DNA from: Nereocystis luetkeana
Lineage: Eukaryota > Sar > Phaeophyceae > Laminariales > Laminariaceae
Length of the DNA: 64,000 bases
NCBI GenBank assembly: GCA_031213475.1
Contig: JARUPZ010000025.1
Span: 5,405,676-5,469,675, forward strand
Direction: 5' to 3'
Below are positions 1 through 64,000 of the stretch, one piece after another; position 1 is the stretch's first letter, and each line of letters begins with the position of its first letter. The translations under genes and the position numbers were made by a program. Below the pieces are notes generated by a model, which saw only the letters and a list, made by a program, of their open reading frames with translations, searched no databases and had not been told where the DNA came from.

Positions 1-335
1 AAGTAGTTTGGTGCAGTAGAGAGAAAGGGATTTCGTGCACGCAGTTTTCTGATTGGTCAATTTGTTTCGTTGGGATTTTTGAATGGTGGAAAATCCTGGT
101 ATCCAATACGACGGCACATAGCCTCACGCCGTCTGAGCACCAGTGGCATAGCCTTTTCGATATTGGCAGCACAAAACCTTACGTCGTCTGGGGACAAGTG
201 GATGAATCTAAGTTGTAAGTGGTACGGTACTGCAGTAGTATCCAATACCCATCACATAGCAAAAGTGAGTGTATCCGAGTTGAGAATAGTACGATGCTCT
301 GGTATCCATTGCTGATGATATAACGGAGTAGACAA
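1..335. other. Non-coding stretch, nothing recognised
   Basis: No convincing gene, RNA or repeat was seen. Open frames on both strands are short and overlap each other, as expected by chance. Confidence 0.5.
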
Positions 336-360
336 CCCCCCCCCCCCCCCCCCCCCCCCC
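336..360. repeat. Poly(C) homopolymer, 25 bases
   Basis: An uninterrupted run of 25 C (G on the minus strand). Long G/C homopolymers are rarer than A/T runs in most nuclear genomes. A second run of 19 C lies at 52363-52381 and 12-base runs lie near 46.7 and 47.1 kb. Exact length is prone to sequencing error. Confidence 0.9.
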
Positions 361-1975
361 AAAGCCCGACAAAACACACACGTCTCAGGGGGAGACTCAC
401 TATCATCTTCCCCCACAATGACAAGTGCTGACCTTCACAGTCAAGGTGCTATGCCATCAGTGCTTACCTTCGTTGAACTCCACCCACGAGGGCGCTCACC
501 TCACCATCAAAAACCAGACGCCAGACCACTCAACACACAAACCTACCAAACCCCTAGAAACCCCACAACATTCAAACCTCAATGACGGGCTCACGTTCAC
601 CTCTCCTCTCAGCGATGGCACAATGACAGGTGCTCACTTCAACTTGCCTGGTTCTACGCTCATCAGTGCTCACCTTTGCTAAGGTCAATCCGCTGGGGCG
701 CGCTCCTTGCCATTCGGCCTGCTAGAAATGGCAAGGGATCACTCCCCCGCATGCTATCATACGGAAGGTACCAACCATACTCTCATACAACCCCAACAAC
801 AACAGCCGAAATGCGAACATCTCACCCAAAGGCCCACTATCCGCCATGCAACCCAAACACCAGCCGATATGCACATTCCACGATTCCTATTGTACCAAGA
901 AGTCTAGGCGCTGAAGCATACAACCCCTTTCGTTGTTACGTGCCAACCACGCTGAGAACAACATGAACACGTGCAAAGATGACAACTCACACCTGAACCA
1001 CATGAGCAGAATGCCGGTATGCAGTTGTGCTTATATTACGCTGTTGATGTATTAAGATGATTTTCAGTTTGTGCCAGGTCTGTGTACTGTGTGTGTGGCT
1101 TCAGCTGACCCCTGCTCCACAGTAGAAAGCAAGCACTCGAAAAATATTGTCCGATGATCCCATGAGTAGTAACCAGACTGTGGGTCACTGTTGTCGCTTA
1201 ACATTTTTGTCCACAACTAGAGAGGACGTTTTCGTTGGTGCATACCGGGTGTGGCCCTTTCTGTGTCACTCCCTTCCATTGCATGCGCACCAATATTGTT
1301 TCGACGGACACTCACAATTACAACAACAACAACAGTGTACCACTACGAACAACAGCAACGCACGTACAGGATTGATTATAGTTGCGTGATCATCAGCAGT
1401 AATGTGACCGAATCGTAAACCACACAAATACCTTGTGGTGCACCCAACTGAACCAAGCACTCTTCTTGCGGCTCGCTTGCATCTGAATGGTTACTTTGTT
1501 TTTTTGGTTTGCGAGGTTCTTGCGCACCATATACTGAATTGAAGCAGGTCCATCGCTATCGCCACCCTTTCAGTTTCGAACATATCCCTCAACGCGTGCA
1601 ACGAAGTATCCCTCATACACACCCAGACAAAGCACTTTATCAACCTAACTCCCTCGTACAAAGCCGAACAACTCAATCTACCAACCCAACTACCTCACAC
1701 ACACTCCCTATTAAAGCAACGTATGAACCCAACCCCCCCCCTTGTTTTGTGTGCTATTGCACCGCATGGACGAAAACAAGTGCGTTCAAACACTGGCCTA
1801 GCTCGTAGTGGTAGTATGTAATGTATCATGATATCTTTATACGGTCCGTCGAAGGAATCTTGTCCGCTCTCACTCGTTATATTTCCAGCTACCAGTGGAT
1901 TTATTCTCTTTCGATTTGTCTTGTTTTTCCCTTTTCTCTTTGATTGTTTCCTTTCGTTTCTCTATTTCATAGGAT
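361..1975. other. C/A-rich non-coding stretch with weak internal repeats
   Basis: From about 480 to 960 the plus strand is rich in C and A and poor in G and T. Blocks at 417-476 and 622-679 are imperfect direct copies (both run from ATGACA through GTGCT to a CATCAGTGCT core). A short CAA run is at about 1318-1336. No gene is supported. Confidence 0.5.
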
Positions 1976-2640
1976 ATGTATGTCGTGCTTGTCGTATCTA
2001 CTCTGATGAAATGGCATTGCATTGCCCACTTCTGTGCTTCCTGCATACGTGGCAACGGAGTATCTCTGTGGCGTAGCTTTATTACCACATAACTTCTATC
2101 TCTTCTAGGATTGAAGAATCGGTACGAACACTGGTTGTGCTGGATTTCGACGGGTAGAAAGAACGGCTTAAAGCGAAGACCGCACACACAGAGTAGCGCT
2201 CATCAGGCTTTCTCTCTTTCAAATATATGGGCTGTTTATACTACCTCGGTATTCGGGCGCTTTGATTCCGGGATTGCAACTCTTTGTTTGTTCGAATGCC
2301 GACTGTGTGATAAAACTGTGTTGACATGCTGGTAATCGATGAACTGATGGCGGGTAGTTTATAACTACCGGTACTACTAAGCTCTGTATGGTACCAATAG
2401 TTTGGTGGCTACGTTTTTGATTTTTAGTTTTCCAGATTTTTTCTCTCTTTCACGGAAAATGTGCGTCATGCCTGCCGCACCCAGTATGCCGAGAGGGCCT
2501 TGCGTCGTCACTGGATAACAATGCAGTGTCTCCGTGACTCGGTCTTGTGACAACATAACTTGTACGAGTATTACTGCTGCTGTACTGCTGTGGTATTGAA
2601 CAATAATCACGGATATTACTTGTGCTGGATATCGTGCATT
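1976..2640 (+). repeat. Local tandem duplication, about 485 bp period
   Basis: The block starting at 1976 (core GTCGTGCTTGTCGTATCTA, then ACATAACTT, then TGTGCTGGAT) recurs in diverged form from 2461. So 1976-2165 and 2461-2640 are two copies separated by 485-490 bp. Parts of the same unit occur again near 27.8-28.3 kb, partly inverted, which makes this a dispersed repeat family. Any function is unknown. Confidence 0.6.
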
Positions 2641-2696
2641 CCCCTTGAAATTAAATAGTCGTTCTCTGGACCCAAGAGGTTAACATGAAATTTTAG

Positions 2697-2782
2697 TATC
2701 ACGGGGGACAATAGTAAAACCTGTATATTTAACCATTTTTACTAATAACATTCGGTCCTATTAACTATGGTCCCCCATAATA
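2697..2782. mobile_element. MITE-like element, copy 1 (diverged)
   Basis: An 86 bp block bounded by imperfect terminal inverted repeats of about 25 bp: it begins TATCACGGGGGAC and ends GTCCCCCATAATA. Its interior (TTTTTACTAATAACATT) is the reverse complement of the interior of the 29383-29491 element, so the two are copies in opposite orientation. TA at both outer ends fits a TA target duplication as in Tc1/mariner or Stowaway elements. No transposase is present, so it would be non-autonomous. Confidence 0.75.
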
Positions 2783-5700
2783 GAATACATCCCAGATGGT
2801 TGCATTTATTTACCCCGACGAAGAGCATATGTTATATTTACACGAAGAATCCATCCACGGGCTATTTCATTGGTTCGATGCATCCTCCATGTGTATTCGA
2901 CTGCAAGGAGGACGACACCTTCGGCAGGTGAACAGATCCATGGTGCTGACTCATACATGTAGGGCACAAATTGTACGAGCGCCTACTGTAGGAGATCGTT
3001 AGTTTGCGTTTTTTTCTATCATGAGAGCTAGCCCCCCTACTCGTTATTAGTGCTTGTATTAAAACTGTTTGTGTAATGCAGCGGCTCCTGGGTGTGATCG
3101 TGGCACAGCTCGTCTACTGTAATCCTCTGTCGATTGTATTCCTAGGCACTGCAAGGAGACGGCACATACCTTGTTTACTTGCCCTGCCGTGCACGGCAAG
3201 GACATCGTCTAGGCGCGGTCCCTACACGCCTGCCTGTGGTAGCACCACAAATCTGTTGACAGGACCCCTTTTGTTTATTCGGCGCCAACATCAAGCACAC
3301 TGTCTACAATTTTCGTAGGCGTTTATCACCACTGCAAATATATCGATTCCAAGCTCATGTTAAAAAGTAGTCGCACACCCTCGGCCAATCAACATTCTCC
3401 GTCGTATTGTACGGACGTCAACACGACCGCAAACAAGCGCTCGTTTCAAACTCGGGTTGATACTTACCTATTGGCTGGCCCACACAGATCAACCGCATGA
3501 CAGTGAGATTTGTGTGGTGTTAATGCGAGTTTTCTTGCTCTGTCGGAAAAAATCCAGCATGTTAGACCAACTCCCAACATATTATGGTGTCCTCGACATG
3601 GACCGCTGTAGTAACTACATTCACTACACCTGTAGATTTTTACCGTGGGTCGCCTATCTGTTCAGCAGTCTATAAGTATGTATACGTTCACTATCACCGC
3701 ATTAGTGGTCTGTTACGCCCTAGATTGTTGTCGATACAAACTTCGTCAATCGATCGTGCTCAAATATTAATTCCATATTACTGCTGGCGTCTCTTCTGAC
3801 GATGACAGTTTTTTTTCTGTTCACGTGGCATGACTCAATGTGTTGGTGGCCCGCGCTAGCTGCTTCACTGCTACGACCGGCAGCGCAAGATAGCGGGCAT
3901 TGCAGCTCCCAGCGGAGTCTGCCTAGCTTCGTTTTTACTGCCGAACATCCTTTCTTGTTCCTATATGTACCTTTATTACAACACCGTCTATGACCGATCC
4001 ACGATAAGCTTATTATATATCAGTGATAATTATTTTTCTACCTCATACTTATATATTTATTATACTGGTACAACATAGTAGTATACCAGCTGTAGGTCGT
4101 CACTAGATGTGAAATTTACTTCATAGGAATAGCTCGTCGCCGGCTCGTTAGTGCTCACCGTACTACCCTCGAGAAACGCCCACCCCGCGACTCGTCTATT
4201 GTTGCTGGCAGGCGCCCACTTTCGCCTTCCAGTTGTGTACTGCGACTTACACATGTTCGTCAGATTCCCCAATTTAGCTAGGCCAAAGCTCTACCGGACC
4301 AAAATCAATATCAGATTATATCACGTCCGCAAAACAAACATTACAGAACATCGTCAGATTCCATCAGTTCGTCGATCCCCCCAATTTTACTTAAAGCCTC
4401 CAGCCCCCGAACATCAGGTTCTCGTGTGGCTTGTTCCCCCCTACCTGCATTGTGCTCGTTACCCCATAATAACCACTTCCTGATCCTGTCTGAGTCGATT
4501 TCCCTGGATTCATCATGTTACGGCAAGCTCCCCGGAGTGAGCTGTCAACGTTCAGCTGACCCACCAATGTGGATCGTAGGTTGGACATTTCCGCAGTTAA
4601 AGTGGCTGCAGTGCTCGCTCAGGCGAGAGCGAAGCAAAAGATGGCGACATCCCCGTTTACGAGGGATGCATGTACTCGATTATGCCCGCTATCACGCGGG
4701 ATGAGGTGTACATGCGAACGGACAGTCGGTTTAGCCATCATTTCATTAATGTTTAGTCCTTTAGTTAACGTGGTTATTTTTTGCGCGTATTCTCTTCCTT
4801 GCTTGAGTAGTGTCTAAAGACACTCGGTGTTGGCCCACGCGCTTCATGCGCTCTACACCTTGGTCAGGCATGTTGCATTCAGCTGGCTGAACCCATCTGG
4901 CGAATGAAGCACCCATTCCACACCCACAAAGTATTCCGCCCATACTCAGCGCCCAACGGCTCGTGGCTGCATGCCTGGACTCATCGTACGTTTGATTGCT
5001 CCCACCCCCCTCCGCCGCAACATACCTGCCCCCGTCTACACTCCTGACTGTATTCGAGTTTGTCCTTGGGACTACGTTGATGGCTGTTGGGAAACAGCGG
5101 AAGTTCGACACAGTCCCGCCTTGACAATTCGTAGCACTTCACTGTTCAACCTTGAGCATATCGTAAGCCGTGCTTGTTTGCTGGGGTAGGCGCCGTAGAT
5201 GGTTCGTGGGATAATTTAGAAAGACATTGCGGTTTAGGTCCGACCTGCCAGGGGTTGATCGTATGGGCATGTGTTACAAAGGGGTAGGATCGCTGGGTCA
5301 ATAAATATATATATGACTGACGATGTTCCTCAAAAGAAATGAGGCCATTTCTATATACATATCGCCGATATATCAATCCTTGATGTGTCATGGTGCCAAG
5401 ACGATGAGAGTGCCCGTCGGGTGGCAATTTTGATTACACTCACGTGTCGGTTTTGGGTGAAGGTGGGCTATAGCGCTGCTCACTTAAGGAGCCTTTAAAC
5501 ATGCTGGATGCACCCCTATCGCGGCATGCATCTGTGGTGTACCTCACAATTGCTGTTGTTACTCTTAGGCAGACGTCTTTGGACTTCTCGTTCGTCCCTC
5601 TGGCGCGAGTGTGTTCCACATGAATTCGTTGATTTGGCGACATCTGCGACGCCCCTGCGCCAAATCGAATGCGCTACAGATGACACCTCAGGCAAAGATC

Positions 5701-5881
5701 AGGAATGTGTTTGCCGGCCCTGACGAGGGGTGTATCGTTTTCCTAGTACGGCGAAGACAACGCCACTGTGGAGGCAGCAGGTATTACACACGGGTACACC
5801 TATTGGAGTTGCAACTTGTGGCAGGATGCAACTCCCGCGTGTCTAGAGGCGACGTTTTTCGGGCGGATTTATTAGTTCGTT
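2783..5881. other. Unique-looking non-coding stretch
   Basis: About 3.1 kb with only short overlapping open frames on both strands and no recognisable domain, RNA or tandem repeat. C/A-rich strand bias appears around 4.27-4.48 kb. Confidence 0.4.
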
Positions 5882-6139
5882 TTGATTGATCTCTAAAGGT
5901 ATGGACGCAGCTGGCACGGGAACGCGTGGTTGCTCCAGACAATAATACGGAACTCATCATATATTATATATCCGAGCTGTCAAGCTGACTCGCCTCATAT
6001 GGAGCTACATCTAACGAGTGGTATTGGTGGGGTACACGTTACCCCGACATCTCAATACCCTACAGCCAGAATCCCTGTTCAGCATGGAACTCCTCAATCT
6101 ACGATGGATCTTACGGATCGTGTTCTTGAGCACAGTCAA
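5882..6139 (+). repeat. Dispersed direct repeat R1, copy 1
   Basis: Starts TTGATTGATCTCTA and matches 9776-10039 at a constant offset of 3,900 bp from position 5911 on. Only about eight differences are visible over some 225 bp, so the duplication is young. The shared segment has no convincing gene, and no terminal repeats or target duplications were found at its edges. Confidence 0.9.
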
Positions 6140-8035
6140 CATCCCCCCTGCTCACTATACACGACCATACTCCAATATCCCCCCAGGTCGGCAACACTGT
6201 AAACGACCCTACTAATTTCTCCCCTGCTCCGGTGCATGACAAGGCCCAAAATTGCAGGGTTGATAGATCGCAGCATCAGAATCACCTCATACCAAACTCA
6301 GAAACTCAAAAACCCAATCTGCAACTCAAAAATCAAATCCTCGAATCAACACTCAAATCCTTATATAATTATTCAAACGATCAAATCCAAAGCCTCTCTG
6401 TTCCAAACATGTAAAACTCTCGAAATCCGATGTCAGGTAAAAAGGCACTCTTCTCAGGATTCAGCCAGGTAAAGCGGCATTGTCCGCGGAATTGATCAAA
6501 ACATTTTCGTCCACTTTCAAGATCTAAAACGCAAATCGACTCGAACGTAATTGTAGAAATTCCAATCCTGCCGACAAATAACCAGCGGGTTAGTTACCAA
6601 AAACCGAAAACGAAAACATTCAATCCGAACCGTATGCGTCCCCTGGCATTTCAGTGTTCCGTCCTGCCAAACTCTTTCTCAATATTCCGAATTTCTATCC
6701 AAACCTCTCCTCGTCAGACAACATTTTCATGTGTACCGCACACGCCCCCAGGCGCTTCCTAGTCTCACTTCAGCCTTGTCAAAAACCTAAATCACCAAAA
6801 CCATCAGAAAAATACCTCAGGAGTGGTCATGCCAATCAAAATAAGATCAACTCAAGAACTTTAATGCTAGAGATCGCGAGGAACCGCGTTCCTCCGGACA
6901 AGAGTCTCCCCTTACCCCCTACTCCCGCCATAGATACACAGATCGCGACGGTAATGCGAGATAGCACATATATTTCCCCACTTGAAAAATGTATGACGTG
7001 AAGACCACTCGGAAAACACCAAAAACTCTCGTGGAATCCAAATCAACCGGAAACACAATTAATTCAAAAACAAAAACAATGAAATCATTCATCCATATTC
7101 ACAGGCAATCACATTTCATTAAATACCACCACGATACCCCAGACACTACTGCTGTTGCCTCCGCCGCGGCTGCCTCTCCGTCCGGCCTCGTGGCGTCGCC
7201 GCAGCTCGGGTCATCCAGCTTATTATCCTCCTGGGTGAATCAAACGTCGCCTCCGCAGTATTGACCCGACACACAGAAGCAGACAAGGGATGGGGCCTGC
7301 AATCGAGCGAATAGGTCTGCATTGGGTGTTTTGCTCTTCCCATGTGTTACCAGCTTGCCAACTCCTCTTTACCACTAAAGTTCCAAATGCCACTGCAAAT
7401 AATCAGATGCTTGTCAACGAGAATATCTCCTCCCACTTCAAATCTATGCATTCCTCGACCACTACATTCACCCGGATGTTTCTCTTTCCATTCTACTTCT
7501 ACTGCTGTACTCTTGTTGACTATTACCCCGTTCGCATTCGAGCATCTCGCCTTTTGGTACGTATCAAGTAGCATGGGTGGTCCTACACATCAACTCAGAA
7601 ACTCGAAAACGAGATGTCCGCATATGAAGATCTAAATATGTGGAATGCCGCAGACTAACGTGTTGCTGTACGTAGTAGGGCTCAAGGGTTCAACACATAC
7701 ATTATTTATTTCTTCTGTACTAGCTCAGTGCTGTTATCAAAGGGCGATGTGTCTTTGCGTAGTCATCGAGCTCACATCATATCTGGTTCAGCGTACCTCT
7801 CTTATACCATCAAACACGGAGTATTTTAATATACACCATCCCTTCCTTCCTGTCTGTGCGCGTGATGCTCAGACAATAATACTGTAACCTGCATTCCATG
7901 CCCATGTTTGCCCGACTAGGTATCAGTGATCTCCGGGGCCCTCCCCTCGGCAAACGCTACTGGTGTCTAGAGGCACACAATCATATTCATTCGTATTGTC
8001 TCCAGCGCGCACGCTCGAAAAGCGCAAATAAATTA
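6140..8035. other. A/C-rich non-coding stretch
   Basis: 6230-7130 is rich in short AACTC, AAATCC and AAAACC strings on the plus strand. 7140-7260 is a short GC-rich triplet stretch. No gene, RNA or clear repeat unit is supported. Confidence 0.4.
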
Positions 8036-8108
8036 CGAATTCGGCGAGTTTCGAACCCCCGACCCAAACTTGGGAATTATACAGCACTATCTGCTAGGCC
8101 ACTCATTC
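8036..8108 (-). tRNA. tRNA-like relic, tentative anticodon CCC, probable pseudogene
   Basis: The minus strand folds in the standard 73-nt register. The acceptor arms GAATGAG and CGAATTC pair at 5 of 7 positions. The D arm starts GCCTAGCAGATAG with the conserved A14 and A21 positions. The loop TTCCCAA puts CCC in the anticodon place with T33 and A37. The T loop is TTCGAAA with a GGGGG/CTCGC stem. Several mismatches in the acceptor, D and anticodon stems point to a decayed gene or a tRNA-derived SINE head. No CCA is encoded, as usual in eukaryotes. The glycine identity is tentative. Confidence 0.45.
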
Positions 8109-9239
8109 GGCGTAACTTAGAAGGAATGGACCACTGAGGTACTCAGTCACTGCTAGATGCGGGGAAAAGGGGTTGGATAGGGAAGAGCCGAGAGACATAC
8201 GTTTTTACGCCACATAAAATGAACGCCACGTATCGGTCGCAGGCATACAGCAAGCAGTATGAATATCATAACGAAACCTTCATGGTTCATTCTTCAATTA
8301 TTATTGCATAACATACAGATGCTTGTACCAGATACATCTTGGCATTGTGGTGCTCCGCAGGCTGAGCAACGCGATTGGCATAATGGTACTGTGTTGGGCA
8401 AACAACTCAATAAAAAACAACATCCAGCATCAGCGCGTATCGGCTTCCATGCCCAGTACATCAATGCAACTTAACTCGGCGCCAACTTTGTGCACTTACT
8501 TGTCTTCTTTACTTCATTCTCCCCCGAATCCTCAGCCACAACTCGAATTTTACGCTTTCGCATACACTTTACTTTCATCTCGTACTCGCACTCGCATCGA
8601 TGCCCAACCTGAGCCCTCGACCAGTCAACTATAAAACAGACAGACGTCATTGTCCTGCAATCGTCTACATACTAACTTCAATGAAGGAAGCTATATACGA
8701 ACACGTCCGTGCATTTTATTCTAATTCCAACATTCTCAATTCTCAATCGCAATGTAATGTCCGGATATTATCTACCACTCTTAAATCGATATAAAATCAA
8801 TCTAAAAACGGAAATTACCGACAGCAAACAATCAACAAAGTCAAACGTGCCTGTTGTTGCGGACGTAAGTCCTTGCTGGTGGCGCCTCGATCTCTTCTCT
8901 TTCACTCTATCTCGCTTGGGGCAGTGCATCCTGTCGCGCCCGTGCGCTGATCCCGAACAGCAGATGCAGATTCCCCCCTGCGCCCATCCTTATTCTCCTT
9001 CATCTCCTTCCTGGGGGGCAACATCCCCCCTCCATCAACCACCTGCGGGCGCTGTGTTTCAGCAGTTCAGGAAAACGATTTTGCCCAAAACACTTTCAGC
9101 CTCGCTCCCGCGGTCTCCACCTTCCACCAGGCTCCTCCCGGTGATACACATACTCGTTCTTCACCCTCTCTTATATTCTTACTTTCTACTTCTTCTTCGT
9201 CAGCGCGAAACGAACCCACTGATAGATTCAGGCAGATAC
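8109..9239. other. Non-coding stretch
   Basis: The plus-strand frame 8709-9425 (238 codons) is the longest plus-strand frame in the left part of the window. It shows no domain and ends in low-complexity alanine, so it is not called a gene. Nothing else is recognised. Confidence 0.4.
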
Positions 9240-9640
9240 CTGGCTATCCTGGGGTGTTGCAGCATCGACGGTCACGCGGCGGTCGAGACAACGGCGGCGG
9301 CAGCGGCGGTAGCGAAGACGGCGACTGCGGCGGCGGTGGTGACGGCGGCGGCGATGACGGTGGGTGCTGCGTGCGCTTCATCGTCGCGACAGGCGCAGCA
9401 ATCCTCTGACTGCTGCTGTTGCTGACGGTGCTACTGGAGGTGCTGTTGCCCCTGCAACTGCTGCTCTCCAGAGCCTTCGACACCAGTGCCAAGCAAATCT
9501 ACCAGGTCCGGCTCAAACTTGGCCCTGCTGGGATCGCTGCTGCTTCTGGTGCGGCATCTTCTTCTTCTCCTCTCACGTCCTTTCCACCAAAACCTCGATC
9601 CTCTCCGGATCATCAGCAGCAGCAGTTTTTCTATGTTCAT
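9240..9640. repeat. GC-rich trinucleotide tract
   Basis: 9270-9420 is an imperfect GGC/GCG/GAC triplet run, followed by CTG/CAG-type triplets to about 9640. It gives poly-Ala on the plus strand and Ser/Pro or Arg-rich peptides on the minus strand. The minus strand around 9431-9640 has a modest open frame containing FEPDLVDLLGTG, which might be a relic exon, but nothing identifies it. Confidence 0.6.
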
Positions 9641-9775
9641 ATTTTACATATTTCCCACGTTGGCTTCCAGACTAGACACGCCATCTAAACCAGACATGCC
9701 GGAAGGTTCCCACCTCTCTAGGTTGGCCTCGGCTACGCTTGCCAATAAAAGATCACCGGTTACTCACTAGTGTGT

Positions 9776-10039
9776 TGATTGATCTCTACAAGACTTAAGT
9801 ATAGACTCAGCTGGCGCGGGAACGCGTGGTTGCTCCAGACAATAATACGGAACTCATCATATATTATATATCCGAGCTGTCGAGCTGACTCGTCTCATAT
9901 GGAGCTACATCTAACGAGTGGTATTGGTGGGGTACACGTTACCCCGACATCCCAATACCCTACTACCAGAATCCCTGTTCAGCATGGAACTCCTCAATCT
10001 ACGATGGATCTTACGGATCGTGTGTATGAGCACAGTCCA
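9776..10039 (+). repeat. Dispersed direct repeat R1, copy 2
   Basis: Second copy of the block at 5882-6139. The first 35 bp differ by a few small insertions, then the two copies stay in register until the shared GAGCACAGTC, after which they are unrelated. Confidence 0.9.
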
Positions 10040-10846
10040 CAGTTCGTTTTCGCTATCTACTCGACGCGGCGACATAGCAAAGGTACGTGGTTGTCACTGA
10101 CGAGGCCTTCGCATTTACCAAGTGACTGCAAGGAGGGGGCTCTACTGGATGATACACAAGTATTTTTGTTTTGATTGATATGTCATTTTTCTGGTCGACG
10201 ACGTCGGCGACACGTTAGCAGCAAGACCTGCAACGCAATTTTGCGCCATATTTTTATTGGCTCGCATCGAAGCACAGGCCTCACCCTGCTTCGCTACAGG
10301 CATTGTGCTGTTGGCGCTAGCAAATTGGTTCACAAGCGTTGGTAGGTGAAACACCAACTGAACGACGGAACCTTACACTGTTCTTCAACTGCTTGCCACT
10401 ACTTCCTCCATCATCTGCACAGTAACCGATCGATAGACAACTTGGTCCCTATGCCGGGGTTTTGCCGACATATGTTTGGTGGCCGTTGGGTGGCATGGCA
10501 GTGCCGATCCTCAGACGATTCTCTTCTGGTCTTCAACTATAGGATCGAGAGAGGCCCCTTAGCTTCGCAGATGCGGCGTGCAATCGCATTCGGAGTGTTG
10601 CCTTCGTTCATGCCTCAGCCACCGAGCTCGTCTGCGTCCGAATTTTGGCATTCCGTGATTTTTGTTTGTTCGCCTTTGTTGCGGGTTTCCCAGTTGCACA
10701 TATCTTGACGGGGGTAACGGCAGTAGGAAGACTACGTAGCCTGTAGATATCTCCACACAAATGCTTGCACACAGTTGTTTGTTCTCTGCTTGTTTCAGAT
10801 CTGTGTATGATATCATACTGGAATATTGTCTGGGATGAGAGTCATC
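10040..10846. other. Non-coding stretch
   Basis: No gene or RNA recognised. Open frames on both strands are short and conflict with each other. Confidence 0.4.
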
Positions 10847-11100
10847 CCACGGTAGGGGCCCTCCAGAAGGTCCTGAGCCTCTCACATTAGGAGCTCAGTA
10901 TCTCACCCGATACAATACTTGGAAGAACTTTGTTCGCGTCACCCGACCGGCACTTCTATGCTAATAATAGTCCTAAAACGAATATACGAGTAAAAACATT
11001 ATCCTAACTCCTAGCTCCTCATTTAGGGAACTCAATCGGTCAGAAACCTTTGACCAAACGAGTGCAACCCGTACCGTGGGGTGACTTATGAATCTCATGG
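10847..11100 (+). repeat. Dispersed repeat R3, copy 1
   Basis: About 250 bp that aligns with 51885-52140. Shared anchors are ATCCCAC.GTAGGGG, TATCTCACCCGAT, CACCCGACC and GGTCAGAAACCTTTG, ending in CCGTGGGGTGACT. Identity looks like 70-75%, so this is an old copy. Its partner sits as an extra block inside the second copy of a larger duplication, which is consistent with a mobile repeat. Confidence 0.75.
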
Positions 11101-11569
11101 AATTGACGCATATGTCTACAGGGGCTGATGACGGGTGGACAGTGTACCCTATTTAATCCCACCCTTCCTCGGCGCTGTGATCGCTCTACATTGCTTTTTC
11201 TAAACCAACTATTATTGGTGGAGAATCTGACCATCGACTCCACGACTGTTAAGGCTCTGCTGACGACGTTTGCGCCTGATGTAGACTACATGGCCGACCA
11301 CGACGAATGGCTCCTCCTACAGGTTAGACAAGACATCATATTGAACGTTCAAACCCTCACCGAAAGACTTGTGCGTAATTGATGACTGCTCGTCGGGCCA
11401 AAGCTGGCATATTCACAATGATCTACACACATTCTTGTAAGGCGGTACTTTGGCGGTGGTGCACAGGATATCGCATTAAAACCTCCGTCTACCCCGTGTA
11501 TTGGTACTTCATATAGGATAGGCTGAGGTGTGTCATAAGTGATATATTTACTGTTCGAGTCATCTGAGA
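11101..11569. other. Non-coding spacer with one 84-codon open frame
   Basis: The plus frame 11128-11382 is uninterrupted but has no recognisable motif and no partner elsewhere. It is not called as a gene. Confidence 0.35.
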
Positions 11570-11850
11570 GGAGTTCCGCGATAGATAGAGGTTGACCCTA
11601 ATTTGTATGAAGCTCCTCACTTAAAGAGTTCCATACCTCACCCCCGAAAACTCACTTAAGCAGATATAAAATTGAATCTCGATGAATAATCCGGTGGCCC
11701 AAGTCTACAAAACGTTTTTTTCGAAATCAAGATTGGCATTCCGACGATTCGGGGTCGAGGAACACCCGCCTTTCAGAAACAAAATGACCGAAATGTGCTA
11801 CCTCTTCTATCGAAGAACGGGTCATAAATCTACTTGTTGGGCCGTAGTCC
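11570..11850 (+). repeat. Dispersed repeat R4, copy 1
   Basis: One of three diverged copies of a roughly 265 bp repeat (others 53630-53895 and 57985-58235). Shared anchors in order are AGAGGTT.ACC, GCTCCTCACTT, GAAAACT, TGGCCCAAGT, ATTGGCATTCCGAC and TGTGCTA before ATCG.AGAACG. No coding capacity or terminal repeats were seen. Confidence 0.75.
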
Positions 11851-14800
11851 AGCGTTAGTGTATAACCGAATTAAACATTAAAACCCGTCCACCTCATGAA
11901 GTAGTCGGACGATTATCGTAAAATGTGTCAGAAATGATTTGTAAGTCAGTTTGTGTTTTAACCGTTTAGTCCAGGAACGATAGAGCGTGTAACCCCTATG
12001 CAATCTTGGGGATTTAGCAATGGTACGTCTTCCAAACTTGACGCCCGCCCACCCGCCGGCACTGCAGCCCGGTGAATGGTTGAAGGAATGTCGATCGCAA
12101 GCTGAGGGGTGGACATTTACAGGTTCATGACAATTAGTAATGGGGGTTGTACACCTCTCACGTGCTGTCTTTTTGAACAATATGAAATATTGCCGTGAAA
12201 AAGATATGCTGCTCGGTCAGACCTCGTTTCTCGCCGAAACGTGAAAATCTTTCTCCGACTGTTTGAAACATATTCAGACTGATGGCAAGGCTGACTGGCC
12301 GGAGACGGTTAACCCCGTGAAGCACATCATTTCCGCAACATCCACGACATTGGACGGCGGCACACATCAACATGTGAGCACATCATGTTTGGCTCAGGAT
12401 GGGCCTGGTATGTCTGCAGCCGGAGCATTCTACCCTCATCCTGTATCACCGCTACAGGTGTCGCGACAACCACTGATATATCGTTATATGTTGAGCTTGT
12501 TCTCCGAATACGATTTCGAATAGCTACAGCACCTACATGCGAAGTAGCAAAGGTTGACGGACCTTCACTTGATCTCCAGTACGCATTGTAAAGTTGCCAA
12601 ACTGTGTCTTCGTTGAATCAAGAAATCCATGCTGACCATGCCACGACCTAACTTCACTCTTTGCATGGATGCGTATCGTGCCGTCTCGATTATTGTCGAA
12701 GAATGAGCCAGCAGCCGTCATGTCTTCAGTGGTCCCCACACGTAAGGCGGCCGCCAGATCAGGTTGGTCAACTACGGCGTTTCTCACACACCATGAAGCC
12801 AGTCCGAGTGGCGAGCTGGGTTACTGGGTGTCATGGTACCAGAGGTAGACTGTCCACTTGTTAGCCCGTCCGGACGTGAGATATGAAGGCCTAGCAAAGT
12901 GTCATTGACTACCATTCGGTATTGGGCTGGGTGGGCCCGTAGGATCATATCTCAAGTGTTTATGAGGGTCCTTCACAGCCTGAGCCGAAACATGGTTTTG
13001 AAAAACAAATGAATTTTTAACCTCATGAACCATCCCATGGCGACGGTATATCTTGCAAATGATCGTATTGTATATTACAGCAGTAGTTAGTAACTCCCCA
13101 GACGGCGAACCCCGTCGATCGGACATATATATATGTTACGTAACGATTGTCGTGGCGCGCGGAAAAAGTCAAGATCCACCAACATCACGTTGCCACCGAA
13201 CGCAGATTTGGAAACATTTTTTTTTGCGATGGAACCAATTCACAGCCTTCCACCACGGTGTAGGGTACGGCCGTCGCCAAATACTCAACGATCGCATCGG
13301 CCGCACTGGCACAAATCGCACGCACAGTAACTTTGCAACTGCACGTACCCGTCCACGCAACGGGTATAAGTTGCTAGTGACATAGGATCGCGATCGTGGA
13401 CATCGGCACGTATGCCAACGCTCCAGCCATCGTGATGCATTCATCGTTTTCGAAGGAGGCGTAAACCCATTCGTTCATGCACGAATCAATAACAACCATA
13501 CGGTGTACGAGTACATGATCATTAATATCGTGGCTGACCGGCATGCATTATCAAACCTCGACATTGACTGACATTCAATTTATCGACTTGCGTAGTTGAA
13601 ACGTTACCACGCCGTCGAGGCACCAAAAGCTCTTTGAAGAACTGCAATAGTTTGCTTCTTTCAATTCTCCGCAAACTCCTCGACGGACTGGAACCGTTTT
13701 TGTGTTTATTTGCCCGTCCTGTCTCGAAACGAAATGATGACCAACGACGCGTTCGACGATTGAGGTTGCACATTTCCTGGAGATGGTTGCTGAATGCTAA
13801 CGCTTCATACCCCGATATCGCCGGACAGTATTTTGGGGCGTGCCATAGAGTGGCATGAATCTTATCTAACGCACCGGGCGTTGCCTTTATTGTGTTTGGT
13901 GTGTTGTGATTTGACGGCAGATGATGGGTATTTCCTGACGGCTGGATATATGGGAAGGGTTTATCCTCCGCGAGATGGGCGGTGTGCGCAATTCTGCATC
14001 AGGCGAGGAGAGAGCGCACGTACCTATGGCGCCTACGTACGAAATATTGCATAGTTTAGACTCTACGTCTGTACACCGATATGCTCGTGTGGCGGGTGCT
14101 GTGTTGCTATAAATTTTCCCTGGTGAGGCCAGCTGCTGTTACGTCTATTATACTGCCTGATGTTTGGTGTAGTCGGTCATGCTTCGGGTAGGCTGGGTTC
14201 GATCGATCGTGACTTCGGTATGATGGGAATCTATGAGGCGAACATATTCAGAACCTTAGCAAATGTGGACTCAGGCTGATAGATACCTCTAAATCTTTAC
14301 CAAACGTTCAACACACAAGACCCACAACGTCACAACAAAACACGCTCCACCGTCGTCGGTACGGCACTGCGTTCGTCTATCAGGCGCAAAGATTTTAGAC
14401 GGCCACACAGTGAAGGCTATATCCTAGACCCTGTTCTTGCGGTGCTCCACATCGTTTTTCGCTTGAGGTGCGCCGTTCTTGTTGAATCGTAGAAATGAAA
14501 TTATCCAGTATAGGTGGACATCCTAGCAATATATTTATTGGTTGGTGTGATGCTGATTCTTCTTTAACTGTGCCTCGTTTCTACGATTACAGGAAGTCGT
14601 GGCATCCCCATAGGACGAGCTCTTTGAGTTGCGTTTCTTGTCAGGACAACCTTCAGGCTGGAAACCGACAGGTTATCTTCATTGATAACCAGAGGTGCCG
14701 CGGAATAAATTTTATGGGGGCTGACCTTCGCAAATATATCCAACGGATGTCCCCGTGTACCAACAACGAGGACGGTATCGAAACGGAATGTACCGGCAGT

Positions 14801-17689
14801 ACGCAGGTAATGTCTCCCGGTGTGTATCGGGAACTTTGTCAACATTGAATTGTTGATCGGCCTTCGTGACGTATTGGGTTGTGATACACCACCGACGTTC
14901 AACAACGGGTGCGTGAGAGGCAACCCTCATGTATCGCCAACATTGACGGAACGAGTGTATGCGGTTTTTCTACACCTCGTTCTCGACAAAAATACGTTCA
15001 CTAACTTCGCACTCGGCCTCGGTACCCCCTGCCTCTTACTCGCAGTTGACGTCCATACTGGATATATTTCAACGGGGATCGAGTAGATTTAGTATTTTCC
15101 CAAGAGTAGCTACCCACCTCGCTTAAGAGTTATGGGTACGGAATATGACGCGTGCAGTGCCCGAAGAATACGTGACATGACTATTTGTACCTATAATAGT
15201 CTTTGTTTCTATATCGGCGATGTGGTTGAAACGAGCGCGAGGTTCATTCTTGACGGCCCGACGATAGGACTCTGCTGCCTTTGGTGAACCTGCTCCACGC
15301 GATGGGAGCAAGATCAAAGTTCAGAAGCGCATCAACCTTCGAACCGAAGGGCCTCGTTGAACACCCCCATTGTATTTACGAGATGCAACGGTTTGTGGAG
15401 GCCTGGCCCGCCCACCCCCGTCCCCCAACATATGGCATCGTCGTCGCTCACGTTGCTACTGGCAAACATGGTTATATTCGCCAGTAGTCAGATAGATTCC
15501 CAAGGTCGCTGGTGTTTGGTTTGGTCGGCATGCGCAATAGTTTCAGCACCTATCACCATGTCGTTGGCTTGCATATTGTCAACGTCAACGTATTGAGTTT
15601 GTGTGCTGGAGTCGTAAAGGTAGGTTGGTCACTTCTCCATGTACACTAGTGACTGCGCGTTTCACCTCATCTACAAGTAATGTATGGGGTGTATAATTCT
15701 CAGTGATTTAAACGTAATATCGCCAGCCTTACGCCTCTGTATAAGTAGGCCGCGCAACAGGTCTGTTGACCGGCCGATTGCCAAGGACATTGAACGATTG
15801 CCCGTAGCTCGGGGACTCTCTTTTGTACGACAAGAGGCATGTGCGGTCATGCATGGCGCCCATCTAAGAAACCCCGCGAGCTTGAGCATGGTAGGTTACC
15901 CAAGTACATATAATCATGTTGCTCATGGGGGCTTCGTTGGGTGGTCGACTCATGGTCGGCAATAATACTCCAGACAGGCAATTGCCCTTGCTGACGTCTG
16001 TCGTAGACCTTGGATCAGTATCCATGGGAAGTCGGATGTATGTCCGATGTGGCGTATGTTCGATGTACGAGAGTTCGATTAATATCGACCACGTCGTATT
16101 TGGATTGAAAATGGGTGCGTCTTCGCCCGGGCTCGTGCACCCTACACGCCGGTACAGTGCTTTTCCATCGCGTGTTTTTCACGCTGGGATATGCTTGCTT
16201 CGGTGGTCCGGATTTGTGTATTTCAGGGACGGGAAACTATAGCTGATAGGAAAAAATATTGTTCGTAGAAAATGGACAATGTATAGGTTTTTGGGTGTAC
16301 CGTAGGCCTCATTGAATGTGATCCCCCGAAAAAAGGTACCTGGAAACGTTGTCGGGGATGCCTGTCGTTCTACTGTAGTAATTACATTAACATTGGTTTG
16401 AGCCTTCTACCCAACCCGTTTGAACGCATCGACAAGAACACTTGACAAAAAAAATGAAAGCACCATGTAGCTGAAATAGCATGCCTCACCGTTTTGGCCG
16501 AAACTCGGCATCGCCGTCGACGAGTTGTTATAAAACATCCAAACGCTTTGAGTTCACGCATTCCCGGGCACGATCCGGCCATGTTCGGTAGTTTCCCCAC
16601 CCGAACGTGAAGCAATACACCCGTGCCAACGTTCTTGTTTTTGTACATGTTCGATTTGGAAACACTCGGTTAATGAATCAGATACGTGCCGAAACGTTCA
16701 TGTCGTTAATTAGCAACAAAACTGGTTTCGCATTCATTCGTAGACGGCGTTTGTTCTTACTGCCACACCATAACCGCTACTTATGTAAGCTGACTACAAT
16801 TTTAGCATCATCACTACTAGCTGTCTGGTCAGCGCTCAACGCACAGACATCTACAGTGGCGTCCAACTGGGTCCTGGGCCAAGCTGGATGCAACGGATCC
16901 GTTGAGAATATATCATGGTGTTCGCTGGCAGATTCTTTGAACAGCAAGAGTCAATATTGCTCTCTCTTCTCATCCTCTTTGCGACGCAAGCTACGTGACG
17001 TTTAGCCTCTTTTAATATACGAATTTCGGACTACCTTGGCTCCCCCCCTGTCGATACTAAACAATGTCGGAACAATATTCGTGTTTCCGTGCTCTTCGGA
17101 CCTGGGCTATCAGGTTTCACATTCCGGCAGGCAGTTTCAAGGTGAGGTACAGAGATTGCTCAAAGTTGTAGGGCTAGAATATGGAAGCTCAAACCTTACT
17201 GTAGTACGTAGCTTACGAGGAACAGACCCAAGTGTGGTTCGGTGGTTGTTTCCCGCGATGTACTCCAAAAACATGGTATTTCCAAGAATTATATTTCTCT
17301 GCATACGCCTCAAATTCATCATATTCCCGGAAACACGAAACTAGTGTTGTAACACTTGGAAGCGTTGACGTCCAGAGCACCGTCGTTGACGGATTTGGGG
17401 AGGCTTTCGTGTCTCCGAAGGCGACTCGAACGACTTGCGTACAATGTGTTTGTCGGTGGCGTCGCGCGATTACCTACACCGGACCGGCGGTTGACCGCGA
17501 TCTACAGGGGCTGCTCTTAACGATCCCTGAATTGCAGATACATGAATGAGCGGTAGATCGGACGCGAGGCAATGCGAATCTGTTAGGTTTTGATGTTGCA
17601 TATAGCGAAGATCGCTATCGGTAACAAGGGCAAAAACGCTGGCTAGAGAGATAAGAAAGCCATTTTCAATATCCATCAGTGGGTTCGAT
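11851..17689. other. Long non-coding stretch, no partner in the window
   Basis: Nearly 5.8 kb without tandem arrays and without a diverged copy elsewhere in the window, apart from a half MITE at 16295. Many 50-130 codon frames exist on both strands. They can be tiled into plausible-looking peptides by switching frames, but the same is true of the opposite strand, so no decayed gene is claimed. GGGTTCGATCGATCG near 14193 resembles a tRNA B box and a string repeated at 17690 and 50398. Confidence 0.35.
16295..16332 (+). mobile_element. Half MITE-like end
   Basis: TGTACCGTAGGCCTC followed by GTGATCCCCCG resembles the right end of the 29383-29491 element (TGTACCGTAGGTCCT, then TGGTCCCCCG). No matching left end was found, so this would be a solo or decayed terminus. 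Confidence 0.4.
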
Positions 17690-18690
17690 CGTAGTCATGA
17701 ATCCCATCCCTTATACTAGGTCAGGTACACTTGTCCGTGCCAAGATCACCCTGATCCTTCCACATTCATTCGGTGATAACTGTGATGACAGATGGACTTG
17801 GCGCCCCCAATGAAAGTAAGCGTTCACCTGATATGTACCGGTAGGGCTGCACAGAGTTTCTCCACCTTTTTTAAATGATGCATTGCCCTCCGTATATCAT
17901 ATCCCATTATGTGTTCTTGAAACGGCCATCATATATTAGCTGGAACCAAACATATCCTGGGGCAGGTTTTCTGTGTGGAGCACCAGTAACGACCAGAGGT
18001 CACTATGTACCAATATATGTGTTCCCTCGTATGGCACTCAAACAGTTCTAGTGTGTGCCCCTCCTAACGGGGGCAGTTGCATAATAAGGTTGTTGTAACA
18101 TCGCGTCGTAAGTTAATTGGTAGAATGTTTGGGACTATTGAGGTCTTTGGCTGCGACCAGCTGGCGACTCTAACCCAAGGTTACTACTGCCGTAAGAATT
18201 TTCCGGCAATTAACACAGAACCTCGTCTAAATAATCATGCGCCCTTCTAAAACATGCGCCAAACAAGAAGTCCCATCACTCATAAAAGTGGCAATCATAG
18301 GTTCCCACAGTAAACGTTCTTTTTTTTTGTGCCGCTTGACGGCGGCAATGACGAAATATGTACTGTAGCATGATTCTGTATTACGAGGATCTCTAGGCAT
18401 CCACGACGGCCGCCGCCCATTTGAACATAGTATGTATGTGCCGTGTGCGTTGCGAAGTCCGAGCACCGTGTAGGTGATATATATTCGAAGTTTCATGTGG
18501 CGCCCGGAACGGACAAGCCTAGGCTTCAAGAGGAAATAAATGTTGCACGCGAGCCTAACGCGTCTGTTACATCGATCAGTTACACCAAGACATTTAAAAA
18601 CTGGGTACTGGTGTGCACGGTTACACCCACGCCGGGTTCGAGATATTATAAGGATGGACCGGACGAAGCTCAAAGTACATAAACAATGAC
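17690..18690 (+). repeat. Diverged duplication A, block R5 copy 1
   Basis: Aligns with 50390-51850. Anchors are GTGGGTTCGATCGTAGTCA (17691), ACAGAGTTTCT.CAC, GGCTGCGACCAGC (18151), ACGACGGCCGCCGC (18403), AACACCGTG.AGG-like sequence (18464) and GGTTCGAG. Small insertions separate the blocks and substitutions are mostly transitions. Frames in the two copies are broken independently, so no shared protein is demonstrated. Confidence 0.7.
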
Positions 18691-19114
18691 AAGAAGAAAA
18701 AATAACAATCGACTGGGATAGTGCCCGTAGGACGCAAAGTATGCATATATATATGTGAAGCCATCGTCTATCGTGGTCTCCAATCGTTATATGTTGGTGA
18801 CTAAACTTCAGGACAGTATTCCTTTTAAACAACCCATTGAATTGGCAGACGACACGCCAAATTAGACTGTGTGTTCGGGTAGCGCGTCATACGGAGAACC
18901 TTGTCAAAGGAACAGCGGTCTGCCGCCACAGCAAACTCATCCTTCAGTTGTTGTTCGCTGTTTTCGTTTGTTCGTCATGTTTTCGGTGTCACCTGCACAC
19001 GGTACATTACTACTTCCCTCATCCGCTGAACCCGGGTTCCAGTAATTTCAATGGTATATATTGCATAATCTGACACCACACATATGGTTTCAAAGCGTAG
19101 CGGGCGTAGCACCG
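18691..19114. other. Spacer inside duplication A, copy 1
   Basis: The corresponding interval in the second copy (51.85-53.09 kb) is about 800 bp longer because it contains repeats R3 and R8. Nothing else is recognised. Confidence 0.45.
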
Positions 19115-19340
19115 CAATCGTTAGCGCATGGGTGTCGGTTGTGTGCTTGCGGGCGTCTAGATGAGAGGTGAACATTTAGTTGAAAAATCATTTGCCATGC
19201 ATCGTGTTGCGTACTGCTTGGTGTTCACGGTACCTACAACCTTTTAGCAGGGTTGTGACAACACCAACAAACAGTTCAAAATGGTTCCTGGTAGACTGGT
19301 AAATATAGTGGGCCGGCCGACGACGGGTATGGTCAAACTG
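19115..19340 (+). repeat. Diverged duplication A, block R6 copy 1
   Basis: Aligns with 53090-53330 through GCTTGCGG.CGTC.AGA, GTGAACATTTAG, TACGGCAC/CACGGTAC, GACAACACCA.C.AA and the CCGGCCGAC region. It is in the same order relative to R5 and R7 in both copies. Confidence 0.65.
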
Positions 19341-21419
19341 GGCGACCTATGACGGACAAGTTTTTGTGAACAAGCGGCAACATAGTTTTTTCTTAGCATA
19401 TCGCAAGGAATTTTAATGCTTCAACCACACCTTTACGTGAAAAAGTGAATGTACTACTGTAGACTCCAATATAATATTCAGACTGCGATGTACATGCGAC
19501 AGTGTTTACAGTGAGAATTCCAGAAAACTATTTCTGACAGTGGGTCAAAGGTATGAACCCCTATTATTACATATATCAAATTAATTGTTCACTCACATCA
19601 GATCTACCCCAATTTTCTGGACCCGTTTATGTTTTGAAGCAGGATTTCAGCCGCACATCGTCTCTCGATACCTCAAACGCATTTTAGATTATCTCGTTTT
19701 TGCCTGAAGCGGCAGGCCATAGTCGACAGAATCTACATATATTGAAGAAACAAAGTTTTTTCTGTGAGATCGAAGATGGATGTCGTCGAAAGTCATAATA
19801 TTATGTGCAAGCTGTGTCTGGTAACTTGGGTCGCGCTTATCACGGGGTTTATTTGGCTGCATGCAGGACACATAATAATATCCCATATACGATTACACAG
19901 AGTCTCCTTCAGCTGCTGCAGAATTCAGGGAGTGTGTGGGTCAAACAATTATACAAGTATTACATGCGTCAGCTGTGAGTTTGACCGATTAGATAGTTGA
20001 TGCCCAACTTTAAAAGCGGCGTAGTACGGCTCGAAACGTCTCAAAAATATTTGAAAAAAAAAGGAGGTTGTTTGCCATGAATCGGGATATTTTCCGCTGT
20101 AGTAGCTATTAAAACATGTACTGATTTCTTCATATATATCTATCTATACTGCTGTAAATAGACGTAAATATATTATACACATATATTTGGACACCATCAT
20201 AACCATACTACCGAAGGGTTCTACGGGTTATATATAGCCCCCTGCAGAATAGTTTCAAGTACACGACGAAGACTAATTCTGAAGGTGCAAAGTACGGGAG
20301 TGCGTGTGTCTACGTGGTGTGTCTATAATTGTTACTAATATTAATAGTAAAATTCTCAAGGTTGCACGTACTATCTGTAGCTAGCTATTAATATATACCC
20401 TGGTATGTTTTTCGATTGTGTAAATCGTACCTTGTACTGTTGTTTAGAAAAAAAAAATTGTTTGGTGCGTGGCTTTCCTTTTTGTTTCCGAGGTTATCTT
20501 CTTACGGGAAAGTTATGAGGGTTCAATGTTAAACATCTCAAGCTGCACGCAGTGTCGGATGGCGAGAGAAATAATAACATACCGTATATTTTCGGACATA
20601 CTACCATAACTACAGCCGGCGCGCAGCAATATGAAATAAATATGTGTGTCGTTTGTTTCGAGAGGATTTGAAGTGGTGCGTGCAAGGACGAATTTTCATA
20701 CGGTATACAGTATTCTATATTGCAACAACTTTAAGTGGTGTGTCTGTGTTTTCGAGGGAAAGTGAAGTGGAGCATGCGAAGACATTTTTCGTTTCGATAC
20801 TTTTTATGCGGTACATATATTGCTGCATTATAAATGACATATATTACACCCGCTCGCGGACGGGTTATGACGTGTACAATGTACCACACGACTCGTATTA
20901 CAATTATGTTACACGTAGTAGTATATTGCAAATGTGAACGGGTACGTTTCGTGTTTATCACACTGCCGGACAGTAGCCACCCTATGTCGGGGCCACCCTT
21001 GCCGTGTTTGAGTGTTTGAGGCTCAATTTCTGACCGTCTGTTATTCGGTCGACGATATTGCAGTCCTTCCGCACACGGGTTCCCCATCGCGGCGAGGTTC
21101 CGAAACGTATAACCCATTGCGGCGCGTCGATAACAGACCTTAGATCGGTGATCGACAGGTGAGCATGAAGACTATGATATCGTGACTAAATATTTATCTC
21201 CCACGTCAAGTAAACCCTGCTTTGTGACGCAACCGGTACGTACTTATCAATATTTAAATTCGTGTTGCCGAGCACCGGGTATGTATGTCGTTTTTTCTCC
21301 GATAACATATTTTACGTTTTTCAGTCCCACCTGAATCATGTATCCTCTTCGCAATTGGTGGTACATAGTCTCTGTCCGGTCAAACTGTGCAACGTGAATT
21401 CTTCACGGTTGATTTGACG
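19341..21419. other. A/T-rich spacer of duplication A, copy 1
   Basis: 20.04-20.46 kb is strongly A/T rich with short A runs. Similarity to the second copy is too weak to align by eye here. Several 60-130 codon frames occur on both strands, none recognisable. Confidence 0.4.
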
Positions 21420-23060
21420 ATGTAAGGACAGCACCGCCATGCTGCCGTTTAGCGAGGTTTGGACAAAATGCAGGGATAAAACTCTTGCCATTTGTTTCAA
21501 GTAGCTTAGTCGTGTCTCTTCTTCGTTAATTGTTAATTTCGTCTCATGTATCTTGTTGAAGTACGCCGTAGAGTGTTTGTACCCTTCTCTCGCGCCCTTT
21601 TAGTTTTGAGCGATATTATCTACGTACACGATTTTTCGTGGCAACCGAGGTCGTTTGACTAAAAATTGACGTCACCGCATGCACTTTTGCTTTGTCTCCA
21701 TGCCACTGCCACTCTGTATAAACGTCATTTTTGCGAATAAGCGCTACCTCGTATAACGGTCTATAGGTAGTCGACCATTGTTTAAAAAGCCAAAACACGT
21801 GTTCAAGCTGCTGGTGAAAATGCATATGAATAGAAGGTTGCAACGTACAGCATTGAGGCATTTCCGTGGTTGTAGTCTTAAGAGTAGTTCTTGTAGGTGT
21901 TGTAGTAGGAGTAGTAGTGGAAGTGGTATTTGTACTAGTAACAGCAGTAGTAGTAGTAGTAGTAGTAGCAGGCGTAGAAGGAGTAGCAGCATTTGATTAG
22001 TATATGGTACAAGTATTATACACAAAATTAACCTCTATCTCTGTAGAAATACTTGGTATAGCGAATAGTGCAACACGCCTCGTAAGAAATGGCGGCGTAA
22101 AAAAGAAAGATAGGCGGAAATATCACCAGACACATAAGAGGCGTCCGACTGAACCTATTCTTCGACGAAAAACCCTAGACTTAGCTACGCGATTCCCTTT
22201 TGGTCACCAAGCTTGCTGGATCGGTCGCCCCTTGTAACATTGCGGAGCGTTTCAGTTTTCCTAATGTTCAGTTATGATCGGCCACTATGTATTGCGCATT
22301 GCAGTTCACTGGTATCCGACGTTTTTCTACGGTATGTGTTTGCTTTGTTCTTGTGTCTACCGTGTAATATATACTATGAATAAAAACGTGTGTTTCGACG
22401 GGAACTCCAAAGAAAGTCTTGTGTGATGTATTGTCGAACATTCTCGGAGTCAGCGGGGGGTGGAGAGAACAGCAGGCGTGTAGGCCCAGAGGCAGACCCA
22501 GGACTCAGATCTTGCGAGATAGTCAATGTCGTTTGCGGCTAGACCCCAAGCGCCATCCGTATGACACGAGCTGAAATGGGATAGAGCCATTGTCACACGG
22601 GTGGGTTTCAAGATGTAGAGAGCGCCTTGCGCGAGCAAGGTGTCGCTGCGGAGACGTTCGTCCACCTTGAGCGAACAAGAGTACAACAGCGAGCTCGAAA
22701 GCCCCTTTGTTCCATCGAGACTCGGCGAATTGACGCGAGTGGCTCGACCACTGCACTTTATCCAGAACAGCACCCTTCAGTGAGGCTGGCACGGCCAAGC
22801 GTGGGCAATGCCGAGCCATCGATCGAGACGACGTAGCATTGTTCGGCGATGATGACGACCTCGACTCTGGTGAAATAAATCTAACGTTCTGGAATGCTCA
22901 CCGGAACGTGCTATACCTAGTATCACTCAGCGCTCCCCGCCCGTGATTGTATATTCACGAAGCTGCATATCAAGCTGGGTTAAGGGGTATATGAAGGTCT
23001 TCATGTCGCGACGGGAGCGAGCGCCTTCTTAAGGGTTATTGCACACCAGGTGGTGTTCAC
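21420..23060 (+). repeat. Diverged duplication A, block R7 copy 1
   Basis: Aligns with 55195-56850. Anchors are TTGTTGAAGTACGCC (21550), GTACACGATTTTCG (21624), the imperfect TAG/AGT triplet tract (21880-21996), TATACACAAA, GTTTGCGGCTAGACCCCAA (22530), GAGACGTTCG.CCACCTTGA (22652), GCACGGCCAA.CGTGGG, GACGACGTAG and CATATCAAGCTG (22968). The longest continuous block of the duplication, about 65-70% alike by eye. Confidence 0.75.
21880..21996 (+). repeat. Imperfect AGT/TAG microsatellite
   Basis: Runs of AGT/TAG triplets interrupted by GTGG, GGT and AGC changes. The matching position in the second copy (55682-55745) is shorter, so the tract expanded or contracted after the duplication. Confidence 0.8.
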
Positions 23061-25127
23061 CCTTGACCGTTGAGACGCAGAACGCACGCAGTGGTTTAGT
23101 CACGAGATGTACAACAAAGTACGAGATAAACATGCCGGAAGACGTTTTCTCAACCAGTAATGAAACCAAATCGATTTTTTCCAGGTGAAAACGAAGAAGG
23201 CTCAGAAAACAATTGTATACACACAGAAGGGTGGCTTCGCAACAGCGAGCTGACGCCCACCTGCGGCTCCGCGAATGCTCGTAATGACTAAGGGCGTACC
23301 GGTATGCAACTCGAAGTATTAGTGCGACAGTACTGCGAAGGGCTTCATAAAATAACGAAACAATGAGTGAGAAATGAGAAAAGGCTGCAAACACAAGAAA
23401 AACAAACACTACCATACGCCATCCAGCTCTACACCGCATTACTCGTTCTTATACCGCAGCAACCAGCACTACAAAGTAGGTACGAGACACTCGACATACG
23501 TATTGTATACTTCCTGCACAGATTGATACAAATCAATTACTCGAGCAGCAGTCGATCGAGTTAATCAACAGAACGAGTGCCGGCTATTGCTGTGGGGTAC
23601 CAAGCTCAGCAGGAGCAAGTAACAGCAGCGGAGCATACAGGTACATATCATACGAAAACATCACTGGCACGTGACTTCCGCCTAGAAGCCATTTGAATAT
23701 CGATTGCGAGACGGTAGTCGTACATATTTCGAAACATATGGACCCATCTTTTATCTTCAAGATGCGGAGATACATCCTGGAAAGGAGTTGACATGCACAA
23801 CAAACATGCTCACACGGGGGTCAGCAGCAAAATCATTTTGCAAACACAGCAGCTGCAATAGCAGCAAAACGGAACAGCCGCAAGACATACATCGCAGTAG
23901 CGCCAGGGCAGCGGAAGAACAGATGCAGCAGCAGCAGAAGCAGTACCACTTCATGCAACCCCCGAGGTTGCCCCTGGCACAACAATGGGGGCACGGGAGC
24001 CGGATGGCGCACGAGGAGGGAGGGCATAAGAATATATCTCAGGCTGACCTACTCCGGGAAAGGCCTGCGTGAGCACCAGCAAAAGCAACAGCAGAACAAC
24101 ACAGCAGCTGCCGCCTGCAGAAGCAGCAGCAGGAGAGGCGCAGCAAAGCAGCTGTAGCATCTGCAGCATTAGCACATCACGCACGCTCGAAGCCGCTCAT
24201 GGCCCAGCTGCCGAGGCAGTGGAGCACGGTGGGCACCACGAAGAAAGCTCTGAAAGTGCGAGTCCTAATTCGCAGTGGTTCTCGAGATACGACCTATGGA
24301 TGGTGTTTCCATTTTTCGGCCGGCTAAGCTCGTACGTACTAGACGCTGGGAGTCCGTATGGTATATTCCGTATGCAGATAGATACCAAACAATTTGGTGG
24401 TCAGCAGTCGTTCGAGGTTAATCGACAGTAGGAAGCGCCGGCGACAGCGTTGGTGCAGCAAGCTCACTACGGCAAGCACCAGCAGCATGGCGTATATGTT
24501 ACAGCTGCCTCCTCTTGTGTGCCGCTATCGGCTCGGTCTCACCTCGATAGCCAGCTGTTGTCGTTCGTTGAGAGAGTCCTCATGGGGATTTCCTCCGTAC
24601 CTCGCTCCTAAATCCTCTCTGGCCACGGGGTGGCCAGACGCCACGAGAGTTGAGTGTTGGTATTGCTCAGCGAATGCGACGTGGGATTAACTGACATGCA
24701 CGTTATGGGCAACTGACATGAACGTGGGGGGCAAGATCCATGCACGGTGTGTGAACAGGATATGGTTTGACTTGTTTCTTTCGTTCTTTGGTGGGATTGA
24801 CTAACCCCAGGTAGGGCCAGAGAGCACCCGCATCGACTATTACAGCCGATACAGGGTTTCCATGACCCAGACAATGGCCTCCCCCGCCGGGGACACTCCA
24901 TTGTATACCTACATCGATATGACAGCGAGCCATCCTACGGCTTTTTCGCTGCCTTACACGATGCACCCTCCGTGCGTCACTGGTCAGGTCAGTCAACGTA
25001 CATAACAGAATACCCTGTCGCCCACCTGGGCGACTCCTGAAGCCGGTAGCGCTGCAACACACCCCCTGCCCGACGCATAACTATCGTCGGTGCACAGCGG
25101 GTATCCCGGCCACTACCTGGTAACAGC
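23061..25127. other. CAG-rich non-coding stretch
   Basis: 23.83-24.18 kb is rich in CAG/GCA triplets, giving poly-Gln or poly-Ala stretches depending on frame. Two consecutive plus-strand frames (23704-24072 and 24069-24431) overlap by 4 bp, but their composition is driven by the triplets and no domain is visible. No gene is called. Confidence 0.4.
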
Positions 25128-25620
25128 GTGGGCAACTCCTCCTCCATATCCCCGACGAACCGGCTACCGCGTCCTTCCTTATCCGTTCGACGATTAACGA
25201 GCTTCGGCCACGTACGGACATCCCCGATGCTCGTGACGCGGCTCCTACGCCTTCCGCTTCTCCTTCTGACGGTCACTGCTGCTGTTTCGGCTTCTGCGGC
25301 GGCTGCAGTTGCTGCTGCTGCTGACGACACAGTTGCTGCGCCTGATGCTGTTCCACCTCTTCCTCCTTCTCCTGCTGGGCCGGCTGTTTACGCTCCCTCC
25401 GCGGCGGCGGAGGTGGTGGACCTGATTGCCCCCCCGTCCTGCGGGTTCCCGTTGCCGTGCTCGGTTGCTGCTACTGCGGTTGCGCTCTTGCGTGGCACTC
25501 CTGCTACGGCGGTGGTGGCTGCTACGGCGGTCACGACTGCGACTTCGGCTCCGTGCATCTAACTTGAAAATGGTACGATGCTTTAGCATCCTTAGCCGCT
25601 TATGTAACGGGGTACACACA
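25128..25620. other. GC-rich low-complexity island, possible relic coding tract
   Basis: Dense GCT/GCG/CAG triplets give an Ala/Pro-rich frame on plus and Arg/Ser-rich or Gln/Glu/Lys-rich frames on minus. On the minus strand a proline run (GPPPPP) followed by a charged Gln-rich tail is separated from an upstream open segment by a run of seven G at about 25430, where one base would join the frames. This resembles the disordered parts of many proteins, including retroelement gag, but nothing specific identifies it. Confidence 0.25.
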
Positions 25621-26079
25621 AACCTACCTGACCCCTGATCCGGCGTCCTCTGATAGACGCTTGATAGCTCAGACCGGGGCTGTTCGACGGAAGTGATTCG
25701 CTACCCCCCGGTCCAATGCTCGTGCGCCCGATTCGCGTGGATGCCTTCCCTCCCGCGTTTGCCGGCCGCCTCCTTGATCAAGACCCTGTTATCCCCCCAG
25801 CATCTGCTCACCCGAGGAAGTCCTCTGAGTTGCCGCGTCGTCCCGCGCTCTTCTGGGGCTCTTTTCCCCCTGCTGTCTCTTGAGTATCCCTCTCAGCCTC
25901 CAGAACATCTGCTGCCTCTCCACCACGAAATTAGACGAAGTCGAGCCTCATGTGAGTCGGCCGCTCATGGAAGATCTTGAGTTTGGCTGCCAATACCCCA
26001 AGACCGGCTGTGCAATCGAGGATTTCGTCGAAAGTCATCTTTGCAAGCTCTGTGTGAAACTTCGCTCAGGAACATTTGG
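25621..26079. other. Non-coding stretch next to the minisatellite
   Basis: The plus frame ending at 26119 contains a C-x6-C-x8-H-x4-C arrangement (starting at CQYPKTGC). This loosely recalls TRAF-type zinc fingers but is short and has no upstream domain. It is recorded only as an observation. Confidence 0.25.
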
Positions 26080-26895
26080 TGCACCCCTAGTGTGGTCTTT
26101 TGAAGATACTGACGTTTGACTCCAAGAAAGTAAGTCGTTTGAAGGTTCAGACGTTCACGCCACCCCCTCAAGTACTGACGTGACTCCGCGTAAGCAGATT
26201 GGTTGAGGGCACTGACATTCACGCCACGTTTGAAGGTACTGATGTGATTCCGAGTATGTAAGTTGTTTGAAGGCACTGACGTTCCCGCCACGTTTAAAGG
26301 TACTGACGTGACTCCAAGGAAGGAAGTGGTTTGAAGGTTAAGACGTTCACGCCACCCCCTCAAGTACTGACGTGACTCCGAGCAAGCAAGTCGTTTGAAG
26401 GCCCTGACATTCACGCCACGTTTGAAGGGACTGACGTGATTCCGAGCATGTAAGTCGTTTGAAGGCACTGATGTTCACGCCACGTTTGAAGGTACAGACA
26501 TGACTCCGAGTAAGTAAGTAGTTTGAGGACACTGACGTTCACGCCACCTTCACTGACGTGCCTCCGAGTAAGTAAGTCGTTTGAAGGCACTGACGTTCAC
26601 GCCACCTTCACTGACGTGCCTCCGAGTAAGTAAGTCGTTTTAAGGCACTGACGTGCCTCCGAGTAAGTAAGTCGTTTGAAGGCACTGACGTTCACGCCAC
26701 GTTTGAAGGTACTGACATGACTCCGAGCAAGTAAGTCGTTTCAAGGCACTGACGTTCACGCCACCTTCACGCCACCCCCCCAAGTACTGACGTGACTCCG
26801 CGTAAGTAAGCCGTTTGAAGGCACTGCCGTTCACGCCACGTTTGATAGTACTGACATGACTCCGAGTAAGTAAGCCGTTTGAAGGCATTGACGTT
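26080..26895. repeat. 64 bp minisatellite, about 13 units
   Basis: The anchor GTAAGTCGTTTGAAGG recurs at spacings of mostly 64 bp, with 37, 58, 60, 68 and 75 bp variants (anchors near 26131, 26191, 26259, 26323, 26387, 26451, 26515, 26573, 26631, 26668, 26732, 26807 and 26871). Each unit carries ACTGACGTTCACGCCAC and usually a second TGAC(G/A)TGACTCC. Because 64 is not a multiple of three, apparent minus-strand proteins of up to 167 residues are frame-shifting artefacts of the array. Confidence 0.95.
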
Positions 26896-27845
26896 CAAGC
26901 CACCTTTACGCCACCCCCCCAGCCCGAACAGTGTCCACTGGTGAGACCCTTTCGTGCTAAAACTAATTAATGAGTCCTCAAACGTCTTTCATCCACCACC
27001 ACTTCAAGATCGTACCCCTTGTATAACGGTTTTCGTGAAAGTAGTTGTAGAAAGGTGGCGGCAAACATCCCCCCAGCACGGAAACTACCTACTGCCTATT
27101 GGCATCCCAATCCCACCTTTCGCTTCGTGTCTCCAACACTGGGCCACTAATCTTGGAGAGTCAAATAGGAAGGTATCCTGCTCGGTTACACCATGCCTAC
27201 ATCATGTTTTCCAGCATTAGTCATGCAATTTAGAATTCCTACAACCGTTCTTCTCCGATCAGGCGGATCGCCCGATGCTTGGAGACGGACGACACAACAG
27301 GTCCGTGGTACGCTCAACCTCTTCACGATCGCGTTCGCAAATGAAGGGAACCTTTAGTTTGGGCATTGGGCATATGTGGCCTCGCCTTTATAGAACTGCC
27401 CTCCCCATGCGGGGACGAAGCACTTGGAAATTAGGGTCAACCTTATGTACATGTACAGCAGTGCAGTACTCAAACGGTGAAGATGCCCAATCGTCATTGG
27501 GAACCATGTCAGATACTTGAACAAAGTCAAGCTCGTTTGATTCTCCGTTCACTGCGTCAGCGACTAAGACGGCGTGTGAGTATGCGCGCTAGGGAGGGGC
27601 TTTGTTTTCCTATCGGAAACTACCAGGTTTTCTCTCCTCAGTTTGATTTGCATTGTGTATCTCGTATCCACTGCTTAGGATGCATGTATTTGCTATGGAA
27701 GAGCAGACACCCTTGCTACAGGCAAAGCGCTCCCGATAGAGGCCAGCGCTCCGAGGTCCTTTCAGCCCGAATGTAAAACAAACGCCTGTTTTCACGGTTT
27801 TCAAATATTCGTGCATGACACTATCAAGCAACTGTTCACGCATCC
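26896..27845. other. Non-coding stretch
   Basis: No gene, RNA or repeat recognised. Confidence 0.4.
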
Positions 27846-28290
27846 CCCAGTATTCGGGCGCTGGGATCACGGGATTGCAACTATTTATGTGTGTGATCCC
27901 CGATTCTGTGACACAAACTGCTTTGTCGACATCCTGGTAGTCGATAATCTAGTGCCGGGTGGTTTGTAACTACCAGTACTAATATGCCCGGTGCCACTAG
28001 GTTGATAGGTTTTATTGATTCGTTGGTGTCGCACTGCTATCTCTTTCTGTTCTTGGACGAAATGCGTGCGTCGTGCCTGCCGTATCTAGTGTGATGTGAT
28101 ACCAGCTCGGTATGCTGAATGAAGATAATATACATACTTTACAGCAGTCGGGATGAATAAGGTAATGCAGCCGTATGTGTTCGACTCGTACTCTGCACGT
28201 ATTGTGTATGTGTTCTTCGCCTTGAACCATTCTTTCTACCCGTCGACATCCAGCACAACCAGTGTCCGTGCCCTTTATTTGATCCTAGAG
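27846..28290. repeat. Second locus of the 2 kb repeat family, rearranged
   Basis: 27846-28092 matches 2247-2490 in the same orientation (anchors TATTCGGGCGCT, GGGATTGCAACT, TGCCTGCCG). 28207-28290 matches about 2105-2190 in reverse complement (both contain CACTGGTTGTGCTGGAT and CGACGGGTAGAAAGAA on the relevant strand). The parts are therefore in a different order and orientation than at 2 kb, showing an inversion within the family. Confidence 0.7.
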
Positions 28291-28842
28291 AGAGATTTTC
28301 CCTGTGGTCACAAACTACACGATAGTCATCAGAATATAGGTGGATTTCTTGAAAGTTCTGTGTTTGCCAGCCGACAATGCACGTTGTTGTCCAGGGGTTC
28401 ATCGTTCTAAAGGGTAGATATGTACGCCCAAACGGCGTAAGGGTCGACATTGTTAGTTTCCGTTATCACTTAACCGAGCACACGGTCCACGAGAGCATGC
28501 CTGTATTAGTACGTACGGCACCTATGGTTTGTGTCGACACCTGTCGGTCGCATTTCGTCTTGAAGACATTATGTGGTCAATCGCATGCAGACATTTATTA
28601 ACGAACATGCATGTGTGTGCGATCATGAAAAACGAGCGAACATACGAGCACGAGCACGAGCAACGAGTATGCCTGCATGCATTGACAAGACAAGTATCTT
28701 CAAAGCCTTACGAAACAACAGGCAGAGCACCATCGGCAGCGTGGATACATAACAACAGCGTATCACACGAATCACCGTCCTAGAAGGCAGGCAACACCGA
28801 AAACATGTGGATATATGCATATAACGAGTATCCCATAAAATA
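28291..28842. other. Non-coding stretch
   Basis: No gene, RNA or repeat recognised. Confidence 0.4.
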
Positions 28843-29124
28843 GTATGCAAGATGGAACGTGGGATTATAGAAAGAACACGATCACCTCATATCACAGTTT
28901 TGCAAACATTCCCATCGCCTGGGTTGTCCGTTCTTATTTATTATAATGGACGGACTAATTATGTGCGCGGAAGCTAGAACATAGTATGCAAAATAGAACT
29001 TGGGATTATACAAAGAGCACGATCACCTCATATCACAGTTTTGCAAACATTCCCATCGCCTGGGTTGTCGGTTCTTCTTTCTTATAATTGACGGACTAAT
29101 TATGTGCGCGAAAGCTAATGAGTA
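28843..29124 (+). repeat. Tandem duplication, 141 bp period, two units
   Basis: Units start at GTATGCAA in 28843 and 28984. They share long exact runs such as ATCACCTCATATCACAGTTT and differ at roughly ten positions. A degenerate third motif set follows at 29133-29245, where ACGTACCGGGT or GCGTATCGGGT recurs three times. Confidence 0.9.
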
Positions 29125-29382
29125 TGGTTGTTTCCTATGGCCACGTACCGGGTCAAAAGACCAGGGGAATCCAGTGAAATGCCAACGTACCGGGTGAGAA
29201 GACCCGAACGGGTGAAACAAGTGGAATTCCAGCGTATCGGGTACTTGGAGACCATAACAACCCGCTATGACTCTCGTTGTGGGCCGTCAGTTGTTTCAAC
29301 ATAGCTTTCGTCTACCCCCGAATAGTAACATGCCGTACACTGCACAGCTGAACGGCTTCCCAACAACATTACTTTGCTCCGG

Positions 29383-29491
29383 TATTACGGGGGACCATAG
29401 TAAATAGGACCAAATATTGTTAGTAAAAACAGGGAATTAAATAGGTTGCTGTGTGTACCGTAGGTCCTATTTACTATGGTCCCCCGTAATA
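29383..29491. mobile_element. MITE-like element, copy 2 (perfect inverted ends)
   Basis: A 109 bp element with perfect 29 bp terminal inverted repeats: 29383-29411 begins TATTACGGGGGACCATAG and 29463-29491 is its exact reverse complement. Outer TA dinucleotides fit a TA target duplication. The 51 bp interior shares GTTAGTAAAAA and AATTAAATA with the reversed interior of the copy at 2697-2782. No transposase is encoded, so mobilisation would need an element elsewhere in the genome. The perfect inverted ends suggest a more recent copy. Confidence 0.88.
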
Positions 29492-30163
29492 GTAGGGGAC
29501 ACTCATCCCGTACGTGTGTAGGGATGTGTGGGGGCAGAGGTAAACGTCTCCACGCTTGTGAAAGCAAGAGGAGCGATGGACCCAAGGATCTAGAGAGCTT
29601 TTGCCGTGCGACCTTCAGTCCCATGAACGGTTATATTGATAGCGGTATGAATACTGTAGTATATTATACTGTGGATACGTCCTCCACGTATGATATGTGG
29701 CCTTCGACTAAAACTCGTCATTTCTACCCAGCTTCCTCACCGCAGTATGCCCCGTATGAATCCCAGATACCTGGTACTCGTGTGCTGTGTGGTACATCCT
29801 GATATGTCGCCTTTCAACGCGTTATCATGACTCGAAAAGATGGGAAGAGAGATGTACGAAATGGTCCCTAAGGATTTTGCCATACGGCCTACCAGGTACC
29901 TGGTACAGTTTTACGGGAGTGTGTAGTATTATACATTGCCCATAAACGCCCTTTATTGATGTTGTCAAAAGCTTACATACTGCGAGCCACCCCCCCTGTA
30001 TGCTTAACCGTGTATCAAGAGCTCACCCTGTTCGGGGTAGAAAAAATAAAAAATAAACTGCAGGTACAGAGTAGAGCAGTAGTAGTAGGAGTATGGTTTC
30101 CTATCTTTTTTCCACATTACATGTACTATCGTTAATATTCATATTCTTAGTCGTGTACGCACG
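29492..30163. other. Spacer left of the LTR element
   Basis: Contains the 16 bp palindrome TACCAGGTACCTGGTA at 29890-29905 and no gene. Confidence 0.5.
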
Positions 30164-30167
30164 GTAA
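30164..30167. repeat. Target-site duplication GTAA, left copy
   Basis: GTAA directly precedes the left LTR and recurs directly after the right LTR (39519-39522). A 4-6 bp duplication is what Ty3/gypsy integrases produce. It shows that the two LTRs belong to one insertion event. Confidence 0.8.
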
Positions 30168-30607
30168 TGAAACGGAAAGCTGGCAGCCTGGGCTGAGGTC
30201 TTAAGTCATTGTCACAAGGCAACACATGTAGGGTTCTGTAATAGTTGGCAGGAGTGGCATCTGTGGACCACAGGTTACCACTCAGAGATGCATAACCCAA
30301 AAGGAGAACACAAAGACGAGACATCAATGACCAACCTCAGTGACAGAGCAGAGCTTGAGTCCGACCGAGTCGAGAGGTGCGCTCCTAGGTCTCCAGGAGA
30401 GTAGGGCGAGCTTGTGGTTCTTCTGTGAAGAGGCTCCAACTGGAGATGGCTAGATGGTAAGTGATTGCTTGTTCCGTGACCGTGGTGATGGTCGCGGGAA
30501 CTGAGTGAGACGGAAGGGGGATGAAACCTTCCGTCCGGAACGGAGCTACAATATGAAAACGCCTCTATGTCATCATAACTCCTGAGACGGTCAACCGAAC
30601 CGTAACA
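30168..30607 (-). repeat. 3' LTR
   Basis: On the minus strand it begins TGTTACGG and ends CCGTTTCA, the usual TG...CA form with short imperfect inverted ends. I saw no difference from the LTR at 39079-39518. It contains a hairpin (GACGGAAGG / CCTTCCGTC) near 30510 and a 53-codon open start (MMSRLCVLLLGYASLSG...) running towards the element interior in the other LTR. The promoter and polyadenylation signals could not be placed. Confidence 0.95.
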
Positions 30608-30617
30608 TGCCCCCTAG
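30608..30617 (-). other. Polypurine tract (plus-strand primer)
   Basis: Minus-strand CTAGGGGGCA lies immediately upstream of the 3' LTR start TGTTACGG, the expected place for the RNase-H-resistant primer of plus-strand DNA synthesis. It is shorter than many, so the call rests mainly on position. Confidence 0.6.
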
Positions 30618-31001
30618 CATAATGCGAATGACGGAATGAGCATTATGCTATAGCAATCTTGTGACTATAACCAAGTTTAAAGAGCCGCAAAGCCCTTTAA
30701 CACAAATAACGGCCTCAGGGATAAACAACCAAACCGAAATCGCAAAGGCCATCAAAGGGAAATCCCCGAGAAAAACCCCTACCCTTGCTTTTTCACTGCG
30801 TGTTTGGTTGCCCGACCACTATTCCATGGCTAAAGTCCCCCCACGCTCATTCAGCGATGAAATAAGCGCAGTGTCCCCTAACGCCTGAGCATATAAATCG
30901 CTTCTATTGCGTCCTCAACAATTCAACGAAAATCGAACACAACAGAGAAGGCAACTCCGCCTCCTCGGTTAAAACTGTAGGCTAGCCTACACGGCAAGAC
31001 T
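30618..31001. other. Element interior, 3' untranslated part
   Basis: No coding capacity or repeat was recognised between the purine tract and the 71 bp array, except a partial unit end (CCTCCTCGGTT at about 30959). Confidence 0.6.
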
Positions 31002-31772
31002 AAATCGAAAACCACGAGAACAAAACGGAAAAGAACCAACACGGCTTCTTCGGTTGAGACACTGGATAAATAAAATCGAAAACCACGAGAACAAAACGGA
31101 AAAGAACCAACACGGCCTCTTCGGTTGAAACACTGGATGAATAAAATCGAAAACCACGAGAACAAAACGGAAAAGAACCAACACGGCCTCTTCGGTTGAA
31201 ACACTGGATAAATAAAATCGAAAACCACGAGAACAAAACGGAAAAGAACCAACACGGCCTCTTCGGTTGAGACACTGGATAAATAAAATCGAAAACCACG
31301 AGAACAAAACGGAAAAGAACCAACACGGCCTCTTCGGTTGAAACACTGGATGAATAAAATCGAAAACCACGAGAACAAAACGGAAAAGAACCAACACGGC
31401 CTCTTCGGTTGAAACACTGGATAAATAAAATCGAAAACCACGAGAACAAAACGGAAAAGAACCAACACGGCCTCTTCGGTTGAAACACTGGATAAATAAA
31501 ATCGAAAACCACGAGAACAAAACGGAAAAGAACCAACACGGCCTCTTCGGTTGAAACACTGGATAAATAAAATCGAAAACCACGAGAACAAAACGGAAAA
31601 GAACCAACACGGCCTCTTCGGTTGAAACACTGGATAAATAAAATCGAAAACCACGAGAACAAAACGGAAAAGAACCAACACGGCCTCTTCGGTTGAAACA
31701 CTGGATAAATAAAATCGAAAACCACGAGAACAAAACGGAAAAGAACCAACACGGCCTCTTCGGTTGAAACAC
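31002..31772 (-). repeat. 71 bp tandem array, 10.9 units, with trimer structure
   Basis: The unit runs from AAATCGAAAACCACGAGAAC to GGTTGAAACACTGGATAAAT. Variant sites (GAGAC or GAAAC, GGATAA or GGATGA) follow the order 1-2-3 twice in units 1-6, a 213 bp higher-order repeat; units 6-10 are uniform. On the minus strand no frame of the unit has a stop, so three overlapping frames of 327, 261 and 262 codons are open. All three encode rotations of the same peptide with a 71-residue period. It lies in the 3' part of the element and looks like satellite expansion, not a gene. Confidence 0.97.
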
Positions 31773-31923
31773 GACACACCAAAAGCAAGCAGAAACACTA
31801 GATGAATTAGAGAGATGTTTGCAGGGGAAGATCTTCGCAGGGGAAGGTCTTCGCAGGGGAGGATCCTCGCCGGAATTGCCGGATGAAGGAGCAGATCTTC
31901 GTCCATGCAGAGCGTGGATCGTT

Positions 31924-32892
31924 TCAGTCCTGCAGCCGTTCCATCTCGCGACGGGTCAGTTCTTCCCAGTTGTTATCGGTGTAGCGCACTCGCCAGTAGC
32001 GGTCTCTGTAATCGTACACTTGCCCCTGCAGTCGCAACCCACCGCCAAAGTCCTTCCAGATGGTAAACCCTATCGGAAACAGCGTCAAGGCTTCGCGACG
32101 ACGAAGGGCGGGTGTACAAGGGGTGACTGAGACTGGGGTCGTGTCTTTAGTAGGGTCGGGGTTGTACAAGTGCCAGAGTGCGATGAAACCGTCCAACTGC
32201 AAGGGTGTAAAACTCTGTAACACGTCATTCCCAGTTCGCCATCCTGTCTCTACTCCCTCTCTCGATCTCCCCTTGTACTCCCATCTAGTGGTGCCGGAGG
32301 CAGTGGTCGATCTGCGGCAGGTCACGAGCGAGTCTAACACTGGCGAATTGACTCCTTCAACTGGCAGTTTGAAATCCGCGCCCCACGCATACTGTGCAAA
32401 CTCGTCTGCTATCGAGTGTCTTAGTGTCAGAGGTCAGAGGTGGTACGGCTTCACATCTGCGGTGGATACATTTCGGGTACGTTGTTTTCTGCCTCGCATC
32501 GTTACTTGTACGCTTAGGCCTGTCTGTAATACTTCCGTGACCCTCCAAGGGCCTGTGTAGTGGTCGTGCTGCAGCTTCTTCCCTCTGCTGTCGCGGTGTT
32601 TGCTGCTATCGGACTCGCGCACCAGCACGAGGCTACCCTTCTCAGCGATAACTCCGGCTGATGGTCTAGAGATGGCAGCGTTGGCTCGGGCCCGCGCCGT
32701 TACTCTTTGGCTGTCGCGCTTCTCGAGCGCCAGGCGGACTTCTCGGAGGTTCTGTCTGCGGCGCTCCACGAAGTTGTCCAGGCCGCCGCTCTGATCTGTC
32801 TCTTCTGACAGGGGTACCAAAGAGTCTAAAGACGTGCGAGGCTTGCGACCGAACAACAACTCGAAAGGTGTCATGTTAGAAGGCAGTGACAC
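31924..32892 (-). pseudogene. pol: Integrase C-terminal region with Tudor/chromo-like tail
   Basis: Starting at about 32892 the frame has PSNMTPFELLFGRKPR, typical of the segment after a gypsy integrase core. Next comes a basic helical region, then GSLVLVRE..., HYTGPWRVTEVL..., as in the SH3-like C-terminal domain that binds DNA. An in-frame TGA at 32434-32436 interrupts the domain (after VKPYHL). The same frame then continues open to 31924, ending in a segment with WRVRYTDNNWEEL that resembles Tudor or chromo-like folds used for targeting chromatin. CGA to TGA at a CpG would explain the stop. Not functional as it stands. Confidence 0.85.
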
Positions 32893-32959
32893 GTCTGGTA
32901 GAGTGCGTTTGATCCATATTGCCGGTGATACGTACTCGTCCCACCTCTCGGGCCACGAT

Positions 32960-33430
32960 CTACATAGCTCTGCATAGCTCCTGCAACCAACCTCCTAGTC
33001 TCTCTACAGAACCCTGTCCTCGCGGGTGGTCGGCTGGGCCGAACTTTATGTCCGCATTCATCCAACGGCATAAGTGTGTCACTACTTCTGCTCTGAACTC
33101 TCTGCCGCCGTCGCAACGTACTGTCTTGGGTACACCGAACGTTAGGCACAGCTTGGTAAGCGCTCGTGCTACGCCTATTGCTTGCTTAGTTTCTAGAGGG
33201 ATACCGAAAGGGAACTTGGAGGCTCGATCTACTACCAGCAGAACGTACTTGTTGCCTGAAAGGGAAGGCGTGTCTATTTTCGGGATATCCATCTGTAGTT
33301 CATCCCACGGTTCTAGTGCGCGTCCGGGAAACATTGCGACGCGTCTGCTGTTGGGTCGTTTACGTCTCCTGCACCCGCATGACAACACGTATTGTCGCGT
33401 GTCGCGAATGACTGAAGGCCAGTGAAAGTG
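32960..33430 (-). pseudogene. pol: Ty3/gypsy integrase catalytic core
   Basis: The frame opens with FHWPSVIRDTRQYV and SCGC, the cysteine half of the zinc-binding module. It continues into the RNase-H-like core: first Asp in WDELQMDIPK, second in VRCDGGREF, and Glu in GQGSVERLGGW, with 35 residues between the second Asp and Glu. This DD(35)E triad cuts and joins viral-type DNA ends in the nucleus. KYVLLVVDRASKF is a typical core strand. The frame stops at 32960 because a 10 bp imperfect tandem duplication (TACATAGCTC TGCATAGCTC at 32961-32980) shifts it out of register with the C-terminal part. Confidence 0.93.
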
Positions 33431-34170
33431 CTCTTAAGACTAGGGCTAACGTGGCTCCTACTCCAGAGTGACCATGCAGAGTGTGTACCAACGCGAGTAC
33501 ATCGGCAACCATGGATTCGGGTATGGCTGGCAGGTTCCTACCTTTTCCGTCGGCAAACCTGATTACATCGTTCTCGTCTAGACTATACCCAGTCTCATCT
33601 ACTTCCGCGGCGTTCGCATTGCTATCCTCCCGCAGACGCTTGCTAACCTGACCCGGATGAGCGTCGTTCCGTTGCCTTCTCGCGAGGGATGCCGGATTGG
33701 TGAGTACCTCGACCGCCCGATGGATGACCGGCGTCCTCCTACCCGACGACAGCGGAACCTGCCCCCCTGCTGAAAGCACCTCTTTCAACAGCTCCATATA
33801 GCGGCTGGTCGACTCCTGACCCAGATGAGCGTCGTTCCGTTGCCTTCTCGCGAGGGATGCCGGATTGGTGAGTACCTCGACCGCCCGGTGGATGACCGGC
33901 GTCCTCCTACCCGACGACAGCGGAACCTGCCCCCCTGCTGAAAGCACCTCTTTCAACAGCTCCATATAGCGGCTGGTCGACTCCTGACCCAGATGAGCGT
34001 CGTTCCGTTGCCTTCTCGCGAGGGATGCCGGATTGGTGAGTACCTCGACCGCCCGGTGGATGACCGGCGTCCTCCTACCCGACGACAGCGGAACCTGCCC
34101 CCCTGCTGAAAGCACCTCTTTCAACAGCTCCATATAGCGGCTGGTCGACTCCTTCAAGATCTGGTCGTTG
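33360..34170 (-). pseudogene. pol: Pol linker with triplicated 56-residue unit and zinc-binding His pair
   Basis: Reading down from about 34170, a peptide from ESTSRYMELLKEVL to RRQRNDAHLGQ is repeated three times in frame. It is followed by an acidic linker (DETGYSLDENDVIRFADG) and HTLHGHSG, the H-x4-H half of the HHCC integrase zinc finger. The cysteine half lies in the next frame, so a frameshift sits at about 33430. In intact gypsy elements RNase H would precede this region; here no RNase H motif is visible upstream. The frame runs on to 34454, but that part is translation of the 67 bp array and is not gypsy-like. Confidence 0.75.
33650..34153 (-). repeat. 168 bp tandem array, three units, in frame
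   Basis: Unit anchors GAGCGTCGTTCCG are at 33659, 33827 and 33995, exactly 168 bp (56 codons) apart. Copies are almost identical, so the triplication is recent and preserves the reading frame inside pol. Confidence 0.97.
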
Positions 34171-34219
34171 GGCAGTACGATCAAGGCATCGGGGCGATAG
34201 AGCAGAGCACGGACACGGC

Positions 34220-34462
34220 TTCCGAGCGAGCAAACGACGGACGAGCAAGACGCCGGAGCGAGGAAATGCACGGCGTCGTAGCGGGGGAACGACACCGCGG
34301 GCGGCGGGCGAACAAGACACTGGAACGGGCTAACGCACGGCGTCGGAGCGAGGGAGCGGCGCAGCGAGCGGCGGACAGGCAAGACACCGGAGCGAGGGAA
34401 CGCACCGCGTCGGAGCAAGGGAGCGGTGCAGCAAGCTGTGGACGAGCAAGACACCGGGACAT
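34220..34462. repeat. 67 bp degenerate tandem array, about 3.6 units
   Basis: CAAGAC anchors at 34246, 34313, 34380 and 34447 are exactly 67 bp apart, in units with GAGCGAGG and CGGCGTCG.AGCG strings. It is more diverged than the neighbouring 168 bp array. Confidence 0.88.
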
Positions 34463-34950
34463 GGGAGATGTCATGCCGTCGCAGGCTTCCGACGAACGCG
34501 TCGCCCTCCCCCCGTCAACGAGAATGGAAGCGAAAAACGAGGCGAAGGGGAGGAAGAGAACTGGAGAGCCTAACAGTCAAGCAAAGGCAAAAAGACACAT
34601 ACATGTCAGTGCAAGATCCTCCTTGATGTGTCCTTTTCACGGCCAACATTTAAAGAGAAAACAACAAAGCGGTAAGGAACAAAGTAACTACGATGAACAC
34701 GAACATACACAGCGAACACGGGACGCAGGTAAACTGCTGGACACATGCGACAGAGTACGGGTGTCAGTAAAGGTCATAGCCAGCGCAGTCGGGTGCACGG
34801 GCATGCGGGTTTGCAACAAACACACCAGCAAACAAACGACCGAACTATCCACTTTAGCGAACAGAATAAACAACAAGATCAAACATGACAGCCACAAAAC
34901 GGACGAACGACAAAGGACTAAATAAAAACAGGCAGCAAGCCCCGTGGCAA
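34463..34950. other. Element interior, A-rich, no gene
   Basis: Where reverse transcriptase would be expected in a complete element, only A-rich sequence without recognisable motifs is present. Confidence 0.6.
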
Positions 34951-35030
34951 GGCTCGGACCTAGAGGGGCCTGGTTGCTGTCTCCCTTCAGCATGGGCGAC
35001 AGCAACAAAGGTCCCAATAGGTACAGACCC
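34951..35030. repeat. Hairpin element H1
   Basis: An 80 bp imperfect inverted repeat: outer arms GGCTCGGACCTA and TAGGTACAGACC, inner arms GTTGCTGTC and GACAGCAAC (exact), CCC/GGG, and the 8-base loop TTCAGCAT. Both strands could form a long stem. Confidence 0.85.
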
Positions 35031-35144
35031 GACCATTCTGTTCATTCACCCCGTCTAAATAAACAAACAACGAGCGGACAAACAAAAGAAGGCGGATAAA
35101 AAGAAACCAAAAGAAAAGAAAACAGGTATAAGCCTCGTGGCTAA

Positions 35145-35224
35145 GGCACAGGCCTAGAGGGGCCTGGTTGCCGTCTCCCTTCAGCATGGGAGGCAGCAAC
35201 AACGGTCCCAATGGGCGCAGACCC
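35145..35224. repeat. Hairpin element H2
   Basis: Second copy, 194 bp downstream, with the same loop TTCAGCAT. Inner arms GTTGCCGTCTCCC and GGGAGGCAGCAAC pair at 12 of 13 positions, counting one G.T pair. Some changes relative to H1 keep pairing and others do not. Confidence 0.85.
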
Positions 35225-35564
35225 AACCAATCTGGGCATCCACTCTCTATCCGAGAAATGAAGCGAACACAACGAACACAAAACATACAACAAGATGTGC
35301 TGCGTTCCCAGCGACGCGGAGCAAAGCGTCGCGGGTTTGACGAGCGGCGTACGGCGAGGGCAGCCGATACGCAGACAGGCAAATGATAAGCGAATGTCAA
35401 GATAAGATATAGGACGAGTACAGCAGCAGTGGAACACGGGACGTCAGCAGATTAGCTGCCGGTAAGCACATATATACATGTACGCGGTATACGAGAGTGT
35501 GTTAATCTCCTGCTGCCCGCACAGCGTGTTGAAATCGGCGGTACAGATCAGCCGAACATATTAG

Positions 35565-35640
35565 TATTCAAGAGAGACCTCGTTGTTATCTCTCTGCCGG
35601 ATGGAGACGGCAACAATGGTCCTCTCAGGCTCAGACAAAC
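35565..35640. repeat. Hairpin element H3 (diverged)
   Basis: Arms GACCTCGTTGTTATCTC and GAGACGGCAACAATGGTC around TCTGCCGGATG. Right-arm strings CAACAATGGTCC and CAGGCTCAGAC correspond to H1 and H2. Confidence 0.65.
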
Positions 35641-36056
35641 CCATATATATGTTATGCATTCGCCAACAAGGTGAGATAGGAAAATCGTAATGCATCCGGC
35701 CGTTTCTGTCTCCCGCTCGCCCTTCGTTGCAGGAACATGTTGCGATGACGGAGCATAGAAAATAGTACAAATATCAACTCCAATAAAAGCGGGAAAATCA
35801 GTACAACCAGCAGCAGAGCAGCATAATGAGATAAGCGCAGATGTCAGCACCGATACAAGCGTGAAAATCAGTATAACCAACTGAAGCAGAGTAAGATGTT
35901 GAGTGCGACTCACACCTGTAATGAATAAGCGGATCGACAACGAATTGTATTCCAGGTGGCAAGTGCATACACTGGATACGCTCAGCAGCTGTACGCCCAC
36001 AAAATAAACGAAGTAAAATTGTAGTCAGCATACTAACAGACCGTGTAGGTAGGACA

Positions 36057-36130
36057 GGCACAGACCTCGTGGAACTTCGTCTCTGTCTTCCACGACGGGT
36101 GAAGAGACAACACCGCTCCCACGAGGCACA
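36057..36130. repeat. Hairpin element H4 (diverged) and relatives to 36320
   Basis: Arms GCACAGACCTCGTGG and CCACGAGGCACAT flank CTTCGTCTCTGTCTTC / GAAGAGACAACACC. Shorter relatives with GGCACAGACCC at both ends follow at 36173-36238 and about 36275-36320, where pairing is weak. Confidence 0.6.
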
Positions 36131-36419
36131 TATCTATCTCTTCTATACTATATTTGACAAATACAGGTAGGGGAGGCACAGACCCTATGGAGGCTCGGAT
36201 CAGAGACCGTAACCACGTCCCCACAAGGCACAGACCCATCTCCAATAAAACAGAACGCATGCTAGGTAGTAGGTAGGATAGGGGCAGACCTTGTGAAGGC
36301 TCGGTTCAAGACCATAACGGCACAGCAGTAACGTAATGCATCCGGGAAAGGCGTAGACTCAAAAGACGTGGTCGTCCTTCGACCGCAGACCATCCGGTTA
36401 TTACGACAGTGGCGTAAAA

Positions 36420-37880
36420 TCACGGCACAGTAGTACAGTAATGTAACCAGGACAGGCGCAGACTCAATAGACTTGGAGGTCGTTCAAGTGCAGACCCATT
36501 TATTACGACAAGAGTGAGGAAATTAGCATAGGATCAGCGAGAAATCTCCGCATAACCGTACTACCGTGGCGTGAAATCACGGCACAGTAGTACAGTGGCG
36601 AAAAATCAAAAGTGAAAAAATAATAAAAGTGAACAAAAAATAATAATGATCAGAGTAAAAAAATAACAACAGCGGCAAAACGTGCAGAAGACGAAAGAAC
36701 ATACCGTTAACAGACACACCGCAGTACAGCAGTAGTACAGGGAATTAGCATAGGATCAGCGAGAAAACCACGCATAAGGCAGTGGCGCGAAATCACGGCA
36801 CAGCAGTAGTCAGTCGGGCGGTAGCAAAATCGCAGTACAGCAGCAAAATCGCAGTACAGCAGCGCACACGGTGTTGTTAAGACATTAAAATGAATAGCAA
36901 AAGTGAACAAAAATAAATAATGATCTGAGTAAAAAATTAACAACAGCGGCAAAACGTGCAGAAGACGAAAGAAAATACCGTTCACAGACACGCCGCAGTA
37001 CAGCAGAACAGGAAATTAGCATAGGATCAGCGAGAAAACCACGCATAACCGTACTAAGGTAAGGCAGTGGCGCGAAATCACGGCACAGCAGTAGTCAGTC
37101 GGGCGGTAGCAAAATCGCAGTACAGCAGCAAAATCGCAGTACAGCAGCGCACACGGTTTTGTTAAGACATTAAAATGAATAGCAAAAGTGAACAAAAATA
37201 AATAATGATCAGAGTAAAAAAAATAACAACAGCGGCAAAACGTGCAGAAGACGAAAGAACATAACGTTAACAGACACGCCGCAGTACAGCAGTACAGGAA
37301 ATTAGCATAGGACCAGCGAGAAAACCACGCATAACCGTACCAAGGCAGTGGCGCGAAATCACGGCACAGCAGTAGTCAGTCGGGCGGTAGCAAAATCGCA
37401 GTACAGCAGCAAAATCGCAGTACAGCAGCGCACACGGTTTTGTTAAGACAATTAAAATGAATAGCAAAAGTGAACAAAAATAAATAATGATCAGAGTAAA
37501 AAAAAAATAACAACAGCGGCAAAACGTGCAGAAGACGAAAGAAAATACCGTTAACAGACACGCCGCAGTACAGCAGAACAGGAAATTAGCATAGGATCAG
37601 CGAGAAAACCACGCATAACCGTACCAAGGCAGTGGCGCGAAATCACGGCACAGCAGTAGTCAGTCGGGCGGTAGCAAAATCGCAGTACAGCAGCAAAATC
37701 GCAGTACAGCAGCGCACACGGTTTTGTTAAGACAATTAAAATGAATAGCAAAAGTGAACAAAAAAAAATAATGATCAGAGTAAAAAAAAATAACAACGGC
37801 GGCAAACGAAAAAGCAAAATCGCAGTACAGCCGCAAAATCGCAGTACAGCCGCGGTTGTGGTGGCCAAAACGCAGTACAG
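36420..37880. repeat. About 280 bp satellite array, five partial to full units
   Basis: The anchor AATTAGCATAGGA occurs at 36521, 36743, 37014, 37300 and 37584, spaced 222, 271, 286 and 284 bp. Units contain GGCGCGAAATCACGGCACAG, two or more copies of AAAATCGCAGTACAGCAG, and an A-rich stretch with a variable A run. Short minus-strand frames here (about 60-140 codons) recur once per unit and have no known motif. The array lies in the part of the element where gag would be expected. Confidence 0.95.
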
Positions 37881-39060
37881 CAGTAACATCGCCGTACAAC
37901 AGCGGTAGGCCGGTACCGTGAACCTACTGAAGAGAGAGATAGAGAGGTCGACATGCAATACCACAGTGTATACTCGTACGTACGTAATTTTGCCTACTGC
38001 TGTAGTCTATTAAAAATGATCTGACTCACAGTTATAACGTTATTACCAAGACACATAAAAATGAAAAACGTGGCTTGCAAGGTTTGCAGGGATGCTTATC
38101 GACCTCTAACTTGCCAGAACAATAACTAAGAAAGGGGGATGGAAAAGGACGTGCGTTAAATTAGTATGTTGCGTTAGCCGTGAGGCATTTTTATTGCACA
38201 GATAACAGCAGCAACGAAACGTGGCGAGGCGGCGACGGCAGCGGCAACATACACGCACGTGGTAAGGGCAGCACACAAGCACGTGACGGCAAGCGACGGC
38301 AGTAACGACGTACGTGACAGCAGCTGGCTTGTGGAACACGAGCCTGAGAGTCTCAGCGAGCGCACTTGGACACTCGCGCTCTCAAACCCCGCATCATCGT
38401 CAGGCTTACGCTTATTTTTCATTCATTCTTTATTTTGGCTGCTGTGTGGAAAAGGTGATGGGGGTCTGACAAGTGCGCTGCCGGCTCCCACCTGCGCCAT
38501 TTGTTCAATACACGTCGAGCCAAGCACGCAAACTCAGGGTACCAGAGTGAGAATCAACGATGTGGACACGCGCCAGGGAGCAAGTCGCTTCCTGGTTGTG
38601 TCATGCATCATGAATTATACCAGGTACTCAGGCATTCCCCCCCGAAATAAAATAAATAATTGAGTACAGACCCCCTAAATAATGAGCACCCGTTCAGAGT
38701 CATGGGTGTTATCGTACGCGCGGGACGCGCAGTACTGCTGCTGCTGTATCCGTGATACAGCCTACCCCGTAGTAGGTACCAGTGGGGTTGAGTTTCCACG
38801 TGGTCCATGGTTGCATGTGGTCAGCGGTGGGTCAGAGTTGCTTGCAGGAAGAGCGCTATCAGCGCGTGTACCCCCCGTAGAGGCAAAGGAAAGGCGAGGT
38901 GCAACACACAAAAAAAAAACAATAAAACGCTGCCACCCGCAGCTACCAAAAAAGTTACTCAAGATAAAAAATAAAATCGAAAGGAACAGGTCGGAGGCGC
39001 GAAGGCCGCCGCTCGTTCCGGCACGGGAAATGCAAACCCGTGCAGTAAGCGCGCAGCATG
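37881..39060. other. Element interior next to the 5' LTR
   Basis: Leader region on the minus strand. A 158-codon frame (39238 down to 38762) starts inside the 5' LTR and crosses the primer-binding site. It has a hydrophobic start (RLCVLLLGYASLSG) but no gag motif such as a CCHC knuckle, so no gene is called. Confidence 0.5.
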
Positions 39061-39078
39061 TACAGGGACTGAACACCA
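39061..39078 (-). other. tRNA primer-binding site
   Basis: Directly after the 5' LTR end (CCGTTTCA on minus) comes TGGTGTTCAGTCCCTGTA. It starts with TGG, the complement of a tRNA CCA end, as minus-strand primer sites do. The matching tRNA would end CTGAACACCA; its identity could not be assigned. It is not the common initiator-Met site, which begins TGGTA. Confidence 0.8.
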
Positions 39079-39518
39079 TGAAACGGAAAGCTGGCAGCCT
39101 GGGCTGAGGTCTTAAGTCATTGTCACAAGGCAACACATGTAGGGTTCTGTAATAGTTGGCAGGAGTGGCATCTGTGGACCACAGGTTACCACTCAGAGAT
39201 GCATAACCCAAAAGGAGAACACAAAGACGAGACATCAATGACCAACCTCAGTGACAGAGCAGAGCTTGAGTCCGACCGAGTCGAGAGGTGCGCTCCTAGG
39301 TCTCCAGGAGAGTAGGGCGAGCTTGTGGTTCTTCTGTGAAGAGGCTCCAACTGGAGATGGCTAGATGGTAAGTGATTGCTTGTTCCGTGACCGTGGTGAT
39401 GGTCGCGGGAACTGAGTGAGACGGAAGGGGGATGAAACCTTCCGTCCGGAACGGAGCTACAATATGAAAACGCCTCTATGTCATCATAACTCCTGAGACG
39501 GTCAACCGAACCGTAACA
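39079..39518 (-). repeat. 5' LTR
   Basis: Same 440 bp as 30168-30607 with no difference noticed, so little time has passed since insertion or a conversion event. As the upstream LTR on the minus strand, it should carry the element promoter. Confidence 0.95.
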
Positions 39519-39522
39519 GTAA
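39519..39522. repeat. Target-site duplication GTAA, right copy
   Basis: Pairs with 30164-30167. Confidence 0.8.
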
Positions 39523-40321
39523 TGCAACTCGTCGTATAATATACCCTGGTATACCATCTTCTCATCTTTTTGAGCATCGTGTGAAACTGCGTACCAGGTA
39601 GTGTATAGACTACTGATGATGGTATTGTAGACGGGGATAATATGGCTTTTCTGTGTAATTTTCAAGTTGAGGCGCCTTTGTTCCAGGCAGCTACTACTCA
39701 GTGCTCGGGGCATGGTAGGTTATCGGTTCCTGCGTACAACTTCAAACTTAGAACCATTTACGGAAAGCGCTCCTCCCGCAACGATATTCAAAAGTACTCC
39801 CTGTTTCGATACCAGCAGCGAGATATACTTCAACAAACAGCAGTTACATGTGACATGTGACCACGAAAATACTGCTGTCGCTCAGGTTGGGCTGATTATT
39901 TGAGTCGTACGCCTACGTATTGCCATGGTAGTCTAAATGAATACAGCCGACCCCCCCCCATTTTTTCCCTCGAGGAGTACCGCACAGCAAGTAAAAAAAC
40001 CGGCCGCAGCAAAAAACACAGACGAGATGTGCGGGGCCGAAAACAAAAAAAATCGAGAGTGACGCCTGAGGCGGAGAACGGCCGCAAACAATCATCAAGG
40101 CGTGCGCGGGAACAAAAAACAAATCGAGGGTCAGGACGGAGAGATTTGTGGCCTTCTTTTTTTTTGGTGCTGCCTTATCGCGAGTATGCGATGGTGGCTA
40201 CCTGCCGTGACTACTGTTTCCTGATACGTTATGCATGGTCACTGCTATAAACAGCAGTAGTGCTACCCGAATATATGTACTCTATCGTAATTTTTACGTG
40301 TATCCCTCGCCGCTGGTACCC
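39523..40321. other. Non-coding stretch
   Basis: A-rich sequence with no recognised gene. The empty target site of the LTR element would join position 30167 to 39523. Confidence 0.45.
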
Positions 40322-40560
40322 ATTAGACTCCATCATCCCGGACAGAACTCGGGGCTCGATTCTTGGCCACCCATCAGATTCCATCCCGGAAAAGCTCGGG
40401 CAGAGACACTGATCCTACCCAGGGAAAACTCGGGCCCCGATGTTTGGGCCTCATTCCGCCCAGGAGGACTCTCGGGCCCAGTTATTCGGGCCCTCGTTCC
40501 GCCCGGGAGAAAACTCGGCCCCAGATACTCGGGGCCAAACAAATTCCCTGGGTACAGATC
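40322..40560. repeat. 43 bp minisatellite, five to six degenerate units
   Basis: CC(A/G)(T/C)CCCGG or CCGCCC starts followed by A.AACTCGGGCCC recur about every 43 bp in the better units (40411, 40454, 40497); outer units vary in length. Rich in GGGCCC and CTCGGG. Confidence 0.85.
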
Positions 40561-41365
40561 TCTCGTGTCCCCGTAACCTGTACATGTTCATGAATTCATT
40601 TATTTCATGGCGGTTACACGATACAAAAACAAAAAAAAACACAATACAACCGAAACTCCACTCCTCATGTGATACTGATTACCTGGTACTGGTGTGACCA
40701 ATACCAAATGACGAGTACTCGTCGATGCCATTGCTTCTGCATAATAATGAGATTGACTATAGTCATCCAAATTGATGTCAATAATTACCATTGCTGTTGC
40801 TTACTACGTGCAAACCAAAAAAACATCGTAGACACCGTTTGTACCTCAACCATTGTAACCTCCTCCCGCGGCGTAGACTCGGTGGATATCAGATACGCCG
40901 TCTACTCTGCCGTACGAAGCCTGGTCGTCCCACGTGCACAGCAACCGAAGGAGCTCGTCACGCTTGTTTTTCGAACATGCGCTCGAATACGAACTCCAAC
41001 GTTCTTCGAGCGCAAAACTCGTGCTTTCACACGTGAAATAGCCCGAATCGGAATTTCGACATTTATTTGTTTCTGGAACGCATAACCCTCAACGCACAAG
41101 CAACGGCTGAAGGTGAGACCAGCCACCCCAGCTCATATCCCACATACTATTGTCCACATGAGCGATCAAAAGCCGCAGAGAGTTCGTCCTGTCCCGTTTC
41201 GGCCAACGAAGAGAGGTCCAATCTGGGTGCTGGCATCGAAAACATAATATTTTTACCGTCACATGCGGGAAAAATGGCGGTTGAAGGCACATTTTCACCT
41301 TTGCGGGCCGCCGTCAAGGACGCCCATATGCTCAAACCTATTACGCGTCAGGAGAGGCTTTGCGG
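40561..41365. other. Non-coding stretch
   Basis: Nothing recognised. Open frames on both strands are short and overlapping. Confidence 0.4.
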
Positions 41366-41695
41366 GGTCAAAGATAGGCCTGACTGGGCGAAGGTAAGCC
41401 GTCAACCAAAGTCTTGGGCCCCGAGACTGTGATAAATAAAAAATCGACCACGCAACTCGTCCAACTCACAGCTGATATTTTAATACAACGCTTCGGGAAA
41501 CGACGAACACACCACACCCGGTCACAACTGTCAAGGACATCCTGATGGTAATATCATTATTATTTTGGAGGAGGCTTTGACGGGCCAAGCGTAGACCTGA
41601 CGGGGCAAAGTTAGGTCGTTAACCAACTTATTTGGCCAGGAGACTGTCGTTGACCAAGTATCGCCTACTCAATCAACTGATTCACACCCCGCCAG
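41366..41695 (+). repeat. Direct repeat, about 212 bp apart
   Basis: 41366-41470 and 41578-41695 share GGGCAAAG or GGTCAAAG, AGGCCTGAC/AGACCTGACGGG, GTCAACCAA/GTTAACCAA, TTGGCC/TTGGGCC and AGACTGT in the same order. They are diverged. Confidence 0.6.
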
Positions 41696-42901
41696 CCGGC
41701 CGGCAGGGCACGGCGCAAGCGTGCTCGAGGTCGCCCCCGACACAGTCGGAATAGGAGAGATCACGATGAGGCAGTTTCGCCCCCCGAGGTGAACCTCACT
41801 TTGCGCTTGCACGGACAAGGGAAAAAATTACGTCTATGAAACGCTGAGGAGCGCTGCGAGCTCAAGGCCAATAGTACCGTATATAGATATATATACAAGG
41901 GCTCCGCGTGGGTGCCTGCCGGCACCAAAGATAAAAATAAATAGGGGAATATACCTCCGTGCCAGTCTTGTGGGTAATTTGAAGGAATTTGACATAAAGG
42001 CACCATTCGATCTTGCTACGAACGGGATCAGGGCAATTACAATTGACGCAGGAAAACGGCAAGGCCGAGGGTCAGTTCTTTTATATCTGTCTCACTCGAA
42101 TTACACACCAACTTTGGCACCATTTTTTTAACAATAATATTTTTGTATTTTTGAGCCATCTACTCTGATGCCCAAAATCAGAACTGTCTATCACTGTGGG
42201 CCAGGAAACCATCTATACTTAGGAGCTCAGCCGCTCCTGATGGGGGCAGAAATCAGCTGTAGTCAGATAGATTTAACGTATTTCTTTGAACAGAGATAAC
42301 TTTGATTATATATTTACGATAGTTGTGCTTCTATCTGCCCTTTCTCTGCCCTGTTGTCATGTACCCAACACACACGCCGATTTCACCCCTATCTACGGCA
42401 AGCTGTACCTATTTCCAACGGCGCTTGTGCAGAAGAAGATGGCTTCTCCCGCACATGAAAGCGATAGCAGCACAACATCAAAACTACAGCAGCAGCAACA
42501 CCAGCAGTAGGAATAGTAGCAGGCCTCGCTGGTGCTGCGGCAATACCGAACAACCGCAGAGTACCTATGACATGGGCAGCGGGTTTAGTGTGAGTCACGA
42601 ACATTCTTATTGGATGACACGTAGAACTATGCAGCAGCACAAAACCCCAACATATATATTGCGTTTACTGGCAGTAAGTAGGAGCAAGCAGTCTCCAACA
42701 CTCGATTACCTCCAGAAGTGCCCACCGAAACAACTTGACGCGGTTTTCAACGCAACTAAAGTACCCAGTTATACATCATATGTTTTACCTGGTATGAAGG
42801 ATCGTGTCTTTAAAGCGGGTCCGTATCTCCCACATATATATGTAGTAAATATATAATTTGCATCTGAATATGATATATTTTCAAAGGGAAAAACGTCTGA
42901 T
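41696..42901. other. Non-coding stretch with a CAG-rich patch
   Basis: 42.44-42.53 kb is rich in AGCAGCAAC triplets and weakly resembles 23.86-23.90 kb. The 177-codon plus frame 42323-42856 crosses it but shows no domain. Confidence 0.4.
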
Positions 42902-43200
42902 GTGTATGATATCCTTCGATGCGATTGGTCGGTTTTTCATATATATCGAACTTACAACACTTGGCCGACTTTCCAGTAACCTTCATTCAATCCGACCAAC
43001 GGAACAAAGTCATTGTGCGAACATGTTCTAGGTAGATCGGGGACTGTTTAATGCTAATGTGCTGTTAGTACTCGTATTCCAATGCGCCGCAGCTAGAGTA
43101 GGCAGCAGTCCGACCATGTACGACCACCTACCTGTCTGTATGATACCCGTCGATGTGATTGGTTGGTCTTTGTTATCGACCTCACAATACTCGGCCAAAC
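42902..43200 (+). repeat. Direct repeat, about 235 bp apart
   Basis: GTATGATATCCTTCGATGCG... at 42902-42970 and GTATGATACCCGTCGATGTG... at 43138-43200 align through GATTGGT.GGT, TATCGA and ACA.TACT.GGCC. They are diverged. Confidence 0.65.
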
Positions 43201-43852
43201 TCATCCTCCACAACAACCTTTATTCCATTCCCGCGGCGATATACAAAATCAGTCACCGGGATATTCAACATTCTGGTAACAAGAACGGCGCGATACCCCC
43301 AGAAGTAGCGTGTAGTCATCCGGCGAAGATATAGGGGCAAGGGAAGGCGGTCAACGAGTAAGGCAAGACCGAGAAGGTCGATCAGGCCAATGGCCGCCCG
43401 CCAAGCAAGGGAGTCGGGGAGAAGAGGTAGTATCAGCAAGACCGAGAGATCGAACTTCGGGGAGAAAGTAAGGTAAGATTGAGTCTGTCACAACATACTA
43501 AGCTCTTCGCCGAGCAACCACAGCGCAACAAAAAAAATATCCAGGACCGAGGAATCTATAACCTCCGTGTCTCCTCGCCCAAGCAAATAACTTTCGGGTT
43601 CGGGGTCGCCGCGCTCGTAGGTGGCGCGAGACTCCAAGACGCGCCCACGGGAGAACATCCGTCGGAGCCCAGCGAGCGCGACCCAGGAAGAAAGCGGTCG
43701 AGAGACCAACCACCAAGGCAGGACGGGGAGGCGTCCGGAGTCCCAGACAAAATTCACGACGAAATTTGAAGCGAACGCTTCGCTCACAGCGGCCGCTAAG
43801 GGAAATATATTTAATTATTTATATATATATATATATAAAATTTTTTATATAT
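43201..43852. other. Non-coding stretch ending in a TA-rich run
   Basis: 43815-43836 is a TA microsatellite next to the retroposon tail at 43853. No gene recognised. Confidence 0.4.
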
Positions 43853-43960
43853 ATTGTTGTTGTTGTTGTTCTCACATTAAATTTCTGACGAAGGAGACCG
43901 TGGTCACACAAAGGTGCTGGAGCCCTAGGAAGATCCGAAAAACGAAAAAAATCCAAAATT
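43853..43960 (-). mobile_element. (CAA)-tailed retroposon, 5'-truncated copy
   Basis: On the minus strand it reads GACCACGG, then TTAATGTGAG, then AACAACAACAACAACAA. This is the same terminus as at 61385-61429 and 48370-48493. The tail lies at 43853-43870. The upstream limit is uncertain because similarity fades after about 90 bp. Confidence 0.6.
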
Positions 43961-46599
43961 CGGCTGCCTCAAAATACACGTCGAGACGAAAAAAGCGCAC
44001 GCAAGATAAAACCAATGTGCAAAACTGAACTAACATGGCCGCGGGTATATCCTCTCAACTATAACATAGATAGAAGAGTACCCCCGTTCCCACCACTAAC
44101 CAACTCGTGGCTGCTGACTACAGCGGATGCTGTCTGAGGTGCTGCCTGCACCCTACGAAACGCACGGTAGTCGTGAAAACGAAAGAGGAACACACCTACC
44201 TGCCTGCTATCTGGAGTGTTGTCAGAGTGAAGACTCGCGGGTATGCAGTGAAAAAAGGAGCAATCGAACCTTACTACCTCACGAATATCAACCATCGCCA
44301 TCTCTTCCTGGACTGTCTGACGCAATAAAGTTGCAGCACAGTTCTGAGTTATGATACCACGTCCCTGATAATTGCGTAGGTTATTCCCCATGAAGGGTAT
44401 ACCACTCGTTAAACTACAAAGACCAGTGACGACGTTTATAACGAGTACCGGTAGATACTATTCTGCCTCGTGAAAAACAATACCAGGAAAAAAACAAACT
44501 ATGACTGCTTCTCTCGTGATGATAGTGTGCGCGCAGATCATGGGTCTCCATGCACCGTCTTCCTGCCGCTCTTCATGGCCGCATCATCGCCTTGGCCCAA
44601 TCCACCCGCTCCTTTGCGCGTGCACTCGTTGCCATTCCCTTCCAGTCGTTTCCCTTTCTCCGTCATCCTGAAAAACTAAATGCTCCTCGCACTTGCGGTT
44701 CTGATCTGGAAAATTAAAATTCTCGCGCAGGGGGAGGTCAATCCGTCTCTTCCCCGCACGTCGACGCTCAGTCTCCCTCCTCCCTCGTCGTCGAATCCAG
44801 CCTCCTACCGGCGCAATTGACTGTGCCGTAGTGTGGCCTGTGGTGGCGCCTGCCTCCGCGCACGGACACCCCGATTGCGCATTGCTGCTCTGCCGCAGCT
44901 GCCTAAAAAAGACGCGCGAATCGTAGGTCTCCGTGTCTGACGCACCACGTACGACCCAACTCTACTGCCGCCTGAGCCTCGCGGCCACAGGCAGCAGCAA
45001 GAAGGTATCACTCCTTGAGGGTGAGTCCGGCCTTACACCCGCCAGAAAGACCTACCCCACTCGCTACTAGCCTGATAGGGCATGCCTCGCAGCATTCCTT
45101 GCCGAGGCAGCGAGGGGAACGGAAGGTATATATACCTGTAGGGAGGCCGGTCTAAGCCCGTGTTCCTGTTATATAAAAAAGGCGTCCTGTGCAACGAACT
45201 GTACTAGTAATACATTACGACTGCTAGACGTATTTGTGATATATATTGTTTTGTTTTCGTGCATAGCTGCATACCAGGTACATGTGATACTGCGGATGGG
45301 AACAACAGTAGTAGTATCACACAAACAAAGCAACCATCTTTTTGAGGGTTGGTGATGGACAAAGTCAGAGGCCGAAGTGCGTCGCCAGAGGGCAAGCAGA
45401 CAGGCGAACAGCGAGCTGGAAACGCATACTTTCGTTTTAAAAGGCAACGGTCAAGTGTCGTCAAGCTCAACCCCATATCGAAAACGCCTTATTATCAAGC
45501 CTTGGATTTTTTTTTATTTCGTTTTTTTTTTTTTTTAGGCCCCACTACCAAGTAATTGCCTGGTAGAGGCGGTAGATATTTCCGGCACAAAAGGGTTCGG
45601 TGAATAACTCGTGTTAGGTGGTTACTTATCACAACATCCTCGCATTCTTTAGAGCTGTCAGCGGGTCGATGATGTCACACTTTTTACGTTTGTTTTACTT
45701 TCGAGGCTGCCTACCTTGTCCGCGCCGCCTGTAGAACCCCTTACCTGCAACAAAACACCGACACAACCACTTTATCCGAGAACCGCCAAAGTTGAAACGT
45801 GAAAAACCGCATGTAAAATAAATCGGACATTTTCCCGAAGAGCTACCCGCTCTTACTCGAAATCGACTTTATATCGCTCTGGTAGTTTTTTTCCTGTTTT
45901 TCCGCCATGATACCATGATAAACAACCGAAACAGAGTTCATGTACTGATTGTAGGTATTATACACATACACACTGAACTATTAGTGTGTTTGAGATTAAT
46001 GATTAATATTCCGCATTCGTTGAAATTTTTTGTATTTTCCGAATTCGGGGAGACGAAATTAATGGGGCAGGCTCAACTAGATTGGTACCACGTATTATGT
46101 AGATTCCGACGGCGAGAACGACCCCCATTCCCGTCATCGTGGCTGAATCAGTAATTATGCAGAGATCGCCACCAACATCATGAGAACACGTTGTAGTCAA
46201 CAATTATCATTGCCGAACAATACTAAGTCTTGCTATCGAAAATGTGATAGGGTACTGTAGCACAGTACTCGCTGCCTCAAACTCCGGCGCAGCCGTCAGA
46301 AGATGTGAGAGTCTAGATTTACCGATCGCCACAGCACGACAAGTACATGTACGGCACAACATTGATGAGGGTGAATAATATATGTGTATACCTGGTACTT
46401 GGAAAAAAAGCGAGATGCGGATCCGAGGCATACTGGAATAATACCGGGATATACTCAGGAGGTATAAAAACGGTACACAAAATTCTGATACTACAGCCGT
46501 TTGTAGAATAAATCTCGCATTCATTCTGGAATGGGACCGAGATGCCGATGACTCGTGTGGCGTATGTATACCTGATACGACAGGTATCGAGAGGGGACG
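43961..46599. other. Non-coding stretch
   Basis: 2.6 kb without a recognisable gene, RNA or tandem repeat. T-rich runs lie at 45505-45540, ending TTTTTTAGG as at 61235-61243. Confidence 0.4.
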
Positions 46600-46734
46600 T
46601 ATTTTCCCTGCCAATCTGTTCTTTTTTTCCCGCTCTTCTTTTCCAGGTCTCTGCACTGTGTAACTCGGATCCGGGGTCACACAGCAGGGTCTCTCTCTCC
46701 CCCCCCCCCCTTCCTCCGTTGCTGCTCGAGATAA

Positions 46735-47135
46735 ATCGTTAGTGAGAGGTGAACGACCTATACTCCGCGTAAGTAAGTGAGAATGATCGTATCACGCAGT
46801 GGTTATGGTAAGGCACCCAAGAGGCAGTTACATAGCACTTCCTTTGCTGCCTCTGGAAATGCCTGCTCCAGAAATCAGTCCATCTCATAAGGCGCCATGT
46901 TCCATATTCAGGTCCGCCTCACACGCGGTGCTTAGAAGGATGCAGCTCACCCTTTGTGCGACTCGCCGAACACCTCACGGCGCTTCGCGTTTAGTGCTAA
47001 CAATTCTGCTTGGTCGGTTTCAATCCGACTTGATGCTCCGTCCCGGCATTATAGGGATGAGAGGGTCTCTGGTCATACGACGACGGCCATGGATGAGATC
47101 GAGCACCATCCCTTCTATCGAGTAACCCCCCCCCC
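46735..47135 (+). mobile_element. Dispersed repeat R8, copy 1 (insertion in duplication B)
   Basis: About 400 bp matching 52500-52925: anchors GTAAGGC, GTCCGCCTCAC, GGATGCAGCTCACCCTT, CACCTCA.GGC.CTTCGCG, TGCTCCGTCCCGGCAT and GGGTCT.TGGTCATA. The corresponding site in the second copy of duplication B (about 60715) lacks it, so it inserted after that duplication. GGTTTCAATCC inside resembles a Pol III B box, which hints at a SINE, but the other copy does not keep it. Confidence 0.7.
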
Positions 47136-47734
47136 CCTGTTGTTGTCGCTTGTGCGTTTAATGTTTCCTCGCGAGAAAACTTCAGCCATTTTGCCGCCCG
47201 TCGACTCGGGTCAAAGGGGGCCTACCCTCGCGCTCTCGGGAGTTGACACCGATTGTGATACTCTCCGCAAGATAAACCAAGTCTACGTGGTTGGATTCGG
47301 ACACGAGGACCAACTCTAGCAGCATTCGAATGCAACCTATACTTACAGGGGGTTTTTTGTATAAAAAGCCCACCGAGACGACTGGCATATCTACTCTGTC
47401 GACCTCTCTGTGGGTGTGAACAATTAAGTGTTACCGTACGAAAAACACAATGAGTATTGCTGCAGAAGATATTGATGTTGTGCTGTGTGCTGGTGCATTC
47501 CCGTACTCACACAACACCGCGGTTAGTTAGATGCCTACCACTTGTGAAATCCGCGTGGGATACCATCCTTATCCTTTTGACTCTTCAGACCCCAGGTGCT
47601 CACTTTGTGGCTTGAAGCCCGATATATTCTCAGACCACACTTGCTAATACCTGGTGTGTTATCTGTTGCACGATACTATAATAAGGACATACCACGTAGT
47701 GCACACGTAGGAGAATCATTTTAGTCGCAGTGAA

Positions 47735-48412
47735 CGGTTCGTCGTGGCATCATACCTCTTTGCGTCTCTGTTTGCATCTATCTTCTGTTTCGCCTCGTTT
47801 GATTTCTTGCTAGCTGTATTTTTTGTTTTCCTTTTGCTTTGTTTCGTCTTCGCACTCGTTTTTCGTCCTTTAGTGTGTCTCTGCCTCCCTGGTGTTCTTC
47901 ATAGCGGAGTACGAAAGCACGTTTCTTATTTTGTTCTGATATCTGTCCTACACCCCTCCCCTAGCATGCGAGCTCGGAATCTGCGAAATTATGCGCATTC
48001 TTTTGTATAATTCGTTTCGAAATTTCTTTCTTTATTATTGCCTGAATTAAACTTTTTTCTTCCTCTTCCCTTTTTGATTTGTGTTTTTTTCGACTGTGGT
48101 TTCGATTGTTTGACGTCGAGTTGTTTTTTTCATCCTGTCTATTTCTTCTGGGTAGTGTGTGGTCTCCTCGGTTTCTGTGGCGCCTTGTTTGTAGAGCGTG
48201 TCGCATGAAACTGATACGTACATCATGCGCGGAACTTACTTTTGGATTTTGTCTGAGGTGTAGATGTGCTTCGGTTATCATGTATGTGTACTCTTCTTTG
48301 CTTGCTTGTGTTTTTACCGTGGTATCTCCTCCACTCCTGAGGTATTTCGGCCAGTAGTCCTGCGGCCACGGACTGTACTGGATTTTGGCGATACGTTAAT
48401 TAAGGTGAAAAT

Positions 48413-48467
<55 letters not shown>

Positions 48468-48495
48468 CCACCAACAACAACAACAACAACAGCAA
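47735..48495 (+). mobile_element. (CAA)-tailed LINE-like retroposon, longer copy
   Basis: About 760 bp absent from the matching place of the second duplication copy (about 61705-61735). Its 3' part, TCCACTCCTGAGGTATTTC...CTGCGGCCACGGACTG...GTTAATTAAGGTG, matches the 61220-61429 element. It ends in a long CAA run (48413-48493), which acts as the tail. The rest is T-rich, giving a hydrophobic 88-codon plus frame and a Lys/Arg-rich 106-codon minus frame. No reverse transcriptase motif is present, so it is a 5'-truncated copy or a non-autonomous SINE-like element. Confidence 0.65.
48413..48493 (+). repeat. (CAA)n microsatellite, about 26 repeats
   Basis: Almost pure CAA with one ACCACC interruption. 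It forms the tail of the retroposon and has probably expanded after insertion, since the other copies have 4-6 repeats. Confidence 0.95.
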
Positions 48496-49736
48496 TGTAT
48501 CACGGCACGAGATGCCCGAGATGAAATACATACTACTCCTGTATACACACGTTCGGTAGGTGTGTACACAATATTATCTTGGTTGACGAGTTATCGATTG
48601 CAGAGAGAAATGCTTGTCGGATGATTTTATGACGTATCGAGTACTCACGGACAAAAAAAAATGACGCATGCATGAGGTAGTAGTGCCAAAAACAAGTTCA
48701 AAGGAACACGCGTCCAACCAAGAATAAGAAACCACAATTTTAGACTTATTCTGGTTGAAGTTGAAGTACGGAAATGCTCATGCCAATGAAAGCCGGCAAC
48801 ATCATGTAAATTATCGTCTTGATCGGATGGACGCATAACCGAACGAAGAAGGTGACATGACCTCGGGTTTTGTTTTTAAGGTCCTAGGGCCTGCGGTTAA
48901 TGTATAGCGACCACGGCCCAAAACCAAAACCAGCACCTAGCTACAATCCGTCGGCCATCTCTGCAGGAGCGCACGCATTTTTCTCTTGTTTCTGCACAGC
49001 GCGATTGCACCTATTTAAGGATTACCATTTTGTGCATTAGTTTGGGCAAACTCTCGAAGGCCTATCCTGCGCCTGTTCGAAATTGGGCGGAGTGTGGCCC
49101 CGTGGAAAACCAAATACACCACACTTTAATACGGCATTTACGAGGCCCCGACGAAAAATAGACATCCGGAGAGAAGCCCAAAGTGAAGTTGGCAGTAATA
49201 TCGAATAAATTACCCTGAACCTTCGCACGCGTGATGTTTCTGTCCATTCCGAGTACTACTCTAGTGAACGAGGTGTGTGTGTCGTTCAGGTCATCTTATA
49301 ATCTTTTAGACGAAACAATTTAGTACAAAGAGGTCCGAACCTCCCCAATATGTATTTAGCACCACCACCAAAACACAAATAAAACAACATAGATATATAT
49401 GTGTATATATAAGTCTGTAATCTATAGCATTCGGTTGCGTACGGTGTTCGCAAGGACTCACAGCCGACGACGTGTGTAAAAAGGCACGGCCGTACTCGAA
49501 ATCACGACAAAATCTTACCGAGGAGTAAATTTCCGTTGTTTCAGGTGGACTAGCCACTACCAGGTACATAATATCAACAGCAAAAGTCCAAGGTACAGCC
49601 TACCACCTACCTAATGTCCTTCATAGAAGAAGTGGTAAAATGCAACTCACTGTTGATATGAACCTTCGCGATCAGCATATATATCACCACTCTAATGTCG
49701 CTCAGCAGATATTTCACTGTGGTGCACAGATACCGC

Positions 49737-49809
49737 GTCCACGGTGGCTTCGTAGGTGGTCCGCGTGCCTACAAATATCAATATTGTGGGTTCAAGTCTC
49801 ACCGAGCAC
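49737..49809 (+). tRNA. tRNA-like relic with Pol III A and B boxes, probable pseudogene
   Basis: A-box-like TGGCTTCGTAGG and B-box GGTTCAAGTCT lie at normal tRNA spacing. The acceptor arms GTCCACG and CGAGCAC pair at 5 of 7 positions. The T arm GTGGG-TTCAAGT-CTCAC is sound with one G.T pair. The anticodon stem does not pair (CGTGC against TATCA), so the loop CTACAAA does not give a safe identity. A decayed tRNA gene or a tRNA-derived SINE head fits best. It lies inside duplication B copy 1, with no clear equivalent in copy 2. Confidence 0.4.
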
Positions 49810-50200
49810 ATACTACTCGTAGGGAGTTTTTCTTGCATAATAAACAAAATGATTAGCGGAAAGCGCGAAAACGCGAGATGATGGCAACATTGGATAAAAA
49901 TCGACAAATAGTGGGAATGCTGAACGCTGAGTGGGACGAAAATGAAGATCCGTACCAGGGGAAAGAAATGACGGCACCCGTGACCATGGCTTGTCCAGGA
50001 AAAGGTCGCTCAGAATGAAACCTCCTACGAGTTAAGCTGTAATTGAATGTGATGGTATAATACATTTATAGCTATATAAACGCGTAGCATCGTTATAGCA
50101 TTATCGAGCATTTGGGGTTTGTCACAAACGTATCTGGTTAATAACTAAACTCTTGGTGTCGGCGGGCGTCATTTCCACCTAATACTTAGTGAATGCCTGG

Positions 50201-50389
50201 TAACATGACGTCTAAGTACCGTACGTATGCCGCAGCCACAAAAACTACTTCTCTATATTTGTACGTCACGAAGAATTTGGTAGCATATTATCCGCGTTAA
50301 AAAATTACGGTTTCGTCGTTGTTATCTGAAACATCATACCTATAAGGGATGTTATCAACCCAATGCCCACATCAACCGGCAGTACTAGA
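50201..50389. other. Junction between duplications B and A
   Basis: Spacer of about 190 bp. Nothing recognised. Confidence 0.4.
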
Positions 50390-51280
50390 TGGTGGGTTCG
50401 ATCGTAGTCACCTAGCCCACCGCAAGTATTTGTTGAGGGAGACTTGACTAGACGAACTCAATTCTTTGGTTGTGAGTCATCGTTAACTTCCCGAAAAATA
50501 ATTATGAAGCGATATTGATTTCGGACCCTCAAAGGTAGGTGAACGTTAGCACGGGTTGTACTTGTAATAGCTTACAGAGTTTCTTCACTTTCTTCCAAAT
50601 AACGTAGTTCGCGACGTGAACAAGCATACTGCTATATTTATCTGCTAATCGGCCGTCAATAGACAACTGTTGTTCTAGGCTTTCAACAACCCAGGAGTGA
50701 GTCGCCTGCAGGGACCTTCGTCTCGCAGTTGCAAGAAATCTCGATTCGCAGACCGGAAGTTAGGTCGAGAGCCGCGGCAGCTGTAAATAGATCAATACAG
50801 CATGTATGTGGAGAAAGGAGACTGCTGCCGCATGAAGGTTCAGAAGCAACAAAACCACGAGCTAAGATTAACTACATTGTAACAGTAGAACACGGCGACA
50901 CGTGACACACATCCAACACAGGGTGCTCTTTGCCTAGCGAAGTTACTGCTAGTATGCCGTCCGTGATTTCCGAACATACATGACATTCATCCATACACGA
51001 GGTAGAGGAAGGCCCCCACGTACATTGTATGTCTGCTGTAGTATACGAACGGCCCTTGTATGCAAGCAGGAATCTATCCTATCTTGCGGTCCTCTCACTG
51101 TGTCGAAAAAGAACAACAACCGGAGGTCCCGATAAATCGGTTTCCTTCCGTTGTGTGGCAGTTACACGTCGTTAGCCTGTGTGCCGCTCAAAGGGAGCAG
51201 TGACATAGCGCTGTAACCTTGCGCTGTGGTTTTGTTCGGATTCACTATGGGATTAATACAGCCGCCGGCTGCGACCAGCC

Positions 51281-51458
51281 GGAAACTCTCACCCGGAATT
51301 ACTATTGACGTCATCGTTATCTGGGAACCAACGCAGCACCTCGTCCCTTTCATCATATACCCCTTTTAATTGTACGCCGTCAACACATTCTGCGGTTCTA
51401 TCGTAGGTTCCAAGAGTAAAACGATGACGATCAATAGTAATTCCGGGTGAGAGTTTCC
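51281..51458. repeat. Perfect 28 bp inverted repeat
   Basis: 51281-51308 begins GGAAACTCTCACCCGG and 51431-51458 is its exact reverse complement. CGTCATCG / CGATGACG extends the pairing inward after a small gap. The arms are 122 bp apart. A perfect match between arms amid 65-70% diverged sequence implies a recent local event. Confidence 0.93.
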
Positions 51459-51482
51459 ATAGTAGGTTCCAAGAGTAAAACG
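51403..51482 (+). repeat. Exact 21 bp direct repeat
   Basis: GTAGGTTCCAAGAGTAAAAC plus G occurs at 51403-51423 and 51462-51482, 59 bp apart. One arm of the 28 bp inverted repeat lies between the copies. Confidence 0.93.
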
Positions 51483-51884
51483 CCCGTTTTCTTTTTGCCA
51501 CCGATTGGTAGCAACTGCGGAATGCCCACGGAAGCGTGAGCTCCGGTTCACGAGGGTCCACGTTCATCTGCGACGGCCGCCGCTCACTCATGCACGTAAG
51601 ATATGTTCAGTGTGCGGTACAAATTCAGAACACCGTGCAGGACACATATTCGACTAAAAGTGGTGGCGTCAACAGACAAGACTGACTGCGGTTTGTCAGA
51701 GGAAGTGGTGCACGCCAGCCTAAACTGGGTATTCTAATCCGCCGGTCGTACGAATCCATAAAAAATCTGGGTAGTGTATATGGCAGACACTGTCCATACA
51801 CAACGACGGGTTCGAGGCATTGATGATGTGGATAGCCGGAGGCTGAAACGGGGGAAATACATTTGACAGAGAAATAATTATCGT

Positions 51885-52140
51885 CCAGAAGAGCCATCCC
51901 ACAGTAGGGGTGCACTAGAAGTTCCAGAGCCCCTGACATTAGGCGCTCAATATCTCACCCGATGCAACTCTTGGGGGACCCTCGTTCGTGCCACCCGACC
52001 AGCACTTGTATGCGCTAGTCCTGAATCGATCATACGCGTAAAACGTTCATATTTTTCGGGTGGTTCCTCACATAAGGAACCCAATTGGTCAGAAACCTTT
52101 GGCTCAAAAAGTGCAACCCCTACCGTGGGGTGACTCAAAA
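51885..52140 (+). repeat. Dispersed repeat R3, copy 2
   Basis: Counterpart of 10847-11100. It interrupts duplication A between blocks R5 and R6 and is absent from the equivalent interval 18691-19114. Confidence 0.75.
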
Positions 52141-52362
52141 TTAAAACCGCCGGGCACAAAATAAGGATAGTTCGAGGCATCAGAGATCGCTCTCCTCAGC
52201 CTTCAGGTGTAGGCCAAGACGTTCCCTACCCTTTAAAAATATATTACCTTTGCCGGCGACTTGTCGAGTTGTACTGATTGGATGCTGGAGGGTCATGCCG
52301 AACCTCGCCTGATAACGAGTACCCTGGTGCTGCCGTAAAACAGGCCTCCTTCAGTTGTTGCT

Positions 52363-52381
52363 CCCCCCCCCCCCCCCCCCC
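52363..52381. repeat. Poly(C) homopolymer, 19 bases
   Basis: Uninterrupted run of 19 C between repeats R3 and R8. Confidence 0.9.
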
Positions 52382-52499
52382 TATCTTATATAGGTTGGGT
52401 TGATGTCGGTTGGCAACGACACTGTAAAACATACATGCCGTTCACTGAGTGAGCTAGACAACCAGGGTACCGTTCGTTTTTGTTTTGTTTTGGCGATCG

Positions 52500-52925
52500 C
52501 CAACAACAACAGCTGGTTATCGAGTTAGATCCTTTGTGCGAGGTAAATAACCCTTACTCTGCACAAGAAAATTGATCGTATAACGTAGTGTTCAAGGTAA
52601 GGCCTTCAAGAGTCAGTTACGGAGTACTCTCGCTGCTGTCTCTAGAAATGCCTTCACCGGAAATTATACGAACTCATTGGAGCTGCTATCCGCATGCAAG
52701 TCCGCCTCACTAGCGATTCTTAGTAGGATGCAGCTCACCCTTCACGCGAATTAATTGCCGGACACCTCATGGCACTTCGCGCTTGTTGCAAGCAATGGCT
52801 GCCTGGTCGGTGAAACCCGACATGCTCCGTCCCGGCATTGTAGGGATGTGAGGGTCTATGGTCATATGACTACGGCCATGCCTGAGATCGAGTACATCTC
52901 TCCTTTCGAGTACCCCCGCCCCCCT
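52500..52925 (+). mobile_element. Dispersed repeat R8, copy 2
   Basis: Counterpart of 46735-47135, about 70-75% alike by eye. It is also an extra block here relative to the first copy of duplication A, so both R8 copies look like insertions into older duplicated DNA. It has no terminal inverted repeats. Confidence 0.7.
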
Positions 52926-53089
52926 TCCCTCTCCCTACATACGGCAGTAGCACCTGCACACGGGAGCATCGCTACATGTACCATTCACTCAATTCGGCTA
53001 ACGGTAAGGTGCACTGCGTTCATATTTCATAGTGTAACACCAGGTAGGATATTAAAGAATGTTTGGGCTTCGATCCCCAAAGTGTACAC

Positions 53090-53330
53090 AGGATTGTAAG
53101 TTTAGCGCTTGCGGACGTCGAGACGTTGGGGGTGAAACATTTAGGTAAAACATATTGTGCTCTGGGTTGTTTTCGGACCGCCTGTTATTTACGGCACGTT
53201 CATACTGCCATAGGGTTGACGAAAACACCAGCGAAAAGTATAAATATAAATCTGATACGGGCATTTTGCACCAATAGCAAGCCGGTCGGCTGGCAGTTCA
53301 TTAAACGGGGTGATTCTAAGCATAGCAAGC
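53090..53330 (+). repeat. Diverged duplication A, block R6 copy 2
   Basis: Counterpart of 19115-19340. A 93-codon plus frame (53063-53344) is open here but its counterpart in copy 1 is broken, so conservation of a protein is not shown. Confidence 0.65.
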
Positions 53331-53629
53331 TTCTGGGGTCGTGAAACACATTTATTTGGCATCTAATCTGGCAATATTGAATGTATAGCGCTCGCTAAAA
53401 TCACAATTTTGGCATGGGTACATATGAAAGATGTTTTGAATCAGACCCGAACATTCTTTGAGAATACAAGCAGTAGACCCCCTCATGGATATCACCATTG
53501 AAATTTCTTCAACTCCCTCATTCCAAATCCCAATCAATGTGAAAATCTAATTGGCTTTCGCCGCGTATGTCGTCTCTTCACAGCTCAAATGCATGCTATA
53601 ACAACTCGTTTTGGCCTGAAGGGGCGTTC
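53331..53629. other. Spacer
   Basis: Weak resemblance to 19.35-19.6 kb at most. Nothing recognised. Confidence 0.4.
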
Positions 53630-53895
53630 TACGATGATAGAGGTTCACCCTAATTTTTCTCAGGCTCCTCACTTGAGGAGCTACATACCTCTACCTGAAA
53701 ACTGATTTCAGCAAAAAAAAGTCAAATTGCATCCCCATAAATAATACCATGGCCCAAGTATAACAAATATACGTAAATTTCCTAAACAAGATTGGCATTC
53801 CGACATTTTTTTCCGGGTTAAGGAGCCCCGTCATCAAGAAAACGTGTGAGCCGAAATGTGCTACCTTTATCGCAGAACGCGTCTGAAGTGGCTGG
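53630..53895 (+). repeat. Dispersed repeat R4, copy 2
   Basis: Counterpart of 11570-11850 with AGAGGTTCACCCTAATTT, GCTCCTCACTTGAG, ATGGCCCAAGTAT and GATTGGCATTCCGAC. No equivalent block was seen at 19.4-21.4 kb, so it is probably an insertion. Confidence 0.75.
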
Positions 53896-55194
53896 ACAAA
53901 GTCGATACAATTAAATCAAAGACTATATCCAAAATCAGCATCTAAATCTGTCCGAGGAACGGGAATCGTTTAGTGAAGGTCATCTAATCATCCATCGGTG
54001 ATGTATCCATTGTGCTCTGCTCCCCTGCGTGAAACTAAACTTTTTTGTTTTTTTGCTGTTAATGATATTTTGTGGTACTCGCTTGTAACTAACTGTGACT
54101 ACACGAAAACATCTCGTGAAGCATTTGTCACATGATACGTCCTCCGCCTGGCACACCCGACGCTCTTAAACAACCCATCAGGAGCATCGGTCAACTTCGC
54201 GGCCAGACGTTTCTGCGATCAGCTGTAGTAGTAGCTGTACGCAAGAGACGTGAAAACATTATGGGCGTTGTTTAATGTATCATTTATGCACCCCGAATAT
54301 CGACCAATAATCAATTTCGACCATCATTAATGATTGCAGCACCTCAAGGTCGAGGTGTAGGCCTCTGTTGAGAACGTTCGGGAGAGAATCTCGAGAAAAA
54401 AAAACAAGTATTAATAGATGTGATGCACCTTTTTTGCGTCACCGTTGGCTTCCGGCCAAAAACCAGCCGGAGTTCAAAATGCAGCGTGTGAAGAAAGCGA
54501 CGAATAGTTTTATTCCGATAAAACATCTACAGATAAGACTGACCGCAACCCGGTGACGAGGGGACGCTTGGGTGCCAGCGTGGTTATGTGAGAGCGGCTA
54601 CGTTTCGTTCGTACCTCTGCCGTACATCGGTTAGTTGCTTCATCATATCGAGACTGCCAGAGCTATATTTCATTATTTGCGACACAAGTTCATGTTTTCT
54701 TCGTTTGTTTTGTGGAGGAGATTGTGGCCGTACGGCCTGTTTGTGGATAAGGACCCATTGATACAAGATATATATGAGGTTCGGCAAAGTGCACCAGAAA
54801 AACGGCGCGTCGAGAACAAGCTTCGTTTTGGTGATCCGCGGGTGAGAAAGATGACCATCGTCATGTCAGGATGGTTACCCTCTGGAATGGGTGTTAGATC
54901 GACCTCACACCACCATTGGTCAGTAGGTAGTCCTTGTCACACCGTGCCACAACCACGTGTGTTACGGTTTGTCGAAATTCGCGTACGTACGTGTGGATCT
55001 TGTCTTATCACCTACTTTTATGGTTGTTTGTATTTTTTCTCTACGTGTATAGCACGGTATGTGTCTTGTGCTCCAACAATGTATAGCATGTATGTACCAA
55101 CCCGGTATTAATCGAGCATTTTTGAATATATCGCGCGACCCTGAGCAACAGCATAGTCGAGTGTTCACGGTTGCTGTAACGAGTAAACCTCACT
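53896..55194. other. Spacer of duplication A, copy 2
   Basis: No gene recognised. The 158-codon plus frame 54635-55111 has no domain and no preserved counterpart near 20.6-21.2 kb. Confidence 0.4.
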
Positions 55195-56850
55195 GCGGCA
55201 GAACCTTCTCAGCGATGTAAGGGCGAAAATTGAAGATAGATGCTAAGCGTATTATACATCCCACTGGAGAAAACGTTTTTATCGGTATCTCGGCTTCGCG
55301 AATTTCGATTTGTGTCTTCAAATTTTTGTTGAAGTACGCCCTGTGAATACTGTTGTTGTTGAATCTATTTTTGCATATATATATACACCTTGTCTGATAC
55401 GATAATATGCACGTACTCGTACACGATTTTCGAAATCAACCTAGTTCGTTCGACCCCTGACATCACCACATCCAATATTTCTTGTTTTTTTCCACGCCGC
55501 TGCATATCTGTGTTTAAAGCATTAATTATTAGTGAAATATACCCTCCCTCGTATTAATCTAAAGGCCGTCAACCTGTACCTGTATGTTATGGTGTTCCAA
55601 ACACGTGAGCGTGTCTTTGCTGCGGAGACAAAATGTGTTTTTAGTGGGGCGTCGCAGCACAGAATATTGAGGCAATTTTACGGTAGTAGTAGTTGTAGTC
55701 GGATTAGGAGTAGAAGCAGTAGCATGGGAATAATAGTAGCTATACTTGCACTGCATTTTTTTGGTAGTAAGTAGCAGCATTGTAGCAGTATTTGTAGAGT
55801 AGAATTGACAGCACACATACTATACACAACAATTACCATCACGTTAGAACGTGTAGAGTACAGCACACCTGAAATAGAATACCGGAAAAAGAGTCAAGCC
55901 GAGATTTCTCAACAAAATAAGACAGACGTCAGGCGGCACCTCGGCTGTCTAACGAAAGTACCCCACACACTCTTCTTGGGGGAGAGGCTACGACGAACGC
56001 TCGGGCTTGATGGTACCTGGCGCGGTGTCCTCGAGTAACGATGTTGAGCGCTTCAGCAACACTTTTTTTTCAGATTTTGATCGCGTACTCTGTTTTGCAG
56101 CGCACTCCTATACCAGTACGGCGTTAATATTCTGCATTTGTTTTTGTTCGTGCTATGTAAAACTTCTGACAGCAAGTATTCTTTGATGTATTTTCGAACA
56201 TCCCTGCAATCCGTTGGGATAACTGGATAGGGAAGAACAGGCCATTGGAGGGTAGACCTAGAGGTAGACCCAGGACCAATATATTTCGTTGCTCGCATAG
56301 CCCAGTGACGTTTGCGGCTAGACCCCAAACGCTCTCGAAGAGTTAAAACACTACGAGGGAGCGCGGTGCTACTGCGGAGACGTTCGCCCACCTTGACGCA
56401 CGCCTGTGAGATGGACGATGTCGCCGCACTCTCAACGAAGAAGAGTACAACAGCGATCTCGGGAAGTTTATTTGTTCTACCAGACGCTTACCCGTTGACG
56501 GCAGTGGCTCGACCACATAGATTTGTCCGGTACCGCAGCCTTCGGAGAGGCTGACATGGTCAAACGTGGGCTAAATATGTCAACCGATTTGGACGACGTA
56601 GTTTATGGTGACGATAGTCACGATCTCGACGCCGGCAAATCAAAGCTACCATCCTAAAATTCCCACCGGGCACGGTTGCACTATTTCCGCTCGGTTCCTA
56701 CTGGTCTTGATGCTTCACTTGCGAAGCTGCGTATCAAGCTGCGGCAGGGGCTGTCATGGAGGAAGGGCTCCATCACGCGGCGGGAACGAGCGTTCCCTCG
56801 GCTTTGTGGAGCACGCAGGTCGGAGTTCACCACGAAGGGTTCCTACACCA
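55195..56850 (+). repeat. Diverged duplication A, block R7 copy 2
   Basis: Counterpart of 21420-23060, with TTGTTGAAGTACGCCC, GTACACGATTTTCG, a shortened AGT/TAG tract, GTTTGCGGCTAGACCCCAA and CGTATCAAGCTG in the same order. Confidence 0.75.
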
Positions 56851-57599
56851 AACGTATGCTTTCGCGCCAAGTGAGGGGGCGTAGGGCGAATGACATTATT
56901 ACTGGATACGATCTCCCGGCCAAGAAATGAAAAAAGCTCGACTACTTCCCGGCGAGAATAAAAAAAGGCCACAAGTGAGGCAAAATATAGGCAAGTCAGC
57001 CTCACAACGCCGGAGCCCTGTTTCTTATCGGTAAAATTAGGTGTCCTGTGTAAGTGTATTAGAAACACGGTGGTATGATAGAAGAGTAGTAGGACCAATT
57101 GCTCTAGCCGCACCATTCAGAGTATTTTTTTAAACCACGCCTTCGAATAACGACACCCTTTCTCGCCGAAGCCATCAACACTGTTGTGCACTGTACATTT
57201 AATTTTGGTTTTTGTCGGTCAATACTCGACTAAGTATATTCCGTCGGATATAATCTAACAGGGTATACCTGATATCGATGTAGCCCAGTACATCAAACCG
57301 CGGCGCAGACGACAAAAAGGTGTGACAGTCTTTATCTACCAATCACCACATTGGCACAGTATAGTTAGCATGTTCATGTCATACCATCGATGAGCGTGCG
57401 AAAACCACATGTATGTGTATGTACGGTTTCGAATGGACGCAAGATGGGGATCCCAGACGCACCGGAATTCGGTTCATATATCGCAATCTGGATAATATTC
57501 AATTTTTGACAAATAAATATGTCTACTAATTGTTTCATACTGAAATTGACTGTATGTTGTGGCCCTTAATTCAAACAAATTGAAACGCATCGAGCTCTT
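56851..57599. other. Non-coding stretch
   Basis: Nothing recognised. Confidence 0.4.
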
Positions 57600-59600
57600 T
57601 TGTCCGGGCAATTTCAGTTATTTTTACCCCCACCTGGCCTTATTAGCCAGATATTTTCAGTTTACACCTAGTCTCAAAAACCAAAGGCCGGGGCAATTCC
57701 AATCGATTGGCTTCTCTTAAATTAATGGTCCGGCCAATCTTTCAATACGCCATCTCCTAAAACAAAATTGTTCCGACGATTACAACTAATTAATATACAG
57801 CAGGATCATAAATCAATCGTTCCAAAACATGTCATTATTGGGCACCACCCCAAATCATTCGTCCGGGCAAGCTCTATCCTCTATTATACAGTAAACATAG
57901 AAAAATCCCTACCTGGCCCTATTGTCCAGACAATTCCATTCATTCAATTAGGTTGGCAGTTGCTAAGATCAGAGGTCGAAGGCATTCTCCGGCAGAGGTT
58001 CACCGTAGAATTTCCGATGCTCCTCACTTGCCTCGTCCGAAAAAAGAACCTCAGCAAAAAAAAGTCAGATTGCTTCCTGATGAAAATCTCATGGCCCAAG
58101 TATGCAAAAACGTTTTTTTTCGAAAATAAATTGATGTTCCGACGATTAGGTGTTAAGGAGGCCCGTCGATCAGAAACAAAAAAACAGATACCACTGGTAT
58201 GTGCTAACTCTATCGTAGAACGCGTCGTCGGGACAATCATAATTGATAGGCCTTCTCCTATAATAGCAATGTTCCGGCCACTGGACTAACTCATATCAAT
58301 TTCAGCTAAATTCCAAACAGTAGGCAGTCACTTAAATCTGTTGTTGTGCGGAATATCCCTAAAAATAGACAGGATCCGAAACTACTGGAAATTGTGCGAA
58401 ACATTTCAACTAGCAGGCCACGTTTTCAATAATCTCTCCAAGTAGTGCCAACAATAACCTGGTGGACTGCAAATAAAATAATAGTTATCGGTACAACTTC
58501 GAGCAACACGAAATATCTGAAATCGATTTTTCCAGACAATCAACAACAATTAATTGGTGACATGTAAGGTAAATATATTTGGTGTGTAGGTTTCCTTCGT
58601 ATACAGGGATTTCTTCTACAATGAAGGTGTTAACTGATCAACGTGAAAGCTCATCATGCTGCAACTACAACATTATTACAATAAAATTGGTGACAGTCTC
58701 CAAAATCTACTGCTTGTGCTCTTGAAACTATGTGTGAGTATCTGGGATGGGTTATCTAGTTTTGATAAATACGAAATGGGTTTTTAATTGTTCACATCTG
58801 ATATCAGAACACATGGGGTAGTCTGTTTCAAAACCTCTTAGATACGTACGAACACGTAACATATTCCCGTACGCTAATGTGTCCCACCCTTGGCCTATGT
58901 CTTACGTAGGGAGTATATATGATAGTACACTCTTGTCCCTATCTATGCAGAGTCACGAAGTTGTGTATTAGTCAGAATTGTCCAGGCAAGATATGTCAGA
59001 GAATGTCAAGCATTTGATTATATCAACATTTGTTTTATCTTAGATAGATACTGTTCATCCGTTAGATATATATAGTCGGTACACTGACTCAAAAGACGTA
59101 GCTGGATTGGTGTCAACAGTTAGTAGATATCTGATGATGTATGATGCTTTCTTACAGTTTAAATTGTCCTGACAAACGAATTTAGAATATCTCCCTCAAC
59201 TGAGATTATCCCGACAAAATTTAATGGCTTCAGAGACTGCCCATTATTAGGTATACTCGTCTGAACTATTGATGTTCTGTGCTTTTCAACAACAAACTGG
59301 GATTGTCCAAACATATTACTGAGGAGCCTGTCCAATAATTGGAATTGTCTCAAAAGAACATGTCTCGTACTTGATAAAAGGAAAATGTGCAGACTAATCA
59401 CCTCGGAGACGGCCCGCTAGTTGGAATTGTCCTGACAGTTTGATTTCACGGGCTCTCTATTGATTTGAGTTGCTTGCCCAATTATTGCTTTTAAGTGATG
59501 TACATGAAATGGAATTGTCCGGACAAGTGGTTTTGTTAGCAATCTACTGATTGGAATTGTGCGGACCTTCGACTTTGAGAGGGCATTGCTATTCAAATTC
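57600..59600. repeat. Degenerate repeat field with a polarity switch
   Basis: The motif TTGTCCNGACAA with an adjoining AATT recurs about 17 times. Left of 58.55 kb the AATT lies after it (GTCCGGGCAATTT 57602, CCAGACAATTCC about 57925, GGGACAATCATAATT about 58220). Right of 58.97 kb it lies before it (GAATTGTCCAGGC about 58975, AATTGTCCTGAC 59163 and 59425, GGAATTGTCCGGAC 59511). Spacing is irregular, mostly 40-90 bp. The arrangement is that of a decayed large inverted repeat around about 58.75 kb. Looser matches continue to about 60.4 kb. Confidence 0.6.
57985..58235 (+). repeat. Dispersed repeat R4, copy 3
   Basis: Third copy: AGAGGTTCACCGTAGAATTT, GCTCCTCACTTGCC, AGCAAAAAAAAGTCA (also in copy 2), ATGGCCCAAGTATGC and TTCCGACGATTAGG. 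It is closest to copy 2. It lies inside the degenerate repeat field. Confidence 0.75.
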
Positions 59601-60599
59601 TGGCAACTACGACTTACTTGTAAAGCTACGTTTGATTTGGTCAGTATACTCCAATACGCCGCTAGTTAGTGTTGCCTCTTCAATAGGGTCGGGCAGTTTC
59701 CTGTGTAGGTAGCGCAAAATAAAATTTAGCGTTCAAGACGACTATAAAGAGTACCTGGTAGTAAGTATTCAATGGGGAGAAGCACAATATATATGTAGGT
59801 ACAAGGCAACGCCATTTAAATTTTCTCGGGTCATTTATGTGTTGGACGGCGTTTGAAATGAGTATGGGAATTACTCAATTAAATGGAGAACACCCGAAAT
59901 CAAATGTTCAGAGTAAGTATCCAATAAAAAAGGCACAGAAAACTCGAAAGCAATGGTCTAGACAAATCAAATCAGCCATCTAGAACTACAGCCCCATTTT
60001 TGGGAGAAACCACTCAAACTCTGGGTAGTTTGTCCCCACAGCGAACGGTACTACTACTGCCGTTCAAAAATGATGAATCTATACCACCACCCGAAACCAG
60101 TTGCCTGGACTATATCAACTTTTACATAGTGGACAGAACCCGAAAGAGTGACCCAGCACCCAAAACTAACTGTCTGAATATGTCCCGAATTTTGGGAGTC
60201 TCTAATAGTTTAGATACTTTCAATTCATAGACAACACTCAGGGCCTATTGCTCACATTTTTCCAATGAATAGGAGATCACTGAAATCAATTATATTGTGG
60301 ACACTTTCTCTTCAAAGACAATAATTGTCGATATCAATTAATTGCCACGACGGGTTTTATTCATAGACAGTCGCCTACACCATATCTATCTGTCAATTAA
60401 TATCAAGTGACGCGCGGTCCCAAAAAGCAATTAATTGTAGACGCAATAGACTTTTGAAATAAAAAATTTCAAGCTGTGATCATGTACTCACTTCAATACA
60501 CGTTACTCACGATTGGAGTATGGCCGTTCACAGACAGCAGTGGTATCGAATAGGACCGGGTGGCTGATAAACCGAGTGGCGCAAATATACGAGATTTCG
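59601..60599. other. Non-coding stretch
   Basis: A/T-rich sequence with scattered relatives of the GTCC..GAC motif. No gene recognised. Confidence 0.4.
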
Positions 60600-61219
60600 A
60601 GAGTATACCTCTTTCTCCCCGTCCCGTTGTTTTTCCTGGCCCTTGCTGTTTTTTCCCAGGCAGGTGTAACTTAGATCCGGGGTTACAAATCAGCTTCTCC
60701 TCCCCCCTCCCCGCCGCAGCTCGTGCGTTTGTTGTTGCGTCGCCAGAAAACTCCAGCCCGTTGTTCCCTCGTCGAGTCGTGTCGGAGTGGGCCTATGGAC
60801 GGGCTCTCGGCAGTTGACACAGTAGTACATTGAATATTCATGAAACGCATTCCAACTAAAAGCAAAATGTCACGACGGTGGGATTCAAGCACGAGCAGCA
60901 ACTCCTGTAGCATTCGAAGGTATACACAGCAGACCACCGGTGCGACGGGCATGCGCACCGGCGGGCAACGGACAGCTATATATATATATATATATGACTT
61001 TTTCTTTTTCTTTTAGACCAATTACCTCGTAATTCAAACTATATATTCGTATATACGTTGAAAATTCTAAATCTAACGGTCAACGTTTTTTGTCGAACTC
61101 GCCGCCGGCGGACATATTATATGCAATGCACATATGTCATATAAACTACTGCTCCACCAGTAAGTATTTTTATGGTGCAGCTGGTTGGTGTATACCCATA
61201 CCCGTACAACCCGCCATTA

Positions 61220-61429
61220 TTTTTTTTTTTTTTTTTTTTTAGGTTTTTGTCTGCTATTAATAGTCTCCTTTTTGCTTCCCTGGTGTCCGCAGTGGTGGAG
61301 TGCGTATGCTTGTTTTTTGTTTTTTGCCTCTGTTTTTACTTGAGGTATTTCTTCCACTCCAGAGTTATTGGAGCCTGTCCTGCGACCACGGACTGCATTG
61401 AATTGTGAGTTAATGTGAGAACAACAACA
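61220..61429 (+). mobile_element. (CAA)-tailed retroposon with 12 bp target-site duplication
   Basis: A 210 bp insert flanked by exact copies of AACCCGCCATTA (61208-61219 and 61430-61441). It starts with 21 T and AGG and ends GTTAATGTGAGAACAACAACA. The duplicated copy of the locus (about 47515) has no insert there, giving an empty site. Target duplications of this length with a simple 3' tail are typical of target-primed reverse transcription. The T run at the 5' junction is unusual. It is too short to encode anything, so it is a 5'-truncated LINE or a SINE. Confidence 0.85.
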
Positions 61430-61707
61430 AACCCGCCATTACGTCATGATGCGTAGATTCTACGCAATTAGCAACTGTGCACAGCACATAATATTTGCCA
61501 CCTTGAAGCGTCGACTTTAACAAAATTTAACGACCAGGCTAGACATTGAGACCCCAGATGTTCACTGTTTTTGTGTCTTGACCGCCGGATATCCGTAGCC
61601 GACACCCATATGTTGCCTGTGGTACATAATTTCGTAAGGAAACGAGTTAGCTCATAGAAAAAACATATATGGACCTTGAGCACTGCGTAGGGGTAACATA
61701 AAGCGCA

Positions 61708-61768
61708 GTAGTAGTAGTAGTACTACTACTACACTGATTAATACATTATATATATATATATATATATG
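61708..61768. repeat. GTA/TAC palindromic microsatellite and (TA)n
   Basis: GTAGTAGTAGTAGTACTACT switches from GTA to TAC repeats at 61724, making a near-perfect palindrome, followed by a TA run at 61746-61767. Confidence 0.9.
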
Positions 61769-62846
61769 ATACTACTGCCGTATACCAGCACTGATAGCTT
61801 CAAAACACCACCAAGGTATAAAGCAATTTTGGTTGACGAGCAATTATTTGCTGTTGTTGGTAAGAGAGATAATATGTGTTTCCCCGATAAACGTATGACG
61901 TATCGAAACAATAAAAGCGTGCAGCGTGCGGGAATGCAAAAAACAAAATAAAAAGGCTGGTTCCAAGGAACGAGTCCAAACAACGAATCTAGACTACTTG
62001 CTGTGATTCAACGTAGACCACGGAGATTCTCTCCCCTGCGAAAACCGGCAACTGTTAACAGCATCCGAAGGTAAAATGTTTGGGGGCTTCGCATTAAACC
62101 GTTTTTCCTACGCGTCGATCCAGCGTAACCAGGTGTCCGTGTCACAAAACTAGATCACATATTATACATCATTGTTCCGTGAGCAGTGCATACAGCAGAT
62201 ATTGGAAGGTCATGACATATATATATGTCATGATACTAGATATGACTTACACGACGTCATAGTTTGTATCGTTCCGACGGCACTGGGCAACGGGGAAATA
62301 TTTTTAGCCGGGTTAATTATTTGAGGTCCTAGGGCCTGCAGTTCGAATCACGCGACTACAGAACGACATAGAGACCAGCAAAAGCAGTCAGGCGTTTCCG
62401 CAGCAGGACACTCGCTTATTGTTCAACTTCTTGACGACCCGGCTTCAGCTACTTCAATCCTTACGACATCCCTATAATACCCCAAGACATAACCTGCGCA
62501 TGAATAATACTGAACGAAATATGCCGTCTAAAACGACACTGCTATAGGTACTTGTCAAAAACAGAACTTACAAGGCAACGTCGTAAATAACACATTCGTT
62601 TCCGGACGAACGCCCCATCAGATGTCCTCACCGTTTGCGAGTAGACAGACGCTAAATCTTTGTACCCGTGTTCAATATGTCCATTCCGAAGACTGACCCA
62701 CGAAACCAGTTTTTTGTTTTTTGCAGAAACAATTTGGCTTGAGGAGGTTCCAATTTCCCCAAAACACTTGACGGATATAACACAGCTCTACTCCAAGTGA
62801 AGATTTTTCAGGGATAAATTTCCCAGCGTTGTACGTGGACTATCCT

Positions 62847-62864
62847 GTACCAGGTACCTGGTAC
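62847..62864. repeat. 18 bp perfect palindrome GTACCAGGTACCTGGTAC
   Basis: Self-complementary over 18 bp. The matching site of duplication B copy 1 (49552-49566) has only CTACCAGGTACATA, so the right half was gained or lost as a unit of about 8 bp. A related 16 bp palindrome lies at 29890-29905. Confidence 0.9.
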
Positions 62865-63470
62865 GCATTATCAACAATACAAACACACAGCGCCCATCCT
62901 AGCACCTGATATTTATCGTACTTCAAATAAAAGAAACTACACACTTAAAAGAACCTTTGTACGTGGTACCACACAGAACACACCCCTTTCTATCTGGGCT
63001 GCACCATTGAATCGCTGGACAGCATTATTACTGTGATATAACACTAGCATCGTCGTAGCAATGTCGAGCCCATAGAGGTTGACACAAAGAGATTATGTTT
63101 TCACATATCTGGTCTACTGCTCCTGTTGTTGACGCACGTGACTTTAAGAGAACACTTACTTTGTGTGCGCTTTGTAACATGATCGTTGCGCCCTTTTGGA
63201 ACACCGTGGCAACAAAAACACGCTTGCCATCTTATTTCACGCCACCAAGATACCGATAAGACATTATCCCCGTGAGAGAGATACAGCTGCGTCGTTGATA
63301 TCTGCATCAATGTAATATGTACGAGGGCTGTTATCGATGCGCATAAAATTAGTGACAAATTATCAACTTCGTATCCGTCCTTGGTTGGCCCATGCGCCGC
63401 CTCGAAGGCATGGAGAAGCAAACGAGTACCAGGTATCGTATATATTCACCCACGGGTCTTCCTGATTTTT

Positions 63471-64000
63471 GGCGTAGTGTTGGCTCTTTCTGGGGTATGC
63501 ATATGATTTACTAGACGAAAGAAATAATTATTTCATACGTAGCCTCATCAACAATACGCTTCGAATAAACATAAAATATGGAAGTTATCAGTTAACCATT
63601 ATTTTCACTTAATGTACTGAGCTGTAGTCCGCTTTAGACACCGTGTTCACCCTTGAAAGCCAATAAATACATTCGATTGTAGAATTCGATGCGTGCACGC
63701 ACGGTAGGAAAACTGAGGATCAACCAACTGTGTCGACTTTGTAAAATATGTGTACGTGGTCGACGCATTGATGCATAATATTTTCCATGAACGTGTTAAT
63801 TTTTCAAGCGGAATCTCGCACTGAACGTCCCTGAACGGCCCCGCATGGTTCACCCGCGGCTCCGCCTCCGGAAGTTTGGAAGAATTTTCTCGATACCTTT
63901 ACACGGACATGGCAGATATCCTTCAAGGAGGATGTCCTTCAGAGATCCGCGTGGGGTCCACCCCACCCTTGTCATTCCACAGTCGCTGCCGCCCTTTCGC
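63471..64000. other. Non-coding stretch at the window end
   Basis: Nothing recognised. A gene could begin beyond the edge. Confidence 0.4.

Follow-up and report, generated by a model that had tools for sequence, protein, structure and literature searches.

Introduction

Some LTR retrotransposons keep part of their coding capacity, the rest presumably being supplied in trans; BARE-2 is without gag, and TR-GAG keeps gag. Both are named among the partial elements (PMC10025401), and Ectocarpus has Copia families whose single ORF is gag-like (PMC12477816). In plants, LTR elements with an incomplete coding part abound: of 520,194 intact elements from 195 species, 490,732 were classed as nonautonomous, 224,906 of these being Gypsy (PMC10025401). 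LARDs are larger than 8 kb, with LTRs, a target site duplication (TSD) and a long interior without functional proteins, and are presumed to be mobilised by other elements (PMC3281118). The plant Ogre/Tat elements carry tandem repeats in their 3′ untranslated region (PMC7004042). Gypsy-10_Ec32, a Ty3/Gypsy element of Ectocarpus with a homologue in Tribonema minus, has a C-terminal Tudor domain, which its authors called in 2025 the first reported in a transposable element (PMC12477816).

The LTR element examined here (9351 bp, sense strand minus) lies at 30168..39518 of a 64,000-nucleotide stretch of Nereocystis luetkeana DNA, the window, to which all positions refer. It is probably a helper-dependent LTR retrotransposon of the Ty3/Gypsy type that was inserted recently and has a decayed 3′ pol end (integrase and Tudor domain). 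As in BARE-2, TR-GAG and the gag-only Copia families of Ectocarpus, some coding capacity is kept; unlike them, the element retains the integrase end only. It shares an intact LTR structure and an incomplete coding part with the incomplete Gypsy elements of plants, from which it differs in its host and in its Tudor domain, a feature not mentioned in the relevant parts of the plant survey (PMC10025401). The likeness to Gypsy-10_Ec32, a Pol with a C-terminal Tudor domain in both, is one of domain layout, as just the damaged 3′ end of pol is left here (PMC12477816).

Boundaries and cis signals

The features by which LTR retrotransposons were recognised, i.e. paired LTRs with TG..CA ends, a TSD of 4-6 bp, a primer-binding site and a purine tract, were all found in the element, the purine tract being short and the primer site putative. 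The original prediction described two 440-bp LTRs without visible difference and asked for their alignment. Base-by-base comparison of the 5′ LTR (TGTTACGG...CCGTTTCA; 39079..39518, minus strand) with the 3′ LTR (30168..30607, minus strand) found 440 of 440 positions identical, with TG..CA ends. The exact match is 441 bp long because one adjacent A also agrees. When the window was compared with itself by BLAST and the tandem or near pairs were removed (46 of 55), this pair was the longest and the sole 100% pair among the nine remaining distant pairs. The GTAA target duplication of the prediction is present at 30164..30167 (left) and 39519..39522 (right), each copy adjoining an LTR. The predicted primer-binding site corresponds to a putative TGG-type site, TGGTGTTCAGTCCCTG, directly 3′ of the 5′ LTR (39078-39063, minus strand), and the predicted purine tract to a short, G-rich putative tract, AGGGGGCA, directly 5′ of the 3′ LTR (30615-30608, minus strand), which consists of six purines followed by CA.

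The integrase, the putative primer site and the G-rich tract all agree with a minus-strand sense of the element. The opposite orientation was rejected, as the plus strand has no TGG primer site after the left LTR. No TATAA or AATAAA motif was found in the LTR, and neither tRNA genes (ARAGORN, bacterial code) nor Rfam families were detected in the window. A perfect 11-bp inverted repeat with a loop of 14 (30615..30650, minus strand) touches the G-rich tract. Three such repeats occur in the window, the other two being simple sequence, and five shuffles gave 2, 0, 0, 0 and 0; folding of this stretch was no better than that of shuffles (z -0.70).

Integrase remnant and Tudor domain

The remnant of pol was recovered in four pieces, all on the minus strand. 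Piece A (33360..34514) is an open frame with a weak match to the first half of the H2C2 zinc-binding motif (14.8 bits, cut-off 25.5). Piece B (32960..33433) contains a weak second half of this motif (13.7 bits) and the integrase core, which matched rve (PF00665, E 9.1e-10, 39.1 bits) and foamy-virus integrase structures (best 1.4e-8). The zinc-binding motif has the spacing C-x-C, as against C-x-x-C in the two foamy-virus integrases compared, which may be a lesion or a lineage trait. The predicted structure of piece B was of low confidence (mean pLDDT 36.6). Piece C (32434..32994) was assigned to the integrase end by position; no Pfam family reached E 1 for it, and it ends at an in-frame TGA (32434-32436). 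Piece D (31924..32433) continues in the frame of piece C behind this TGA and includes the Tudor domain (within 31927-32085). The integrase had been described as triply damaged, in agreement with the two frame breaks found near 33433 and within 32960-32994 and the single in-frame TGA.

The whole frame of piece D matched the PTM/DIR17-like Tudor domain (PF21743) with 23.8 bits (E 3.9e-5), below the cut-off of 27.2. A segment of 53 aa, trimmed after this first match had been seen, reached 27.5 bits (E 2.8e-6), so that the cut-off was passed for the trimmed segment only. The C-terminal Tudor domain that marks the Gypsy-10_Ec32 lineage is accordingly present at cut-off level in the trimmed segment, the whole frame lying below it. 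When the segment was reversed as a control, Tudor was no longer matched and DUF3471 (0.081) was the sole hit; piece D had no match in the PDB up to E 10. The Tudor domain at the end of the integrase most likely places the ancestor of the element near the Tudor-bearing Gypsy lineage described from brown algae. The predicted structure of piece D was of low confidence (mean pLDDT 37.6). In this model the last part of the piece consists of four strands and a helix, an arrangement that would fit a Tudor domain, at a confidence too low to count.

Other database matches were discounted. The NCBIfam matches of piece B to IS481 (55.2 bits, cut-off 224), IS3 and IS30 were far under cut-off, and occur because the integrase fold is shared. 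Matches under the cut-offs were also obtained with piece A and its 56-codon repeats (TilS-like 4.8e-5, ARM_ECM29 5.3e-4, WPP 0.025, TrkH 0.098, ATP-synt_ab 0.1), with 71-bp repeats (DUF6122 8.1e-4, HTH_41, DUF5944, ERp29_N, 2TM) and elsewhere in the element (EBP 0.029, Cortexin 0.35, FUSC 0.16, Pex16 0.2, PML_CC 0.053, Ubiquitin_TPR1 0.097, DUF7911 0.038).

The integrase core and the Tudor segment still score, RT and gag are without recognised trace, and the 56-codon repeats upstream of the integrase zinc-binding region (168 bp x 3; 33647..34153, minus strand) stay in frame. This pattern would also suit a partly autonomous family, in which selection maintained the integrase-Tudor end until a short time ago and this end worked in cis, a helper provided gag and RT, and this copy alone lost its integrase. 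The three integrase lesions argue against such a family, which we consider quite unlikely. Very doubtful, in our opinion, is an "integrase-only" LTR family that would depend on a helper for gag and RT and use its own Tudor-tipped integrase as a chromatin reader to steer insertion, with a U-rich RNA whose tandem repeats serve packaging, this copy having been broken recently.

Leader region

Between the primer site and the integrase lies a leader of 4.9 kb (34168..39062, minus strand) without recognised coding domains, in the expected place of gag, protease (PR), RT and RNase H (RH). The original prediction of an interior lacking these four domains was borne out by a Pfam scan of stop-free frames of at least 70 aa, as none of the 31 such frames overlapping 34200-39078 matched gag, PR, RT or RH. 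All six frames contained 38-70 stops each in 34515-39078. A coding leader was rejected because of these many stops and because no gag, PR, RT or RH family was found.

The AT skew of the plus strand was 0.354 over 34168-39078, the sense strand being T-rich. This T-richness outside the coding part is found alike in the leader and in the 3′ untranslated part. Three-base periodicity was 0.4-2.1 in the leader, 1.41 on average in the flanks and 1.2-2.4 over most of the integrase, and was high only over the 168-bp array. As it was low over most of the integrase too, periodicity is no guide to coding and non-coding sequence here. Outside the element, ten longer frames gave no Pfam family below 0.05.

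Timing of the lesions and mobilisation

No difference was present in 880 LTR sites, as against three lesions in the integrase. With rates of our own assumption, the chance that all three lesions post-date the insertion was 0.005-0.085, and the corresponding chance for two lesions was 0.029-0.193. The claim that the lesions pre-date the insertion is thus favoured by the unchanged LTRs and not proven, the chance that all came afterwards spanning 0.005-0.193 on these assumed rates. LTRs could also appear younger than they are through gene conversion or a collapsed assembly.

These chances, and the fact that zero differences in 440 positions are still compatible with approximately 0.7% divergence (95%), leave some room for an alternative in which an intact element inserted and then decayed where it stands, while gene conversion or assembly collapse kept its LTRs the same. 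Such decay would also have had to erase gag, PR, RT and RH beyond recognition, and to leave a 4.9-kb leader correctly between primer site and integrase, which makes it highly improbable.

Helper dependence at insertion has a firmer basis: since none of gag, protease, RT and RNase H is recognisable in the leader and the LTRs are identical, the copy was very probably unable to supply these proteins itself when it inserted. We infer that it was mobilised in trans, as originally predicted; this is well supported for the four missing domains, whereas for the integrase it depends on lesions whose earlier origin is favoured and not proven. The LTRs, primer site and G-rich tract are retained as cis signals, and the leader would have replaced gag, protease, RT and RNase H. 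Most likely, the RNA of the element was packaged, reverse transcribed and integrated by the proteins of a related element, which would recognise the same LTR ends. The decayed 3′ end of pol, with the integrase and its terminal Tudor domain, is still present.

Relatives were sought in viral and prokaryote contigs, and neither a second copy nor a partner element was seen. Pieces B, C and D gave 3, 18 and 2 pattern matches in viral contigs, and piece B gave 29 in prokaryote genome contigs, none of which was confirmed. An 18-base LTR end (viral contigs) and two degenerate integrase patterns (viral contigs; one also in prokaryote genome contigs) found no relative. These results are no evidence against a family, because the collections are by design without eukaryote genomes.

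Classification

In Ty3/Gypsy elements, the integrase stands at the C-terminal end of Pol, after RT and RH. Here, nothing but a tandem array and the 3′ LTR comes after the integrase and Tudor domain, as expected for Gypsy; RT and RH are missing, so the domain order is not visible. The LARD-like label of the original prediction suits the element in part. Its length, LTRs, TSD, large interior without gag, PR, RT or RH and presumed mobilisation by other elements are those of LARDs. LARDs have no functional coding domains, and the integrase is nowhere unbroken, yet its core and the Tudor domain are recognisable; the label does not strictly apply because about 2.3 kb of pol with these features remains. 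The element is therefore most likely a helper-dependent Ty3/Gypsy type and not a strict LARD. No literature pairing Ectocarpus with LARD, TRIM and LTR was found, and the term LARD was not found in the accessible parts of a Saccharina paper (PMC4421812). If this is a young helper-dependent copy of the Tudor lineage, such elements have been mobilised recently, and the copy would be a natural test of the sequences that are sufficient in cis.

Tandem arrays

Four tandem arrays are present in the element. In addition to the 168-bp array, these are 284 bp x 4.2 in the leader (36625..37806), 67 bp x 3.3 with 78% matches in the leader region (34238..34457) and 71 bp x 10.9 in the 3′ untranslated part (31002..31772). 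The copies of the 168-bp unit differed pairwise at 0, 2 and 2 positions, and 6 of the 10 units examined in the 71-bp array matched the consensus exactly. The layout resembles that of Ogre/Tat in having an array downstream of pol and ahead of the 3′ LTR, and differs in that arrays also occur in the leader and inside pol. The cause proposed for the Ogre arrays is either abnormal strand transfer or the illegitimate recombination of co-packaged copies (PMC7004042), and strand transfer during reverse transcription may likewise have produced the arrays described here.

An alternative is a one-off defective copy, in which a deletion or template switch in a single reverse transcription gave an RT-less cDNA that was inserted with a helper, no family existing and the lesions coming from the same cycle or from a dead parent. 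A single copy is known here, and the near-identical units of the 71-bp and 168-bp arrays suggest recent slippage or strand transfer. The clearly diverged units of the 67-bp array, and the T-rich skew that the leader has in common with the 3′ untranslated part, point to an older, established architecture and not to one event, and we regard a one-off origin as unlikely. The T-rich, array-filled leader would be a candidate site of packaging or dimer signals.

Structure and age of the element

The LTR element at 30168-39518 (9.35 kb, sense on the minus strand) was bounded by a 5' LTR at 39079-39518 and a 3' LTR at 30168-30607, which were identical at 440/440 positions when compared base by base. 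The LTRs started with TG and ended with CA on the sense strand, and GTAA was present on both flanks of the element. The putative primer site TGGTGTTCAGTCCCTG abutted the 5' LTR (gap of 0), and a short G-rich tract AGGGGGCA was located just 5' of the 3' LTR. As originally predicted, the element therefore had two 440-bp LTRs without visible difference, a GTAA target duplication, a primer site and a purine tract, the latter two being putative. The short tract is more credible because a second LTR element in the window also carries a G-rich tract, GCAGGGGGGA, directly before its LTR end TGTTGACTG (minus strand). No tRNA matching the primer site was found, with 0 tRNA genes detected in the window by ARAGORN (bacterial code), and neither a TATAA nor an AATAAA motif was present in the LTR. 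A perfect 11-bp inverted repeat at 30615-30650 adjoined the putative polypurine tract; of three inverted repeats of this kind found across the window at loops of 3-20, it alone was not simple sequence.

The 3' end of pol was spread over four open pieces, all of them on the minus strand (A, 33360-34514; B, 32960-33433; C, 32434-32994; D, 31924-32433). The frame shifted twice, near 33433 and within 32960-32994, and an in-frame TGA was present at 32434-32436, in agreement with the predicted triple damage to the integrase. With 0/440 differences, LTR divergence was at most about 0.7% (95%). Under a model that assumes an integrase of 1500-2300 bp, a nonsense share of 0.04-0.05 and an indel-to-substitution ratio of 0.08-0.25, and that omits gene conversion, assembly collapse and sequencing error, the chance that all integrase lesions arose after insertion, with none in 880 LTR sites, was 0.005-0.085 for three lesions and 0.029-0.193 for two. 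The lesions are thus probably older than the insertion, as had been proposed, although this is not proven.

Integrase and Tudor domains

Pfam recognised piece B as an integrase core (PF00665; 39.1 bits against a cut-off of 32.6, E 9.1e-10). Among the best 60 of 120 matches to solved structures, foamy-virus integrases ranked first (1.4e-8), above those of HIV-1 and Ty3. The zinc-binding motif was split by the first frame change, and its halves scored 14.8 and 13.7 bits, both below the cut-off of 25.5. At 33360-33433 this motif read C-x-C, compared with C-x-x-C in two aligned foamy-virus integrases, which could be either a lesion or a lineage trait. No family was found for piece C in a Pfam scan.

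A PTM/DIR17-type Tudor domain, which the original prediction lacked, was located at the end of piece D. The entire piece scored 23.8 bits, under the cut-off of 27.2, and its last 53 residues, a segment trimmed once the first match was known, scored 27.5 bits; the reversed segment gave no Tudor match. Structure models of pieces B and D were both of low confidence. PMC12477816 describes an element with a C-terminal Tudor domain, Gypsy-10_Ec32 of Ectocarpus, with a homologue in Tribonema, as the first reported Tudor-bearing transposable element to its authors' knowledge, and also mentions Copia families whose only ORF is gag-like. The likeness of Gypsy-10_Ec32 to the present element is one of domain content, the Tudor end being common to both. 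Taken by itself, the pairing of integrase and Tudor domain would suggest a brown alga or another stramenopile as host.

Missing genes and probable helper dependence

A leader of about 4.9 kb (34168-39062) separated the putative primer site from pol. All 31 stop-free frames of at least 70 aa overlapping 34200-39078, on both strands, were scanned with Pfam. No gag, protease, RT or RNase H family was recognised in any of them (0/31), an absence that had been predicted. For 600-bp windows whose start lay at 34208 or further right, sense three-base periodicity was 0.4-2.1 (flank mean 1.41). Just three windows, at a 168-bp tandem array and its edges, rose above the 95th percentile of the flanks (3.00). 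Periodicity was likewise low across most of the integrase (1.2-2.4), and so does not discriminate coding from non-coding sequence here.

As no recognisable remnant of gag or RT was seen, and the leader is placed in register, with the primer site on one side and pol on the other, we infer that this lack is stronger evidence for mobilisation in trans than the timing of the lesions. The proposal of a non-autonomous, trans-mobilised element is thus supported in part: given the identical LTRs and the missing gag and RT, there is a good probability that the element is young and helper-dependent. No relative was found in viral and prokaryote collections, which exclude eukaryote genomes by design and carry little weight. 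PMC3281118 describes LARDs as elements >8 kb that lack functional proteins and are most likely moved by other elements. The present element works alike, but differs in keeping its integrase-Tudor end; for this reason, and with its family structure only proposed, it was not filed as a LARD. Incompleteness is in itself ordinary among Gypsy elements: 224,906/520,194 intact plant elements were classed as nonautonomous Gypsy (PMC10025401).

Tandem arrays and base skew

Four tandem arrays, absent from the earlier account, are part of the element's anatomy. One, of 71 bp x 10.9, separates the Tudor domain from the 3' LTR, with 6/10 units matching their consensus exactly. Another, of 168 bp x 3.0, has in-frame units of 56 codons and lies upstream of the integrase zinc-binding region, with near-identical units (0, 2 and 2 pairwise differences); a third, of 67 bp x 3.3, lies beside it. 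The leader contains the fourth, of 284 bp x 4.2. The 71-bp units were likewise near-identical, and their array occupies the same place as the 3' untranslated tandem repeats reported for plant Ogre/Tat elements (PMC7004042).

The element also showed a base skew that the earlier account lacked. On the plus strand, the leader had an AT skew of 0.354, or 0.284 when its 284-bp array was excluded; the value was -0.132 for the coding part and 0.442 for the 3' untranslated part. In flanking 400-bp windows (n = 269), mean absolute skew was 0.103, with a 95th percentile of 0.258, a 99th of 0.472 and a maximum of 0.57. The 99th percentile was exceeded by 5/23 leader, 3/4 3' untranslated and 0/9 coding windows. 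The sense strand was strongly T-rich at 34168-39078 and 30608-31899; with skew high outside the coding part, the element RNA would be U-rich there, the zones having edges near 34168 and 31900 (400-base bins).

Other repeats in the window

The second LTR element was older, its LTRs (5880-6141 and 9773-10041) sharing a 243-bp core with 95.1% identity (12 differences and a short indel). It had a 5-bp target duplication, GTTCG, and TGTTGA..TCAACA ends with one base changed in each copy; no TGG primer site was seen, and the one interior frame scanned (8685-9422) had no Pfam match. A further tandem array at 26099-26921 had units of about 64 bp, together with longer periodicities at 192 and 139 bp. 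A direct repeat pair, 46784-47138/52573-52925, was 77% identical across 362 aligned positions, and similar old pairs were found at 10838-11086/51890-52135 and 11564-11823/53616-53883.
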